Source: Lysobacterales bacterium
GTDB lineage: Bacteria > Pseudomonadota > Gammaproteobacteria > Xanthomonadales > Marinicellaceae
Assembly: GCA_026988115.1 (NCBI GenBank)
Contig: JALSLV010000016.1
Span: 62,001 to 126,000, forward strand
DNA: 64,000 nt
Direction: 5' to 3'
This document shows, piece after piece, positions 1 through 64,000 of the stretch. The position numbers were made by a program, and so were the translations under genes. The notes below the pieces were generated by a model, which was given only the letters and a program-made list of their open reading frames with translations, was not told where the DNA came from and made no database searches. Numbering within the stretch: position 1 is the stretch's first letter; the number at the start of each line of letters is the position of its first letter.

Positions 1-764
1 CCATGCTTTGTTCTGGAAAATACCAACACCTGATTCCATTGATTTTCTTTAATTAAATGCGTTAACAACTTAATTTTTTTACTTTTATCCACTGGAAAAA
101 CGCGCTGAATAATTGCTTCTACCGTTGTATTTCGTGGCGTAACCGAAATTTCGGAGGCATTATTCACTAAGGTACTTGCCAGTTGACGAATATCTGGTGA
201 AAACGTCGCTGAAAACATCAAGGTTTGGCGTATTTTCGGTAATTTAGCAATAATCTTGCGAATATCATGAATAAAACCCATGTCCAACATTCTGTCAGCT
301 TCATCCAAAACTAAAACTTCGAGTTGATCAAATTTGACCGCATTTTGATTATGCAAATCCAATAAACGACCAGGAGTTGCAACCAATACATCGACTCCAC
401 GGCGCAATTTCATCATTTGTGGGTTTATCTTAACTCCACCAAAAACAACCGTCGAACGAATCGATGCGTATTTTCCGTATTCCACAACACTATCATGAAC
501 TTGTGCTGCCAGCTCGCGTGTTGGCGTCAGTATCAAAACTCGTGCTTGATTGGGTTTAACCCGCGGGCCTTTGAGTAAATTACTCAATATTGGCAAAGTA
601 AACCCTGCTGTTTTTCCTGTTCCAGTTTGCGCTGCTGCCATAACGTCTTTGCCTTTTAGCACAACTGGAATGGCTTGTGCCTGTATCGGCGATGGTTTGT
701 CATATCCTTTAGCAATGACGGCTTTTAGTACTTCAGGGGCAAGCCCTAATGATGCGAAATCCAT
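1..764 (-). CDS. rhlE: DEAD-box RNA helicase, RhlE type (partial, C-terminus beyond window)
   Basis: ATP-dependent RNA helicase acting on RNA duplexes (ribosome assembly or mRNA turnover in this family). I translated it from the minus strand; the ATG is at 764-762 and the gene runs off the left edge after about 254 codons. Visible motifs in order are a Q-motif region ([10 protein letters not shown], residues 25-34), Walker A AQTGTGKT (45-52), PTREL (81-85), a TPGRLLD region (130-136), DEAD (154-157) and SAT (185-187). The second RecA-like domain is only just entered. RhlE is the best subfamily fit by N-terminal sequence, but a close relative such as SrmB or DbpA cannot be excluded without the C-terminus. 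Confidence 0.93.
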
Positions 765-954
765 TGATTTTTCTCTTGTTTATTATGCTTAAATTAGCTT
801 AGTTTGTGTAGCTTAATGAAATTCATGAAAAAGTATAGGTTTTTAATTTTTTTTCGGCATCTTTGTGGTTTTATTTTGTTCATTCCTATAGAATGCGCTT
901 CTCTTAAATAAACAGCCAAATCAAAAGGCAATATATTTTAAGAAGCAACTATCA

Positions 955-1031
955 GGAGTGGTAGTTCAGTTGGTTAGAATACCGGCCTGTCACGCCGGTG
1001 GTCGCGAGTTCGAGTCTCGTCCACTCCGCCA
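955..1031 (+). tRNA. tRNA-Asp (anticodon GTC)
   Basis: A 77-base cloverleaf with the CCA end encoded. The acceptor stem pairs GGAGTGG (955-961) with CCACTCC (1021-1027). The anticodon loop CTGTCAC has GTC at 989-991 flanked by a G/C-rich stem, and the TpsiC arm contains GTTCGAGTC. A T-run at 1032-1038 follows directly and may end the transcript. It is an isolated tRNA, divergent from the helicase. Confidence 0.97.
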
Positions 1032-1040
1032 TTTTTTTAG

Positions 1041-1122
1041 TTGATATTGCACATAAGTTCTCAGTCTCAACTCCAAAAAAAAACCAAGTCATTGCGAGGA
1101 GCCTAAGCGACGCGGCAATCTC
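1041..1122 (+). repeat. Dispersed palindromic-type repeat, copy A
   Basis: About 82 bases beginning TTGATATTGCACATAAG, with the core GTCATTGCGAGGAGC...GCGGCAATCTC at its end. It is repeated nearly base for base at 1187-1266, about 146 bases further on. The stretch 1032-1525 holds no gene, only this repeat block, a small hairpin and the umuD upstream region. Confidence 0.85.
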
Positions 1123-1186
1123 ATAATGCAATCGCAATTCAAAAAAACCACTCACTTATCATTTATAAACTTGTATTTTATTTGTA

Positions 1187-1338
1187 TTGATATTTCACAT
1201 AAGTTCTCAATCTCAACTCCAAAAAAAACAAGTCATTGCGAGGAGCCTAAGCGACGCGGCAATCTCCTGAAGTTAAAACCACTTTCAAATATTACGATAG
1301 CTTGATGAGATTGCCACGTCGTTCCTCCTCGCAATGAC
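1187..1338 (+). repeat. Dispersed repeat copy B with an inverted partner arm
   Basis: Copy B (1187-1266) repeats copy A and is followed by an inverted copy of the GTCATTGCGAGG...GGCAATCTC core at 1307-1338. Bases 1232-1266 and 1307-1338 can therefore fold into a long stem with a loop of about 40 bases. Copy A lacks this inverted arm. The arrangement looks like a REP- or MITE-like element partly duplicated in tandem. Confidence 0.85.
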
Positions 1339-1375
1339 AACATTTTTTTGGTTTTATTATGTTGCTTTTGTGTGA

Positions 1376-1405
1376 CGAGGAGTCCACAAGAGACTCCACT
1401 ACGAG
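1376..1405 (+). repeat. Short palindrome, GGAGTC/GACTCC hairpin
   Basis: GGAGTC (1379-1384) and GACTCC (1392-1397) form a 6-bp stem with a 7-base loop, flanked by CGAG on the left and ACGAG on the right. It lies between the repeat block and the umuD upstream region and is probably another dispersed repeat unit, not a terminator, because no T-run follows. Confidence 0.5.
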
Positions 1406-1525
1406 ATTATGATTTGAAAGAATAATCATATGAGTTTATAATCAAACCGTGTTTGGATTTTATGTGGTAATTAACAATCCTTTTATCCACAGAAAACACA
1501 ACAACAAAAATTGAGATAACAGCCG

Positions 1526-1945
1526 ATGTCTAAAGTCACCCTAATAACACCGATTAATTCGACACTCGAATTACCACTTTATGAAACCAGTGTACCTGCT
1601 GGGTTTCCTTCTCCTGCCCAAGAATACTTGGGCGATACCATGGATTTGAACGCTTATTTAATCAAGAACCCCACGGCTTGTTTTTTTGCACGAGTTGAAG
1701 GGGACTCGATGATTGATGCAGGGATTTTTGAATCAGATTTGGTTGTGGTTGATCGTTCGATTACCGCTTGTGATGGACATATTGTCATAGCTGCGGTAAA
1801 TAACGAATTTACCATTAAACGTCTTTCTACAAAAAACGGCATTAAACTCCTACCCGAAAATAAAAATTATCAACCCATTGTTATGTCAGGTGAGAATGAG
1901 TTAATCATTTGGGGCGTGGTCACTTCTTTGATTCGCAAGTTTTGA
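1526..1945 (+). CDS. umuD: UmuD, polymerase V accessory protein (S24 self-cleaving)
   Basis: Regulatory subunit of the SOS mutagenic polymerase. RecA filaments trigger self-cleavage to UmuD', which activates UmuC. The 139 aa match the family length. The expected cleavage site is A25-G26, followed by FPSPAQEY. The Ser-Lys dyad is S61 in EGDSM and K98 in TIKR, aligning with S60/K97 of E. coli. umuC follows after 25 bases, so the two form an operon. I found no canonical gammaproteobacterial LexA box (CTG-N10-CAG) between 1340 and 1526. Weak palindromes occur at 1409-1429 (ATGATT/AATCAT) and 1443-1455 (CAAAC/GTTTG), either of which could be a non-canonical operator. Confidence 0.95.
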
Positions 1946-1970
1946 GAATGACTTTATTTATGATACCAAA

Positions 1971-3227
1971 ATGATAGCTCTTTGTGATGTTAACAATTTT
2001 TATGTCAGTTGCGAGCGGGTTTTTAATCCGTCGTTGTGGCACCGCCCTGTCATTGTTTTGAGCAATAACGATGGTTGTGCGGTAGCGCGCTCTAATGAAG
2101 TTAAGGCTTTGGGGGTGAAAATGGGCGTGCCATTTTTTCAGATTAAGAACTTGGTTAAACAACACAATATTGCTGTCTTATCATCAAACTATGCACTTTA
2201 TGGCGATATGTCGCAACGTGTGGATGATATTATTGCACTGTATTCTGACCAAGTGGAAAATTACAGCATTGATGAATGCTTTATCCGTTTTAATGGGCAT
2301 GAACACGTGAACTTAGTTCAACACGCAGAGAAAATGCGCCAACAAATTTGGCAATGGTTAGGCTTGCCTGTCTGTGTCGGCATTGCACCATCCAAAACAT
2401 TAGCAAAAGTTGCCAACCACTGCGCTAAGAAATTAACCAATGTTCCTAGTGTTTTTAAACTTGATACCGAATCTCAGACACAAAAGGCTCTTAAAAATTT
2501 ACCCGTAAAAGAGGTTTGGGGCATTGGACGCCAACTCAGCAAACAATTAAACGACATGGGAATTGCCACGGCTTTGCAATTACGCAATGCAGACTTAAAA
2601 TCCATGCGTAAACGTTTTTCAGTGGTGATGGAACGAACCATTCTTGAGTTGCGTGGCATCGCTTGCATTGAGTTTGATGCCGACTCTGAAAAGAAAAAAC
2701 AAATCATTTGCACTCGCTCTTTTGGTGAAAAAATTACCCGATTAGAATTACTCAAAGAAGCACTTGCCTACCATGTCACCCGCGCTTGTGTCACCTTGCG
2801 CCAACAAAAATCACAAGCCCAAAGCATTACCATTGGCATTCGCACCAATGCATTTAACGCCAATACCAAACAATACTCCAACTCAATAACGGTTAAGCTG
2901 CCACAAGCATCAAGCCAAACAAACCTTTTCTTAAAAGCAGCCACTCAAGGCGTGGAGAAAATATTTCGATTGGGTTATGAATATAAAAAAGCAGGCATTG
3001 TGTTAAATGACATTAGCGATGCAGGCATAATTCAAGCCGATTTATTTATGCCACAAGCCGATGATAACAAGGCGTTAATGTCGGTATTGGATGATATAAA
3101 CAACCGTTTTGGCAAAGGCACGCTACGCAGTGCTCAAGAAGGCTTTAATGAGGATTGGGTGATGAAATCAGAAATAAAATCTCCTGCTTACACCACCCGA
3201 TTTAATGAAGTAATTAAAGTTATTTGA
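1971..3227 (+). CDS. umuC: UmuC, Y-family DNA polymerase V catalytic subunit
   Basis: Error-prone translesion polymerase catalytic subunit, 418 aa against about 422 in E. coli. Catalytic carboxylates are at the usual places: D6 in the opening IALCDVNNF stretch, and D101-E102 in the SIDECF motif. The palm/fingers region is followed by the thumb with helix-hairpin-helix elements ([12 protein letters not shown]) and the little-finger domain. The C-terminus carries the UmuC tail (DUF4113-like, [12 protein letters not shown]). It is co-transcribed with umuD and followed by a strong terminator hairpin. Confidence 0.96.
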
Positions 3228-3234
3228 ATTTAAA

Positions 3235-3268
3235 AAAAAGCCTGCAAAACTAAATTTACAGGCTTTTT
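3235..3268. terminator. Bidirectional rho-independent terminator
   Basis: AAAAAGCCTG (3235-3244) pairs perfectly with CAGGCTTTTT (3259-3268) around a 14-base loop. T-runs on both strands serve the convergent umuC and the diheme peroxidase gene. Confidence 0.9.
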
Positions 3269-3287
3269 AATATCAAGCTATTCTCTG

Positions 3288-4802
3288 TTATTCAAACACA
3301 GGCAATCCGCTTGGAACCGATGCTGGAACATCTGTTCTTAAATCAATGCTGGAGCGGTCGGTTACTGCATCCAGAAAATCCATCAATCGATCAATTTGAG
3401 TTTCAGTTAAATTCACGTTGCTAATATCAAGGTTTGACAATAAAGCATTGCGTGACAAAGTATCATTCATTACAGCAAAATCCAGTGCACTTAAGTCGCG
3501 TCGGTATGGCATAATGACTTGTGACTCATCGTAGTTTGCAAGAGCTTGGGCTGGATTTAAGTGATGCTTAATTACTGTTCTTAAATCATTATACGCTCCT
3601 GCATGACCCCATGGTCCCGTTAATAGAGCATTTCTTAGTGAAGGAACTTTAAATTTGAAACGATCATCCGTATTTCCAGTGACTCTTTCTCTTCCAAAAT
3701 CATCTAAGCCATCACGGAATCCTGGCAAGTTATCTCCTTTTCCTGGGCCAATTTGTGGCATGCCTACTGACTTAAACTCATTTGATGTTAAAAACTTACC
3801 ATTATGGCATTGTGAACAACCACCATCTCCATAAAAGACATTCATGCCTGCAATTTGATTAGCACTCATTGCTCCTGTGTCACCGCGCAAATATTTATCA
3901 AATGCAGAGTTATCTGCTCGCCAAACATCGCCCTCAAAAGCACCAATTGCATTGGCTATATGCACCATAGTTATATCACTGGCTGAATTAACATCAGGAT
4001 AAACGTCTTTAAACATCTCAACGTATTCACTTATCTCCTGAATTCTGCTTGCTAGTTGTGCCCACACGCCGCCTTCACCTGCCAAATTACCTGCAATTGT
4101 TGCATCCGCTATTGAGTTTTCACCTGCTTGTCCTGCCATTTCTGTCTGGGAAGTGACTGGGAACATTGCTTGGGCCGCTAAAGCATTATCTAAACCTAAA
4201 GGCAAATCATTGCCCGCTGGAGTAAAAAAACCACTTGGTTGAGTACTGTCTTCAACAACTCGCCCATCGTGAAACATAACATTAAAAACTTTTGCACCAA
4301 GATTAAATATTTGAGGTGCATTGCGTGGCACACGCTCATGAACGCCAGCCTCCATAAAACCCGTTGTTCTTGTCACACCAACTCCATCACCTCCTTCACC
4401 AATCGGTAATGAAAGACCATCGCCTGACCATGCAAAAGGATGGTGACAGGTTGCACAAGAGTCATTCTTGTTGCCACTGAGTATTTTGTCAAAAAATAAA
4501 ACTTTACCTAAAGCAACTTTATTGGCTGGTTGAATATCATAATCTTCATCTGTTACCGCATCAGGTAATTGATCTAAAGTGTTTTGACTAACTTGTACAG
4601 GAACATTTAATTGATTGGAAATATCCAAGACCGTTTCAAAATCAAAAAGTGGCTCCGCTTGGTTGGCTTGGGAGCGTTTAATTGTCTTGACTAAGGATTG
4701 TTTATAGACTTTATGCGCGCTTAAATCAACTACTTTTCTTTCAGCACTGACTGAAAAAGTCGCAGAAAAAGCAAACAGGGCTAATACTAGTTTTTGTTTC
4801 AT
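3288..4802 (-). CDS. Diheme cytochrome c peroxidase / MauG family protein
   Basis: Predicted periplasmic diheme enzyme. The family reduces hydrogen peroxide with electrons from small c-type cytochromes or performs MauG-like oxidations. A signal peptide ends near A20 (...FSVSA). Two heme-binding CxxCH motifs are present: C116-A-T-C119-H120 and C329-S-Q-C332-H333. The 504 aa are clearly longer than classical bacterial CcpA (about 330 aa), with extra sequence before the first heme and between the hemes. It stands as a single gene with no cytochrome partner nearby. The exact substrate cannot be assigned from sequence. Confidence 0.88.
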   Translation of the reverse strand: MKQKLVLALFAFSATFSVSAERKVVDLSAHKVYKQSLVKTIKRSQANQAEPLFDFETVLDISNQLNVPVQVSQNTLDQLPDAVTDEDYDIQPANKVALGKVLFFDKILSGNKNDSCATCHHPFAWSGDGLSLPIGEGGDGVGVTRTTGFMEAGVHERVPRNAPQIFNLGAKVFNVMFHDGRVVEDSTQPSGFFTPAGNDLPLGLDNALAAQAMFPVTSQTEMAGQAGENSIADATIAGNLAGEGGVWAQLASRIQEISEYVEMFKDVYPDVNSASDITMVHIANAIGAFEGDVWRADNSAFDKYLRGDTGAMSANQIAGMNVFYGDGGCSQCHNGKFLTSNEFKSVGMPQIGPGKGDNLPGFRDGLDDFGRERVTGNTDDRFKFKVPSLRNALLTGPWGHAGAYNDLRTVIKHHLNPAQALANYDESQVIMPYRRDLSALDFAVMNDTLSRNALLSNLDISNVNLTETQIDRLMDFLDAVTDRSSIDLRTDVPASVPSGLPVFE

Positions 4803-4892
4803 AATTTTCTCTCTATTTTAAAATAGAAACGATAATAGCATACGAAACTTTTAATAAAATAGAGAAACCTGAATCTAAATTACTGTTATCTT

Positions 4893-5321
4893 CTATTGCT
4901 CTGTTTCTATGTCTCTATAGCGTTGACAAATTGAGCGTTCATCAGGATTTTCTACTGCACTGGCAATATCGTGGACGAGTTGATTGAATTCATCAAAGGT
5001 GATGGTGGATAAAACTTTCCCTAACACCTTTTGATCCGTTTCTGCCATAATCTTTGTGCCATCCTGCAGACTAATTTCAATGCTTGCGGCATTGTAATCA
5101 CAATCCTCTGCATTATTTTGTTCGTACATTTCTTGGTCATCGGCAAACAATTCGTCGTAATAATCATTGAGTTCCTCATCAATGGACTCATCAATATCCT
5201 CTGATACATGCACTTCCCACGCGGGTTCTTCTTCGACCAAAGTAGCTGTAATCTGGTAACTCTCCACTTTCTTGATAAATTTTTCGGCTAATACTTTATG
5301 AAAAAATACAAACTCAAGCAT
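4893..5321 (-). CDS. Acidic protein of unknown function, coupled to the CtlX-like hydrolase
   Basis: I do not recognise this family. The 142-aa protein is soluble and strongly acidic, with a run rich in D/E around residues 40-70 (DIDESIDEELNDYYDELFADD), and has no signal peptide or membrane segment. Its ATG overlaps the stop of the upstream hydrolase by one base (TAATG at 5323-5319), so translation is probably coupled. That coupling suggests a shared process, perhaps amino-acid catabolism or regulation of the enzyme, but this is inference. Confidence 0.75.
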   Translation of the reverse strand: MLEFVFFHKVLAEKFIKKVESYQITATLVEEEPAWEVHVSEDIDESIDEELNDYYDELFADDQEMYEQNNAEDCDYNAASIEISLQDGTKIMAETDQKVLGKVLSTITFDEFNQLVHDIASAVENPDERSICQRYRDIETEQ

Positions 5322-6241
5322 TAAAATATCTCCCCTACCATGCAGCGCAGAGAACCGCCTGCTTTTTCTAATTCACTGACCTGCACCGAATGCAGGGTAA
5401 ACCCCCAAGATTCGAGTTTAGCTTTTTTCTCTTGAGTCAAAGTATCCAAAGCCGTTTGACTTAAAAACAAATCCGTTTCAGTTATGGTGATGCCATTGCC
5501 TGCAAATGCCAGTTTTTCTTCATCGCTTAAAAAAATTGTTTTGCCTTGGTAAAAATCGGCAATTGCCTTTGGCACCTCAGGATTGGCAAAAGAATCGGCA
5601 TGCAAAATACACGCCTTACCAGCCAAACACGCCAAAATTACATTGGTGTGGTATTCGCCTTGTTTCAAATCAAACTGAAACATTAAGTCCAAACCAAACA
5701 TATCATGCATTGCCTGAGCACCGGCATCATCAACTCGTTCAGTCATGCCACAAAAAGCAATATTACGCGCTCTATCAGGCACCAAAACACCAGTTAATTC
5801 AGCAACCGCTTCATCACGATTAATATGGTGTCGTTCATAACCCAGCATTTCATCAAAAAACATATTGATGTCTTTTCGCAGGGTTTCTTTTTGGCGGTTA
5901 GAATGCAACATTGCACCAACGATATATTTGTTGCCATGAGCGGTAGCAAATGCATTATTGGGAAAAACCGCATCGGGAGTTTCAGATGAACCAGGAAAAG
6001 TCATCACAGGAATACCACAGTCGGAAATTTTACGGGCTAAATTCATTTGCTGAACAATGGCCAAATCTGCATCGGTTTGCTGATCCATTTGCATGTAGAG
6101 GTTATCGCTTGCTGTTTGTTCATCCAAGCTAAAACCAACAGGCGAAACCATAAAAGCCGCCTTCATCGCTCCTGCTTGCTTTATTGGGTAATCTTTTTGT
6201 TTAACCGCTTGGGTAAAATCTTGTGCTGTTTTAACAATCAT
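5321..6241 (-). CDS. ctlX: CtlX-like citrulline/arginine-type amidohydrolase
   Basis: Member of the guanidino-group modifying (amidinotransferase-fold) superfamily that includes dimethylarginine dimethylaminohydrolase and the citrulline hydrolase CtlX. The 306 aa have the conserved substrate-binding region ETPDAVFPNN (87-96), a catalytic His in EYHTNV (H198) and a catalytic Cys near the C-terminus in GGSLRCMVGE (C300). The superfamily acts in the cytoplasm on arginine, citrulline or methylated arginine. The substrate here is inferred from family resemblance only. The downstream acidic gene starts on its stop codon. Confidence 0.82.
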   Translation of the reverse strand: MIVKTAQDFTQAVKQKDYPIKQAGAMKAAFMVSPVGFSLDEQTASDNLYMQMDQQTDADLAIVQQMNLARKISDCGIPVMTFPGSSETPDAVFPNNAFATAHGNKYIVGAMLHSNRQKETLRKDINMFFDEMLGYERHHINRDEAVAELTGVLVPDRARNIAFCGMTERVDDAGAQAMHDMFGLDLMFQFDLKQGEYHTNVILACLAGKACILHADSFANPEVPKAIADFYQGKTIFLSDEEKLAFAGNGITITETDLFLSQTALDTLTQEKKAKLESWGFTLHSVQVSELEKAGGSLRCMVGEIF

Positions 6242-6325
6242 GAGTTTTTTTTATTCTAATTGACTAACGCCATTATGTGATAATTTACGGCTTAGATAAA
6301 GCAAGTTAAGTAAAACTTTTTAAAG

Positions 6326-6802
6326 TTATTCTAAAAAATCAGAAGGCTTTGCCCAACTCCACGTAGCAGATTGCACTTTATAGATTTCATCTTCTAACAC
6401 AAAGTGAACATCAAACTTAATCATATCCGCTCGAATCGAAGTTAAAATACTGACTGATTTGATTGGTTTACCAGCCATTGCTGCGGTTATTTGCACCTCT
6501 GCATTGTTATCATTAGTCCAGTTTATGGCATTAATTGTTGACAACACATGCAAGGTTTTATGGCGCATTAACTGCAATTGTATTGCGCGTTTAATGTCTT
6601 TCAAACCTCTGCCGTGTTCATCACTATAGTTTTCACTCACGTACTCAATAATACGCCCAAACTTGCGTTCTTCAAAGCGACTTTCGAGTTCGGCAATAGA
6701 TTGCCTGAGTCTTTGTTCTTTTGTGAGTTGTGGTTCTTTTGTACAACTCATTAAGTTTATAATCAGAGCCACAAACAAAGCTATAAAAATATATTGCTTC
6801 AT
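6326..6802 (-). CDS. Small lipoprotein of unknown function
   Basis: 158 aa with a lipoprotein signal: a hydrophobic stretch (IFIALFVALIINLMS) followed by lipobox LMSC, so Cys20 would be lipidated. The mature part has a helical N-terminus (RQSIAELESRFEE) followed by an alternating beta-rich region, which would suit an NTF2-like fold. I do not recognise a named family. It lies downstream of icd on the same strand, separated by the palindromic element at 6848-6945. Confidence 0.75.
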   Translation of the reverse strand: MKQYIFIALFVALIINLMSCTKEPQLTKEQRLRQSIAELESRFEERKFGRIIEYVSENYSDEHGRGLKDIKRAIQLQLMRHKTLHVLSTINAINWTNDNNAEVQITAAMAGKPIKSVSILTSIRADMIKFDVHFVLEDEIYKVQSATWSWAKPSDFLE

Positions 6803-6847
6803 AAGATATGACGATATTAATTGCTTGTATCTTACATGAATTGGAGT

Positions 6848-6945
6848 AAAAAAACCGTAAGGAGGGCTTGCCCACCAAATTTAATACTCATTTATTATCG
6901 AGGTTTCGAAAACACTATTGGTGGGCAAGCCCTCCTTACAATTTT
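6848..6945. repeat. Palindromic element with perfect 21-bp arms, also terminator-like
   Basis: Arm GTAAGGAGGG...CCCACCA (6857-6877) is perfectly complementary to 6919-6939, around a 41-base spacer. T-runs flank it on both strands (6942-6947 on plus; the A-run 6848-6854 read on minus). It could therefore terminate icd transcription as well as being one copy of a dispersed repeat (compare 10022-10105). Its spacer shares the motif ATCGAGGTTTC with the spacer of that copy. Confidence 0.85.
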
Positions 6946-7053
6946 TTAAAACTTTCCGTGACATCAATCAATCTTACACATAAGGCTCACAGAAAAAAAC
7001 TCTGTGAGCCTCTGTGATTTCTCTGTGCAACTCTGTGTTACTTAAACCCAAAT

Positions 7054-9297
<2,244 letters not shown>

Positions 9298-9389
9298 TTA
9301 TCTCCCAGTTTGAGAATGACAATATTATAATGGATTTAGACTGAGTTTAACAGGGAATAAATCATAAGAAAGTGGCAAACTTTAATAGC

Positions 9390-9968
9390 TCAGTGCACCG
9401 CCGCTTTAAAAGGACATTGTTTGACAATATCGGCTTCGATCTGAAGCAATTGTTCGAGTCGTGCTGCGACCGTTTTTGGGTCGTAATATTGATGTGCTAA
9501 TGAAATAAACAACTCATAATGGCGGTACTCGGCAGCGGCTAATCGTTGGTAAAAATCTTTTATTTTTGGTTCGGTTAATGCTTCACCAACAATGCCAAAT
9601 CGCTCTGCTCCTCGTTTTTCAACAATACTAAACATCAACAACCTGTCAAGCAAGTAATGTTTTGGGTCTTTGCGCATGGCTCTCATAAAAGTACCAATAT
9701 AAAAATTAGTCTTATCTGGGATTTGTTGCAAACCCCGTTTAAGCATAATTTTAATCACTTCACGAAAATGTGCCATTTCTTCCATGGCTAAATCTATCAT
9801 TTCACGAACGATATCGGCTTTATCTGGGTAATGAACAACCATCGACATGGCTAAGGTGGAAGCTTTGCGTTCATTGGCAGCGTGGTCAATCAAGAACGCA
9901 TCAAAATCCGACATGACGGCTTTTATCCAGCGGGGATCGGTTTTACATTTCAAGTCGTATGAATACAT
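9390..9968 (-). CDS. miaE: tRNA-(ms2io6A)-hydroxylase MiaE
   Basis: Diiron, oxygen-dependent hydroxylase that converts ms2i6A37 to ms2io6A37 in tRNAs reading UNN codons. The 192 aa form a four-helix ferritin-like bundle with ligands visible as E33 (NERKA), E64-xx-H67 (EEMAH), E117 (VEKRGAE) and E147-xx-H150 (EYRHYE). The substrate is made by MiaA and MiaB, which are not in this window. It stands upstream of a palindromic repeat and the sdh operon, with icd downstream on the same strand. Confidence 0.93.
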   Translation of the reverse strand: MYSYDLKCKTDPRWIKAVMSDFDAFLIDHAANERKASTLAMSMVVHYPDKADIVREMIDLAMEEMAHFREVIKIMLKRGLQQIPDKTNFYIGTFMRAMRKDPKHYLLDRLLMFSIVEKRGAERFGIVGEALTEPKIKDFYQRLAAAEYRHYELFISLAHQYYDPKTVAARLEQLLQIEADIVKQCPFKAAVH

Positions 9969-10021
9969 TTATTCTCTAAATAGTTTTATAAGTTTAATTT
10001 ACCGAACAAGGATAGTCTTTT

Positions 10022-10105
10022 TGTAAGGTGGGCTTACCCACCATGGATAATAATCGAAGCCTCATAATTTCACTAAACATCTTTGGTGGGTAAACCCACC
10101 TTACA
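10022..10105. repeat. Palindromic repeat, second copy of the GTAAGG...CCCACC family
   Basis: Arm 10022-10043 (TGTAAGGTGGGCTTACCCAC...) is complementary to 10084-10105 with one mismatch, around a 40-base spacer. It belongs to the same family as 6857-6939. Its right arm overlaps the last bases of sdhB, so the sdhB stop codon (10103-10101) lies inside the repeat. Confidence 0.85.
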
Positions 10106-10883
10106 GTGCGTGACGTTCGGCGATAAGTTTCTTAATCTCTGCAATGGCTTTTCCTGGGTTTAAGCCTTTAGGACAGGTATTGGTACAGCTCATAATGGTA
10201 TGACACCTGAATACCTTAAATGGATCTTCTAAGTCTTCTAAACGTTCACCTGTATACTCATCGCGTGAATCGGCTAAAAAACGGTAGGACTGCAATAAAA
10301 CAGCAGGTCCTAAGTATCTATCACCATTCCACCAGTAACTTGGGCACGATGTTTGGCAACACGCACATAAAATACATTCATACAATCCATCGAGCTTTTC
10401 ACGGTCTTCTATTGACTGTAAACGCTCAGCATCAGGCAAAGGTACTGAATCCGTTTGCATCCACGGTTGCACCGATGCGTATTGTGCGTAAAAATGGGTT
10501 AAATCAGGCACTAAATCTTTGATAACATCCATATGTGGCAATGGGTAAATCGCAACGGTGTCGTTGCAATCTTTCATTGATTTGGTACACGCCAAAGTGT
10601 TGGTGCCATCAATATTCATTGCACAACTGCCACAAATGCCTTCTCGGCAAGAACGGCGGTAAGTAAGCGTGGTATCAATTTCATTTTTAACCTTATTTAA
10701 GGCATCAAGCACCATTGGCCCGCAATTATCCATATCAATTTCGTAGGTATCGGTACGTGGATTTTCACCGGTATCAGGATCCCAACGGTAAACTTTTAGT
10801 TTGCGAATATTGGTTGCACCCTCAGCTTTAACGTATTTGCCTTTGGTGATTTTTGAGTTTTTTGGTAAGCTAAATTCTGCCAT
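10101..10883 (-). CDS. sdhB: Succinate dehydrogenase iron-sulfur subunit SdhB
   Basis: Electron-transfer subunit of complex II, carrying electrons from SdhA to the membrane quinone site. The [2Fe-2S] ligands are in CREGICGSC plus a later Cys in NTLAC, the [4Fe-4S] ligands in [12 protein letters not shown], and the [3Fe-4S] ligands in CHTIMSC...CP. I chose ATG 10883 (260 aa, starting MAEFSLPKN) over an upstream in-frame ATG at 10925. It sits one base after the sdhA stop with an AAAGGGTG ribosome-binding site, and the extra 14 residues are not family-like. It is the last gene of sdhCDAB. Confidence 0.95.
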
Positions 10884-10884
10884 T

Positions 10885-12690
10885 TTAATACACCCTTTTT
10901 GCTGGTGGAATAACTTCACATTCATCAGTTAAAGTATTCATGTGAACTGGACGGTATTTGAATGTCACTTCATTGTTATTATCAAAATAACTCAATGTGT
11001 GTTTCATCCAATTAACATCATCTCTATCTGGAAAATCTTCACGAGCATGTGCGCCACGTGATTCCTTACGGGCTTCAGCTCCAAAGATTGTCACTTTGGC
11101 CTGAGCCATTAAGTTACGTAGCTCCAATGCTTCGATTAAATCCGTGTTCCAAATCATCGAGCGGTCAGTTAATTTAAGGTCTTGGTATTTTTCCACTATT
11201 TTTGAAACTTTATCGCAACCTTCGCTTAAGATTTCACCCGTTCTAAACACTAATGCGTGTTTTTGCATGGTTTGTTGCAACTCTAAGCGCAAATCTGCAC
11301 AGCTTTTATCGCCATCTGCTTGGCGAATTTTATCAAAATCTGTCATGATTTTTTCAACCGCATCATCGGCTAAATCTTTGTGTTTAGTTCCTGGCTTAAC
11401 TTTATCTGCTACGCGGTGTGCAACTGCACGTCCAAAAACAACAATATCAAGTAAGGAATTTGAACCCAGTCTATTGGCTCCATGCACCGAAACACAAGCT
11501 GCTTCGCCAATGGCATAAAGACCCGTAACGACTTTATCAGGATCATCGCCCACTTTATTAACCACTTCACCGTGGTAGTTGGTTGGAATACCACCCATAT
11601 TATAATGAGCCGTTGGTATCACTGGGATGGGTTCTTTACTGACATCCACACCAGCAAATATTTCGGCTGATTCAGCAATGCCGGGTAAACGCTTATTAAT
11701 TACATCAGCACCTAAATGCTCTAAATGTAAGTAAATATGATCGGCCTTTTCACCAACACCACGTCCTTCGTTAATTTCTAAGGTCATGGCACGAGAGACC
11801 ACATCACGTGAGGCTAAATCTTTTGCTGAAGGCGCGTATCTTTCCATAAAACGTTCACCTTCACTATTGGTTAAGAATCCACCTTCACCACGACAACCTT
11901 CGGTTATTAAGCAACCTGCTCCATAAATGCCTGTCGGGTGAAATTGGACAAATTCCATATCTTGCAGAGCAAGACCTGCACGTAAAACCATGCCATTTCC
12001 ATCGCCAGTACAGGTATGAGCGGAGGTACAAGAGAAATAAGTACGACCGTATCCGCCTGTGGCTAAGATGATGGCATGCCCTCTAAATAAATGAACAGAG
12101 CCATCGGACATATCAATAGCAATAACGCCTTTGCATTCGCCATTTTCCATTACCAAATCAACGGCAAAGTACTCTATAAAGAAATTGGCATCGTGTTTAA
12201 GTGATTGTTGGTATAAGGTATGCAATATCGCATGACCTGTTCTATCGGCTGCTGCACAAGTTCGTTGAGCTGGTGCGCCTTTGCCAAATTCGGTAGTCAT
12301 GCCACCAAAAGGACGTTGGTAAATTTTACCTTCTTCTGTTCGTGAAAAGGGTACGCCTTGGTGTTCGAGTTCAATTACTGCTGGTACGGCTTCGCGACAC
12401 ATGTATTCAATCGCATCTTGATCACCCAACCAATCCGAACCTTTAATGGTGTCATACATATGCCAACGCCAATCGTCTTTACCCATGTTACCAAGAGATG
12501 CACTCATGCCACCTTGAGCAGCAACCGTGTGTGAACGTGTTGGAAAAACCTTTGTAACACAAGCCACAGATAAACCTTCTGCCGCCAATCCCATGGTTGC
12601 GCGCAAACCAGCTCCGCCAGCTCCTACGACTACTGCATCAAACTTATGTTCGATTATTTTGTAGCCTTTAATATTTTTTGATTCTGACAT
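10885..12690 (-). CDS. sdhA: Succinate dehydrogenase flavoprotein subunit SdhA
   Basis: Catalytic subunit oxidising succinate to fumarate with covalently bound FAD. The 601 aa include the FAD dinucleotide fold near residues 19-33 ([11 protein letters not shown]), the flavinylation region [10 protein letters not shown] with its His, and the active-site segment [20 protein letters not shown]. The C-terminal Arg-rich segment [17 protein letters not shown] is also typical. It lies 9 bases after sdhD and 1 base before sdhB in the operon. Confidence 0.97.
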
Positions 12691-12699
12691 AATACTTTC

Positions 12700-13074
12700 C
12701 TATGAAACCAATTTGAATAATGAGAAAAATGTTGCCACAACCATGGCAAACATCGCAAATTTAATAAGTGTTAATAAAGTCAGTGCCATGGCTTTACCAT
12801 GGACATAATCTTCGATAATCACTTGCAAGCCCAAGCTTGCATGATAAACAACAGTTATTGTCCACAATGCCATTAATAGTGCCGGAATTGGATTGTGTAA
12901 CCATTGCATTAACGCATCTGGAGAAAGTGATTCCATTGTCATTAAACTCACAACAAACCAAATCCCTAGTGGAATCATTAACACAGCTGATAAACGTTGC
13001 ATCCACCAATGACCAAAACCGTGTTTGGCTGTACCTAAGCCTTTGACTCTTTTTGTCTCTGTTCTGTATTGCAT
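12700..13074 (-). CDS. sdhD: Succinate dehydrogenase membrane anchor SdhD
   Basis: 124-aa membrane anchor of complex II with three hydrophobic segments. H79 in the YHASLGLQVIIEDYVH stretch is the expected heme b ligand region. The opening GLGTAKHGFGHWWMQRLSAV is characteristic of SdhD. It starts one base after sdhC. Confidence 0.93.
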   Translation of the reverse strand: MQYRTETKRVKGLGTAKHGFGHWWMQRLSAVLMIPLGIWFVVSLMTMESLSPDALMQWLHNPIPALLMALWTITVVYHASLGLQVIIEDYVHGKAMALTLLTLIKFAMFAMVVATFFSLFKLVS

Positions 13075-13075
13075 A

Positions 13076-13453
13076 TTATCCTCCTACGACCCAAGTAATG
13101 GCTGTCAAAACAAGGGCAACAATTATGACAATGACGCCAGAACGATTAACCTGTTCCAGTTCAAACCCTTTACCCACGTCCCAAAAAAGATGACGAATAC
13201 CGTTACAAAAATGATAGAAAAAGGCAAAAGTAAAAGCAATTAAAATAACTTTTCCAAAACCAGATGAAAAGAATGCATGAAGTGCGACTGCCGTTTCAGA
13301 CAGATAAGCTAAGCTAAACAACCAAAACACTAAAACAACTGCACCAAAGGACAACCCTAAGCCAGTTAATCGATGAAATATGGAAAGCTTGGCAGATAAA
13401 GGCATTTTATATACCTGAATATGCGGCGACAAAGGTCTATTTGATGTGTTCAT
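13076..13453 (-). CDS. sdhC: Succinate dehydrogenase cytochrome b556 subunit SdhC
   Basis: 125-aa membrane subunit with three transmembrane helices, the family opening NRPLSPHIQVYKMP, and the motif SIFHRLTGLGL that contributes to the quinone site. H in FFYHFCNGIRHLFWD is the likely heme ligand. I start it at ATG 13453; an in-frame TTG at 13459 would sit directly on the AAGGGG ribosome-binding site, whereas the ATG is at proper spacing. It is the first gene of sdhCDAB. Confidence 0.94.
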   Translation of the reverse strand: MNTSNRPLSPHIQVYKMPLSAKLSIFHRLTGLGLSFGAVVLVFWLFSLAYLSETAVALHAFFSSGFGKVILIAFTFAFFYHFCNGIRHLFWDVGKGFELEQVNRSGVIVIIVALVLTAITWVVGG

Positions 13454-13505
13454 TAACAACCCCTTTAAAAGATTTATAAGGTTCGAGTGTAGCGAAATGC
13501 ACCCA

Positions 13506-13551
13506 ATTATAATAAATAATCGTGTTATTTATTTGCAGTTGTAATTATAAT
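13506..13551. promoter_or_regulatory. Divergent -10 elements between sdhC and ygfZ
   Basis: A perfect TATAAT lies on the minus strand at 13511-13506, pointing to sdhC, and another on the plus strand at 13546-13551, pointing to ygfZ. Neither has a good -35 at 17 bases, so they may depend on activators. Assignment is by motif only. Confidence 0.45.
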
Positions 13552-13583
13552 AGATTTCCATAAATTCAGTAAGGTATTTTTTC

Positions 13584-14255
13584 ATGAGTACACAAGATAA
13601 TACTAAAAAATTAACATCCATCAATTCTTTGTGTTCATTGCTTGAATTTTCAGGTGATGGGGTGATTGGTTTTTTAAATAACTTATTAATCTCAGATTTA
13701 GACACTTTTCATAAAAACAAACTTTACTACTCCGCTTTATGTAACCCAAAAGGACGCATTATTTCATCTGTTTTCCTCTGCATAAAAAATGAAAATTCTG
13801 TTTTTCTCATTTGCCCTCACAATATGGCATCTGAATTGTTACAGTTTTTTACCCTACGCAAGTTTCGCCTTAAATTTACCCTTACAGAACCCAACTCATT
13901 CCTGCTGCCTAAAGACCAACTTTCAAAAATAGTACTAACGCAAACAGTCAATGACTTTTACCAAAAGCTTTTCCAGTATAACTTACCATGGATTGATAAA
14001 ATTAATACAGAAAAATTCATCCCTCAACACGTAAATCTCGACCAACACAAAGACATTATGAGCTTTACAAAAGGCTGTTACCCAGGTCAGGAGATTATTG
14101 CGCGCCTAAAATACCTGGGTAAAATTAAAAAATCCATGAAAATTGTTAAATCAAATTCAAAAACTGAACTTGAACAAAATTACAAACTGATTTCCCCTGT
14201 CATTACTTTTTCCCCTAATCAGTTTCAAGCGCAAGCACTCGTTGACATTTTTTAA
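13584..14255 (+). CDS. ygfZ: YgfZ-like folate-binding iron-sulfur cluster protein
   Basis: Aminomethyltransferase-related protein that uses tetrahydrofolate to help assemble or repair certain Fe-S enzymes. The signature KGCYPGQE is at residues 163-170 with the conserved Cys at 165. The 223 aa are shorter than E. coli YgfZ (326 aa): the C-terminal barrel is abbreviated, as in many short homologues. It is divergent from sdhCDAB, whose SdhB is an Fe-S protein. That context fits a supporting role, but the link is inferred. Confidence 0.85.
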   Translation: MSTQDNTKKLTSINSLCSLLEFSGDGVIGFLNNLLISDLDTFHKNKLYYSALCNPKGRIISSVFLCIKNENSVFLICPHNMASELLQFFTLRKFRLKFTLTEPNSFLLPKDQLSKIVLTQTVNDFYQKLFQYNLPWIDKINTEKFIPQHVNLDQHKDIMSFTKGCYPGQEIIARLKYLGKIKKSMKIVKSNSKTELEQNYKLISPVITFSPNQFQAQALVDIF

Positions 14256-14326
14256 TACCTGTCGTTATGACATGCCAAGAACCTGACTTAAATTATCAAT
14301 TTTACTGCAATAAAGCCACATTTTTA

Positions 14327-14355
14327 TTGAATCCGATTTCAAGGTGTGGTATAAA
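14327..14355 (+). promoter_or_regulatory. Sigma-70-type promoter upstream of the long hairpin
   Basis: TTGAAT (14327-14332), a spacer of exactly 17 bases, then TATAAA (14350-14355). Transcription would start near 14362, about 35 bases before the hairpin at 14396. No open reading frame of significance lies between this promoter and 14593. Confidence 0.6.
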
Positions 14356-14395
14356 AAATAAAGACATGAATAGCCAACAAAGAGAGGGAAAAATC

Positions 14396-14570
14396 AAATT
14401 TCCCAAAACCCGATAGTTAAACGCGAATTATAGTGCAATCAGTTAGTGCGTATAGTAAATCTAAAAAATACGTCGTCACCTGATTGGTGATAAGTTATTT
14501 TTTAGATTTGCTAGGCGTGCTAAGGGGTTGTGCTAGAATCGTGTTTTCACTATCGGGATTTGGGAACTTT
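14396..14570 (+). ncRNA. Candidate structured RNA: rod-like hairpin of about 170 nt
   Basis: Bases 14401-14480 pair with 14565-14486 in strict register, without a single gap, around the loop TGATT (14481-14485). By eye, 58 of 80 positions are Watson-Crick and 8 are G-U, with 14 mismatches, mostly in a five-base internal loop (14422-14426 against 14540-14544). Five further base positions extend the foot to 14396/14570 with one mismatch. Transition differences between the arms give G-U pairs eight times and A-C mismatches only twice, which favours selection on RNA structure. I see no match to 6S RNA, tmRNA or a known riboswitch, and no T-run terminator after it. It may be a small RNA processed by RNase III, or a leader of the downstream gene. 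Confidence 0.55.
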
Positions 14571-14592
14571 ATAAAATGATACACACCTAAAT

Positions 14593-15387
14593 ATGACAAA
14601 AATAAAAACACTTAGCACCATTCTTTTCACTCTACTTTTTACAACGCCTCTTGTTGCGAAAAAATTCACTTTAGTTATTGAACCTTCTTATCCTATAAAT
14701 CAAGCTAAGGAAATCTACCAACCCTTTAGAAGCTGGTTGAGCAAAGAAACAGGTTACGATTTAGAGCTCATTATCGATAAAAACTACTACACCTATTGGT
14801 ATCAAGCTCAAAAAGATGACTTGCCTGACTTCACTTTAGATGCGCCACATATTGCCTCTTATCGAATGAATTTTAAAAATTACACCGCTCTTGCCACAAC
14901 CATTGAACCCCTTTCATTTCACCTTATTTCACTGCAAGAACCTGCAAAAGATGAAAGCGTGCAGGATTTCATGGTTAGCAAAAAGATAGTGATGCTTCCC
15001 AGCCCAAGTTTAGCGACCATTTATTTTAAACAATGGTTTACAGATCTTTTTGAGGCACCAATGAAAGACATTTCTGCACTTTCTTGGCAAGAATGTGTTG
15101 AAATTGTGTTTGATGGCGGTGCACAAGCTGCTATTGTGCCAAATTGGATGTACAACCTTTACCCTAATTTCAGTTCTCTTATTGAGAGTAAAAAAACCCC
15201 AGGAGTCACTTTCACTGCCTCACCAAACGTTCCTAAGGAGGTCGTGGATAAATTTCATTCGGTATTATTATCCATGAAAGATAAAGACTCTGCCTATGAT
15301 GTTTTGGTAGAACTCAACACAGAAGGTTTCAAACAACCCAACCCTTCAGATTTTCAGGAACTCACAGACTTATTGCCAATCAGATAA
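14593..15387 (+). CDS. PhnD-like periplasmic substrate-binding protein (orphan)
   Basis: 264 aa with a signal peptide ending near A22 (TTPLVAK). The rest resembles the phosphate/phosphite/phosphonate-binding PhnD family: an early SYPINQAKEIYQPFRSWLS region, DAPHIASYRM where a pocket loop is expected, and a GGAQAAIVPNWMYN lobe. No permease or ATPase gene is adjacent, so it may serve a distant transporter or a sensor kinase. The ribosome-binding site is weak. The long hairpin described at 14396-14570 ends 22 bases before its ATG. Confidence 0.72.
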   Translation: MTKIKTLSTILFTLLFTTPLVAKKFTLVIEPSYPINQAKEIYQPFRSWLSKETGYDLELIIDKNYYTYWYQAQKDDLPDFTLDAPHIASYRMNFKNYTALATTIEPLSFHLISLQEPAKDESVQDFMVSKKIVMLPSPSLATIYFKQWFTDLFEAPMKDISALSWQECVEIVFDGGAQAAIVPNWMYNLYPNFSSLIESKKTPGVTFTASPNVPKEVVDKFHSVLLSMKDKDSAYDVLVELNTEGFKQPNPSDFQELTDLLPIR

Positions 15388-15490
15388 CCGTTCTAATGCA
15401 AAATAAAATCCTTTGAATTATTTTACAATTTATCATGTATTTTTTTTTGCTTTGGTTATAATATCCTGTTTATAATAATTACAAAACTCC

Positions 15491-15868
15491 ATGACTCACG
15501 AACAACAATTCAATCACGAACGCAGACAGTTTGAACGATTGGCTTTTGTAAGAAAGACTACTTTATTTTCTGGTAGCAGTGCTTGGACATGTGAAATGAT
15601 TGACATCTCATTAAAAGGAGTCTTATTTACCAAACCAAGTGACTGGCTTGGAAACATCAAAGACATATTTCGCCTAACAATTTCACTCACAAATTCTCCA
15701 AGCATCAGCATGAGTATCGAAATAGCCCATATTGACGACAAAACAATTGGAGCCAAGTGGAAAAAAATAGATGTCGATAGCTTTATAAGCCTTAAGCGCA
15801 TCTTAGAGCTTAATACCACGGACAGGCACAGGTTAACAAAAGAAATGACCTTCCTGGAATCCAAGTAA
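15491..15868 (+). CDS. PilZ-domain protein (cyclic-di-GMP receptor)
   Basis: 125 aa forming a single PilZ domain. The two cyclic-di-GMP signatures are R12-Q-F-E-R16 (RxxxR) and D38-I-S40-L-K-G43 (DxSxxG). There is no other domain, so it probably acts by binding a partner. It is convergent with the methyltransferase gene, 14 bases away. Another c-di-GMP gene (HD-GYP) is present at 61486. Confidence 0.85.
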   Translation: MTHEQQFNHERRQFERLAFVRKTTLFSGSSAWTCEMIDISLKGVLFTKPSDWLGNIKDIFRLTISLTNSPSISMSIEIAHIDDKTIGAKWKKIDVDSFISLKRILELNTTDRHRLTKEMTFLESK

Positions 15869-15882
15869 AACCGTGCCAAAAA

Positions 15883-16662
15883 CTAAGGCAATGCCGCGAT
15901 ATAACACACCCATCCAGCATCCGCCGTTCCAATTTTAGACACCTCAAAAACCCCATCACCTTCGCCACTCTTTTCATCCGTTCCTTCCCAATAAACATCT
16001 ACTTGAGAAAAACCTGCCTCTAATAACATTTCTTGTAACTCAGGCAATGTCCACAAACGCCAATAATAGTCAAAGGCTTTATTGTATTCAACGCCATCAT
16101 CGGTTTTGAAATGAATATAACATTGCATTTGTGAATTAATCGGATTGAAACTGGCTTGCTCCCAAATATAAGTAAACCCTTCGCATTGACGTTCTTCGGT
16201 TAATACTTTTGCCGCTTCATACCCACCAAAAGCATCCAAAAAGAAAACTCCCATTTCTTCTAAAGAGTTTTTTACCGATTTAAAGTAATCAATCATCGTA
16301 ACTCTCTCCATAAACAAAAAATAACTGAAGTTCATGGCTAAAACAATATCCATATCATGAATACCTGATTCTCGAACATCGGCTTTAACAAAACTAAGAC
16401 TAACCTTATTTTGCAAATGTGGCAAAACATTCTCTCGACCCCAGTCTAGAACACGCTTATCAAAATCCACTGCCCACGCTCGATTGAGTGGGTTTCTATC
16501 CACCCACTCACCAGAGGTTTGCCCTGTACCTGAAAAATCCTCCCGTAAATACCTTGCTTCATTTCCACGAATCGCTTTATATGTGGCTTCTACAAAATCA
16601 ATTTCAGCTTCAACACATTGAACAGCCTCTTGGTACATTTTATGAATGTCGTGTTTTTTCAT
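15883..16662 (-). CDS. Class I SAM-dependent methyltransferase
   Basis: 259-aa predicted methyltransferase of unknown substrate. The SAM-binding fold is visible: motif I YLREDFSGTGQTSG, acidic end of strand 2 in WAVDFDKRVLDWG, and motif III-like FVKADVRE with a following LAMNFSYFLF. I start it at ATG 16662 (MKKHDIHKMY), ten bases after the trxB stop. An upstream in-frame start would overlap trxB by over 100 bases with no family-like sequence. It probably shares the trxB transcript. Confidence 0.8.
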   Translation of the reverse strand: MKKHDIHKMYQEAVQCVEAEIDFVEATYKAIRGNEARYLREDFSGTGQTSGEWVDRNPLNRAWAVDFDKRVLDWGRENVLPHLQNKVSLSFVKADVRESGIHDMDIVLAMNFSYFLFMERVTMIDYFKSVKNSLEEMGVFFLDAFGGYEAAKVLTEERQCEGFTYIWEQASFNPINSQMQCYIHFKTDDGVEYNKAFDYYWRLWTLPELQEMLLEAGFSQVDVYWEGTDEKSGEGDGVFEVSKIGTADAGWVCYIAALP

Positions 16663-16672
16663 GCAACAAGTC

Positions 16673-17641
<969 letters not shown>

Positions 17642-17743
17642 TTATTGCGGGTATTTTAACAAAGATTTGAGATAATGCTATTAGGGATTTTTGATTGTTA
17701 TAATAGATTGAATGAATTAACTACTTTCTTCACTCTGTGCACT

Positions 17744-17829
17744 TGTAGGATGGGCCGCGCCCATCGGTTTAAAACTCAACAATCATCGAAACCAACTGAA
17801 ACACTGCCGATGGGCATGGCTCCTCCTAC
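17744..17829 (+). repeat. Palindromic repeat GTAGGATGGGC family, copy 1 (left flank of HNH-KAP cassette)
   Basis: TGTAGGATGGGCCGCGCCCA (from 17744) pairs with CCGATGGGCATGGC...CCTAC ending at 17829. The spacer reads GGTTTAAAACTC...ACACTG. The same element in the same orientation occurs at 19996-20084. Its spacer motif ATCATCGAAACC resembles ATAATCGAAGCC in the 10022 repeat, so the two families may be related. Confidence 0.85.
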
Positions 17830-17836
17830 TACTGAG

Positions 17837-19228
17837 TTAACTTTTCTCTCCCAATTGGAATTTTCTTATAACAAATTCAATATAGCCAATTATAGGTAGA
17901 CTTCTTCCTAAATGACCTGTAAACATCGTACCTATAGCACTTTTCCACTGCTCTTCTTCATTATCTTCCAAATATCCAAATTCAGATTTGTTTTTATTTG
18001 ATTCTTTGTATATAGCATACGCAATTTTATCGGAATTTTCACAATATGAGTCTATATTTTCTTTTCCAATTTTAAATAGCTTCTTTTTTCCTAATAGTTT
18101 ATTTAACTCCACAGCATCAATAACACCATGGTTAATATCTGCAACCAAATCAGGTTCAAAACAGAATAAATATATTCCAAAAATAATTAGCATCATTATG
18201 CCAAAATCCATCGATTCTGACAGTTCATTATTTGAGACGACTTGGTAAATATTAAGGTATTTTATAAACGTTTCTACTTGCCTTAAAGTTAGCTTATTTA
18301 CTATTATGATTTTTTCAAAAAAATCAATGTAATCTTCTTGAATCAAAGTTGTAGTATTTAATTCACTACCTCTCAACAACCTTTTAAAGTGACTACAAGA
18401 TACGCATTTTTGATTTGACATTGGTATAGTTTGTGGCAAACCAAATGTAAAACCTAAAAACTTATCTAGATAGCTTTGTGAATTAACAGAAGCGCCATAA
18501 CAATGATTAATTGAAGACCTAATTTGATTCAAATTTGCAACTAAGACAAATTTTAAATTAACAATGTCAAATATATGCTTTATATTCTCTAACATTTTTA
18601 TTGCAAAGTTTGGTCTACATCTATCCAGTTCATCAATAAATATAATGACAGGATTTTCTTTTGTTATTTTTTCCATTACTTCAACTAAAGCTTTAATTTT
18701 TTCCTCTGATTTCTCATGAATGCTTAAGATTCTGTCAATTGATTTATCAAAAGCCTTTTTAATTTCATCGTCAAAATCATTGGCAATATCGACTGAATCT
18801 TGTCTTAACACCCAATTTACCCCACCTTTTAGAATTGTCTTCGTTCCAAATTTCAGAACTGACATTGCTTTTTTTCTTAAATCTTTTTTTTCCTTAATGT
18901 CAGGAAATGCATTAATTAATGCAGAAAGAATTGTCATTAATGGTTCATCTGCATGATCGGCTTTATAAGCATCAATATAAACCAAGCTATAAATTTTGTT
19001 TTCAGACTGTCTTTGTTGCTCACCAACCTCTTCTTTAGGTTTTTGTCCTTCTTTAAAAAGATTTATTAATTTATAAGTAAATTCTGTTTTTCCAGTTCCC
19101 CAATCCCCATCAATAACCAATGGCGATACATCAATTGTTGATTTCAGTAATTTAATTATTTTTTCTGCAATCTCCTTTCTATTAAATTCATCATATTCTT
19201 CAAATGTTATTTCTTGATTAATGGTCAT
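17837..19228 (-). CDS. KAP-family P-loop NTPase, partner of the HNH nuclease
   Basis: 463-aa ATPase of the KAP branch of STAND-like P-loop NTPases. Walker A is GDWGTGKT (41-48). Walker B is VIIFIDELDRC (194-204) with the family-typical ELDRCRPNFAI continuation, followed by a sensor strand FVLVANLNQI (227-236). A Cys pair CVSC (275-278) and one hydrophobic segment (341-358) follow; the usual two membrane helices between Walker A and B are not evident. Its ATG overlaps the nuclease stop (ATGA, 19228-19225) and has a strong AAGGAGG site. The region is very A/T-rich: rows 18001-18060 and 18541-18600 have 15 and 11 G+C, against 29 in row 17161-17220 of trxB. KAP ATPases occur in phage-defence systems such as Qat. 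Confidence 0.85.
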   Translation of the reverse strand: MTINQEITFEEYDEFNRKEIAEKIIKLLKSTIDVSPLVIDGDWGTGKTEFTYKLINLFKEGQKPKEEVGEQQRQSENKIYSLVYIDAYKADHADEPLMTILSALINAFPDIKEKKDLRKKAMSVLKFGTKTILKGGVNWVLRQDSVDIANDFDDEIKKAFDKSIDRILSIHEKSEEKIKALVEVMEKITKENPVIIFIDELDRCRPNFAIKMLENIKHIFDIVNLKFVLVANLNQIRSSINHCYGASVNSQSYLDKFLGFTFGLPQTIPMSNQKCVSCSHFKRLLRGSELNTTTLIQEDYIDFFEKIIIVNKLTLRQVETFIKYLNIYQVVSNNELSESMDFGIMMLIIFGIYLFCFEPDLVADINHGVIDAVELNKLLGKKKLFKIGKENIDSYCENSDKIAYAIYKESNKNKSEFGYLEDNEEEQWKSAIGTMFTGHLGRSLPIIGYIEFVIRKFQLGEKS

Positions 19229-19881
19229 TGCTGCCTCCTTATTAAATCACTTAATTGGTTAGTTGATAATAATGGCTTACTTTCATGCAACATTCGATGA
19301 CAGTTTGAATAAACCAATACCATATCTTTTATTTTAGTTTTTGTAATGCCATTTAATTCACTTACTGGAATTAAATGATGAGCTTCAATAAAACCATTAC
19401 CAATATCTCCATAAAAATCCAAAAAAGAGAAATTGCATGCCATGCACTTTAATTCGCCTGTTTCCTTAATTACTTTTTTCTTTAATGACTTACCAATACT
19501 TGAATCTCTTTCTAACCTTCTATGTAATTTGTATATTTTTCTACCTTCAGGGTTATTAGACTCAATTATCTCAGTGTGTAAATAGTTGGATTTTAGTTCT
19601 GCTCCTAAATCTATAATTTCAAAGCCTAGTCTAATCAAAAAATCCTTAGCTTGAATTACATTAAAATATGATGGTAGACATTCAGATTTGTTTGCATATA
19701 CATTAGAAGTTGAAAGAGTATATTTTGGTGGGTAAAGCTTCTCATTGAATTTTAGAAAGTACCTTGTTGAGTTTCTCCTTTTTGGAATACTGTTCTTATC
19801 AATAAATTGAATTGCTTGAACAACATGATTAAAAGATATTCCATTAGGAATACCCTTATATGGTTTTGAACTATTATTCAC
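19225..19881 (-). CDS. HNH endonuclease with a possible McrA-like N-terminal domain
   Basis: 218-aa predicted DNA nuclease. The C-terminal HNH fold shows C146-M-A-C149, the catalytic GFIEAHHLIP (H168-H169), and YSNCHRMLH (N193, H195, H199), which is the zinc-binding McrA-type arrangement. The N-terminal half contains YPPKYTLSTSN (50-60) followed by an FLIRLGFEI segment, a pattern I associate with the N-terminal domain of ScoMcrA-like restriction enzymes. The start is GTG 19881 with AGG six bases upstream; no earlier ATG exists. Translation is coupled to the KAP ATPase. A restriction or anti-phage role is inferred from domain pairing. Confidence 0.83.
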   Translation of the reverse strand: MNNSSKPYKGIPNGISFNHVVQAIQFIDKNSIPKRRNSTRYFLKFNEKLYPPKYTLSTSNVYANKSECLPSYFNVIQAKDFLIRLGFEIIDLGAELKSNYLHTEIIESNNPEGRKIYKLHRRLERDSSIGKSLKKKVIKETGELKCMACNFSFLDFYGDIGNGFIEAHHLIPVSELNGITKTKIKDMVLVYSNCHRMLHESKPLLSTNQLSDLIRRQQ

Positions 19882-19995
19882 CTTATACCTAAAATTTAAT
19901 GAGATTACGGGTTAATTATACAATACATTTCTAGTTTTTTAAAATCTCCTTATAACTCAGCACCTCTTACATCAAGCTCCTTGTTGCTTAGCACT

Positions 19996-20084
19996 TGTAG
20001 GATGGGCCGCGCGCCCATCAAGTTAGAATTTAATAACCACCAGAGCCATCCGTTATACTGCCGATGGGCGTGGCCCATCCGACA
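19996..20084 (+). repeat. Palindromic repeat GTAGGATGGGC family, copy 2 (right flank of HNH-KAP cassette)
   Basis: TGTAGGATGGGCCGCGCGCC (from 19996) pairs with CCGATGGGCGTGGCCCATCC near 20061-20080. It is in the same orientation as 17744-17829 and shares the end of the spacer (ATACTGCCGATGGGC against ACACTGCCGATGGGC). The two copies are direct repeats about 2.25 kb apart. Confidence 0.85.
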
Positions 20085-20094
20085 GAGTGACCTT

Positions 20095-20748
20095 TCACTC
20101 TTCGAGCAATTTTATACCACTGGTATCAATTTCAACTGGCGGTGTTGGTTTTTTCTCAACCATAGTCGCACCCACTTCATCTAAAGATAAGTCTGAAATA
20201 TCGAGATGAGGTTCTGGGAGTTCATGAGGTTCATCAAAGATGGCTCCGATTTCGTCTAAGCTAATGCCTGAGACGTCAAATTCAGGTTCTGGCACTTCTT
20301 CTTTTTCAACAATTTCTCTATCTTCTTCATCTATTGTAAATGAGGATGTATCAATATTAACAGGTTCTATAGGCTTAGGATTGGCAAATTGTGCCCCCAC
20401 TTCATCCAATGAAAATTGTGAAGTTGGAATGTTGGCAACTATTGGAGCTGGAGGCGAAACTAATATCACCCCAGGGGCGGACATAGTGAGTTCGGCTTTA
20501 AAGTTTTCGTTCACCTTTTTAACTAAAGAAACTTTTAAACCGGCTTTTTTTAATGCTTGCCGAAAATTATTGGCTTTCTCGAGTGTTTGCTCTTTTTTTA
20601 ATACCCGTGGATTGCCATCAAAGAACCTTTCTGCCTTTTCAATTGGCAATTTAAAGACTTTTGAAAAATGCAGCACGGCTCGATTTTTATCCAGCTCTCT
20701 GGCAAACTTTCCTTTAAAGACCACATCAAATAAATTTTCTGCACTCAT
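20095..20748 (-). CDS. Protein of unknown function with SLDE[VI]GA repeats
   Basis: 217 aa, no named family recognised. Residues 5-76 form a compact domain (FDVVFKGKF...AERFFDGNPRVLKK...FRQALKKAGLKVSLV). I associate this pattern with a small N-terminal domain found on various proteobacterial envelope proteins. The rest is a low-complexity, Pro- and acid-rich tail with three copies of SLDEVGA or SLDEIGA (113-119, 163-169, 188-194), each spaced by DTS/DIS-type strands. ATG 20748 overlaps the acyltransferase stop (ATGA), which decides the start over an upstream ATG at 20790. Confidence 0.7.
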   Translation of the reverse strand: MSAENLFDVVFKGKFARELDKNRAVLHFSKVFKLPIEKAERFFDGNPRVLKKEQTLEKANNFRQALKKAGLKVSLVKKVNENFKAELTMSAPGVILVSPPAPIVANIPTSQFSLDEVGAQFANPKPIEPVNIDTSSFTIDEEDREIVEKEEVPEPEFDVSGISLDEIGAIFDEPHELPEPHLDISDLSLDEVGATMVEKKPTPPVEIDTSGIKLLEE

Positions 20749-21608
20749 GATAACCTCACGTCTTGTTTCTTCCACAAACCATTTAACCACTGCTGTAATT
20801 CTTTTCTAAATTCCATATCAGTAATATAATTTTTGTTCTTTAAGTGATTTGGGATTTTAATTTTGTCCACTATGATTTCGACTTTATCGTATTTACCGCA
20901 CAAATATTCCCATGCCGAAGGGGGTTTTGGTGAATATTTTAAACTGGTTTGTAGTAAATAATTCATTTGATTTCCCATAGAACCCAAGACAAATCCGATA
21001 CCTCCCGATTTGGGCTTTAGCAAGTGTTTGTATTTTGAATGTTGTTTTTTATGCTTTTGCTTTGAAAAACGCGTGCCTTCAATAAAGTTTATTACTGAAA
21101 TTGGGTAATCTTTAAACTTATCGCACGCTTTTTTGGTTGCTTCTAAATCCTTGCCTTTCATATGGGGCTTTTTTGCCAAATAACTAGCAGAAAAACGCCG
21201 CATAAAAGGAAAATCAAGCGCCCACCATGCCACACCCAAAAATGGTACATAGATAAGTTCGTGTTTTAGGAAAAATTTTAAAAAGGGGATTTTTTTGTAA
21301 AATACATTTTGCAGTATAGGAATATCCGCAGCAGCTGCATGATTACTAATAACCAAATACCAATCGTTAGATTCTAACTCTTCCATGCCCTTTAAATCGA
21401 TTTTATTGCCATGAAATAATAAATGAATTTTTGTATTTAACCAAATCCAGTTATTGGCAATCCAAACAAGCATTTTTGAAATCGGTTTTCTTATTGCTGG
21501 AATAGGCAGGATGAATTTAAGCAAGGAAATTAGCACTAAAATTGGCACCCAAAATAGCGTATTGGCTATAACGACCAGAAGTATTATTGTGCCTTTGACT
21601 GCAGACAT
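20745..21608 (-). CDS. Lysophospholipid acyltransferase, YihG-like
   Basis: 287-aa membrane-associated acyltransferase of the PlsC superfamily, transferring acyl groups to lysophosphatidic acid or a related lipid. The catalytic HX4D is in SNHAAAADI, and the glycerophosphate-binding motif is NFIEGTRFS. Two hydrophobic stretches lie at the N-terminus (IILLVVIANTLFWVPILVLISLL). The length and the EGTRFS motif favour YihG over PlsC itself. It is the first gene of a two-gene operon with the SLDE-repeat protein. Confidence 0.88.
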   Translation of the reverse strand: MSAVKGTIILLVVIANTLFWVPILVLISLLKFILPIPAIRKPISKMLVWIANNWIWLNTKIHLLFHGNKIDLKGMEELESNDWYLVISNHAAAADIPILQNVFYKKIPFLKFFLKHELIYVPFLGVAWWALDFPFMRRFSASYLAKKPHMKGKDLEATKKACDKFKDYPISVINFIEGTRFSKQKHKKQHSKYKHLLKPKSGGIGFVLGSMGNQMNYLLQTSLKYSPKPPSAWEYLCGKYDKVEIIVDKIKIPNHLKNKNYITDMEFRKELQQWLNGLWKKQDVRLS

Positions 21609-21747
21609 GAGTTCTCATAATTTGTAATATTTGATTATTTTAACCAGTATTTGCTTATTTTTCACTAAAGTTATCGATTTTTTATACACTTTCGCCCAAC
21701 TTAGCATTAAAATACATCTCTTTATTCAAATATAGAGATATATAAAA

Positions 21748-22905
21748 ATGAGTGACTTTCTATTTACCTCGGAATCGGTATCCGAAGGACATCCAGACAA
21801 ACTTGCCGATCAAATATCTGATGCGGTACTCGATGCAATACTCGAACAAGACAAATCTGCACGCGTAGCATGTGAGACCATGGTGAAAACAGGAACTGCC
21901 ATTATCGCAGGTGAAGTCACCACTTCAGCATGGGTTGACTTGGATGATGTTGTACGCAAAGTCATCACTGATGTCGGTTATAACAATTCTGATGTCGGTT
22001 TTGATGGAAACACTTGTGCGGTTATGTCCTTAATCGGCAAACAGTCAGTGGACATTAATCAAGGCGTTGACAGAAGCACAGCTAAAGAACAGGGTGCGGG
22101 TGATCAGGGCTTGATGTTTGGTTATGCCAGCAACGAAACCGATGTTTTGATGCCTGCTCCCATTACTTATTCTCACCGTTTGGTTCAACGTCAAGCTTAT
22201 GTTCGCCGAGCCAATAAATTATCGTGGTTACGTCCTGATGCTAAATCACAATTGACATTTCGTTATGTCGATAACCAGCCCGTCGCTATTGATGCGGTGG
22301 TTTTATCAACCCAACATGACAAAGATATTTCGCTCAAGGACTTACGTGAAGCAGTAATGGAAGAAATCATTAAGCCGGTATTGCCAAGTCATTGGTTGGA
22401 TGCAAAAACCCAATACCACATTAATCCAACGGGCAAATTTGTTATCGGTGGACCTGTTGGTGATTGTGGATTAACGGGTCGTAAGATTATTGTGGATACT
22501 TATGGCGGCATGGCTCGTCATGGTGGCGGTGCTTTTTCGGGTAAAGACCCTTCAAAAGTTGACCGCTCTGCAGCTTATGCGACACGTTATGTCGCCAAAA
22601 ACATTGTGGCTGCAGGTCTTGCTGATCGTTGCGAAGTACAAGTTTCTTATGCTATTGGTGTTGCTAAACCAACTTCAATCAGCGTCACAACCTTTGGCAC
22701 CAATAAAATACCAGAAACACGAATAGAAGAGTTAGTTCGTGAACATTTCGACTTAACGCCTTACGGTATTATTACGGGATTAGACTTAATTCGCCCGATT
22801 TACCAAAAAACAGCTGCTTACGGACACTTAGGTCGTGAAGACAATGACTTCACTTGGGAAAAAACGGATAAAGCAGAATTGTTGCGCGATGCAGCAGGTT
22901 TATAA
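21748..22905 (+). CDS. metK: S-adenosylmethionine synthetase
   Basis: Makes SAM from methionine and ATP. 385 aa, matching E. coli MetK (384). Key stretches are the N-terminal [15 protein letters not shown], the hexapeptide loop [12 protein letters not shown], and the phosphate-binding [17 protein letters not shown] small hairpin ATCTCT/AGAGAT (21716-21739) lies just before the ATG; I see no recognised SAM riboswitch or MetJ-type box in 21609-21747. It heads metK-ahcY-metF. Confidence 0.97.
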
Positions 22906-22933
22906 ATCAACAAAAAACAATAGAGATAATAAA

Positions 22934-24340
22934 ATGACAGATACAAACAAAGATTACATCGTCGCCGATATTTCCTTGGCTCCTTGGGGACACAAAGAAT
23001 TTCGCATTGCCGAAACAGAAATGCCAGGCTTAATGAAAATTCGTGAGGAATACAAAGACGCACAGCCTTTAAAAGGTGCACGCATTGCAGGTTCTTTGCA
23101 CATGACGGTACAAACCGCAATTTTAATTGAAACCTTGCGCGCACTTGGTGCGGATGTGCGTTGGGCAAGTTGCAACATTTATTCGACCCAAGACCATGCC
23201 GCTGCCGCTATTGCCGATCAAGACATCCCTGTTTTTGCCGTCAAAGGCGAAACCTTAGACGAATATTGGGAATACACGCATCGCATTATGCAATGGTCAG
23301 ATGGTGGCACGCCTAACATGATTTTGGATGATGGTGGTGACGCAACCATGTTATTAATGCTGGGTTCAAAAGCGGAAAAAGACCCATCGGTGTTAGATAA
23401 TCCTCAATCTGAAGAAGAAATTTGTTTGTATAATTCCATCAAAAAGCGTTTGCCAACCAGTAACGGTTGGTACACTAAAGCTTTAGCAGGCATTCAAGGC
23501 GTGACTGAAGAAACAACCACAGGCGTACACAGATTATACGAATTAGCAAAAGCAGGCGAATTACCTTTTCCTGCTATCAATGTTAATGATTCAGTCACCA
23601 AATCAAAATTCGACAACCTTTATGGCTGTCGTGAGTCCTTAGTCGATGGCATCAAACGTGCAACCGATGTCATGATAGCAGGCAAAGTCGCTGTTGTTTG
23701 TGGCTATGGAGATGTCGGCAAAGGTTGTGCTCAATCATTGCGTGGACTGGGTGCCAGCGTGTTAATTACTGAAGTTGACCCGATTTGTGCCCTGCAAGCT
23801 TCTATGGAAGGTTTTCGTGTGGTCACTTTGGATGATGTTTGCGATCAAGTTGACATCGTTGTTACCGCAACAGGCAATTACAATATCGTCACTTTTGAGC
23901 ACATGGCAAAGATGAAAGACCAAACCATCGTTTGCAATATTGGTCATTTTGATAACGAAATAGATGTTGCTGGCTTAGAAGAAAAATGCCAATGGGATGA
24001 AATCAAACCACAAGTTGATCATGTTATCTTTGCAGATGGCAAGAAAATCATTTTGCTTGCCCGTGGACGTTTAATCAACTTGGGTTGTGCCACTGGTCAT
24101 CCTAGTTTTGTTATGTCAAATTCATTCACCAACCAAGTGTTGGCACAAATTGAATTGTATTGCGATGGTGATAAATACAATAACGAAGTCTATGTATTAC
24201 CGAAAAAACTGGACGAAAAAGTGGCACGCTTGCACTTAGACCGAGTGGGTGTGAAGCTAACCACGCTTACCGAAAAGCAAGCCGCATACATTGGTGTAAC
24301 GGTTGAAGGTCCTTACAAGCCTGAACATTATCGTTATTAA
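22934..24340 (+). CDS. ahcY: S-adenosylhomocysteine hydrolase
   Basis: Converts SAH, the product of SAM-dependent methylation, to homocysteine and adenosine using bound NAD. 468 aa with the NAD-binding [14 protein letters not shown] and the C-terminal PYKPEHYRY typical of the family. ATG 22934 (MTDTNKDYI) is preferred to a frame-extended start at 22835 inside metK. It follows metK by 28 bases and shares a similar leader (TAGAGATAAT before the ATG). Confidence 0.97.
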
Positions 24341-24353
24341 TAGAGAAAAAATG

Positions 24354-24415
24354 CTCGTTCCCATGTTCCGCGTGGGAACGAAATTATGTATTACCACGCA
24401 GAGCGTGGGAACGAG
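24354..24415 (+). repeat. Palindromic repeat with CTCGTTCCCA/TGGGAACGAG ends
   Basis: CTCGTTCCCA (24354-24363) is perfectly complementary to TGGGAACGAG (24406-24415). Internally it also forms two smaller hairpins around GCGTGGGAACG and CCACGCAGAGCGTGG. It fills most of the gap between ahcY and metF and resembles a repeat common in gammaproteobacterial genomes. Its last bases create the GAGG used by metF. Confidence 0.85.
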
Positions 24416-24422
24416 GATTGTA

Positions 24423-25256
24423 ATGAAAAAAGTAAAATTTAGTTTTGAATTTTTTCCAGCTCGTACCAACGAACAGAAAGTCATTTTATGCAACACGCAG
24501 GAGAAACTACGCAAACTTAATCCTGAGTTTTTCTCTGTCACTTTTGGAGCAGGAGGCTCTACTGTTGAGGCGACCACTGATACTGTTTTAGAGCTTAAGA
24601 AACATAAAACACCCTTAGTCATTCCACACCTGTCCTGCATGGGTGGCACACCTGATTCGATAAAAGTGTTGTTGCAAAAATACCTGGATAACGACATCCA
24701 TCATATCCTAGCTTTGCGTGGTGACGTGCCTTCAGGCATGGGTTCGGTGGGCTATTTTCGTCACGCTAACGAATTAATAGAGTTTATCAAAACTGAATTT
24801 AATGACCAATTCAACATTACTGTCGGCTGCTATCCAGAAATTCATCCCGAATCCGACACAAAAGAAATCGAATTAAAGTATTTTAAACAAAAAGTTGAAA
24901 CAGGTGCAGATCAAGCCATCACGCAGTTTTTCTTCAATGCCGATGCATACTTTGCTTATTTAGATGAGTGTCAAAAATATGGTATCGATATTCCTATCAT
25001 TCCTGGCATTATGCCAATCACAAATTTCAGCAACATTAACCGCTTTTGTGGATTTTGTGGTGCCGAAATGCCTCGGTGGTTAAAGTATAAGCTACAAAGT
25101 TATGGCGATGACCGCAAATCCATTCAACAATTCGGCACAGAATTTATATCTAAACTGTGCGAACAATTAATACAAGGCGGTGCGCCAAGCTTGCACTTTT
25201 ACACGCTCAACCGCTCAAAAGCGACTTTGGATATTGTCAAGAATTTAACTTCATAA
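24423..25256 (+). CDS. metF: 5,10-methylenetetrahydrofolate reductase
   Basis: FAD enzyme making 5-methyl-THF for methionine synthesis. 277 aa, against 296 in E. coli. Visible are the opening FSFEFFPARTNEQK (substrate-binding Glu), VTFGAGGST, ALRGDVP and QFFFNADAYF. ATG 24423 is supported by GAGG at 24413-24416, spaced six bases. An upstream in-frame start at 24303 would run back into ahcY. With metK and ahcY it supplies three steps of the activated-methyl cycle; methionine synthase is not in the window. Confidence 0.95.
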   Translation: MKKVKFSFEFFPARTNEQKVILCNTQEKLRKLNPEFFSVTFGAGGSTVEATTDTVLELKKHKTPLVIPHLSCMGGTPDSIKVLLQKYLDNDIHHILALRGDVPSGMGSVGYFRHANELIEFIKTEFNDQFNITVGCYPEIHPESDTKEIELKYFKQKVETGADQAITQFFFNADAYFAYLDECQKYGIDIPIIPGIMPITNFSNINRFCGFCGAEMPRWLKYKLQSYGDDRKSIQQFGTEFISKLCEQLIQGGAPSLHFYTLNRSKATLDIVKNLTS

Positions 25257-25349
25257 AAGCAACTTTACTCTGGTTAATTTTTGCCTTGTAGGATTATTTC
25301 AGCCCTCAAGTAAACAAGAATCACTCATATTCAAGGTGAAACCTGTAAT

Positions 25350-25784
25350 TTATGCCGCAACACAAAGCCCTCTTTGCGAAACCTTATCCCGCAAAGTCTT
25401 CAACAATGTTAATGCCTGTTTAGACACCAATTTAAAACTTTGGTATTTATTAAGCAGTAACTTTCTATCCAATTTAGATAATTTAGGAGTTGACCCTGAT
25501 ATTTTCTTAAAAAACGAAGGTCTGACTTCCCTCTCAACAATTTCCATCATCTCTTCATACAACTCATGAAGTTTGACATGATGAATTCCCAGCTGGGCGT
25601 ATTCACTAAATGAAGATAAATTCCACTGGTCTTTAGCATACCATTTTCCAAATTCACAAGAGTGGTAGTCTTGAGGTGTTTGTAATTCATTTAATTCAAT
25701 TTTATCAATCATTGCAGTGGCATATCCCGCCCATTTACTCAGTTCAATTCCTGCTCTTCTAATACTTCTAATAGCTTCATTCAT
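25350..25784 (-). CDS. Stand-alone CZB (chemoreceptor zinc-binding) domain protein
   Basis: 144-aa helical protein. The CZB signature is DYHSCEFGKWY (H-xx-C-x-FGKW) with LGIHHVKLHEL supplying further histidines, so zinc binding is expected. The domain usually sits at the C-terminus of chemoreceptors or diguanylate cyclases; here it stands alone without membrane segments. It is convergent with metF and divergent from the dcw cluster. Confidence 0.8.
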   Translation of the reverse strand: MNEAIRSIRRAGIELSKWAGYATAMIDKIELNELQTPQDYHSCEFGKWYAKDQWNLSSFSEYAQLGIHHVKLHELYEEMMEIVEREVRPSFFKKISGSTPKLSKLDRKLLLNKYQSFKLVSKQALTLLKTLRDKVSQRGLCVAA

Positions 25785-26115
25785 GTTTTTTTACTTTGTT
25801 GAATTTGATTTTTGTATTTTACCTAAAATTGTCACAGACAAAAGCCCAGAAATGTAAACAATTATAGCGCGCAAGGACAAATAAGGAATCGCAACCTTAT
25901 TCTTTATAAGACACAATAATTGACAATTACTCATTTATTTGAGATAGAGGAATATTTCCCTTTTTTTTCAAGATGTTAGAAGACATACCTAATTCATGAC
26001 ATTAAATAAGCCGTTGATTTCATTACATTTTTTTTAAAAACAGTGGTTGACTCTAAGCCAAAATAGCGATAAAGTGCAATTTAGTGGTAATAAGTGGTAT
26101 TTTGGGACGAATCTT
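25785..26115 (+). other. Gene-free region upstream of mraZ
   Basis: 331 bases without a credible gene. An in-frame extension of mraZ back to 26047 is not family-like. I see an AATAAGG/CCTTATT hairpin at 25880-25901 without a good T-run, A/T-rich sequence likely to hold promoters, and the direct repeats described at 26074-26107. Confidence 0.6.
26074..26107 (+). promoter_or_regulatory. MraZ operator: direct repeats with 10-base period
   Basis: GTGCA (26074), GTGGT (26084), GTGGT (26094) and GGGAC (26104) start exactly ten bases apart just before the mraZ ATG. MraZ is known to bind TGGGN-type direct repeats separated by 5 bases (10-base period) and represses its own cluster. The copies here are degenerate versions, so the assignment rests on period and position. 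Confidence 0.6.
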
Positions 26116-26565
26116 ATGTTTTATGGTGAAACAGCAATCAATTTAGACGCTAAAGGGCGTTTGGCAATTCCGGTTAAATACCGAGAAGCGCTTGCTGTTG
26201 CCTGGAAAAACACATTTGTCCTCACTTATAACGCCTACGAGAATAACTCGCTTTGGCTTTATTCGCAAGAACAATGGGAAAAAGTTCGCGACGAAGTGAT
26301 GAAATTAAGCACATGGGATCCTGCTCATCGCGCCTTACAAAGAAGATTGGTCGGCAGTGCATACCATATCGAGCCAGACAAAGGCTCACGATTGCTTTTG
26401 CCAAAAACATTAAGAGAAGTTACTGGTTTAGAAAAAAAAGTGGTGATGGTCGGGCTTGGCGACAAGTTTGAAATCTGGGATGAGCAGGCATTAATAGCAG
26501 ACAGGCATCAAATTCCTGAAATTGGCGAGAATGTTTCTGATGCTGTAAAACAGTTGGTGCTCTAA
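26116..26565 (+). CDS. mraZ: Transcriptional regulator MraZ
   Basis: AbrB-fold DNA-binding protein that represses the division and cell-wall cluster. 149 aa with two related halves, each with the D-x-K-G-R-[LV] type signature (INLDAKGRLAIP; IEPDKGSRLLLP). ATG 26116 (MFYGETAINLDAKG) gives the family length; GGGAC upstream provides the ribosome-binding site. First gene of the cluster. Confidence 0.95.
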   Translation: MFYGETAINLDAKGRLAIPVKYREALAVAWKNTFVLTYNAYENNSLWLYSQEQWEKVRDEVMKLSTWDPAHRALQRRLVGSAYHIEPDKGSRLLLPKTLREVTGLEKKVVMVGLGDKFEIWDEQALIADRHQIPEIGENVSDAVKQLVL

Positions 26566-26567
26566 CA

Positions 26568-27485
26568 GTGAGTGCATTACACCAAAGCGTTCTCTTGGAT
26601 GAAGCTGTTGCCGCATTAAAGATTAAAAAAGACGGACTTTATGTGGACGCCACTTTTGGACGTGGAGGTCACAGCAAAAAAATATTAAACGACTTATCAA
26701 ACAAAGCCAAGTTGTTGGTTATAGATTTAGACCCGCAAGCCATACAGGTGGCAAATATTTTAGCCAATGAAAACTCTAATATATTGGTTGAACATGGGCC
26801 TTTTGATGATTTAGATAAAATGATAGGTAAAAATTTTAATAACAAAGTTGATGGAATACTGTTTGACTTTGGTGTTTCATCTCCTCAACTGGATCAAAGA
26901 GAAAGAGGTTTTAGTTTTAATGACGATGGCCCGCTAGACATGAGAATGGATTCTAGCAGTGGACAAACAGCTGCCCAATGGTTAAATCAAGCCGACTGGA
27001 AAGAAATTTCTAAAGTCTTATGGCGTTACGGCGAAGAAAAAAATGCAACTAAAATTGCCAAAGAAATTGTCATCTATAGAGAAGATGTCAAACCTTTAGA
27101 AAAAACATCGGAACTGGTTGGCATTATTGCAAAGATTAACAAATACAGTAAAAAACACCCTGCTACGCGTTCTTTTCAAGCAATAAGAATACATATTAAT
27201 AGAGAGCTGGAACAAATTAACAACGTCTTACCCATCGCATTAAAAAGCTTAAATAAGGGCGGCAGGCTAGTCATTATCAGTTTCCACTCATTAGAAGACA
27301 GAATAGTAAAACGTTTTTTCAAAAAACAAGCCAGTACTGGCAAGTTTGATAAGCGCATGCCAATAGAACAAACAAGTGAAGCACAGATTAAACTCATTGG
27401 CAAAGCGATTAAAGCTTCACAAAATGAATTAGAACTAAACCCAAGAGCACGCAGTGCCATTATGCGAGTTGCAGAGAAATTATGA
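26568..27485 (+). CDS. rsmH: 16S rRNA m4C1402 methyltransferase RsmH (MraW)
   Basis: Methylates N4 of C1402 in 16S rRNA using SAM. 305 aa with the opening HQSVLLDEAVAAL, SAM motif DATFGRGGHSKKIL, FDFGVSSPQLD and the C-terminal LNPRARSAIMRVAEK. The start is GTG 26568, two bases after the mraZ stop; no ATG fits. It overlaps ftsL by four bases. Confidence 0.96.
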   Translation: MSALHQSVLLDEAVAALKIKKDGLYVDATFGRGGHSKKILNDLSNKAKLLVIDLDPQAIQVANILANENSNILVEHGPFDDLDKMIGKNFNNKVDGILFDFGVSSPQLDQRERGFSFNDDGPLDMRMDSSSGQTAAQWLNQADWKEISKVLWRYGEEKNATKIAKEIVIYREDVKPLEKTSELVGIIAKINKYSKKHPATRSFQAIRIHINRELEQINNVLPIALKSLNKGGRLVIISFHSLEDRIVKRFFKKQASTGKFDKRMPIEQTSEAQIKLIGKAIKASQNELELNPRARSAIMRVAEKL

Positions 27486-27754
27486 AATCCACGCAACTCC
27501 TAATAACCCTAACTTTGTTGGCTTTAACTTTGGTTGTCACGGTTAATTATATTTACTTGCAACATAAAAGCAGGAATCAATTTGTTGCACTGCAAGAGCT
27601 GCTCAATGAAGAAAGTGATTTAAATGCTGATTGGGGTCGATTACAAATAGAGCAATCTACTTACGTCAATAACAGTGCAATCGTTGCCCAAGCTAAAAAA
27701 CAGTTAGGCATGAAATTGCCAGAAAAAGAACAGATTTTAAGCATAAAAAGATGA
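27482..27754 (+). CDS. ftsL: Cell division protein FtsL
   Basis: 90-aa bitopic membrane protein of the FtsQLB divisome complex. A single transmembrane helix at residues 5-26 is followed by a periplasmic heptad-like coiled coil (residues 35-65). Sequence is poorly conserved in this family. Identification rests on size, topology and its position with 4-base overlaps on both sides. Confidence 0.88.
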   Translation: MKSTQLLITLTLLALTLVVTVNYIYLQHKSRNQFVALQELLNEESDLNADWGRLQIEQSTYVNNSAIVAQAKKQLGMKLPEKEQILSIKR

Positions 27755-29481
27755 TAAAAAAGAAAGCCATTAAATCTAAAAAGAGTAAAAACGTGAATAT
27801 CAATATGCGCATGTCTATTGTTGGTGCTTTTTTATTGCTCTGCTTTGTTATTATTGCGGTAAGGGCTTTTGCTATTCAAATTAAAGGTAAAGAGTTTTAC
27901 GCCAAACAAGGCAATATGCGCCAAATCAAAGAAATTGACTTACTTGTTCCGCGTGGCACTATCTTTGATCGTAACGGCGAGCCATTGGCAATTAGCACCC
28001 CAATGGTCTCAATTGGCATACAACCTGACAAATTAATTGATCAAATGCCCAGAGTTTTACAACTCGCTGAGTCACTTAACCTTGATTCGGAAAAACTTAA
28101 AAACTTAATAATCGACAAACAAAATAAAAAATTCATTTACATTAAAAGAAGGATTCCACCACAAGATGCTGAAGATTTAAAAGGCTTGAACATTCCAGGT
28201 GTAGAATTTAGAAAAGAATATAAACGATTCTATCCTGCGGGCGAAATTATTTCTCAGCTTATTGGTTTTACCGATGCTAACGACATAGGTAAAGAAGGCA
28301 TTGAAAGCACCTATGACAAACACTTGGCTGGCACATCAGGTCGTAAGAAAGTCATGCAAGATCGATTTGGGCACATTATCAAAGACATCAAAGAGGTCAT
28401 TCCCGCACAACCCGGAAGTGATGTGCACTTGAGCATTGATAGAAGATTACAATACATTGCCTATAAAGAATTAAAAACTGCCGTATACCAACATAAAGCA
28501 GCAAAAGGTGCCGCTGTTATTATAGACATACCAACAGGTCAAGTCTTAGCCATGGTTTCTCAACCCTCTTACAACCCAAACAAGATTTCAAAAAAATCAT
28601 TAAGTGGTATGCGCAATCGGGCTTTACAAGACATTTATGAGCCTGGCTCAGTTATCAAACCCTTTACCGTTATTGCTGGATTGCTCAGTGGGCAATACGA
28701 TGAAAATAGCATTATCGACACCAGCCCTGGTGTTTTTGAAGTCGACGGCTTCAAAATTCGCGATCACCGTGACTTGGGCAAAATCAACTTGGAAACCTTG
28801 TTAAACAAATCCAGCAATGTTGGTGCGGCTAAAATTTCACTAAGCTTAACTAAAAACATCATGTGGGACACACTTCATTTGTTCGGATTTGGATCCAACA
28901 CTCACAGTGAAATTATTGGGGAATCAAGTGGCAATTTACCCGATTACAAGAGATGGAGTCATTCTAAACAAGCAACAATAGCTTATGGCTATGGATTTTC
29001 AGTGACAACTTTACAATTGGCAACTGCTTATGCCGCTATCGCCAATCAAGGTCGTTTGCGGGCACCCACTTACATTAAAGACGTTGTTAATGATGACAAA
29101 GCCATTATTGACCCAAAAATTGCGCAACTAGTAACAAAAATGTTAACAACAGTTGTCAGTGAATATAACACGGGTCACAAAGCCATGATTGAAAACTATA
29201 CCATTGCAGGAAAAACGGGCACGGCCCGAATTGCTGCCAAAGGAGGTTACACGGATAACTACATTGCCAGTTTTGTTGGCTTTGCACCTGCCGAAAACCC
29301 CAGGTTAGTGATTGCAGTGAGCATTACCGATCCTAAAGGAGAAAAATATGGTGGCGGAGATGTGGCTGCACCCGTGTTTAAAAATATTATGGAAAATAGC
29401 CTAAGGTTGCTGAATATATCGCCATCAAAAATCCAAATTGATGCCCTAAATCAAAACCAGTTAGTGGTGAATCATGAGTAA
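27751..29481 (+). CDS. ftsI: Peptidoglycan transpeptidase FtsI (PBP3)
   Basis: Septal class B penicillin-binding protein. 576 aa: cytoplasmic basic tail, one transmembrane helix at 23-42, a pedestal domain with VPRGTIFDRNGEPLA, then the transpeptidase with S300-V-I-K303, S354-S-N356 and K488-T-G490. It overlaps murE by eight bases. Confidence 0.97.
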   Translation: MIKKKAIKSKKSKNVNINMRMSIVGAFLLLCFVIIAVRAFAIQIKGKEFYAKQGNMRQIKEIDLLVPRGTIFDRNGEPLAISTPMVSIGIQPDKLIDQMPRVLQLAESLNLDSEKLKNLIIDKQNKKFIYIKRRIPPQDAEDLKGLNIPGVEFRKEYKRFYPAGEIISQLIGFTDANDIGKEGIESTYDKHLAGTSGRKKVMQDRFGHIIKDIKEVIPAQPGSDVHLSIDRRLQYIAYKELKTAVYQHKAAKGAAVIIDIPTGQVLAMVSQPSYNPNKISKKSLSGMRNRALQDIYEPGSVIKPFTVIAGLLSGQYDENSIIDTSPGVFEVDGFKIRDHRDLGKINLETLLNKSSNVGAAKISLSLTKNIMWDTLHLFGFGSNTHSEIIGESSGNLPDYKRWSHSKQATIAYGYGFSVTTLQLATAYAAIANQGRLRAPTYIKDVVNDDKAIIDPKIAQLVTKMLTTVVSEYNTGHKAMIENYTIAGKTGTARIAAKGGYTDNYIASFVGFAPAENPRLVIAVSITDPKGEKYGGGDVAAPVFKNIMENSLRLLNISPSKIQIDALNQNQLVVNHE

Positions 29482-30964
29482 AGATTTAAGCACAGTACTA
29501 ACATGGTTTGGCATAGAGTCTCAAGACTTGGGTATCAAAGTAACGGGATTATGTTTAGACAGCCGAAAAATAAAGCCTGGGCAAATTTTTATTGCATTAA
29601 ACGGCACTGAAAATCATGGCATTGACTTTGCCTATCAAGCACAAAGAGCGGGTGCTTCTGCTATTTTGGCAGAATCTGTTGATAAAGACAAAGCACAACC
29701 CAAAGCGCGCCAACAAGCTTTGTCCATTACTGTTATTGAAATTGAAAATTTGGCTGATAAATTAGGTGAGGCCGCTTCACAATTTTACAATCAACCTTCA
29801 AGCAAGCTAAAAATTGTTGCCATAACAGGCACCAATGGCAAAACATCCAGTGCTTGGCTGATGTTGCAAGCCTGGAAAGAACTTGGCATAAAAGGTGCAT
29901 ATATTGGCACTCTAGGCTTTGGTACGCTGGATAAAATGCAAGAACAACCAAACACAACACCCAATGCACTTTCTTTGCAAAAAATGTTGGCTGAATTTGT
30001 TAACCAAGGCATCACCCATGTAAGTTTGGAAGCCTCTTCGCATGGCTTGGATTTAGGGCGACTCAATGCATGCCAACTTATCGGCAACTGCTTTACCAAC
30101 ATCAGTCGAGATCATTTGGATTTTCACCGAACAATGGAAGATTATGCAAATGCCAAGAAAAAACTGTTTATACAGCATAAAAGTCGCTTTTCTATCATCA
30201 ATAGCGATGACGAATACGGCAATAAATGGCTAAAAAATTTAACCAACAACCCGTTAAGTTACAGCATTAGAGATGGCGATGCTGATTTAAGGGTCGATGG
30301 CATTCAACTGACACCCAAAGGCATTCATTTTACTTTGCATTGGCAAAATGCTAGCTATCCCGTTTCAACTGAATTACTGGGTCATTTTAATGTTGAAAAT
30401 CTATTGCTTGTTATCGGCACTTTGCTGCAACAGGGATTTTTGATGGAAAAAATAATTCCATTAATTTCAGAATTTCAACCTGTTCCAGGAAGAATGAATT
30501 GCGTCCAAGCCCTTAAAAATTCGCCTTTAGTTATTGTGGACTATGCACACACACCCGATGCATTAAAGCAGGTTCTATTGGCACTCAAGCGCCATAACGC
30601 TCGCCAAATTTGGTGTGTTTTTGGTTGTGGAGGCAATCGCGATAAAGGCAAGCGACCCCAGATGGGACACATTGCCGAAACACTGGCCGATAATGTGATT
30701 GTTACGGATGATAACCCACGTTATGAAGACAACGTTGCGATTGCTCAAGACATACTAGTGGGAATGAACACTAAACCGATTGTTATTCATGATCGAAAAG
30801 CGGCGATTGCCTATGCCATTACTCACGCACATCCTGAAGACCTAATTCTCATCGCAGGAAAAGGGCACGAACCCTATCAATTAATCAACGGTCAATACAT
30901 AGAATTTGATGATGCAGCGGTTACTCAAGGCTTATTGCAGCAAAAAATGGAGGAATGCGCATGA
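29474..30964 (+). CDS. murE: UDP-MurNAc-tripeptide synthetase MurE (meso-DAP adding)
   Basis: Cytoplasmic ligase adding the third amino acid to the peptidoglycan precursor. 496 aa with ATP-binding GTNGKTSSAW and the DDNPR motif that marks meso-diaminopimelate specificity. Start ATG 29474 overlaps the ftsI stop in the form ATGAGTAA. It overlaps murF by four bases. Confidence 0.96.
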   Translation: MSKDLSTVLTWFGIESQDLGIKVTGLCLDSRKIKPGQIFIALNGTENHGIDFAYQAQRAGASAILAESVDKDKAQPKARQQALSITVIEIENLADKLGEAASQFYNQPSSKLKIVAITGTNGKTSSAWLMLQAWKELGIKGAYIGTLGFGTLDKMQEQPNTTPNALSLQKMLAEFVNQGITHVSLEASSHGLDLGRLNACQLIGNCFTNISRDHLDFHRTMEDYANAKKKLFIQHKSRFSIINSDDEYGNKWLKNLTNNPLSYSIRDGDADLRVDGIQLTPKGIHFTLHWQNASYPVSTELLGHFNVENLLLVIGTLLQQGFLMEKIIPLISEFQPVPGRMNCVQALKNSPLVIVDYAHTPDALKQVLLALKRHNARQIWCVFGCGGNRDKGKRPQMGHIAETLADNVIVTDDNPRYEDNVAIAQDILVGMNTKPIVIHDRKAAIAYAITHAHPEDLILIAGKGHEPYQLINGQYIEFDDAAVTQGLLQQKMEECA

Positions 30965-32262
30965 TTTGCATGAACCTTCATCAAGCCACATCCATAACTG
31001 GAGGCACTTTAATTGGAAAACCCATCCAATTCAGAGGAGTCAGCACTGACTCCCGTAGCGATTGTGCTGGGAAATTATTTATCGCTTTAAAAGGTGAAAA
31101 CTTCAACGGCGAAGACTATTGCCAACAAGCCATTGACAATGGTGCTGTTGCCGTAGCAGTCAGCAGCTCCCAGGATATAAATAGTCCACAATTGATTGTC
31201 GAGGACAGTTTAAAAGCCCTATCAATTTTAGCCAAAAATTGGGCAAAACAATGCCAAACAAAAATTATTGCTATCACAGGCTCCAATGGTAAAACAACCG
31301 TTAAAAACATGATTCACTCCATCTTATCTGTGTCAAACCAATGTTCTGCCACAAAGGGAAATCTCAACAATGAAATTGGTGTGCCTTTAACCTTATGCCA
31401 AATCAATGCAAAGGATAAGTACGCTATTGTTGAAATGGGTGCAGCAAAACTAGGCGACATTTCATGGTTGGTTTCACTAGTAGATATTCATACCGCAGTA
31501 ATAACCAATGTATCACCTGCTCACATTGGTCGTTTTGGTTCCTTTGAAAACATTGTTAGTGAAAAAGGGCAAATCCTATCGACCTTAGGAAAAGAAGATT
31601 ATGCCGTATTGCCTATTGACGATGAGCATTTTGCCATTTGGAACAAAAACACAATCAGTAAGGTCATAAGTTTTGGTGAATCTGCACACGCAGATGTCTC
31701 GATTGACACAATTCAAGAAATTAATCTGCCCATTGCAGGAAAACACAATCAGATTAATGCCGCTTGCGCCAGCGCCATTGCGCAATCATGTAAGATAAAA
31801 GCGACAGATATACTCACAGGGCTAGAAGACTTTTTGCCAGCGAAGGGGCGCTTAGAAAATCTTGGTGAATATAATGGAAACACCTTAATTAATGATTGTT
31901 ACAACGCCAACCCTCAATCGGTAAAAGCCGCTATAGATGTATTGGCCAGTTACGACTCCCCCACAACGCTTGTTTTAGGCAACATGGCAGAATTAGGCGA
32001 GGAGTCGGAAAATTTACACCGTGAAATTGGCAGTTATGCAAAACAAAAAGATATTTCTCGCTTATTAACTATCGGTATTGATTCCAACTACGCTGCTTCT
32101 GCTTACGGTAGTCAGGGTAAACATTTTGACTCCATTAAGTTGCTGTCGGATTTCATGCATAAGAATTGGAGCTCTTTAGGCACTATTTTAGTCAAAGGCT
32201 CACGGAGCATGAAACTCGAAAACCTCATAGAAACACTCATCAATTCGGAGAAAGCTGCATGA
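30961..32262 (+). CDS. murF: UDP-MurNAc-pentapeptide synthetase MurF
   Basis: Adds D-Ala-D-Ala to the UDP-MurNAc-tripeptide. 433 aa, with ATP-binding [11 protein letters not shown] and [14 protein letters not shown] in the ligase core. Of two nearby ATGs I prefer 30961: GGAGG (30949-30953) is seven bases away, and the ATG forms an ATGA overlap with the murE stop. ATG 30955 would lie against the ribosome-binding site. Confidence 0.95.
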
Positions 32263-33341
32263 TTTTATGGTTAGCCCAACAATTTCAGGACAACCATAGC
32301 TGGTTAAATCTCTTTTCTTATCAAAGCTTTAGAGCCATTATGGCGGCACTCACCGCTTTGGTTTTCTCTTTGATGCTTGGCCCTTGGTTTATTCGCAAAT
32401 TGCAACAAAAACAAATCGGTCAAAATGTTCGTTCTCTCGGTCCAGAATCCCATTTATCCAAGCAAGGTACGCCAACTATGGGCGGGGCTCTAATTATTTT
32501 CGCCATTTTACTGGCGACTTTTTTATGGTCTGACCTCAGTGTCAACTATGTATGGGTTTGCATGTATGTTCTCTTTGGCTTTGGTTTGGTGGGATGGTTG
32601 GATGATTACCGTAAATTAATCCTCAAGGACTCCGCTGGTTTATCGGCGAAATGGAAATATTTATTGCAGTCTTTATTTGGTGGCAGCGCCGTTTTATACC
32701 TGTACTATTTTGGTGATGATAGTTTAACAACACAAATGGTTATTCCTTTTGTTAAGGACTTGAATTGGTCTTTAGGATGGTTAGTTATACCTTTAGGTTA
32801 TTTTGTTATGGTTGGTTCATCCAATGCGGTAAATTTAACTGATGGTTTGGATGGCTTGGTTATTATGCCAGTAATATTAGTCGCCTCTGCCTTGGGCATA
32901 ATTGCTTATTTAACAGGACACACGGTTTTTTCACACTATTTATTTATTCCGCATATTGCTGAGGCAGGAGAACTCGCAATATTTTGTGCCGCTATTGTGG
33001 GTGCTGGACTGGGCTTCTTGTGGTTTAACACCTACCCTGCAGAAATGTTTATGGGCGATGTTGGCGCCCTATCATTGGGCGGGGCTTTAGGAATAGTTGC
33101 CATTATTACACGACAAGAACTGGTATTTTTCATCATGAGCGGTGTTTTTGTAATGGAAACGGTTTCGGTTATTTTGCAAGTGGGTTCGTTTAAGCTCCGT
33201 GGCAAAAGAATCTTTAAAATGGCTCCCATACACCACCATTTTGAACTCAAAGGTTGGCCAGAACCCAAAGTGGTCGTTAGGTTTTGGATTATGGCTTTGA
33301 TATCGGTACTGATTGGTTTGGCAACATTGAAAATTAGATAA
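32259..33341 (+). CDS. mraY: Phospho-MurNAc-pentapeptide translocase MraY
   Basis: Integral membrane enzyme making lipid I from UDP-MurNAc-pentapeptide and undecaprenyl phosphate. Exactly 360 aa, as in E. coli. Conserved GTPTMGG (residues 67-73), the DDYRK loop, [15 protein letters not shown] and the late [15 protein letters not shown] are all visible. ATG 32259 overlaps the murF stop (ATGA). In many relatives murD follows, but here ftsW starts one base after mraY. Confidence 0.96.
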
Positions 33342-33342
33342 A

Positions 33343-34533
33343 ATGAAATTAACTTCTAAACAAGCAAGCAAAACAACTTCAAACAGCTATTTTATAGTTG
33401 GTGTTGACTTCTGGCTGATGGTTTCAGCCAGTTGCTTGATTGCTATCGGCATCATCATGGTGGCTTCCTCTTCCTTTGCCATTGCTGAAAAATACAACCA
33501 CGATGCCTTTTATTACCTCAAACGTCATGTTGTGTTTATATTCATTGGCATGGTGTTGAGTACCGTAATACTTGCCATGAAAATGGACTGGATGCAAAAA
33601 TTAAGTCGCGTTTTAATTGTCTTTGCCATTATTTTATTAATTTTAGTATTAGTACCAGGAATTGGCGTCAAAATCAATGGTGCACAACGCTGGATTAATT
33701 TTGGTTTTACCCGATTCCAAGTGGTTGAAGCCGTGAAGCTTGCTATGATTGTGTATCTGGCAGGCTATATTGTCCGCCATAAACAAGGCGTTCAGAATAA
33801 ATTTTTTGGCGTGATAAAGCCCCTTTTAATTGCAGTTATGTTAGCGGCTTTATTACTTTTGCAACCTGATTTTGGCTCGGCTGTATTATTATTAGTCATC
33901 ACCTTATTTATGGTTTATATCGCAGGGGCTCGATACAGAGACTTAACTATTCTCGGTGTAATTTCAACCTCTTCAATGGCACTTATTGCCATCGCAGAAC
34001 CTTATCGCGTGCAACGCTTAATTAGTTTTCAAAACCCTTGGGCTGACCCCTTTGATGGTGGTTTCCAATTAGTTCAAGCACTTATTGCTATTGGCAGCGG
34101 TAAATTTTCAGGCAATGGCATTGGTGGTAGCGTGCAAAAATTATTTTACCTACCCGAAGCTCACACTGACTTTATATTTTCTGTCTATGCAGAAGAAATG
34201 GGCTTTATCGGTGTGTTGTTTCTTATCGCCATATATCTAATTTTTATTATGCGAATTTTTGCTATTTCAAAAGAAGCTTTTAACAATGGCAAAGAGTTTG
34301 CTTCATTTGCCTGTTCAGGCATTGCCGTATGGATAGCATTGCAAGCATTTTTAAGCATGGGTGTTAATTTAGGCTTGTTACCGACAAAAGGTTTAACCCT
34401 GCCCTTTATATCATCTGGTGGTTCCGCAATTTTAATGAATCTGCTAAGCCTTGCCATCGTCATGCGAGTAAGTTACGAAAACCGCATGCACAACATCAAA
34501 GCCATTCGAAAATACCAGGAGCAAGAGTTATGA
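33343..34533 (+). CDS. ftsW: Septal peptidoglycan polymerase FtsW
   Basis: SEDS-family glycosyltransferase with about ten membrane segments, working with FtsI at the septum. 396 aa; conserved regions include INGAQRWINFGFTRFQ, QPDFGSAVLL, YLPEAHTDFIFSVYAEEMGF and the late GLTLPFISSGGSAILMN. It overlaps murG by four bases. Confidence 0.96.
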   Translation: MKLTSKQASKTTSNSYFIVGVDFWLMVSASCLIAIGIIMVASSSFAIAEKYNHDAFYYLKRHVVFIFIGMVLSTVILAMKMDWMQKLSRVLIVFAIILLILVLVPGIGVKINGAQRWINFGFTRFQVVEAVKLAMIVYLAGYIVRHKQGVQNKFFGVIKPLLIAVMLAALLLLQPDFGSAVLLLVITLFMVYIAGARYRDLTILGVISTSSMALIAIAEPYRVQRLISFQNPWADPFDGGFQLVQALIAIGSGKFSGNGIGGSVQKLFYLPEAHTDFIFSVYAEEMGFIGVLFLIAIYLIFIMRIFAISKEAFNNGKEFASFACSGIAVWIALQAFLSMGVNLGLLPTKGLTLPFISSGGSAILMNLLSLAIVMRVSYENRMHNIKAIRKYQEQEL

Positions 34534-35591
34534 CGAATAAAAGCATAACTGTTGCTATTATGGCAGGTGGCACAGGTGGGCATATTTTTCCTGGAATCGC
34601 AGTTGCCAATGAACTTATTCAAATGGGACATAAGGTGGTTTGGCTTGGGGCTATAGATGGCATGGAAGAACACATTGTCACTGAACACAACATCCCAATA
34701 AAATTATTAGCAATAAAGGGCTTACGAGGAAAAGGCTTAAAAGGCCTTATAAGCATGCCTTTTAAATTATTGGGTGCTACGAGAATAGCCGGCAAGTATT
34801 TTAAAAATCAGAACGTCAAAGCGGTTATCAGCATGGGTGGCTATGTAGCAGGTCCAGGTGGATTAGCTGCAAAATTTAAAAAAATTCCATTACTTGTGCA
34901 CGAACAAAACAGTAAATTTGGCATGACTAATCGTTACTTAGCTAAATGGGCTAAAAAAGTACTCACTGGTTTTAACTTAAATGGGCTATATAATTCGCAA
35001 TGGGTAGGAAACCCAGTTCGTCAAGAGATTGAAAAATGTCAGTCAGAAAAAAAAGAATCAAAAACAATCAATGTTTTTATCGTCGGTGGTTCTTTAGGTG
35101 CCATGAGTTTAAACACTCGCATACCTGAATTACTCAATCCCTTGTTGTCATCAGCAAAAATCGCTGTCAAACACCAATGCGGAAAAAACAATTTCGAAAA
35201 GACAATAAGTTGTTACCAAGACAGTCAAAATGTTGAGGTATTGGAATTTATTGACAACATGCCTGAGATATACACTTGGGCTGATTTTGTCATTGCCAGA
35301 GCCGGAGCATTAACCATTGCCGAAATTAATGCCTGTGGTTTACCGGCTATTTTTGTGCCTTATCCACATGCTGTTGATGACCACCAAACCTCCAATGCAC
35401 AAAACATCGTTGACAACAAGGCAGGCTATATTTGGCAAGAAAACGACCCAATAGAAAAGTTAAGAAAAAATATAGACACCTTAGTCAATGACAAGGAGTT
35501 GCGTAAATCCATGGCACAGAATTCTCAATCGCTACACAAACCACAAAGCGCTTTAAAAGTAGCCAAAATTTGTTTGGAGATGATTGCATGA
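34530..35591 (+). CDS. murG: UDP-GlcNAc:lipid I GlcNAc transferase MurG
   Basis: Makes lipid II at the inner face of the membrane. 353 aa with the N-terminal G-loop GGTGGHIFPG, HEQNSKFGMTNR and the C-domain GGSLGAMSLN. The UDP-GlcNAc-binding segment ends in PYPHAVDDHQTSNA. Coupled by ATGA overlaps to ftsW and murC. Confidence 0.96.
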   Translation: MTNKSITVAIMAGGTGGHIFPGIAVANELIQMGHKVVWLGAIDGMEEHIVTEHNIPIKLLAIKGLRGKGLKGLISMPFKLLGATRIAGKYFKNQNVKAVISMGGYVAGPGGLAAKFKKIPLLVHEQNSKFGMTNRYLAKWAKKVLTGFNLNGLYNSQWVGNPVRQEIEKCQSEKKESKTINVFIVGGSLGAMSLNTRIPELLNPLLSSAKIAVKHQCGKNNFEKTISCYQDSQNVEVLEFIDNMPEIYTWADFVIARAGALTIAEINACGLPAIFVPYPHAVDDHQTSNAQNIVDNKAGYIWQENDPIEKLRKNIDTLVNDKELRKSMAQNSQSLHKPQSALKVAKICLEMIA

Positions 35592-37027
35592 GTCATTTAA
35601 CCCCTAACAACCGTTTTGTTAATCGCATGAAAGCCATTCACATGATTGGAATTGGCGGCAGTGGCATGAGTGGTATCGCCGAGGTACTCCATAATTTAGG
35701 TTTTGAAGTAACTGGCTCTGACATACAAGATGGCGAAGTCGTTGCCCGTCTACGCGCTATGGGAATTAAGGTCTTTATCGGTCACACAGCAGAAAACATT
35801 ATCAACACTAAAGTAGTGGTCATTTCTTCTGCCATAAAAGAAAACAACCCCGAATTGATGGCTGCACGAGAGAAGTCAAAATCCATATTATCGCGTGCAG
35901 AAATGCTTGCTGAACTTATGCGCTTTAAAATTGGCATAGCCGTTGCTGGTACGCACGGAAAAACCACCACAACCTCATTGGTTGCCAGTGTTCTAGCCGC
36001 AGGTCAGCTTGACCCAACTTTTGTTATCGGTGGTTTATTAAATTCAGCGGGAACAAATGCAGGGCTTGGCACCAGTGAATATTTGGTGGCAGAAGCCGAT
36101 GAAAGCGATGGGTCATTTCAATTATTACAACCAATTTTAGCTGTTGTTACCAATATTGATGCCGATCACATGCAAACTTTTGGCGGCCAGTTTTCACAAT
36201 TAAAAAAAGCCTTTGAAAATTTCTTACATCACCTACCCTTTTATGGCGTTGCGATTCTTTGTGTAGATGATGAACACGTTGCTGAACTGGCTGCATCACT
36301 GGTCAGACCCACAATCACTTATGGTTTAAATGATGGAGCAATGATTCGAGCCGCTAATATTGAACACCACAAACAGAACATGTCATTTGACGTACTCAAA
36401 AATGATGAAGTAATCGTTCGCCGTGTCAAGATTAATTTACCAGGTTTACACAATGTTCAAAATGCATTGGCTGCCATAGCTATTGGTTTAGAATTAGGGG
36501 TTACATCCAAGCAAATTAAACAAGGTCTGAGGGAATTTGCTGGTATTGGACGTCGATTTAATTTAATCCCCAATATGTATTGCAAAGCGGGCACTTTCAC
36601 CTTAGTTGATGATTATGCCCACCACCCAACCGAACTGACTGCGGCTATAAATGCCTGCCGCGGAGGATGGAATAACCGACTTGTTGTTGTTTTTCAACCG
36701 CATCGTTATTCTCGCACGCGTGATTTATTTGATGAGTTTACAGAAAGCCTGAATCATGCTGATGCCCTTATCATCACTGATGTCTATGCGGCAGGCGAAG
36801 AAGCTATTTCTGGATTTAGTGCTGCAGATTTAAGTCGCAGTATTCGAACTCGTGGAAAAATTGATCCGATTTACATTGCTGATATTAATAATTTAATCGC
36901 CGATTTAAATGACATTATCCAACACGATGATTTAGTGTTATTTGTCGGTGCTGGCAGTATCGGAAGTATCAGCAAGACAATAGAGGAAAATAAAGGTTTG
37001 AAAGATAAGGGAGAAGCTCATGTTTAG
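35588..37027 (+). CDS. murC: UDP-MurNAc-L-alanine ligase MurC
   Basis: First Mur ligase, adding L-Ala to UDP-MurNAc. 479 aa with IHMIGIGGSGMSGIAEVL (UDP-binding), GTHGKTTTTSLVAS (ATP) and DDYAHHPTE. I use ATG 35588, which overlaps the murG stop (ATGA) and has GGAGA eight bases upstream. A TTG at 35570 is also in frame but lies inside murG without support. Confidence 0.96.
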   Translation: MSHLTPNNRFVNRMKAIHMIGIGGSGMSGIAEVLHNLGFEVTGSDIQDGEVVARLRAMGIKVFIGHTAENIINTKVVVISSAIKENNPELMAAREKSKSILSRAEMLAELMRFKIGIAVAGTHGKTTTTSLVASVLAAGQLDPTFVIGGLLNSAGTNAGLGTSEYLVAEADESDGSFQLLQPILAVVTNIDADHMQTFGGQFSQLKKAFENFLHHLPFYGVAILCVDDEHVAELAASLVRPTITYGLNDGAMIRAANIEHHKQNMSFDVLKNDEVIVRRVKINLPGLHNVQNALAAIAIGLELGVTSKQIKQGLREFAGIGRRFNLIPNMYCKAGTFTLVDDYAHHPTELTAAINACRGGWNNRLVVVFQPHRYSRTRDLFDEFTESLNHADALIITDVYAAGEEAISGFSAADLSRSIRTRGKIDPIYIADINNLIADLNDIIQHDDLVLFVGAGSIGSISKTIEENKGLKDKGEAHV

Positions 37028-37943
37028 CAAACCTCTTTCAAAATTAACTGTTGCTGTCATTATGGGTGGTAAATCAGCGGAAAGAGAAGTTTCGTTACGC
37101 TCAGGACTTGCCGTTGCCAATGCCTTATCAGCACAATCCATTAAGGTCATCAAGCTTGATGGCATTGAAGAACTGCTAAAGTGTGATTTAAAATCATTTG
37201 ATGCAGTTTTCAATATTCTTCATGGGGAAGCTGGAGAAAATGGTGAATTGGCAGGATTCTTGTCTTCAGTTGGTATTGCCTATACAGGTTGTGGCTTGAA
37301 AGGTGCAGTTTTGAGTTGGGACAAAAGTGTTGCAAAAACTATAGTACAAGCCCATGGCATAAGAACACCAAATTCACAGGTCATTACTAACATTGCACAA
37401 ATACAAATCCACAATCCAGGACCTTGGATAGTCAAACCAACACAAGAGGGTTCGAGTGTTGGGTTGTTTTATGCCGATAACGAGATTGAATTAAAAACGT
37501 GCGCCCGTAAGGCTTTAAAACTTGTTGATTCAATTCTTATCGAAGATTATATCAAAGGCAGTGAATGCACAGTTGCTATCGTTAAAGGAAAATCCTTACC
37601 CGTCATTCGTATAAACCCAGGTGTTGATTTATATGATTATGAAGCAAAATACAACAGCACACAAACAGAATATTTTTGTCCAAGCGGTTACGACAACAAG
37701 CTAGAAGATGCATTAAAACAGGATGCACTTAAAGCCTTTAAGGCGCTGCATTTAAAAGGCTGGGCTCGCATAGACTTCATGGTTGACAAACAAGGCAAGC
37801 ATTGGTTCTTAGAAGCGAATACCACTCCAGGAATGACGCAAACAAGTCTCGTCCCAAAAGCCGCAAATGCCATTGGATGGAGTTTTAATCAATTGGTTCT
37901 TAACATTTTATCAACGGCTTTTACAGAGGTGAAAAATGACTAA
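37020..37943 (+). CDS. ddl: D-alanine--D-alanine ligase
   Basis: ATP-grasp enzyme making D-Ala-D-Ala for MurF. 307 aa (DdlB size) with MGGKSAEREVSLRSG, HGEAGENGELAGFL, PTQEGSSVGL and EANTTPGMT. ATG overlaps the murC stop by eight bases (ATGTTTAG). Confidence 0.95.
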   Translation: MFSKPLSKLTVAVIMGGKSAEREVSLRSGLAVANALSAQSIKVIKLDGIEELLKCDLKSFDAVFNILHGEAGENGELAGFLSSVGIAYTGCGLKGAVLSWDKSVAKTIVQAHGIRTPNSQVITNIAQIQIHNPGPWIVKPTQEGSSVGLFYADNEIELKTCARKALKLVDSILIEDYIKGSECTVAIVKGKSLPVIRINPGVDLYDYEAKYNSTQTEYFCPSGYDNKLEDALKQDALKAFKALHLKGWARIDFMVDKQGKHWFLEANTTPGMTQTSLVPKAANAIGWSFNQLVLNILSTAFTEVKND

Positions 37944-38703
37944 AGGAGCAAAATTATCCATGCTAATGATTTCATTTACCTTTTTATTAATGGCAGCATT
38001 TATGTCTGGAATGATTAAATCTGAGCATTGGGAGATATCCAATGTCGTTATTGATGCGGAATTTAAACGAGTTAATTCAGAACAAATACGAATAACCGTT
38101 GCAGCCAATAAACAGCGTTCGTTCTTCAAATTAAATGCCAATGAAATTCGCGACAACTTACTACAAATCCCTTGGGTTAAAGAAGTTAGCGTTAACAAAA
38201 AATGGCCAGATACATTGCGAATTAGGCTCAAAGAGCATAAAGCTGTTGCTGTGTGGAATGAACTAAAACTACTCAACAGCAACGGTGATATTTTTGAGGT
38301 AGATAGCTTAGAAGACTTATCCTCATTGCCACACTTTAATAGCAAAACGGCAAACTCGAAAATTGTGTGGAATAAGTACATGCGCTTTAATGACATTATT
38401 AAAAACATAGGCTTTGATATTGTCTCTTGTGAAATAAGCACCATAGGCAGTTGGAACTTGGTATTAAATAATGGCATCAACCTCATTGTTGGCTCGGATT
38501 ACCAAGATGCCAAATTAGTTCGACTGGCAGAAACCTGGGAATCATTGCTCAAGACTAATGAAACTTTGCCAAGCTATGTAGATTTACGATACACCAATGG
38601 CTATGCAGTCAAATGGCAAAAGGTCTATAAAAAAATAAATAACAGTGATAACACGAAACTTGAATTCACCAAAATACAGGAATACGGAAACTCGAATGGT
38701 TAA
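37936..38703 (+). CDS. ftsQ: Cell division protein FtsQ
   Basis: 255-aa bitopic divisome protein. A membrane helix at about 7-27 is followed by a POTRA domain beginning IKSEHWEISNVVIDA and an FtsQ beta domain (IPWVKEVSVNKKWPDTLRIRLKEHKAVAVWN). It overlaps ddl and ftsA by eight bases each. Confidence 0.93.
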   Translation: MTKGAKLSMLMISFTFLLMAAFMSGMIKSEHWEISNVVIDAEFKRVNSEQIRITVAANKQRSFFKLNANEIRDNLLQIPWVKEVSVNKKWPDTLRIRLKEHKAVAVWNELKLLNSNGDIFEVDSLEDLSSLPHFNSKTANSKIVWNKYMRFNDIIKNIGFDIVSCEISTIGSWNLVLNNGINLIVGSDYQDAKLVRLAETWESLLKTNETLPSYVDLRYTNGYAVKWQKVYKKINNSDNTKLEFTKIQEYGNSNG

Positions 38704-39919
38704 AAAAACAGACAACTCTTTAGTCGTTGGATTAGATATTGGCACCTCTAAGATAGTTGCTATTGTGGGAGAACAACACAAAGACGATTCACTAGAAGTC
38801 GTCGGAATTGGATCCTCTCCGTCTAGGGGATTAAAGCGAGGTGTTGTGGTTGATATAGAATCAACAGTGCAATCCATACGTCGAGCCATTGAAGAAGCAG
38901 AACTCATGGCAGGCTGTGAAATAAAATCAGTTTATGCTGGCATTGCAGGTTCGCATATTCGCAGCATTAATTCACATGGAATAGTGGCAATTAAAGACAA
39001 AGAGGTCACTGCAAGTGATGTCGATAAAGTATTGGATGCTGCAAAAGCTGTTGCAATCCCAGCTGACCAACGTGTGTTGCATGTTTTACCACAAGAATAT
39101 GTTATTGATGGTCAAGATGGTATCAGACACCCAATTGGCATGTCTGGAGTTAGATTAGAAGCCAGGGTTCATTTAATAACAGGTTCGGATTCGGCAGCAC
39201 AGAACATCTCAAAATGTGTGGCACGTTGTGGGCTCAATATAGATCAATTAATTGTAGAACAATTAGCGTCATCAGCAGCAGTACTTACTGATGATGAAAA
39301 AGAATTAGGTGTTTGTTTAGTCGACATTGGTGCAGGCACTACTGACATTGCTGTATTTACCCATGGAGCCATAAGACATGCATCAGCCATCCCCATAGCT
39401 GGTGATCAAGTCACAAATGATATTGCTGTGGCTATGCGAACACCAACACAATATGCAGAAGAAATAAAATTAAAATACGCTTGTGCTTTACGTCAATTGG
39501 CATCTGCTGAAGAAACTATTTCAGTTCCCAGTGTAGGCGATAGAGCACCCAGAAGACTGGCAAGACAAACATTAGCTGAAGTGGTAGAACCTCGCTATGA
39601 AGAGCTCTTTACATTGGTTCAAGCCGAATTACAACGAAGCGGTTATGCAGAATTAATAGCCGCAGGAATCGTTTTAACAGGAGGTGCATCCAAGATGGAA
39701 GGAACCGTCGAATTAGCAGAAGAAATCTTTCATCTGCCAGTGAGAATTGGTACACCACAGAATATATCGGGGTTAAAGGAAGTGGTTAAAAACCCAGTGC
39801 ATTCAACTGGTGTCGGCTTGCTTCTTTATGGCAACCAATACGAACAAAGTGGAAATAACCTCAACGAATCAGGCAATTGGTTGAGCAAATTTAGAAAATG
39901 GTTTTTTTCTGAATTTTAA
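38696..39919 (+). CDS. ftsA: Cell division protein FtsA
   Basis: Actin-like membrane tether for FtsZ. 407 aa with phosphate-1 motif VVGLDIGTSKIVA, the 1C subdomain, VDIGAGTTDIAVF (phosphate-2) and TGGASKMEGTVELAE. The C-terminal amphipathic helix NWLSKFRKWFFSEF would bind the membrane. I use ATG 38696, which gives the family N-terminus and an ATGGTTAA overlap with ftsQ; a GTG at 38645 would add non-family residues. Confidence 0.96.
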   Translation: MVKKTDNSLVVGLDIGTSKIVAIVGEQHKDDSLEVVGIGSSPSRGLKRGVVVDIESTVQSIRRAIEEAELMAGCEIKSVYAGIAGSHIRSINSHGIVAIKDKEVTASDVDKVLDAAKAVAIPADQRVLHVLPQEYVIDGQDGIRHPIGMSGVRLEARVHLITGSDSAAQNISKCVARCGLNIDQLIVEQLASSAAVLTDDEKELGVCLVDIGAGTTDIAVFTHGAIRHASAIPIAGDQVTNDIAVAMRTPTQYAEEIKLKYACALRQLASAEETISVPSVGDRAPRRLARQTLAEVVEPRYEELFTLVQAELQRSGYAELIAAGIVLTGGASKMEGTVELAEEIFHLPVRIGTPQNISGLKEVVKNPVHSTGVGLLLYGNQYEQSGNNLNESGNWLSKFRKWFFSEF

Positions 39920-39923
39920 AAAA

Positions 39924-40017
39924 GTAAATACGTGGCATGTATTTACAGGTAATTTTAACTAAAAATGAGAATGCAAGTGCATTCATTAAATTAACAGAGA
40001 ATGCATTGTGTGTTCTC
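39924..40017. promoter_or_regulatory. Palindrome-rich ftsA-ftsZ intergenic region
   Basis: Three structures lie before the ftsZ ribosome-binding site: GTAAATAC/GTATTTAC (39924-39931 and 39939-39946), the near-perfect palindrome GAATGCAAGTGCATTC (39969-39984), and a third GAATGCA with palindromic AATGCATT (39999-40007) inside GAGAA...TTCTC (39997-40017). They suggest operator sites or a structured ftsZ leader; I do not know the regulator. Confidence 0.5.
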
Positions 40018-40043
40018 ACTTAAACATTTTCGGAGGTAATAAA

Positions 40044-41219
40044 ATGTTTGAAATAATGGAAAATGACAGCAGCGGTGCTGTAATCAAAGTAATCGGTCTT
40101 GGTGGCGGCGGTGGAAACACCGTTCAACAAATGGTTGAAGCTGACATCCAAGGAGTTGAATTTATTTGTGCTAATACTGATGTGCAAGCACTGGATAAAA
40201 CAAAATGTAAAAACATAATAAGAATAGGGCAAAATGTCACCAAAGGTCTTGGAGCTGGTGCCAACCCAGAAGTTGGGCGTCAAGCCGCGTTGGAAGACAG
40301 AGAGCGCATAAAAGAAGTTCTAGAAGGAACCGACATGGTGTTCATTACCGCGGGTATGGGCGGTGGCACGGGTACAGGTGCTGCACCCGTTGTTGCTCAA
40401 ATTGCTAAAGAAATGAACATTCTTACTGTTGCAGTTGTCACTAAACCTTTTCCTTTTGAGGGCAAAAGAAGAATGATGGTTGCCGAAAAAGGCATTACCG
40501 AATTAGAAGAGAGTGTTGACTCTTTGATTACCATACCAAATGGCAAATTATTGACACACTTTGATAGGGACGTCACCTTATTAAACGCATTTAAAGCATC
40601 CAATGATGTTTTGCATGGTGCAGTGCAAGGTATATCTGACTTGATTACCAATCCTGGCATGGTTAATGTCGATTTTGCCGATGTAAAAACGGTCATGTCA
40701 GAAATGGGCATGGCAATGATGGGAACGGGCATTGGTCGAGGCGATGATCGCGCTGCCGTTGCAACGGAACTCGCCATAAACAGTCCATTGCTTGAGGACA
40801 TTGACATGCATGGTGCTAAAGGCATATTAGTTAATGTAACCTGCGGAATGGATTTAAGCTTAGGAGAAATTCAAGAAATAGGCGAAATGGTTGAAGAATA
40901 CACGTCAGATACATCCACAGTGGTCATCGGCACATCAATAGATATGGAAATGGAAGGTGAATTACGTGTTACTGTGGTAGCCACAGGTATTAATGGAAAA
41001 GGAGAGAAAAAAGTACAGCTAGTTAAACCAACCGAAGAACGTGTTGAAATTTCACCTTCCTATCGGACAAAACTTTCGTCTCATGTGGTCAGTTCTGCAA
41101 CAGCAGCACAACAGATGAATAATAGTGAAGAAAGCCCTGTCATTAAAGCAGAGAAAGACCAAATGTTGTCTGAAGACTACCTCGATATTCCTGCATTTTT
41201 ACGCAATCAGGCGGACTAA
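40044..41219 (+). CDS. ftsZ: Cell division GTPase FtsZ
   Basis: Tubulin-like GTPase forming the division ring. 391 aa with [14 protein letters not shown], the GTP-binding [14 protein letters not shown], and the T7 loop [13 protein letters not shown]. The conserved C-terminal peptide [14 protein letters not shown] binds FtsA and ZipA. ATG 40044 is set by CGGAGG nine bases upstream. The unusual Thr in GGGNTVQQM replaces the common Ala. A terminator follows. Confidence 0.97.
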
Positions 41220-41237
41220 CAGGAATACATAAGTGTC

Positions 41238-41269
41238 ATTGCAGTTTCACCTCCGAAGCTGCAATTTTT
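41238..41269 (+). terminator. Rho-independent terminator after ftsZ
   Basis: ATTGCAGTTTC (41238-41248) pairs with GAAGCTGCAAT (41255-41265), including one G-U, around ACCTCC. T5 follows (41265-41269). It separates lpxC from the dcw transcript. Confidence 0.9.
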
Positions 41270-41427
41270 ATGCCGTTGTGAGTGTATTAAGGTCTTTAAG
41301 GTACTAACAACCATGTTAATAGTTGTGGTAGAAATAATACAAGCAGTGGTTGATTTACAACGATTATTTCAAAATATATGGATAATGTGTTAAACTTCCA
41401 CCCATTAAGAGTTGCAGAAAAAGAATA

Positions 41428-42333
41428 ATGATAAAACAGAGAACCCTGAAAAATACTGTAAGAGCCACAGGAGTTGGCATTCATACAGGTCAAAAGGTTT
41501 ATATAACCCTAAGGCCAGCAGGTATTGACACTGGAATTGTATTTGTTAGAACCGACCTGAATACACCAAAGCACATTAAAGCCCAAGCCGAATTGGTTGG
41601 AGATACAAGCATGTCTACAACACTCATTAAGGACGGTGTTCGAGTGGCAACAGTAGAACATTTAATGGCTGCGTTTTGTGGCATGGGTATCGACAATTGC
41701 ATTGTTGAACTCAGCGCATCTGAAGTTCCGATTATGGATGGTAGCGCAGGTCCCTTTGTCTTTTTAATCCAATCCGCAGGGATTTTATTGCAAGACAAGG
41801 CCAAAAAGTTCATAAAAATAACTAAAGCTGTTGAAATTAAGCATGAAGACAAGTTCGCTCGCTTTGAACCCTTTAATGGTTTTAAGCTAAAATTTGATAT
41901 AGAATTTAACCATCCTGCATTCTCAGAGCACACAAAGTCAAAAGAAATCAATTTATCAAGCAATGCTTTTATTAAAGAAATTTCACGCGCTCGTACTTTT
42001 GGCTTTATGCGTGATATAGAAATGCTTAGAGACAAAAACTTGGCTATTGGTGGCAGCATGGATAATGCTATTGTGTTAGATGATTATCGTGTCTTAAACC
42101 AAGATGGATTGCGCTACGAAGATGAGTTTGTTAAGCATAAAATCCTAGACGCCATTGGGGACATTTATCAATTAGGTCAACCAGTTATTGGAGCCTTTCA
42201 CGGTTACAAATCAGGTCATGCATTAAACAATGGTTTAGTTCGAAAACTATTAAAGCATTCTGATTGTTGGGAATTTGTTAGCTTTCCAGATAAAACACAA
42301 CAAGAGAAACAACTCTACCCAGTCTTTGCATGA
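41428..42333 (+). CDS. lpxC: UDP-3-O-acyl-GlcNAc deacetylase LpxC
   Basis: Zinc-dependent committed step of lipid A synthesis. 301 aa with zinc ligands H78 (VEHLMAA), H237 and D241 ([10 protein letters not shown]), and catalytic-region H264 (YKSGHALNN). Together with the OMP and lipoprotein signals it confirms a Gram-negative host. Transcribed separately from ftsZ, as the terminator shows. Its stop overlaps the next lipoprotein start (ATGA). Confidence 0.97.
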
Positions 42334-42737
42334 AATCGATTCTAATAAAACTTACCGTGGTCATTATTTTGGCTTTAACATCCTGCAAAAATAATCCAAC
42401 CAGAATCACAAACAAATACCAAAATTACATTACTCAACAAAAGCTAGTACCCATCAAAAAAATCAAGCAATTTACCTTTCGTGGTTGGAACTCACTAGAT
42501 GCAGAGCACTTTATCCTATCAGCATCGCAAAATAAGCCTTACCTCATTGAATTATATAATTATTGTAATGATCTTGATTTTTCTGCAAGCATAAGACTTA
42601 ACCAGACAAATGACAGTATTCTATCTTCAAACTTTGACTCCATTAGCATTCCTAATCAGAGTTTTCAAGACAAATGCCGCATTAAAAATATTTACTCATT
42701 ATCAAAACAACAGGTAAATGAAATTAATTCATTATGA
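42330..42737 (+). CDS. Small lipoprotein, DUF6491-like
   Basis: 135 aa. The signal peptide ends in lipobox LTSC, lipidating Cys19. The mature sequence ([26 protein letters not shown] followed by a Cys pair region and [10 protein letters not shown]) fits my memory of the DUF6491 lipoproteins, but I cannot confirm this. Function unknown. Coupled to lpxC by a four-base overlap, hinting at an envelope role. Confidence 0.72.
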
Positions 42738-42926
42738 ATACCTGAGACCAGTGTATAACAATATAACTGCGTGTAAAAAGTGAAATATTCCAAATCCTAG
42801 ATTTGCATCACGTTTTTAATTGAATTTTTGTTGTAATATGCTAACATGAGTGCATTGGTGGGAACTTTACATGAACAATGTGTTCTAAATACCTGTTAAA
42901 TTTAGAGTTTTAGGAGCTTAACCAAA

Positions 42927-43703
42927 GTGAAATTATTTTGTAATCTGTTGTTGCTAGCATTGACACTATTCTCTATGAGTGCCCATGCAAATGATGAAGA
43001 TTCTCTTAATTTTCAAAGAATTGACCCTCAACTTATCAATTACCATCTTCAAGAAAACAAGGACGATAGTTGGATAAAAACACACACCTCTCAGCCTGAT
43101 AAGTTTTTCTCATTATCTTCAAAAAAGACCAACTCTTTTCGAGATGAAGTGGAAATGGCATGGAGTTTTTCAAACCTATTTAGTATAAATGTTAACCTCT
43201 TTGAAGACGGCAACTATAAAAATTACTTCAACCTTCCCTCACAAAGCAGCCCTACTCGCTCCTTGAACAAGTCAGCGTCTCGTTCTTTACAGCCAACATT
43301 AGATACAAACACTCGACTCAAAGGTTATAAAATTGGCTTGTCTTCTGATTTTGGCATAGGCAATCAATTTAAACTTGGCATAAATTTGGACTACGGAAAA
43401 TTAAATGGCGCGGATTTAATTGGATTTAATACCAACAACGTCAACATGAGTTCATTTGCACTTGGAATAAAAAACAAAAAATTTGGCGCTTCCTTAATTA
43501 CAGATAGTGTCATTGAAAACAACAATTTTTTATCAAACCAAGCACGCATGGGTTTTGAAATTGATTGGCACTTTTCTGAAAATACAACTTTTTCATTCGG
43601 TTCAAAACAACAAATAAAGAACACTGACGACAGTTCGCAAACAACAAATTTTGACAACCTTTCTGGCAACGTTCAATACATAAAATTTCAATATAATTTA
43701 TAA
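42927..43703 (+). CDS. Secreted, probably outer-membrane beta-barrel protein
   Basis: 258 aa with a cleavable signal (SMSAHA, cleavage after A22). The mature part has alternating polar/apolar strands separated by Asn/Asp-rich turns (KIGLSSDFGIGNQFKLGINLD) from residue 130 on, and ends in a strand YIKFQYNL. That layout is typical of a small outer-membrane barrel, but no family is recognised. The start is GTG 42927, ten bases after GGAG; no ATG gives the signal peptide. Confidence 0.6.
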   Translation: MKLFCNLLLLALTLFSMSAHANDEDSLNFQRIDPQLINYHLQENKDDSWIKTHTSQPDKFFSLSSKKTNSFRDEVEMAWSFSNLFSINVNLFEDGNYKNYFNLPSQSSPTRSLNKSASRSLQPTLDTNTRLKGYKIGLSSDFGIGNQFKLGINLDYGKLNGADLIGFNTNNVNMSSFALGIKNKKFGASLITDSVIENNNFLSNQARMGFEIDWHFSENTTFSFGSKQQIKNTDDSSQTTNFDNLSGNVQYIKFQYNL

Positions 43704-43795
43704 TTTTACCTATATTAGTCATTTCTAATAGAGATTAAATACTGCATTTGCTATAGTCCATACTTCTTAAGAGATGAAAAGTTATAATAAACAAA

Positions 43796-46255
43796 ATGCA
43801 CATTAAAAAATTTGGCGGCACTTCATTAGCCACTGCTAGCAAGCTCGAAACAGTTGCAGAAATAATTTTTAACGCTTCTAAAAAATCACAGATTGCCGTT
43901 GTGTTGTCAGCCATGGGAAAAGTGACCGACAACCTTATTGAAATAATTTCTATCGCCATAGCTGATGGAGATTGGAAAAGTAGAATCGAATTATTGGAAG
44001 ATTTTCACAATCAAACATTGGTCGAACTTAATTGCGCTTGTCGACTTGAAGCACAAAAACAGCAAACCAGTATTAGTTATTTATTTCAAGAAGCGCAAGC
44101 AAAACTGCAAGGAATCAGCTTACTAGGTCAATGCCCTGAGGATACGTATGCGTGGTTAATCACTTTAGGAGAGCAACTTTCTGTTTCTCTTATGTATTCG
44201 CAACTTATCTCTCTTGGACTCACTATTGAAACCATAAATGCACGCGCGCACATCATAACAACTGAAAATGCATTTAGTGGTGAGGTTGACATTAACCAAT
44301 GTAAGTCAAATCTTTCTGCCTATAAAAAGAGTAACGCAGAAGTCTTACTCATGCCTGGATTTTGCTCTTCTAGTCCTTCAGGTAAAGCCACCACATTAGG
44401 TCGAAATGGGTCTGATTATTCTGCCGCATTGCTTGCCATAAGTCTAGAGGCACAAAGGTGTGAAATTTGGACAGATGTTGATGGAGTTTATAACGCCAAT
44501 CCACGGGAAGTTAGCACTGCTTATTTGGTTCCCCAACTGAGCTATTATGAGGCGATGGAATTGTCTTATTTTGGCGCCAGTGTTTTACACCCCAAAACAA
44601 TTACACCACTTATGCATGCGGACATTCCATGCGTGATTAGAAACACTTTTAATTTGGATTCAAAAGGCACCATTATCAGTCACAACCCTCATAAGACTGA
44701 CAATTTTGCCACGGCCATCTCAAGCCTTGAAAATATTACCATGGTGACCGTAAGCGGTCCAGGGATGAAAGGCATGGTTGGCATGGCTGCGCGGGTATTT
44801 GATACCATGAGTGATAAGAATATCAGTATCATACTCATTACTCAATCTTCTTCCGAATATTCAATTAGCTTTTGCATCGATACGCATTCAAAAACTCTGG
44901 CGCAACAGTGCCTTAATGATACTTTTGCTCTTGAGTTAAAAAATGAGATGCTAGAACCCATTTCATTTAAAGATAATTTAGCAATAATCACCTTGATTTC
45001 TGATAACATGAAAAAACGTCGTGGCACGGCAGCACAATTTTTCCAATCATTAGCCATTGCCAATGTCAACATTATTGCCATCGCTCAAGGGTCAAACGAA
45101 CGCTCTATTTCTGCTGTGATTGAAGAAGATAGAGTTAAACGAGGATTAAGAAGTTGTCATCAACTATTTTTTGACTCGCGTCAACAAGTAGAAATCATAC
45201 TTATCGGCTGTGGTCTTGTGGGCGATGCTTTTTTAATGCAAATTCAAAAACAACAAGCTTATTTGAACAAACAAAACATTCGCATAAAAGTATGCGGTAT
45301 AATCAATTCAAAAGGCGCTTTATTAAATGAAAATGGCATAGACCTTAGTCATTATAAACAATCCATACAAACCGACCTAAAAGAATTTGACAAAGAACAA
45401 CTCAAAGCATTTAGGCAGCAATCCAATATGATTAACCCAATTATTGTTGATTGCACCTCGTCCACTGAAATTGCACAAGATTATTGTGACTTTTTCGAAG
45501 CAGGTTATCACATTGTAGCAGCGAATAAAAAAGCCAACACCCTGAGCTACGAGTACTACAAAAAATTAAAACAGACCGCAGTTCATTCTCACCGACAGTT
45601 TAATTATGAAACCAATGTTGGTGCTGGATTACCCGTTATTGACACCTTCAGAAATTTATTACGCGCAGGCGATAAATTAGTCAAATTTGAAGGGATATTA
45701 TCTGGCTCAATGTCTTATATTTTTGGAAAACTTGATGAAGGACTGCCTCTGTCTCAAGCCGTAATAAAAGCTAAAGATAAAGGCTTTACAGAACCCGATC
45801 CTCGCGATGATTTAAGTGGCATGGACATTGCCCGAAAAGTTCTTATTATTGCCAGAGAATCTGGTTTAAAACTAGAATTAAGCGATGTCAAAATTGACTC
45901 CTTATTAACCCAAGAACTGATTGATGCAGCGAATGTCAAAGAGTTCATGGAAAAGCTTCCTGATTTGGATGAAAACATTAAGAAATTAAACCAACAAGCC
46001 CAAGCGAAAAACTGTGTGTTACGCTATATTGGCACGGTATCAAATAATGAATGCTCCGTAAAAATTGAAGAAATTCCGCAATCCTCTGCCCTCTACTCAG
46101 TAAAAGAAGGTGAAAATGCCATCTCATTTTATAGCCAATACTATCAACCCATCCCAATGGTTCTTCGTGGCTATGGAGCAGGAGCGGATGTCACCGCTGC
46201 TGGAATTTTCTCAGATGTGATTAAAATAGTTCCATCTAAAAGCAGTTTTATATAA
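43796..46255 (+). CDS. thrA: Bifunctional aspartokinase / homoserine dehydrogenase (ThrA type)
   Basis: First and third steps of the threonine and methionine branch of aspartate metabolism. 819 aa: kinase domain from KKFGGTSLATASKL (4-17) to about 290, two ACT-type regulatory segments (300-450), then homoserine dehydrogenase with the NAD(P)-binding IGCGLVGDAF region and GILSGSMSYIFGKLDEG. Length matches E. coli ThrA (820 aa). thrB and thrC do not follow, so the usual thrABC operon is broken up here. Confidence 0.95.
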   Translation: MHIKKFGGTSLATASKLETVAEIIFNASKKSQIAVVLSAMGKVTDNLIEIISIAIADGDWKSRIELLEDFHNQTLVELNCACRLEAQKQQTSISYLFQEAQAKLQGISLLGQCPEDTYAWLITLGEQLSVSLMYSQLISLGLTIETINARAHIITTENAFSGEVDINQCKSNLSAYKKSNAEVLLMPGFCSSSPSGKATTLGRNGSDYSAALLAISLEAQRCEIWTDVDGVYNANPREVSTAYLVPQLSYYEAMELSYFGASVLHPKTITPLMHADIPCVIRNTFNLDSKGTIISHNPHKTDNFATAISSLENITMVTVSGPGMKGMVGMAARVFDTMSDKNISIILITQSSSEYSISFCIDTHSKTLAQQCLNDTFALELKNEMLEPISFKDNLAIITLISDNMKKRRGTAAQFFQSLAIANVNIIAIAQGSNERSISAVIEEDRVKRGLRSCHQLFFDSRQQVEIILIGCGLVGDAFLMQIQKQQAYLNKQNIRIKVCGIINSKGALLNENGIDLSHYKQSIQTDLKEFDKEQLKAFRQQSNMINPIIVDCTSSTEIAQDYCDFFEAGYHIVAANKKANTLSYEYYKKLKQTAVHSHRQFNYETNVGAGLPVIDTFRNLLRAGDKLVKFEGILSGSMSYIFGKLDEGLPLSQAVIKAKDKGFTEPDPRDDLSGMDIARKVLIIARESGLKLELSDVKIDSLLTQELIDAANVKEFMEKLPDLDENIKKLNQQAQAKNCVLRYIGTVSNNECSVKIEEIPQSSALYSVKEGENAISFYSQYYQPIPMVLRGYGAGADVTAAGIFSDVIKIVPSKSSFI

Positions 46256-46280
46256 CTCTTTCAACAATTGCTATTAATAA

Positions 46281-46308
46281 AAATAGGGCTTATTAATAAG
46301 CCCTATTT
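46281..46308. terminator. Perfect 28-base palindrome between thrA and dsbD
   Basis: AAATAGGGCTTATT is followed immediately by its exact complement, ending ...CCCTATTT. It lies 26 bases after the thrA stop in a convergent gap, so it probably terminates both strands, though the T-run is only three bases. Confidence 0.7.
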
Positions 46309-46314
46309 AGTTAT

Positions 46315-46359
46315 AGAGACCTTTGCATAACACGTGCCACGAGTTATGCAAAGGTCTCT
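46315..46359. repeat. Inverted repeat AGAGACCTTTGCATAAC with 17-bp arms
   Basis: Arms 46315-46331 and 46343-46359 are perfectly complementary around an 11-base loop ACGTGCCACGA. The end sequence GAGACCTTTGCA recalls terminal repeats of some IS5-group elements, so it may be a minimal MITE or just a second terminator hairpin. No transposase is present. Confidence 0.75.
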
Positions 46360-46369
46360 TATATTTAAG

Positions 46370-48577
46370 TTAGTCAATTTCTTTTAAGTGCAACAAAAAC
46401 TCTTTGGCATTTTTATACCCAAAGAAGCTTGATTGTTGTATCAATTGCCCTTGCTTGTCAAAGAACAGTGTGGCAGGAGGACCTACAATTTTAAATTTTT
46501 TCATTAAAGCTTTATCAGACTTACTTTGTTTCGTGACATCTGCCTTTAATACAGTAAATTTATTGAGCATATTTTTAACTTGTTCATCACTGTAAGTTGT
46601 GCCTTCCATATGCACGCATTCAACACACCAATCTGCGTAAAAATCCAATAAAACAGGTTTATCTGAACTGGAAATAATTTGTTGCAACTCTGCTAAATTT
46701 GCAACTTTTTGAAATTCAAACTCTTGTTTTTGGGTTAAAGGGTGCATGAAATCCGTATTGCCCTTAATGGCACCATAAATTTCGGCAACACCAATGCCAA
46801 TCAATGCAATTTTGAACACCAAGAACAGCCAGATGAGCTTGCTGCCTTTTCTAATGTTTTTAACGGCATAACGGTACCAAAAAATGGAAGATAATAGTGC
46901 CAATAGACCAAATAAAAGCAACGTGGCTTTAGCTGGAATAATTCGCGACAAGAACCAAATTGCCATACCAATAAGAGCGATACCGAAAAACGATTTCACC
47001 ACATTCATCCAACCACCTGATTGCGGCATCCATTTGCCAGCCGAGGCACCAATCAACAATAAAGGCACACCCATCCCAATAGACATGGCAAACAGTGCAA
47101 AACCACCCACGACTGGATCACCTGTGTTAGAAATATAGAGCACAGCACCAGCAAGAGGAGGAGCCACACAGGGACCAACAATAATGGCGGATAAAAAGCC
47201 CATTATTCCAACGCCAATGTAGGAACCTGATTTTTGGTTATTACTGACATTTGACAACTTTGATTGCCATGAGGCAGGTAATTGTAAATCGTAATAACCA
47301 AACATACTAAAAGCCAGGGCTACAAAAACCAAGCTAAAGGCAATTATTACCCAGTCTACTTGTAATACTGCCTGAATATTTGCACCTAGCATGCCTGCAA
47401 TAACGCCCGCTGCTGTATAGGCTAATGCCATAGCTAACACATAAATTAAAGAAAGCATAAATGCCCGCGAGCGAGAAATTTCACCTTGTCCCATAATCAA
47501 TCCAGATAAAATTGGAATCATCGGAAAAATACACGGAGTTAAAGCCAACAATAAACCAAAACCAAAGAATCGAAGAATGGTTTTCCACCACGCGTTTTGT
47601 TCTAAATCATTTTGTATCTGATCTTGCTCTGAAAGTTTGACTGGTTCGGTTGTCGCAGTTGTAGTTTTATTGGCACTATTGGCTTTTATCGGAGGTAAAT
47701 CCACCGTTATCAACCTTAACGAAGGGGGGTAACAGATTCCTTCATCCACGCACCCTTGAAACTCTGCTTGCAATTGCAATTGATTAGGCGAGTCAGGCTG
47801 ACGAATCACGGGAATATCCACTTCCATCTGCCCATAAAAAACTTCAACATCACCAAAATGTGGGTCTTGTTTAACTTTACCTTTTGGAAAATTCACTTCT
47901 CCTATTTCAACACCCTTGGTTAAAGATTTTAACTTAACCTTATCCTTATAAAGATAAATATTGTCACCCATGGTAAATCGAGCTGACAATTTATTTACAT
48001 CTAAGGCAATGGTCTCAAACTTGAAAGCTTGGGTTTCAGGTAAGACTGAATCACTTTGCCCATTCCAACCAGAATCATCAGAATTAAGCCCCAACCCATT
48101 ATTGGCAGGTGAACCTAAAGAATTTATCGGCATTGTGGCTATTTGTTGGATTGGCAGTTTAATTTCGACTTCCTTGGTTTGCGGAGGATAACACACCCCT
48201 GCTTCTGCACAGCCTTGGTATTTAAACTTAAACTTTGTTGTGCGTTTCACATCTTTATTTGTATAGGGAATAACAATATCAATTTTATTATGGTACGTTT
48301 CCACTTCTCCAAAAAATTCGTCTTCTTTTTTATGGCCATCAGGAATTTGGGCTTCACCAAAGACCACATTCTGGTTTTCATTAGGAAACTTGAAGGCATG
48401 TTTATAGAGATAGTATTTGGGAGCAATATCAATACGCAAGGTAATGCTATCAATATCTGTTTTTAATACCTTAGGTGCAAACGCCTCATCCACGTCAAGT
48501 AATTCGTCATCTTGAGCGAAACTAATTTGCGCTATATTGATAAATAAAAAAAGAGTAATAAGTTTAATTGTATTCAT
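46370..48577 (-). CDS. dsbD: Thiol:disulfide interchange protein DsbD with two N-terminal domains
   Basis: Carries electrons from cytoplasmic thioredoxin across the inner membrane to periplasmic DsbC-like proteins. 735 aa, against 565 in E. coli. After a signal peptide (ends near A21) come two nDsbD-like domains, each with its own redox pair: C123/C129 (CAEAGVCYPP) and C276/C282 (CVDEGICYPP). The membrane domain follows (about 335-600) with C349 (TPCIFP) and C470 (GPCVAPP), then a thioredoxin domain with C651-V-E-C654. The duplication accounts for the extra length. Confidence 0.93.
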   Translation of the reverse strand: MNTIKLITLFLFINIAQISFAQDDELLDVDEAFAPKVLKTDIDSITLRIDIAPKYYLYKHAFKFPNENQNVVFGEAQIPDGHKKEDEFFGEVETYHNKIDIVIPYTNKDVKRTTKFKFKYQGCAEAGVCYPPQTKEVEIKLPIQQIATMPINSLGSPANNGLGLNSDDSGWNGQSDSVLPETQAFKFETIALDVNKLSARFTMGDNIYLYKDKVKLKSLTKGVEIGEVNFPKGKVKQDPHFGDVEVFYGQMEVDIPVIRQPDSPNQLQLQAEFQGCVDEGICYPPSLRLITVDLPPIKANSANKTTTATTEPVKLSEQDQIQNDLEQNAWWKTILRFFGFGLLLALTPCIFPMIPILSGLIMGQGEISRSRAFMLSLIYVLAMALAYTAAGVIAGMLGANIQAVLQVDWVIIAFSLVFVALAFSMFGYYDLQLPASWQSKLSNVSNNQKSGSYIGVGIMGFLSAIIVGPCVAPPLAGAVLYISNTGDPVVGGFALFAMSIGMGVPLLLIGASAGKWMPQSGGWMNVVKSFFGIALIGMAIWFLSRIIPAKATLLLFGLLALLSSIFWYRYAVKNIRKGSKLIWLFLVFKIALIGIGVAEIYGAIKGNTDFMHPLTQKQEFEFQKVANLAELQQIISSSDKPVLLDFYADWCVECVHMEGTTYSDEQVKNMLNKFTVLKADVTKQSKSDKALMKKFKIVGPPATLFFDKQGQLIQQSSFFGYKNAKEFLLHLKEID

Positions 48578-48640
48578 AAATTTATATTTTTTGTTAGTTA
48601 ATGAGCCTAGACCCTAAAGACGAATGTTTTCCTTCAGTTT

Positions 48641-51298
48641 TTATGGATAAATCGAATCCAATCGATAAAGCAGTGAAAGAATATGCGAGTTGGACACTTG
48701 ATTAACCAAAGCATTCCATTTTTCTTGGTTTGATTGTAAATTGCGTTCCACTTCACTTTGCAGCACTTTAATATTCACTTGATTTTCAAAATAATTCTTT
48801 ATCGTTGATGCATCAACGACCTTATTGCTACCAAAGAAAAGTCCGTGCAAATCATCGTCCTGCATTAATCTATCCATTTGCAACAGATAATTGTATGAAA
48901 ACAGTAGCTTCTCGTGCCGTTGCATTGTTGCAAAGCTATTATACAAGCCCTTTTGAGGTTCAGATGCCTTGGCTTGCTTATTTAATAAACTTTTGTAAAT
49001 AATGTCTTGTAATTGTTTTGCCTTTTGTTGGTAAGCCGTTACAATTTTGGCTTGCAAGTCATCCAAATTATCCTCGGCAACCACCTCAACATCATCACCG
49101 AGAATCGCATTTTCCCATTCTTCTCCTGATGCCCAATTTCCAACCAAAATATCTGTTTCATTAGCACGAGATGCCGTTAGAAACGTGAGTCTATTGGGAA
49201 CCAGTCCAAAAGTACCTCTTGCCAATTTGGTAGAAATCTTTTCGCCAACTATGGACAAGGGACAATAGGTATTTAAGACTGCTTCGGTATTTGCTGCAAA
49301 AATATAATTGTATTCTTGCTTATCTGTAATTTTACGGGAGAATACCAACTGATCGTTATAGAACCCTTTTAATGAGAAGCTGAACTTGCCCATGTAATTT
49401 GCCACATTGTTGTTATCTAAATGCGTTGGTGCTGCTCGTCTGTCTTCCCATCCCACATCATCATAACAAAGCTTTACATGACCTTGTTTTAATTGATCCG
49501 CCATCAACAAATAACTGGGGAATAGATTATACAACGCCTTTGATGGTTCGAGTTCAACCAAAACCCCACAAGAACTTTGCACGTTGCAGGCTGCTATTTT
49601 GGCTCCTTCTACCCGATAATTGCTTTTGCTTTGTGTATCGTCGATTAAATCCAAATCACTTCCAGGTTTTAAGAAAGTGGCATTAAACTCTTCTATCACT
49701 TTTTGTATATCGGTCTCGACTTGCTTCCACGATTGCACCACTCGATTGAATTCTGCATTCAATAATTCGTTATTTTTGTCCTTGGTGCAATCCAGTCCAT
49801 CAAACAATAGCCTTCCCTTAGCAATAATTTCATAAATTTTATTCTTTTGCTGATACTTATCCATATAAGCAGGCCACCTATCTGCAAACCACAACATGGA
49901 TTCTGCTGCCATAGTCCATTCTAAAGGGTTGGGCAGTTGCTTGCTCGTTTTGAGGCATTCAGTTGACGCTAGATTAGCATAAAGAATGTTTATTGTCTGC
50001 CAAACAGGTAACGCTAAAGCGCGATCCAATGCTTGAGTGTTTTCTACTTTGATTAATGTTCCAGACAACTCTCGAGATGTTGACTCATTTACGGCAGCAT
50101 TATATATATCATCCACACAACCTTTAAACTGCTTTTCATCAATGGGCTCCTGTGGATAAGGAGCAAATTCTTCACTAATATTCAAACAAACTTCCAAATC
50201 TTTTCGAATTTTATTTCGAAAAGGAGAACTCATGTATTTACCAAAATTAGAGTAAAGAAGCTCATAGACAGAGGTTAATTTTACCTTTGTTAAGTTTTGC
50301 GGATTCTGCACAATAGGCTTAATTTGATGAAAACTCAATTCAATCAATTCTGAGATTCGCGTATCAACAGCCATTAAGTCCTGTTCTTTTGTGAGAAACC
50401 AAGCGTCATTTTCTTCAATAAATTTCTGATAAAAACTTAATTCGCTTTCACTCAAAGAATCCAGACGAGCAAGCAACTGTTGAGCCAAGGCAAACCACGT
50501 CATTGCAGAAGATAAAAATTGTTCATTGTCTTTAGCCAAAACAAAACGAATCAAAGCCCAACTTAGTTGTTTGTTTTTTAACAAATCCACTCTTTGCATT
50601 AAGCCAGATAATTCATGTTCCCTATCTTCGTTGTAAATCCAGGTATCAAGAGTAGAAGCAAGAGAAGGCACAGGACTTAAATCATTGTCCTGCTGAGTTT
50701 CTGCTAACACTTGATTGTGATTATCTTCAGGTTTGTCAACCAGCTTTGGCAATTCAAACACTTTTAAACTCTTTTGAAAAACTTCAGACCAATTAATGTT
50801 TTTTTGTTTCGCGACTCCTTGCAACAATAATTCCCACACAGGCTGCAAATTAAAATAGATTGTTAAATCATCATTCATTCGCAAGAAGTCACCTAATTTT
50901 TCTTTATTAATTCGCGGTAAACGCCGGTTTGTATTCCATTTTTTCTCCGACATGCCATTAACATAAGTAATCATGACCTCGCCAGCATTATAAGAAGAAC
51001 TCACAACAATGGGTAATGAGTTGTCCATATCCGTTACCTTATTAATGGCAGATTGCCAAATAATTTGTGCTTGTTGTTGATTGCTGTACGCGTGCAATAC
51101 TTGCCATAAAGCACGCGTTAACTCGACAGAAGCTTTAATCCCATAATTTTTCCTTAACTCAAACACAACATCTTGAGTTGCCACTAAACTCATTGGCACG
51201 ATTTCTTCATCCTTATTTTCAATCACTTCATCTCCTTGAGAATAAGCGTGAATTGGCATCAGCAGGAATGCAATTAAAAAATAAGTTTTCTTTAGCAT
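48641..51298 (-). CDS. Large secreted protein of unknown function
   Basis: 885 aa, not recognised. A signal peptide ends around A18 (MPIHAYS). The mature part is largely alpha-helical, rich in Leu/Asn/Gln, with no membrane span and scattered cysteines that could form periplasmic disulfides (CLNISEEF, CVDDIYNA, CTKDKN, CNVQSSC, CYDD). It is on the same strand as dsbD and 63 bases upstream of it, so the two may share a transcript. A Cys-containing secreted protein next to a disulfide-exchange gene is plausible as a client, but that is conjecture. Confidence 0.75.
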   Translation of the reverse strand: MLKKTYFLIAFLLMPIHAYSQGDEVIENKDEEIVPMSLVATQDVVFELRKNYGIKASVELTRALWQVLHAYSNQQQAQIIWQSAINKVTDMDNSLPIVVSSSYNAGEVMITYVNGMSEKKWNTNRRLPRINKEKLGDFLRMNDDLTIYFNLQPVWELLLQGVAKQKNINWSEVFQKSLKVFELPKLVDKPEDNHNQVLAETQQDNDLSPVPSLASTLDTWIYNEDREHELSGLMQRVDLLKNKQLSWALIRFVLAKDNEQFLSSAMTWFALAQQLLARLDSLSESELSFYQKFIEENDAWFLTKEQDLMAVDTRISELIELSFHQIKPIVQNPQNLTKVKLTSVYELLYSNFGKYMSSPFRNKIRKDLEVCLNISEEFAPYPQEPIDEKQFKGCVDDIYNAAVNESTSRELSGTLIKVENTQALDRALALPVWQTINILYANLASTECLKTSKQLPNPLEWTMAAESMLWFADRWPAYMDKYQQKNKIYEIIAKGRLLFDGLDCTKDKNNELLNAEFNRVVQSWKQVETDIQKVIEEFNATFLKPGSDLDLIDDTQSKSNYRVEGAKIAACNVQSSCGVLVELEPSKALYNLFPSYLLMADQLKQGHVKLCYDDVGWEDRRAAPTHLDNNNVANYMGKFSFSLKGFYNDQLVFSRKITDKQEYNYIFAANTEAVLNTYCPLSIVGEKISTKLARGTFGLVPNRLTFLTASRANETDILVGNWASGEEWENAILGDDVEVVAEDNLDDLQAKIVTAYQQKAKQLQDIIYKSLLNKQAKASEPQKGLYNSFATMQRHEKLLFSYNYLLQMDRLMQDDDLHGLFFGSNKVVDASTIKNYFENQVNIKVLQSEVERNLQSNQEKWNALVNQVSNSHILSLLYRLDSIYP

Positions 51299-51411
51299 GT
51301 TTATTAGGTATTATGGTTAGAACTGTATTATGCAACATAACAATGTAAATTTGAATTGGGTTTTGCTGCATTTATGGATAAAATAGATTTTTTGACATGA
51401 AATAAATTAAA

Positions 51412-51897
51412 ATGAAGCGATTGAAAATAATAACCACGGGTGGCACAATTGATAAACTGTACTTTGATGATGCCAGTGAATATAAAATTGGCACACCAGT
51501 TATTGGCGATTTGTTGCATACATTTAAAGTGGCTTTTCACTTTGAAGTCATGTCTTTAATGAAAAAGGATTCACTTTATATAACGGATGACGATCGAGAA
51601 CTCATCAAAAAGGTTATAGAAAAATCAGATGAAAAGCACTTTTTAATCACTCATGGAACCGACTCAATGGTTGATACGGCTAATTATTTAGCTAATATTC
51701 CAGGCAAAACCATTGTATTAACAGGCGCACTAACCCCAGCTCGCTTTCAAAGCACCGATGCCATTTTTAATATTGGTTGTGCAATAGCAGCGGTTCAAAC
51801 CGTTAAAGAAGGCGCATGGGTGATTATGAATGGTCTGGTTTGGGATCCCAAGCATGTGGCAAAAAATCGCGACGAAAATCGTTTTGTAAAGGTGTAA
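51412..51897 (+). CDS. Short asparaginase-domain protein (N-terminal half only)
   Basis: 161 aa corresponding to the N-terminal domain of type I/II L-asparaginase: TTGGTID near residues 8-14 with the nucleophile-type Thr, and THGTDSM (81-87) with the second catalytic Thr-Asp. The C-terminal domain (a further 150 residues) is absent and no remnant follows, since the next gene starts two bases after the stop. Short homologues of this size occur in proteobacteria, so it is likely a real family, not a broken gene. Substrate unknown. Confidence 0.78.
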   Translation: MKRLKIITTGGTIDKLYFDDASEYKIGTPVIGDLLHTFKVAFHFEVMSLMKKDSLYITDDDRELIKKVIEKSDEKHFLITHGTDSMVDTANYLANIPGKTIVLTGALTPARFQSTDAIFNIGCAIAAVQTVKEGAWVIMNGLVWDPKHVAKNRDENRFVKV

Positions 51898-51899
51898 TC

Positions 51900-52517
51900 A
51901 TGGCTCGAATTTTATACGTACACCCAGAAAACCCTCAGCCCCGCTTAATTAAACAAGCAGCCGATGCCATAAGAAAAGGAAAGCTCATTGTTTACCCAAC
52001 TGATTCAGGCTACGCCATTGGATGGGCAATGGATAATGTTCAAGCACTCAAAACAGTTGCCAAGATTCGCCACATCGACAAACTGCATTTTTACAGTATT
52101 ATTTGTGAAAACATCTCGCAAATAAGCGATTTTGCTATTGTAAACAATATTTCTTTTAAAATCATCAAATCACATACGCCTGGTGCTTATACTTTCATCT
52201 TACCCGCCACACGTAGAGTCCCAAAAAAATTACAGCACCAACACCGCAAGTCCATAGGCGTAAGGTTGCCTGACCATAAAGTTGTGATAGATTTGGTAAC
52301 AGAACTGGGCGAACCATTCATGAGTTCCTCTTTAGAAATTCATAATGCACCTGTAGAAGAATTGGATGCTTTTGAAATTGATGAACAAATAGGTCATGCC
52401 ATTGAATTTATCATTGATTCAGGTTACACACCAACAGAACCCTCGACGGTAGTTGAACTACTCGATGAAGGCCCTCGCATTATTCGAGAAGGCAAAGGAG
52501 TGGTTGATTTTGTCTAA
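51900..52517 (+). CDS. yciO: YciO/Sua5/YrdC family protein
   Basis: 205-aa member of the threonylcarbamoyl-AMP synthase fold, whose Sua5/TsaC branch makes t6A37 of tRNA. Visible are IVYPTDSGYAIGW (substrate pocket), KIRHIDKLHFYS where TsaC has KRR..P, HTPGAYTFIL, RRVPKKL and SIGVRLPDH. These favour the YciO branch over TsaC, so the tRNA role is uncertain. ATG 51900 is chosen over a start at 51816 inside the asparaginase gene. Confidence 0.85.
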   Translation: MARILYVHPENPQPRLIKQAADAIRKGKLIVYPTDSGYAIGWAMDNVQALKTVAKIRHIDKLHFYSIICENISQISDFAIVNNISFKIIKSHTPGAYTFILPATRRVPKKLQHQHRKSIGVRLPDHKVVIDLVTELGEPFMSSSLEIHNAPVEELDAFEIDEQIGHAIEFIIDSGYTPTEPSTVVELLDEGPRIIREGKGVVDFV

Positions 52518-53352
52518 TACACCCACAACAAAAAAACACATCGCTAACAAAGTTGCAGTACAAGCCGAAATGCCATTTGCTTTGGTTGAGGGGCAGCCCT
52601 ACACGCAAATGCCGACAGATTTGTATATCCCTCCTGATGCTTTAGAGGTCATACTTGAAGCTTTCGAAGGGCCTTTGGATTTATTGTTGTACCTCATACG
52701 CCGACAAAATTTAAACATCCTCGACATACCTATTAATGAAATTACCAACCAATACATTGAGTACATCAATTTATTGGGCGAAATGAATTTTGAATTGGCT
52801 GCCGAATACTTAGTCATGGCAGCCATGCTTGCCGAAATTAAATCCCGCATGTTATTGCCCAAAATTGAAGCCGAAGGCGAAGAAGAACAAGACCCTCGTG
52901 CAGAGCTTGTGCGACGATTACAAGAATACGAACGCTTTAAGAGTGCAGCTCAAGATATTGATGAATTGCCTCGAGAAGTCAGAGACTATAGCGTTTTATC
53001 TGCACACGTAGAATCCAAAAAAAGCTTTGCTATACCTCCAGAAGTTGACATGCGAGACATTATCATGGCATTTAAGGACGTATTAGCTCGGGCTGATTTA
53101 AAAATCTCACACGAGATAGAACGCGAACCCTTAAGTGTAAGAGATAAAATGACTCATTTACTCGATGTTATTCGTGAAAAGAAGTTTTTTACTTTTGAAT
53201 CCTTATTTAATGTGCACGAGGGCAGACAAGGCGTAGTTGTGACTTTTCTGGCTGTACTTGAATTACTTAAAGCGCAAGTTCTTGACATAACTCAAAAAGA
53301 AAATTATGGACAAATTTACATTAAATCATTGGCAACTGAAGGAGAAGAATAA
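52510..53352 (+). CDS. scpA: Segregation and condensation protein ScpA
   Basis: Kleisin subunit of the SMC-ScpAB condensin that compacts and segregates chromosomes. 280 aa. The core EAFEGPLDLLLYLIRRQNL...IPINEITNQY and ELAAEYLVMAAMLAEIKSRMLLP is unmistakable. I propose TTG 52510 (eight-base overlap TTGTCTAA with yciO, AGGAG nine bases upstream). ATG 52570 (MPFALVEGQ) is the alternative. smc itself is not in the window. Confidence 0.9.
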   Translation: MSNTPTTKKHIANKVAVQAEMPFALVEGQPYTQMPTDLYIPPDALEVILEAFEGPLDLLLYLIRRQNLNILDIPINEITNQYIEYINLLGEMNFELAAEYLVMAAMLAEIKSRMLLPKIEAEGEEEQDPRAELVRRLQEYERFKSAAQDIDELPREVRDYSVLSAHVESKKSFAIPPEVDMRDIIMAFKDVLARADLKISHEIEREPLSVRDKMTHLLDVIREKKFFTFESLFNVHEGRQGVVVTFLAVLELLKAQVLDITQKENYGQIYIKSLATEGEE

Positions 53353-53970
53353 ATGGAAACCAAACAAATTAAAAACATAATTGAAGCGGTGTTACTTGCT
53401 GCCGGAGAGCCGGTTACCATTAAACGCTTCAAGACCATATTTGCTCAAAGTGAACTCACGCATACCGATATTGCCAAAGCCTTAGAAAGCCTAGCAGATG
53501 ACTTCCATGACAGAGGCATTGAATTAAAAGAAGTGGCAAGTGGTTTTCGTTTGCAAACAAAACAAAATCTGCAACCCTGGATAACAAAACTTTGGGAAGA
53601 AAAACCAAAAAAATACACCCGTGCCTTACTAGAAACCATTGCCCTCGTTGCCTACAGACAACCCGTGACTCGGGGTGAAATTGAAGAAGTCCGCGGTGTT
53701 GCCGTGAGCAGTTATATCATTCGCACCTTGATGGATAGAGACTGGATTCGAGTATTAGGTTATCGAGATGTCCCAGGAAAACCCGCCATGTTTGGAACCA
53801 CCAAAGAGTTTTTAGATTATTTCAACATGAAGTCTTTGCAAGATTTACCAACCTTAGCAGAAATAAAAGATATCGAAACTATCATGCCAGAGCTTGACTT
53901 AGAACCCAAACCCAAAGAAGATGCGTTCCAACAACAATTCAAAAACGAAAACAAAAGCGAAGAAGAATGA
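53353..53970 (+). CDS. scpB: Segregation and condensation protein ScpB
   Basis: 205-aa winged-helix partner of ScpA. Visible are IIEAVLLAAGEPVTIKRF, LLETIALVAYRQPVTRGEIEEVRGV and the RVLGYRDVPGKPAMFGTT hallmark. It starts immediately after the scpA stop and its stop overlaps rluB (ATGA). Confidence 0.95.
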   Translation: METKQIKNIIEAVLLAAGEPVTIKRFKTIFAQSELTHTDIAKALESLADDFHDRGIELKEVASGFRLQTKQNLQPWITKLWEEKPKKYTRALLETIALVAYRQPVTRGEIEEVRGVAVSSYIIRTLMDRDWIRVLGYRDVPGKPAMFGTTKEFLDYFNMKSLQDLPTLAEIKDIETIMPELDLEPKPKEDAFQQQFKNENKSEEE

Positions 53971-54803
53971 GTCAAGATAAAAACACAGGCGAAAAAAACG
54001 CCCAAACAACGCAACAAGACGTAACCGAAATAAAGCAAGAACGCATCCAAAAAATACTGGCACGCAGTGGCTTAGGCTCGCGCAGACAAATTGAAAAAGC
54101 CATCAAAATGGCACAAATTTACATCAATGGTAAAGTAGTTGAATTGGGGCAAACACTTGAAGAGGGGGACATCATAAACTGGAAAAACCGCAAATGGGTT
54201 ATCGAACCCCAAGCTCAAGACCTGCAAATCCTCATGTACAACAAACCCTTGGGGGAAATTTGCACACGCAAAGATGAAAAAGGACGCCCAACAGTTTTTG
54301 ATAACTTGCCCGAACTCAAACGACAACGTTGGATAAATGTTGGGCGATTAGACATCAATACAACGGGGCTAATTTTATTTACAAATGACGGTAATCTAGC
54401 TAACCATCTTATGCATCCAAGCACTAAAATTGACCGCGAATACGCCTGCCGAATTTTTGGAGACGTTGACCAAATCAAACTCGACAACCTACGTCGTGGT
54501 GTCGAACTCGAAGATGGCAAAGCCCGCTTTAATGACATACAACAAGCTGGAATTGGCGAAGCAAACCAATGGTTTCATGTGGTATTGTTAGAAGGGCGAA
54601 ACCGCGAAGTTCGCCGTTTATGGGAATCTCAAGACCTCAAAGTGAATCGTTTAAAAAGAGTTCGTTATGGTGGCGTATTTTTACCTAAAAAACTCCGCCC
54701 AGGACAGTACCAAGAACTCACCCGTGGTGAAAAAAACATTCTCATGCAAGACATTAAATACACACCAAAAGTGACGGAATTAGTGGCTCGGCATTTGAGA
54801 TAA
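53967..54803 (+). CDS. rluB: 23S rRNA pseudouridine synthase RluB
   Basis: Forms pseudouridine at position 2605 of 23S rRNA (E. coli numbering). 278 aa: S4 RNA-binding domain (IQKILARSGLGSRRQIEKAI), then a catalytic domain with GRLDINTTGLILFTNDG, where the catalytic Asp resides, and EGRNREVRRLWE. RluB is preferred over RluF and RsuA by length and by the scpAB-rluB context. Confidence 0.9.
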   Translation: MSQDKNTGEKNAQTTQQDVTEIKQERIQKILARSGLGSRRQIEKAIKMAQIYINGKVVELGQTLEEGDIINWKNRKWVIEPQAQDLQILMYNKPLGEICTRKDEKGRPTVFDNLPELKRQRWINVGRLDINTTGLILFTNDGNLANHLMHPSTKIDREYACRIFGDVDQIKLDNLRRGVELEDGKARFNDIQQAGIGEANQWFHVVLLEGRNREVRRLWESQDLKVNRLKRVRYGGVFLPKKLRPGQYQELTRGEKNILMQDIKYTPKVTELVARHLR

Positions 54804-55071
54804 AACTCAAATAATTAAGTCAATCATTCCATTAAATCATCACCCATTGAATAGAAATCATTGGTAAGTGGGATTTATCCCACTCAAGCAAAACCAAACC
54901 TAAAAAACACCAGTTGATACCGACAATTCAAAGAAACCAAATCCACCACTTCATTGTTTATTAAGTTCTCAAAACTTCCAATTTAATGTTTGATTAATTG
55001 ATATGCCATTGTTTCTTTGACGAAAACACCCATTTAAGGGATAATAACGTCCTTAACTAATCACTATTAAG

Positions 55072-56964
55072 ATGACAAAGCAACAAATAAACTTACTTGA
55101 ATCCATCAATTTACCAAAAGATTTAAGAAAACTTGAAGAGTCGCAACTCAGGCAAGTTTCTGATGAATTGCGAGAGTTTTTAATTGATTCCGTTTCACAA
55201 TCTGGCGGTCATTTTGGCTCAGGACTGGGAACAATTGAATTAACTGTTGCCTTGCATTATGTCTACAACACTCCGCATGATCGAATCGTTTGGGATGTCG
55301 GCCACCAAGCTTACCCGCACAAAATCTTAACTGGTCGAAAAGACTCCATTCAAACCATTAAGAAAAAAGGGGGACTAACGCCTTTTCCAAAACGCTGTGA
55401 AAGCCAATACGACACCTTTGGCGTAGGTCATTCATCCACCTCAATTGGTGCTGCTCTTGGCATGGCACTGGCATCAAAACAATTGGGAATAGAACGAAAA
55501 TCCATAGCTGTTATTGGAGATGGAGCAATGACTGCAGGTATGGCATTTGAAGCATTAAATCACGGTGGCGACATAGAAGCAGATATGCTAGTGGTGTTGA
55601 ATGAAAATGAGATGTCAATTTCGCCCAATGTTGGGGCGTTTTCTCGCATGTTGGTGAAAATTGTCAGCGGGCGTTTTTATAATAAAATGCGTGAAACCTC
55701 AAAACGCATCATGAAACGGGATTCGTGGTTATGGAAATTTATGTCACGTTGGGAAGAGCACACCAAAGGCATGTTGATTCCTTCAACCTTATTTGAAGAG
55801 CTTGGATTTTTATATTTTGGTCCAATTGACGGACACGATGTCAATCAGCTGGTTAAGACACTGCAAACCATTAAAGAAACCAAAGGTCCAAAGTTTTTAC
55901 ACATTATTACCAAAAAGGGTAAAGGTTATAAACCCGCTGAAAATGACCCAATCAAATACCATGCAGTTTCCCCTTTTGACCCAAAAGTTGGCGTTGTGGC
56001 TAAACAAAAACCATCGCTGCCAACCTACACTCAGGTTTTTGGGCAATGGTTGTGTGATATGGCTCGTGACGACAATAAACTTGTTGCTATTACTCCTGCT
56101 ATGCGCGAAGGTTCGGGATTGGTTGAATTTTCGAAACTGTTCCCTAAACGATATTACGATGTGGGCATTGCTGAACAACACGCGGTGACATTAGCAGCAG
56201 GAATGGCGTGTGAAGGCATTAATCCAGTGGTTGCCATTTACTCAAGCTTTCTGCAACGGGCTTATGACCAATTAATTCATGATGTTGCCATTCAAAACTT
56301 GGGAGTCTTATTTGCCATTGATCGAGGCGGTGTGGTCGGTCCTGATGGTTCAACCCATGCAGGTAGTATGGACTTAAGTTTCTTGCGTTGTGTTCCTAAC
56401 ATGACAATTATGGCACCTGCCGATGAGAATGAATGCCGACAAATGCTTTATACGGGGTACATGCTCAATTCACCAGCAGCCGTTAGGTATCCACGTGGGA
56501 CAGGAGCCGGTGTTGCCATTGTTCCCAAAATGGAAAATTTGACTATAGGCAAAGCACAACTTGTTGCCAAAGGCTCCAAAATCGCAATTTTAGCTTTTGG
56601 CTCAACTGTACAAGAAGCGAAAATTGCCGCCCAGAGTTTGGATGCCAGTGTTGTTAATATGCGCTTTGTTAAACCCTTAGATAAAGACATGATAGATCAA
56701 ATGCAACAAAAACACGACCTTATCGTGACGGTTGAGGACAATGTCGTCAAGGGTGGAGCTGGTAGTGGCGTTAATGAAGTTTTAGCTCAACTCAAATCTC
56801 CAACTAACATCTTAAATCTAGGCTTGCCTGATTCATTTCAGAACCATGGCTCAAGAGAGGATTTACTGCAAGAAGCGCAAATTGATAGTGCTGGCATAGT
56901 CCTAAAAGTTCAAGAATTTATGAATCATAACAAAACCCAATCAAAAATCGTCAATATTAAGTAA
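55072..56964 (+). CDS. dxs: 1-deoxy-D-xylulose-5-phosphate synthase
   Basis: First step of the MEP isoprenoid pathway, condensing pyruvate and glyceraldehyde-3-phosphate with thiamine diphosphate. 630 aa with [20 protein letters not shown], the ThDP motif [17 protein letters not shown] and the C-terminal [14 protein letters not shown]. The 268-base gap before it (54804-55071) holds only a 7-bp hairpin (54867-54884) and A/T-rich sequence. Confidence 0.96.
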
Positions 56965-56992
56965 AGCGATTTGGGAAATATAAGAGGCGTTT

Positions 56993-57535
56993 TTATTTCT
57001 TGTCTTTGGCTTGTTTATACACACCAACTATGTAGCGAGTCATTGGGTGATTTGGATAAAAATCTATCATGTATTGAACGTATTGGGTGGCTTTTTGCTT
57101 TTGCCCATTATCAATGTAATAATTAACAAGCGCGACAATTGGATCGACTAATAAAGGTGGCTTGACTTTCTGTCGAATAATTCTGTTAATGATATAAACA
57201 GCGTCATTTTCAAAGCCATGCCCAGCAAATATTGCAGCTAAATTAAGCAACAAATCATCACTAATGCCTATTCTCCCTTGAGTCGTACTTAAATAAACAG
57301 AATAATGGTCATGAATAATATAGCCTGAGGTTTCGCGGTCTAATAAAAACCGAAAATACTCCTCAGCAGCTTGGTGGTAGATTTTATCGAAAGGGATAAA
57401 CTGTCCATACTCAAATCTAACCCGATAAAGATTTTGATTCTCAGGATCTTTCTTAATTGATTTGGTCATTAGTTTTACAGCACGCTTAAACTTACCTTTT
57501 TCAACTAAAGCCGCTGCTTTGATTTGATATGTCAC
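56993..57535 (-). CDS. TPR-like protein of unknown function
   Basis: 180 aa without signal or membrane segment. Helix-turn-helix pairs resembling tetratricopeptide repeats are visible (AAALVEKGKFKRAVKLMTKSIKKDP at 8-32; IVALVNYYIDNGQKQKATQYVQYMIDFYPNHP near the end). The start is GTG 57535 with AAAGGT upstream. It converges with dxs, 28 bases away. Confidence 0.65.
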   Translation of the reverse strand: MTYQIKAAALVEKGKFKRAVKLMTKSIKKDPENQNLYRVRFEYGQFIPFDKIYHQAAEEYFRFLLDRETSGYIIHDHYSVYLSTTQGRIGISDDLLLNLAAIFAGHGFENDAVYIINRIIRQKVKPPLLVDPIVALVNYYIDNGQKQKATQYVQYMIDFYPNHPMTRYIVGVYKQAKDKK

Positions 57536-57724
57536 TATTTTTTCTTACCTTTGAAATTATAATCTAACCAATATTTGGTAGTGTAATATAATAACAGGTT
57601 AAAATACAGATTAAATGCAATAAAATAAAATGAAAACCCTGCATCGCCACAAACCCTACTTATCAAACCTATTTCACGTCGGGTAAAACTATGTTTCTGA
57701 TTCATGCAAAACGGTGAAGTAGAT

Positions 57725-58399
57725 TCACATTAGACCGTGTTGAGCCATTGACATCACGTCATTATTTCCAATAATAAAATGATCTAAAACCCTCACATCA
57801 ATTAATTTCAACGTCTGCATTAATTTTTTAGTGATGTCAATATCTGACTGACTTGCTTTAATATTTCCCGAAGGGTGATTATGAGCAAGAATAACGGCAG
57901 CGGCATTATTTTTCAAACAGGATTGTGCAACAACCCTTGGATAAACCTGAGCTTGATTAATTGTTCCAACAAACAAGTTTTCAATCTTGATTAACTTATT
58001 CTTATTGTCAAGAAACATGCAGGCGAAGACTTCGTGCTTAAAGTTAAAAAAATGACACAATAAAAACTTGGTAACGACCTCTTGATTGTTATAGCTGTGC
58101 GCCTCTTCAACCTTGCCATTGAAGTGACGGGTAACTAATTCTATTGTGGCTTTAAGCTGACAATATTTGGCACTCCCCATTCCTTTAACTTGGGTGAATG
58201 ACTTTAAATCTGCCTCCAATATCTGACTAATACCTCCAAAGCATTGCAATAACTCTTGGGCCAACTCTATAGCAGATTTGCCTTTAATGCCTGTTCTTAA
58301 AAATATAGCCAATAATTCCGCATTACTTAAGCTAGAAACACCATATTGCATTAACTTTTCTCGTGGTTGCTCAGATTTTGGCCATTCATTAATTCCCAT
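57725..58399 (-). CDS. radC: RadC-family JAMM-domain protein
   Basis: 224 aa with an N-terminal helix-hairpin-helix (QVKGMGSAKYCQLKA) and a C-terminal JAB1/MPN metalloprotease-like fold, motif AHNHPSGNIKASQSDID. Function is unsettled despite the repair name. I start it at ATG 58399 with GGAAGA upstream, against an in-frame TTG at 58417. It is divergent from dut, whereas coaBC, usually between radC and dut, is absent here. Confidence 0.92.
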   Translation of the reverse strand: MGINEWPKSEQPREKLMQYGVSSLSNAELLAIFLRTGIKGKSAIELAQELLQCFGGISQILEADLKSFTQVKGMGSAKYCQLKATIELVTRHFNGKVEEAHSYNNQEVVTKFLLCHFFNFKHEVFACMFLDNKNKLIKIENLFVGTINQAQVYPRVVAQSCLKNNAAAVILAHNHPSGNIKASQSDIDITKKLMQTLKLIDVRVLDHFIIGNNDVMSMAQHGLM

Positions 58400-58549
58400 G
58401 TCATTCTTCCAAAACAACCTATTTTACTGATTTTAAATGCATTTTATATCAGCAAAATGCTTAGGTACTTGTAAGAAATTTACCATAAGAACTAGTGAAA
58501 GCCACACTAATGGTTTAAAATTATTGCGATTAACCAAAAACAACTCGAA

Positions 58550-59002
58550 TTGAAAGAAATAGAAATCAAAATAATTAACAAAACCTTTATTGAAGAATTT
58601 GGACTGCCTCACCACGCAACAAAGGGATCTGCGGGAATGGATTTAAGAGCCTGTTTAACTCAACCTTTAACAATCCAAGCAAATGAAACTAAACTCATTC
58701 CAACAGGAATATCTATTTACATAAAAGACAACAACCTTGCTGCTATTATATTGCCCCGATCTGGCTTGGGTCATAAGCATGGTTTGGTTTTAGGAAACCT
58801 CGTGGGATTAATTGATTCAGATTATCAAGGCGAACTATTTGTTTCGTGCTGGAATAGAAGCAAAAAAGACTACACCATTCAAGCAGGAGATAGAATTGCG
58901 CAACTTGTCATTGTTCCCATCATTCAAGCACAATTCAAAGTTGTCGAAACTTTCACACAAACTGATAGAGGTGAAGGTGGTTTTGGTCATTCTGGCAAAT
59001 GA
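58550..59002 (+). CDS. dut: dUTP diphosphatase
   Basis: Trimeric dUTPase hydrolysing dUTP to dUMP to keep uracil out of DNA. 150 aa with all five motifs: [38 protein letters not shown] and the flexible arm [10 protein letters not shown]. No ATG fits; TTG 58550 gives the family N-terminus ([10 protein letters not shown]) although the ribosome-binding site is poor. Confidence 0.94.
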
Positions 59003-59027
59003 TTAATACCCCTCAAGGATAAGAAAA

Positions 59028-61370
59028 ATGACCAAAGCATATATCAAAAAACAAAAAGGATACTTTACAAGCAATTTAACAAGCGCTGTTTTAAGCTCTA
59101 TATTTATAATTATAGCCTTGGTATTAACGGTTCTCTTTTCAATGACTTTATTAAACATATTTAAAGAGGATCAAACAAAGTCGACACTAAACAACTTTTC
59201 TTCTGAAATTATTAACATCATCCAAAACAACTTTTCAAAAAGCAAAAAAGAGGTTGATGAAATTGCATTGCGACAACTTTCTTACATAAACAAAAAAGAT
59301 AATACGGAAATAATCAATGAAATAAAAAAAGCACTGCCCAACGCCTTACGCGTCACAATAACGGAGCAAGATTTAAAATCTATAGAACCTCAAGATTTTC
59401 CAGGTATTAATTATGCCACCTTAGACATGCTCAAGAAAACCAAAAAAGACAAGAGTAATCCAATAGCTGAAATACACTTGTTTGGGCGAAAAGATCAATA
59501 CCTTAATTATGTCTATATCATAGACAACACAACCGATAAATACCTGGTTATCAGCTTACCAGCGCAAATTCTATTTAAAGGTTTAGCTAATAAAAAATTA
59601 ACTGAAGGCAAGATTGAACTCATTCAAAAATCAGGCAGCTATAGTCTTGTCAACTTAAAAACTTGGGGTGTAAAGAATGCAAAAAATTTATCACCACTTA
59701 ATTCTACCGCCATATCCGACAGTTACTTTAGTGTTGAATCGGCTTATGCTCCTCCTTTTTTCCTATTTAGAGGCATAACCACCTTATCAGCAATAATTGG
59801 TTTACTCTCCTCACTTCTTTTATTAGCTGGTGTGAGCTTACTGACTATCAAGAAAATAAAACAACAAAAACTAAAACGCAAAGAACAAAACAAATACGTT
59901 CACATTGCCGAAATAAATAGCCCACAAACTATTGAAGAAACGATAGAAAAACACAATGAAGATGCAATGAAGATTGACAAAACACAAGATAAAGAAATTG
60001 AAATAGACAGATCAATTTTTAGAGCCTATGACATTAGAGGCATTGTTGATGAAACACTCACCACGGACGCAATCAGACTCATTGGCCAGGCTATTGGAAC
60101 AGAAAACATTAAACGTGGAAAAACAGAAATTGTGGTCGCAAGAGATGGTCGATTATCAGGTGAAATGTTATTGCAAGCCTTAATTGAAGGATTAATTCAA
60201 AGCGGTTGCAGTGTTATAAATATTGGCGCGGTACCAACAGGCGTGCTTTATTTTGCCACTCACCATTTAGGAACAGGCTCAGGAGTTATGCTTACAGGCA
60301 GTCATAATCCACCCAACTACAATGGGGTTAAAATTATGTTGGATGGCGAAACATTATCTGGAAAGCAAATAATGGACCTCTATAAATCCATCATAAACCA
60401 TGAACTTGATACGGGTGACGGAAGTGAACAAGAAATGGATATTATTGATGATTATATAGACTATATCTCATCCGATATTCAACTCGAAAACGAATTAAAA
60501 ATTGTCGTTGACAGTGGCAACGGAATCGGTGGAGAAATTGGCCCACAATTACTCGAAGAGATTGGGTGTGAAGTCATACAACTCCATTGTGAAGTTGATG
60601 GCAGTTTCCCTAATCATCACCCTGACCCCAGTGTTCCAGAAAATCTTGCAGACCTTATTACAACAGTTAAGGCAACAGGTGCAGATTTAGGCATTGCCTT
60701 TGATGGAGATGCTGATCGCCTTGGTGTTGTTACCAATAAAGGAGAAATCATCTACCCTGATAGAGTTCTTATGCTTTATGCTCAAGATGTTTTAACTCGT
60801 CAACCGGGTGCCAGTATTGTCTTCGATGTAAAATGCACGGGGCACTTACCCAAAGAAATCGTTAAAAATGGTGGATTACCAATCATTTGGAAAACAGGAC
60901 ATTCTTTTATCAAAGCCAAAATAAAAGAAACCAATGCCGCTCTTGCTGGTGAAATGAGCGGGCATTTCTTCTTCAATGAGCGCTGGTTCGGCTTTGACGA
61001 TGGTATTTATGCTGCCGCTCGATTACTCGAAATAATTGACCACCAAGAGCGTCTAGCAGATGAAATATTTGCAGAATTGCCCAACAGTGTTAGCACGCCA
61101 GAACTTAAGTGCCATACTCAGGAAGGAGAAAATTATACCTTTATGGAAAAGTTTCAGAAAGCAGCGCAATTTCCTGATGCTAACATCACAACAATTGATG
61201 GCATAAGAGCAGATTTTGCCGATGGGTGGGGTTTGATCAGATGTTCAAATACAACCCCTTGTTTGGTTTTACGCTTTGATGCAGACAATGAAGAAGCATT
61301 AGAAAACATTAAAGAAGAATTTAGAACTCAAATTTTAGCAGTAGACGACAGTTTGTCACTTCCATTTTAA
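59028..61370 (+). CDS. algC: Phosphomannomutase/phosphoglucomutase with N-terminal membrane module
   Basis: 780 aa. Residues about 22-44 and 250-273 are membrane helices around a mainly periplasmic domain, followed by a charged linker (about 275-325) and a complete alpha-D-phosphohexomutase (about 327-780). The latter has the catalytic Ser425 in TGSHNPPN, metal-binding D559-G-D-A-D-R564, and the sugar loop GEMSGHFFF. The mutase makes mannose-1-P or glucose-1-P for polysaccharide and LPS. Similar fusions occur in AlgC-like genes next to dut in other gammaproteobacteria, so this is not a chance read-through. Confidence 0.9.
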   Translation: MTKAYIKKQKGYFTSNLTSAVLSSIFIIIALVLTVLFSMTLLNIFKEDQTKSTLNNFSSEIINIIQNNFSKSKKEVDEIALRQLSYINKKDNTEIINEIKKALPNALRVTITEQDLKSIEPQDFPGINYATLDMLKKTKKDKSNPIAEIHLFGRKDQYLNYVYIIDNTTDKYLVISLPAQILFKGLANKKLTEGKIELIQKSGSYSLVNLKTWGVKNAKNLSPLNSTAISDSYFSVESAYAPPFFLFRGITTLSAIIGLLSSLLLLAGVSLLTIKKIKQQKLKRKEQNKYVHIAEINSPQTIEETIEKHNEDAMKIDKTQDKEIEIDRSIFRAYDIRGIVDETLTTDAIRLIGQAIGTENIKRGKTEIVVARDGRLSGEMLLQALIEGLIQSGCSVINIGAVPTGVLYFATHHLGTGSGVMLTGSHNPPNYNGVKIMLDGETLSGKQIMDLYKSIINHELDTGDGSEQEMDIIDDYIDYISSDIQLENELKIVVDSGNGIGGEIGPQLLEEIGCEVIQLHCEVDGSFPNHHPDPSVPENLADLITTVKATGADLGIAFDGDADRLGVVTNKGEIIYPDRVLMLYAQDVLTRQPGASIVFDVKCTGHLPKEIVKNGGLPIIWKTGHSFIKAKIKETNAALAGEMSGHFFFNERWFGFDDGIYAAARLLEIIDHQERLADEIFAELPNSVSTPELKCHTQEGENYTFMEKFQKAAQFPDANITTIDGIRADFADGWGLIRCSNTTPCLVLRFDADNEEALENIKEEFRTQILAVDDSLSLPF

Positions 61371-61378
61371 AAGTTCAC

Positions 61379-61407
61379 TTGAGTAGTAATTTATGCTAAT
61401 ATATAAG
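61379..61407 (+). promoter_or_regulatory. Sigma-70-type promoter for the HD-GYP/kinase pair
   Basis: TTGAGT (61379-61384), exactly 17 bases, TATAAG (61402-61407). It lies in the 115-base gap between the mutase and the response regulator. Confidence 0.55.
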
Positions 61408-61485
61408 ATAGTGGAGGTTAACTTTTGTTGTTTTAGAGTTCAAATTACCTCAATAGAAATAGCTTACTAACTTAAACCATTTAAA

Positions 61486-62532
61486 ATGCAATTAAACTAT
61501 CAAATATTAATAGTCGATGACATTTCTGAAAACATTCAAGTAGTGATGAATATTTTGAAAGAAATGAGCTATGACTTTTCTTTTGCACTCAATGGCAAAG
61601 AGGCGATTGAATTAATCAAAAAAAATCACTACGACCTTATACTTCTCGATGTTATGATGCCAGAACTTGATGGCTTTGAAGTCTGTCGATTAATCAAAGA
61701 AGACAACAGAATTAAAGATATTCCCATCATATTTTTAACCGCGCGCACGGATATTGATGCAATAAGTAAAGCCTTTAAAGTTGGAGGCAACGATTATATC
61801 TCTAAACCCTTTCATGCTGAAGAGCTCTTAGCGAGGGTAAACACTCAATTACAACTCTATACAGCAAGACTAAAGTTAAAGCAGAAAAACCTATCCCTTG
61901 AAACAGAGCTGATAAACAAGGAAAGTCGATTGAGTTCAGAAATTGAAATGAATCAAAAAGAAATGATTGCCATTTTAACCGAACTTATGGAAGTGACCTC
62001 AGATGAAACAGGACTGCACCTTAAAAGGGTTGCTAGACTGTCTCAGTTATTAGCCAAATACCATCCCAGCATTTCTCAAGAAGAAGAGAATATTATTTAC
62101 CACGCAGCTCCAATGCATGACATTGGTAAGATTGCCATACCATTAGATATTTTACATTCTTCCAACTCACTCGATTCAGAACAAAGAAAAATAATGATGA
62201 CTCACACCACCCTAGCGAGTCGATTCTTAAAGCATTCGAATAGAAAGTTCATAAAAGGGGCGGCAATTATCGCATCCCAACACCATGAAAAGTGGGATGG
62301 CTCGGGTTATCCACAGGGTCTTGCCAGAGAGGAAATACATGTATTTGGTCGTATTGTCGCCCTTGCCGATGTATTTGATGCACTCACCCACAAAAGAAGC
62401 TATAAAAAGGCCTGGACTATTGAAGAATCTGTCAGTTATATCAAAAGAGAAAAAGGCAAACACTTTGACCCTATGTTAGTAGAAATTTTAATTGAAAACC
62501 TAGATGAAGTGGCTCAAATTATTCAAGCTTAG
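61486..62532 (+). CDS. Response regulator with HD-GYP phosphodiesterase domain
   Basis: 348 aa. The receiver domain (1-125) has D11/D12, phosphoacceptor D55 (LLDVMMP) and the lysine of SKPF (K107). A coiled linker (about 125-165) leads to an HD-GYP domain with H211-D212 (HDIGKIAIP) and HHEKWDGSGYP (266-276), so cyclic-di-GMP hydrolysis to GMP is expected. It is followed directly, with overlap, by a sensor kinase likely to phosphorylate it. Confidence 0.92.
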   Translation: MQLNYQILIVDDISENIQVVMNILKEMSYDFSFALNGKEAIELIKKNHYDLILLDVMMPELDGFEVCRLIKEDNRIKDIPIIFLTARTDIDAISKAFKVGGNDYISKPFHAEELLARVNTQLQLYTARLKLKQKNLSLETELINKESRLSSEIEMNQKEMIAILTELMEVTSDETGLHLKRVARLSQLLAKYHPSISQEEENIIYHAAPMHDIGKIAIPLDILHSSNSLDSEQRKIMMTHTTLASRFLKHSNRKFIKGAAIIASQHHEKWDGSGYPQGLAREEIHVFGRIVALADVFDALTHKRSYKKAWTIEESVSYIKREKGKHFDPMLVEILIENLDEVAQIIQA

Positions 62533-64000
62533 CCTCTATTTGTTTTTGGTATTGCATTACTCAAATGGCTATACCACAACAGAACTCACTCACGCCCAAT
62601 TGCAATGGATAAAGCAACACCCAACAATCAAAACAGCAGGAGGACTGGATTGGTCGCCTTTTGACTTTGTTGAAAAAAAACCAAATAACACCTTGCAACA
62701 CAAGGGCATAAGTCACGATATTCTTGAGTTGATATCGCAAAAAACAGGGCTAATTTTCGATGTGGAAATTGACCAATGGAATAACAATTTAACAAAAATT
62801 AAGAACGGAGAAATCGATTTATTACCTATTTTGAATAAATCCTCACAAAGAGAAGAATTTCTTATTTTTACACAACCTTATTACGATGTTTTCAACTATT
62901 TTTTTATACGGGATGACATAGAAACGACCCCTATAGATGACTTAACCACTTTACGTGTGGCGATTCCAAAAGACTTTTCCTATGCAAAACAACTTAACCA
63001 ATATTATCCTAATTTAGAAATCATCTCCACAAACACATTGACGGAGGCTATTTTTGCCGTTCTGGAGAATAAGGCTGATATGTTATATGACTCGTACACT
63101 GCCTTAAGCTACACCCTTAACAAGCTATCTGTGAATAATATTGTGCCTTTAATGTCTTCAAAAAGAATGCCACTTAATCGTTTATATATGGCAACGAGTA
63201 AAGACAATCACATGTTAATCAGTATTTTAAATGCTGCGTTAACCGATATTAGCCCAACAATAAAGAATAAAATTTTTGTTAAGTGGCAAAAGAAAAAAAC
63301 AAACCCTTTATTGTTGTGGACTCTTGCGCTATTAACGCTTATTTCGTTACTGTTAATTTTACGTGCGTGGGTGCTTTCAACTGAAATTAAAAAAAGAAAA
63401 AAAGTTCAACAAGAATTAAGACAAGAAAGAGAAACCTTTAGGAGGCTTATAGAAAATTCCCCTGATGGAATTATGATAGCAATCAATAAACAACTTGTTG
63501 ATTGCAATAAAACCGCCATTTCCATGCTGGGCTTCACCTCAAAACAAGAAGTCATAAATTCTAAAATAACCGATTTAATCCAGGTCACTCAACCCGATGG
63601 TTCTAACTCAATTACATTAATCAAAAACATGATACGCAAATGCATTGATGAGGGTTATGCCCGTTATAAATTAAAGGCCCATTCAAAAAATAAGGCAGAC
63701 TTTTGGATAGATGTGATTCAAATACCCATAAAATACTTGGGTGAAAATGCCATCTATATCCTATGGCGTGACATTACTAATCACGTTAAACTTACCCAAC
63801 AATTGGTTGATGCGCAAAAACAAGCCAACAAAGCCAATAAAGCAAAGAGTCAATTTTTAGCTAATATGTCGCATGAAATTAGAACTCCAATGAATGCTAT
63901 CATTGGTTTTACTGATGTCTTAGCAGAACGCATTAATGATGAAAAAACGAATAAAATCATTTACACGATAAAACAGGCTGGGAACAACCTTTTAAGTCTG
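62504..64000 (+). CDS. Sensor histidine kinase with periplasmic binding domain and PAS (partial)
   Basis: I translated this from an open frame that runs off the right edge; 499 codons are visible. A signal/anchor (MKWLKLFKLSLYLFLVL) is followed by an SBP_bac_3-like periplasmic domain (IDLLPILNKSSQREEFLIFT; ADMLYDSY). Then come a transmembrane helix (LLLWTLALLTLISLLLILRA, about 269-288), a PAS domain (FRRLIENSPDGIMIA, SMLGF) and the start of a HisKA domain with H-box MSHEIRTPMNAIIGF. ATG 62504 overlaps the HD-GYP gene by 29 bases. The ATPase and any receiver domain lie outside the window. Confidence 0.88.
   Translation, partial: MKWLKLFKLSLYLFLVLHYSNGYTTTELTHAQLQWIKQHPTIKTAGGLDWSPFDFVEKKPNNTLQHKGISHDILELISQKTGLIFDVEIDQWNNNLTKIKNGEIDLLPILNKSSQREEFLIFTQPYYDVFNYFFIRDDIETTPIDDLTTLRVAIPKDFSYAKQLNQYYPNLEIISTNTLTEAIFAVLENKADMLYDSYTALSYTLNKLSVNNIVPLMSSKRMPLNRLYMATSKDNHMLISILNAALTDISPTIKNKIFVKWQKKKTNPLLLWTLALLTLISLLLILRAWVLSTEIKKRKKVQQELRQERETFRRLIENSPDGIMIAINKQLVDCNKTAISMLGFTSKQEVINSKITDLIQVTQPDGSNSITLIKNMIRKCIDEGYARYKLKAHSKNKADFWIDVIQIPIKYLGENAIYILWRDITNHVKLTQQLVDAQKQANKANKAKSQFLANMSHEIRTPMNAIIGFTDVLAERINDEKTNKIIYTIKQAGNNLLSL

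Follow-up and report, generated by a model that had tools for sequence, protein, structure and literature searches.

Pairing of an ATPase with a nuclease is a common design in defence, and several described systems resemble one or the other of the two genes analysed here. P-loop ATPases with a core related to that of our KAP protein are QatA of qatABCD, PifA, and RdrA of RADAR; of these, QatA is a DNA-binding protein that assembles into heptamers or octamers (PMC13279940). The PADLOC collection contains PDC-S20, a one-gene candidate for which we found no described mechanism, and our literature search returned no paper on PDC-S20 or on KAP genes in hsd operons and no phage assay of PDC-S20. Among the McrA-like nucleases, ScoMcrA is composed of a head, a sulfur-binding, an SRA and an HNH domain, and in EcoKMcrA four cysteines form a zinc site. 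Septu comprises an ATPase gene beside an HNH gene. Further, PrrC, RloF and TgvAB are embedded in type I restriction-modification (R-M) operons. PrrC is encoded in the hsd region, and one rloC is located next to a relic of hsdR (PMC2610378). For RloF the position is between hsdR and hsdS, and TgvAB resides inside a type I R-M cluster but does not require HsdR activity for protection (PMC11411939).

In the window, by which we mean the whole analysed stretch of 64,000 nucleotides from a Lysobacterales bacterium, an HNH gene is followed by a gene for a KAP P-loop NTPase. The KAP protein matches the PDC-S20 profile (PDLC04956) over its full length with 494 bits (E 1.5e-148, residues 3-458 of 463), but instead of being a one-gene unit it follows the HNH gene. 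In a PADLOC scan of the 55 window proteins it was the sole match at 1e-10, and neither a Septu model nor any other PADLOC model was matched in the window at this level. Its matches to the PADLOC QatA and PifA models are weak, and no qatBCD or rdrB genes are located beside it. Since it reaches 40 bits against an NCBIfam cut-off of 600 bits for QatA, we exclude that it is a QatA protein. The HNH protein has a head domain like that of ScoMcrA and an HNH domain like that of EcoKMcrA, but it consists of these two only and is too short for the sulfur-binding and SRA domains; it also differs from both nucleases by a tyrosine in place of one zinc-site cysteine. Like PrrC, RloF and TgvAB, KAP homologues are found inside type I R-M operons, namely in the gap between hsdS and hsdR. 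However, no kinship in sequence or domains between these proteins and KAP was seen, and the window copy is outside such an operon. The analogy to Septu is a loose one; the ATPase in the window is of the KAP type and not of the Septu type.

Layout of the locus and insertion at a REP-marked site

A sequence-only reading of this DNA had described an HNH and a KAP open reading frame overlapping by four bases, a strong ribosome-binding site of the KAP gene and an A/T-rich region, and each of these features was confirmed (Table 1). On the minus strand the HNH gene comes first and the KAP gene is located downstream. The sequence AAGGAGG, a Shine-Dalgarno motif, is present a few bases 5' of the KAP ATG, i.e. 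the ribosome-binding site is internal to the gene pair. The G+C content of the island is 28-29% versus 39-40% in both flanks. The ATGA overlap probably reflects co-translation of KAP and HNH rather than their participation in one machine. In a promoter scan, sites of the type TTTAAA-17-TATAAT were no commoner than in shuffled sequences, and thus the promoter upstream of the HNH gene is a weak candidate.

Table 1. Features of the HNH-KAP locus (positions in the window; residues are those of the respective protein).
Feature	Position	Strand	Description or basis
HNH gene	19225-19881	-	218 aa, GTG start; ScoMcrA-type head domain and McrA-like HNH nuclease domain
Head domain ('YPPK') at the N-terminus, residues about 11-91	19609-19851	-	profile matches ScoMcrA 4-93
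HNH nuclease domain, residues about 112-200	19282-19548	-	Pfam HNH, homologue alignment
Codon 191 TAT (Tyr), second C-x2-C pair of zinc site	19309-19311	-	homologue alignment
KAP P-loop NTPase gene	17837-19228	-	463 aa, ATG start; PADLOC candidate family PDC-S20
Walker A GDWGTGKT, residues 41-48	19085-19108	-	no variation at G44, G46, K47 among 47 homologues
Walker B region FIDELDRC, residues 195-204	18617-18646	-	D199-C204 invariant in 47 homologues
ATGA overlap, HNH stop / KAP start, four bases	19225-19228	-	read in sequence
Possible promoter TTTAAA-17-TATAAT	19915-19943	-	just upstream of HNH gene; consensus match only
Left boundary of the island: REP-like palindrome doublet	17739-17834	.	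repeat search
Right boundary of the island: REP-like palindrome doublet	19991-20090	.	repeat search
Segment of ~2.3 kb missing from relative G371	17766-20073	.	flanks 90-93% identical DNA

The island is bounded by REP-like palindrome doublets, and sequences related to them are present at ten places in the host genome. The near relative G371, which belongs to the same genus, encodes a TrxB and an acyltransferase with 99% and 97% protein identity, respectively, to those of the window. Its alignment to the window runs to position 17765 and resumes at 20074, with a single degenerate REP between. Because this relative lacks the segment and carries the single degenerate REP in its place, the HNH-KAP pair is a lineage-specific insertion at a REP-marked site. 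The mobility that had been proposed from the sequence is supported by the absence of the island from G371. In three other genomes of the genus, trxB and the L12-like gene of this region are also close together without the HNH-KAP pair, and whole-genome searches revealed PDC-S20 in one of ten other genomes of the genus, as a distant member. Our comparisons suggest that the intergenic site by the L12-like gene is a variable spot. The pair may have entered through REP recombination or with the help of a RAYT enzyme. As to movement driven by a RAYT, the host genome has eight Y1_Tnp matches, and the REP motif was absent from the stretches fetched around the Y1 transposase genes of the host.

The KAP protein and the contexts of its family

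With Pfam KAP_NTPase the KAP protein scores 158 bits (E 3.6e-46), and with Pfam HNH the HNH protein scores 24.7 bits at a cut-off of 21.4. These scores exclude chance, and the motifs of both proteins are as the initial reading had given them. The IDELDRC sequence of KAP is at residues 198-204. A recognisable toxin domain was not found in the KAP protein. Its AlphaFold model is good (pLDDT 86.5), and the RdrA rings of RADAR came out as its best fold matches in the PDB (E 9e-6, TM about 0.4); PDB sequence searches yielded weak AAA+ matches only. Based on the fold match to the RdrA rings, and on the DNA binding and the heptamers or octamers of QatA, it is reasonable to infer that KAP could be a nucleic-acid-loading ring.

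The genomic contexts of the homologues were informative. HsdM or HsdR is encoded within ~6 kb of the KAP gene in 18 of the 40 best matches from host-genome contigs, while the random-gene expectation for such proximity is ~1%, an estimate of our own which uses the three HsdR_N matches in the 3.5 Mb host genome. More distant homologues are located by type I R-M genes in 8 of 40 cases. The usual order in the R-M-linked loci is hsdM, hsdS, KAP, hsdR on one strand, and the gap between hsdS and hsdR sometimes also contains RhuM, Abi_2 or YhcG-type genes beside KAP. On viral contigs, a P2-type integrase is encoded within 400 nt of the KAP gene in 24 of 71 near homologues, and other copies adjoin the antiterminator Q in lambdoid prophages. 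A linked type I system was found for none of the prophage copies (0/71). In Marinicella sediminis, the neighbours of the KAP homologue are a resolvase and a gene that weakly matches TnsA. The homologues in genome contigs were found with an alignment as query, and the KAP protein alone as query found none; a search in E. coli with one prophage KAP gene also found nothing.

The family is therefore encountered as single-gene cargo on mobile and defence elements, i.e. in type I R-M operons and in P2 and lambdoid prophages. This concentration of the homologues at prophage cargo sites and within type I R-M operons, together with the PDC-S20 match of KAP itself, speaks for the defence role which the sequence-only reading had proposed. 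In the KAP tree the prophage copies group together and the window copy is placed in no supported subgroup. Since its placement is not supported, we do not claim that the window KAP descended from a copy that resided within a type I R-M operon.

In five of the loci (L032, L035, L043, L048 and L066, around 4700-10700) the PDC-S20 KAP gene is located exactly between hsdS and hsdR, and a gene for a YgjP-like metallopeptidase is present after hsdR.

The McrA-like HNH protein and its zinc site

The head domain of the HNH protein matches residues 4-93 of ScoMcrA (5zmm) at 1.7e-7 in a profile comparison. EcoKMcrA is matched by phmmer at 1.8e-4 and is also the best fold match of the HNH model (E 3.8e-3, prob 0.98); this model has a moderate quality, with a pLDDT of 72.8, and PDB matches below 1e-3 were not found with it. 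In the HNH domain, C146 and C149 are present and the catalytic residues H168-H169, N193, H195 and H199 are intact. Thus, the protein has the McrA-like HNH domain expected of a type IV nuclease, and the ScoMcrA-type head domain, whose role is uncertain, is the only candidate module for recognition of modified DNA.

The zinc site, however, does not have its four cysteines. Position 191 is Cys in 95 of 96 HNH relatives with the motif and Tyr in the window. This exchange may reduce the HNH activity; alternatively, a sequencing error may account for the base. Tyr191 may even leave the HNH protein inactive, and then one functional module would remain in the island. The same Cys-to-Tyr change is present in the HNH protein of locus L299, which has near-identical siblings without it. 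The HNH homologue from the same order (L341) retains the complete set of four cysteines.

The head domain is common to a protein of the Thermococcus plasmid pTBMP1, to a genome of the same order and to HNH proteins of P4 satellites. The complete architecture of head and HNH domain occurs without KAP in P4-like satellites and in the same-order genome. Further, the HNH module is joined to many different N-terminal parts among the homologues, and one HNH relative adjoins dnd genes. The relatives in viral contigs were found with an alignment as query, and the HNH protein alone found none. In the loci L299, L302, L303 and L307 (3992-4642), the head-HNH protein is single-gene cargo located close to the gene for the primase of a P4-like satellite. 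In Thermococcus barophilus pTBMP1 (L247:2995-4245) the head domain is combined not with HNH but with DUF7662 and a C-terminal part that has no annotation, and the operon of this archaeal plasmid also contains a gene whose annotation reads type I restriction endonuclease.

Pairing of the two genes and possible explanations

The sequence-only reading had proposed a two-gene HNH-KAP system, to be checked by the co-occurrence of homologues and to be doubted if the two genes proved rarely adjacent. This is what we observed across both the KAP and the HNH loci, and the proposal is not supported. An adjacent HNH gene of the window's family, searched with a profile of the HNH module, was found at none of 211 KAP loci with 184 distinct KAP proteins, part of the loci (those from the genome search) carrying ~1.4 kb flanks and the genome collections containing one genome per species. 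At one of the 211 loci such an HNH gene is present at a distance of 2.9 kb, not adjacent. Conversely, no KAP homologue was detected in 80 viral HNH loci with flanks of up to 4 kb, and there is no KAP within 11 kb at the closest full-length HNH relative, a protein from the same order with 42% identity. The HNH-KAP pairing is unique to the window among the loci examined.

Based on these observations, we consider it likely that the locus is a REP-bounded insertion which stacks two anti-phage candidates that occur independently elsewhere. Two independent modules are preferred because there is no recurrent adjacency and each of the families has its own contexts. Both modules are of a known kind. 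KAP would be a PDC-S20 NTPase, whose family travels as defence cargo. Judging by the solitary copies in prophages and by an ATPase core resembling those of RdrA and QatA, it probably forms an ATP-dependent ring, senses infection and acts without a dedicated partner gene. The HNH protein would be a McrA-like type IV restriction nuclease in which the ScoMcrA-type head domain probably serves for recognition and the HNH domain would cleave modified DNA of phages; with one zinc ligand lost, this putatively protective nuclease has perhaps been weakened. That the two genes are stacked is probably a coincidence, and the pair is unlikely to be a new machine.

A true two-gene system, with the KAP ATPase as a sensor of infection that gates the HNH nuclease, would fit the ATGA overlap, the strong internal ribosome-binding site, the insertion of both genes as one unit and the frequent use of ATPase-nuclease pairs in defence. 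We nevertheless judge it quite improbable in view of the missing adjacency at the KAP and viral HNH loci, the closest full-length HNH relative without KAP, the solitary KAP homologues of prophages and the zinc site lacking one ligand. The recurrent position of KAP between hsdS and hsdR, with PrrC, RloF and TgvAB as precedents within hsd regions or type I R-M clusters, brings up another explanation, namely that KAP is a PrrC-like restriction guard which a type I R-M enzyme normally keeps silent and which is freed when anti-restriction proteins of a phage block this enzyme. At the present locus KAP would then act in trans with a type I enzyme encoded elsewhere in the genome, for which the three HsdR_N matches of the host could account, or it would guard the McrA-like HNH protein. 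However, embedding need not mean dependence, as TgvAB protects without HsdR activity (PMC11411939), and the unlinked prophage copies and the lack of a recognisable toxin domain also argue against a guard, as does the location of the window copy. We regard such a guard as unlikely, and its action in trans or on the HNH protein here as similarly doubtful. Finally, one or both genes could be passengers of a decaying island that are no longer functional. Tyr at the zinc-ligand position and the repeat-bounded location missing from relatives would be in line with decay, but both frames are open and of full length, with intact motifs in KAP and intact catalytic residues in HNH, so that we give this explanation a low probability.

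The wider interest of the locus lies in the PDC-S20 KAP family, which is repeatedly found in the hsdS-hsdR gap and at standard prophage cargo sites. These contexts are independent support for an anti-phage role of the candidate PDC-S20, and the type I R-M position makes restriction dependence directly testable. The window also shows how two-gene defence cargo can enter a REP-marked intergenic site.

The L12-like gene next to the island (20095-20790) encodes a protein with a weak match, below cut-off, to the C-terminal part of ribosomal L12 and with repeated 'SLDEVGA' motifs. It is conserved in the genus, with diverging repeat content. Beyond this gene the gene order varies among genomes of the genus, for example in G374 (L236:1600-8301) and G372 (L235), and in G374 a REP-like palindrome is present at the break in gene order.
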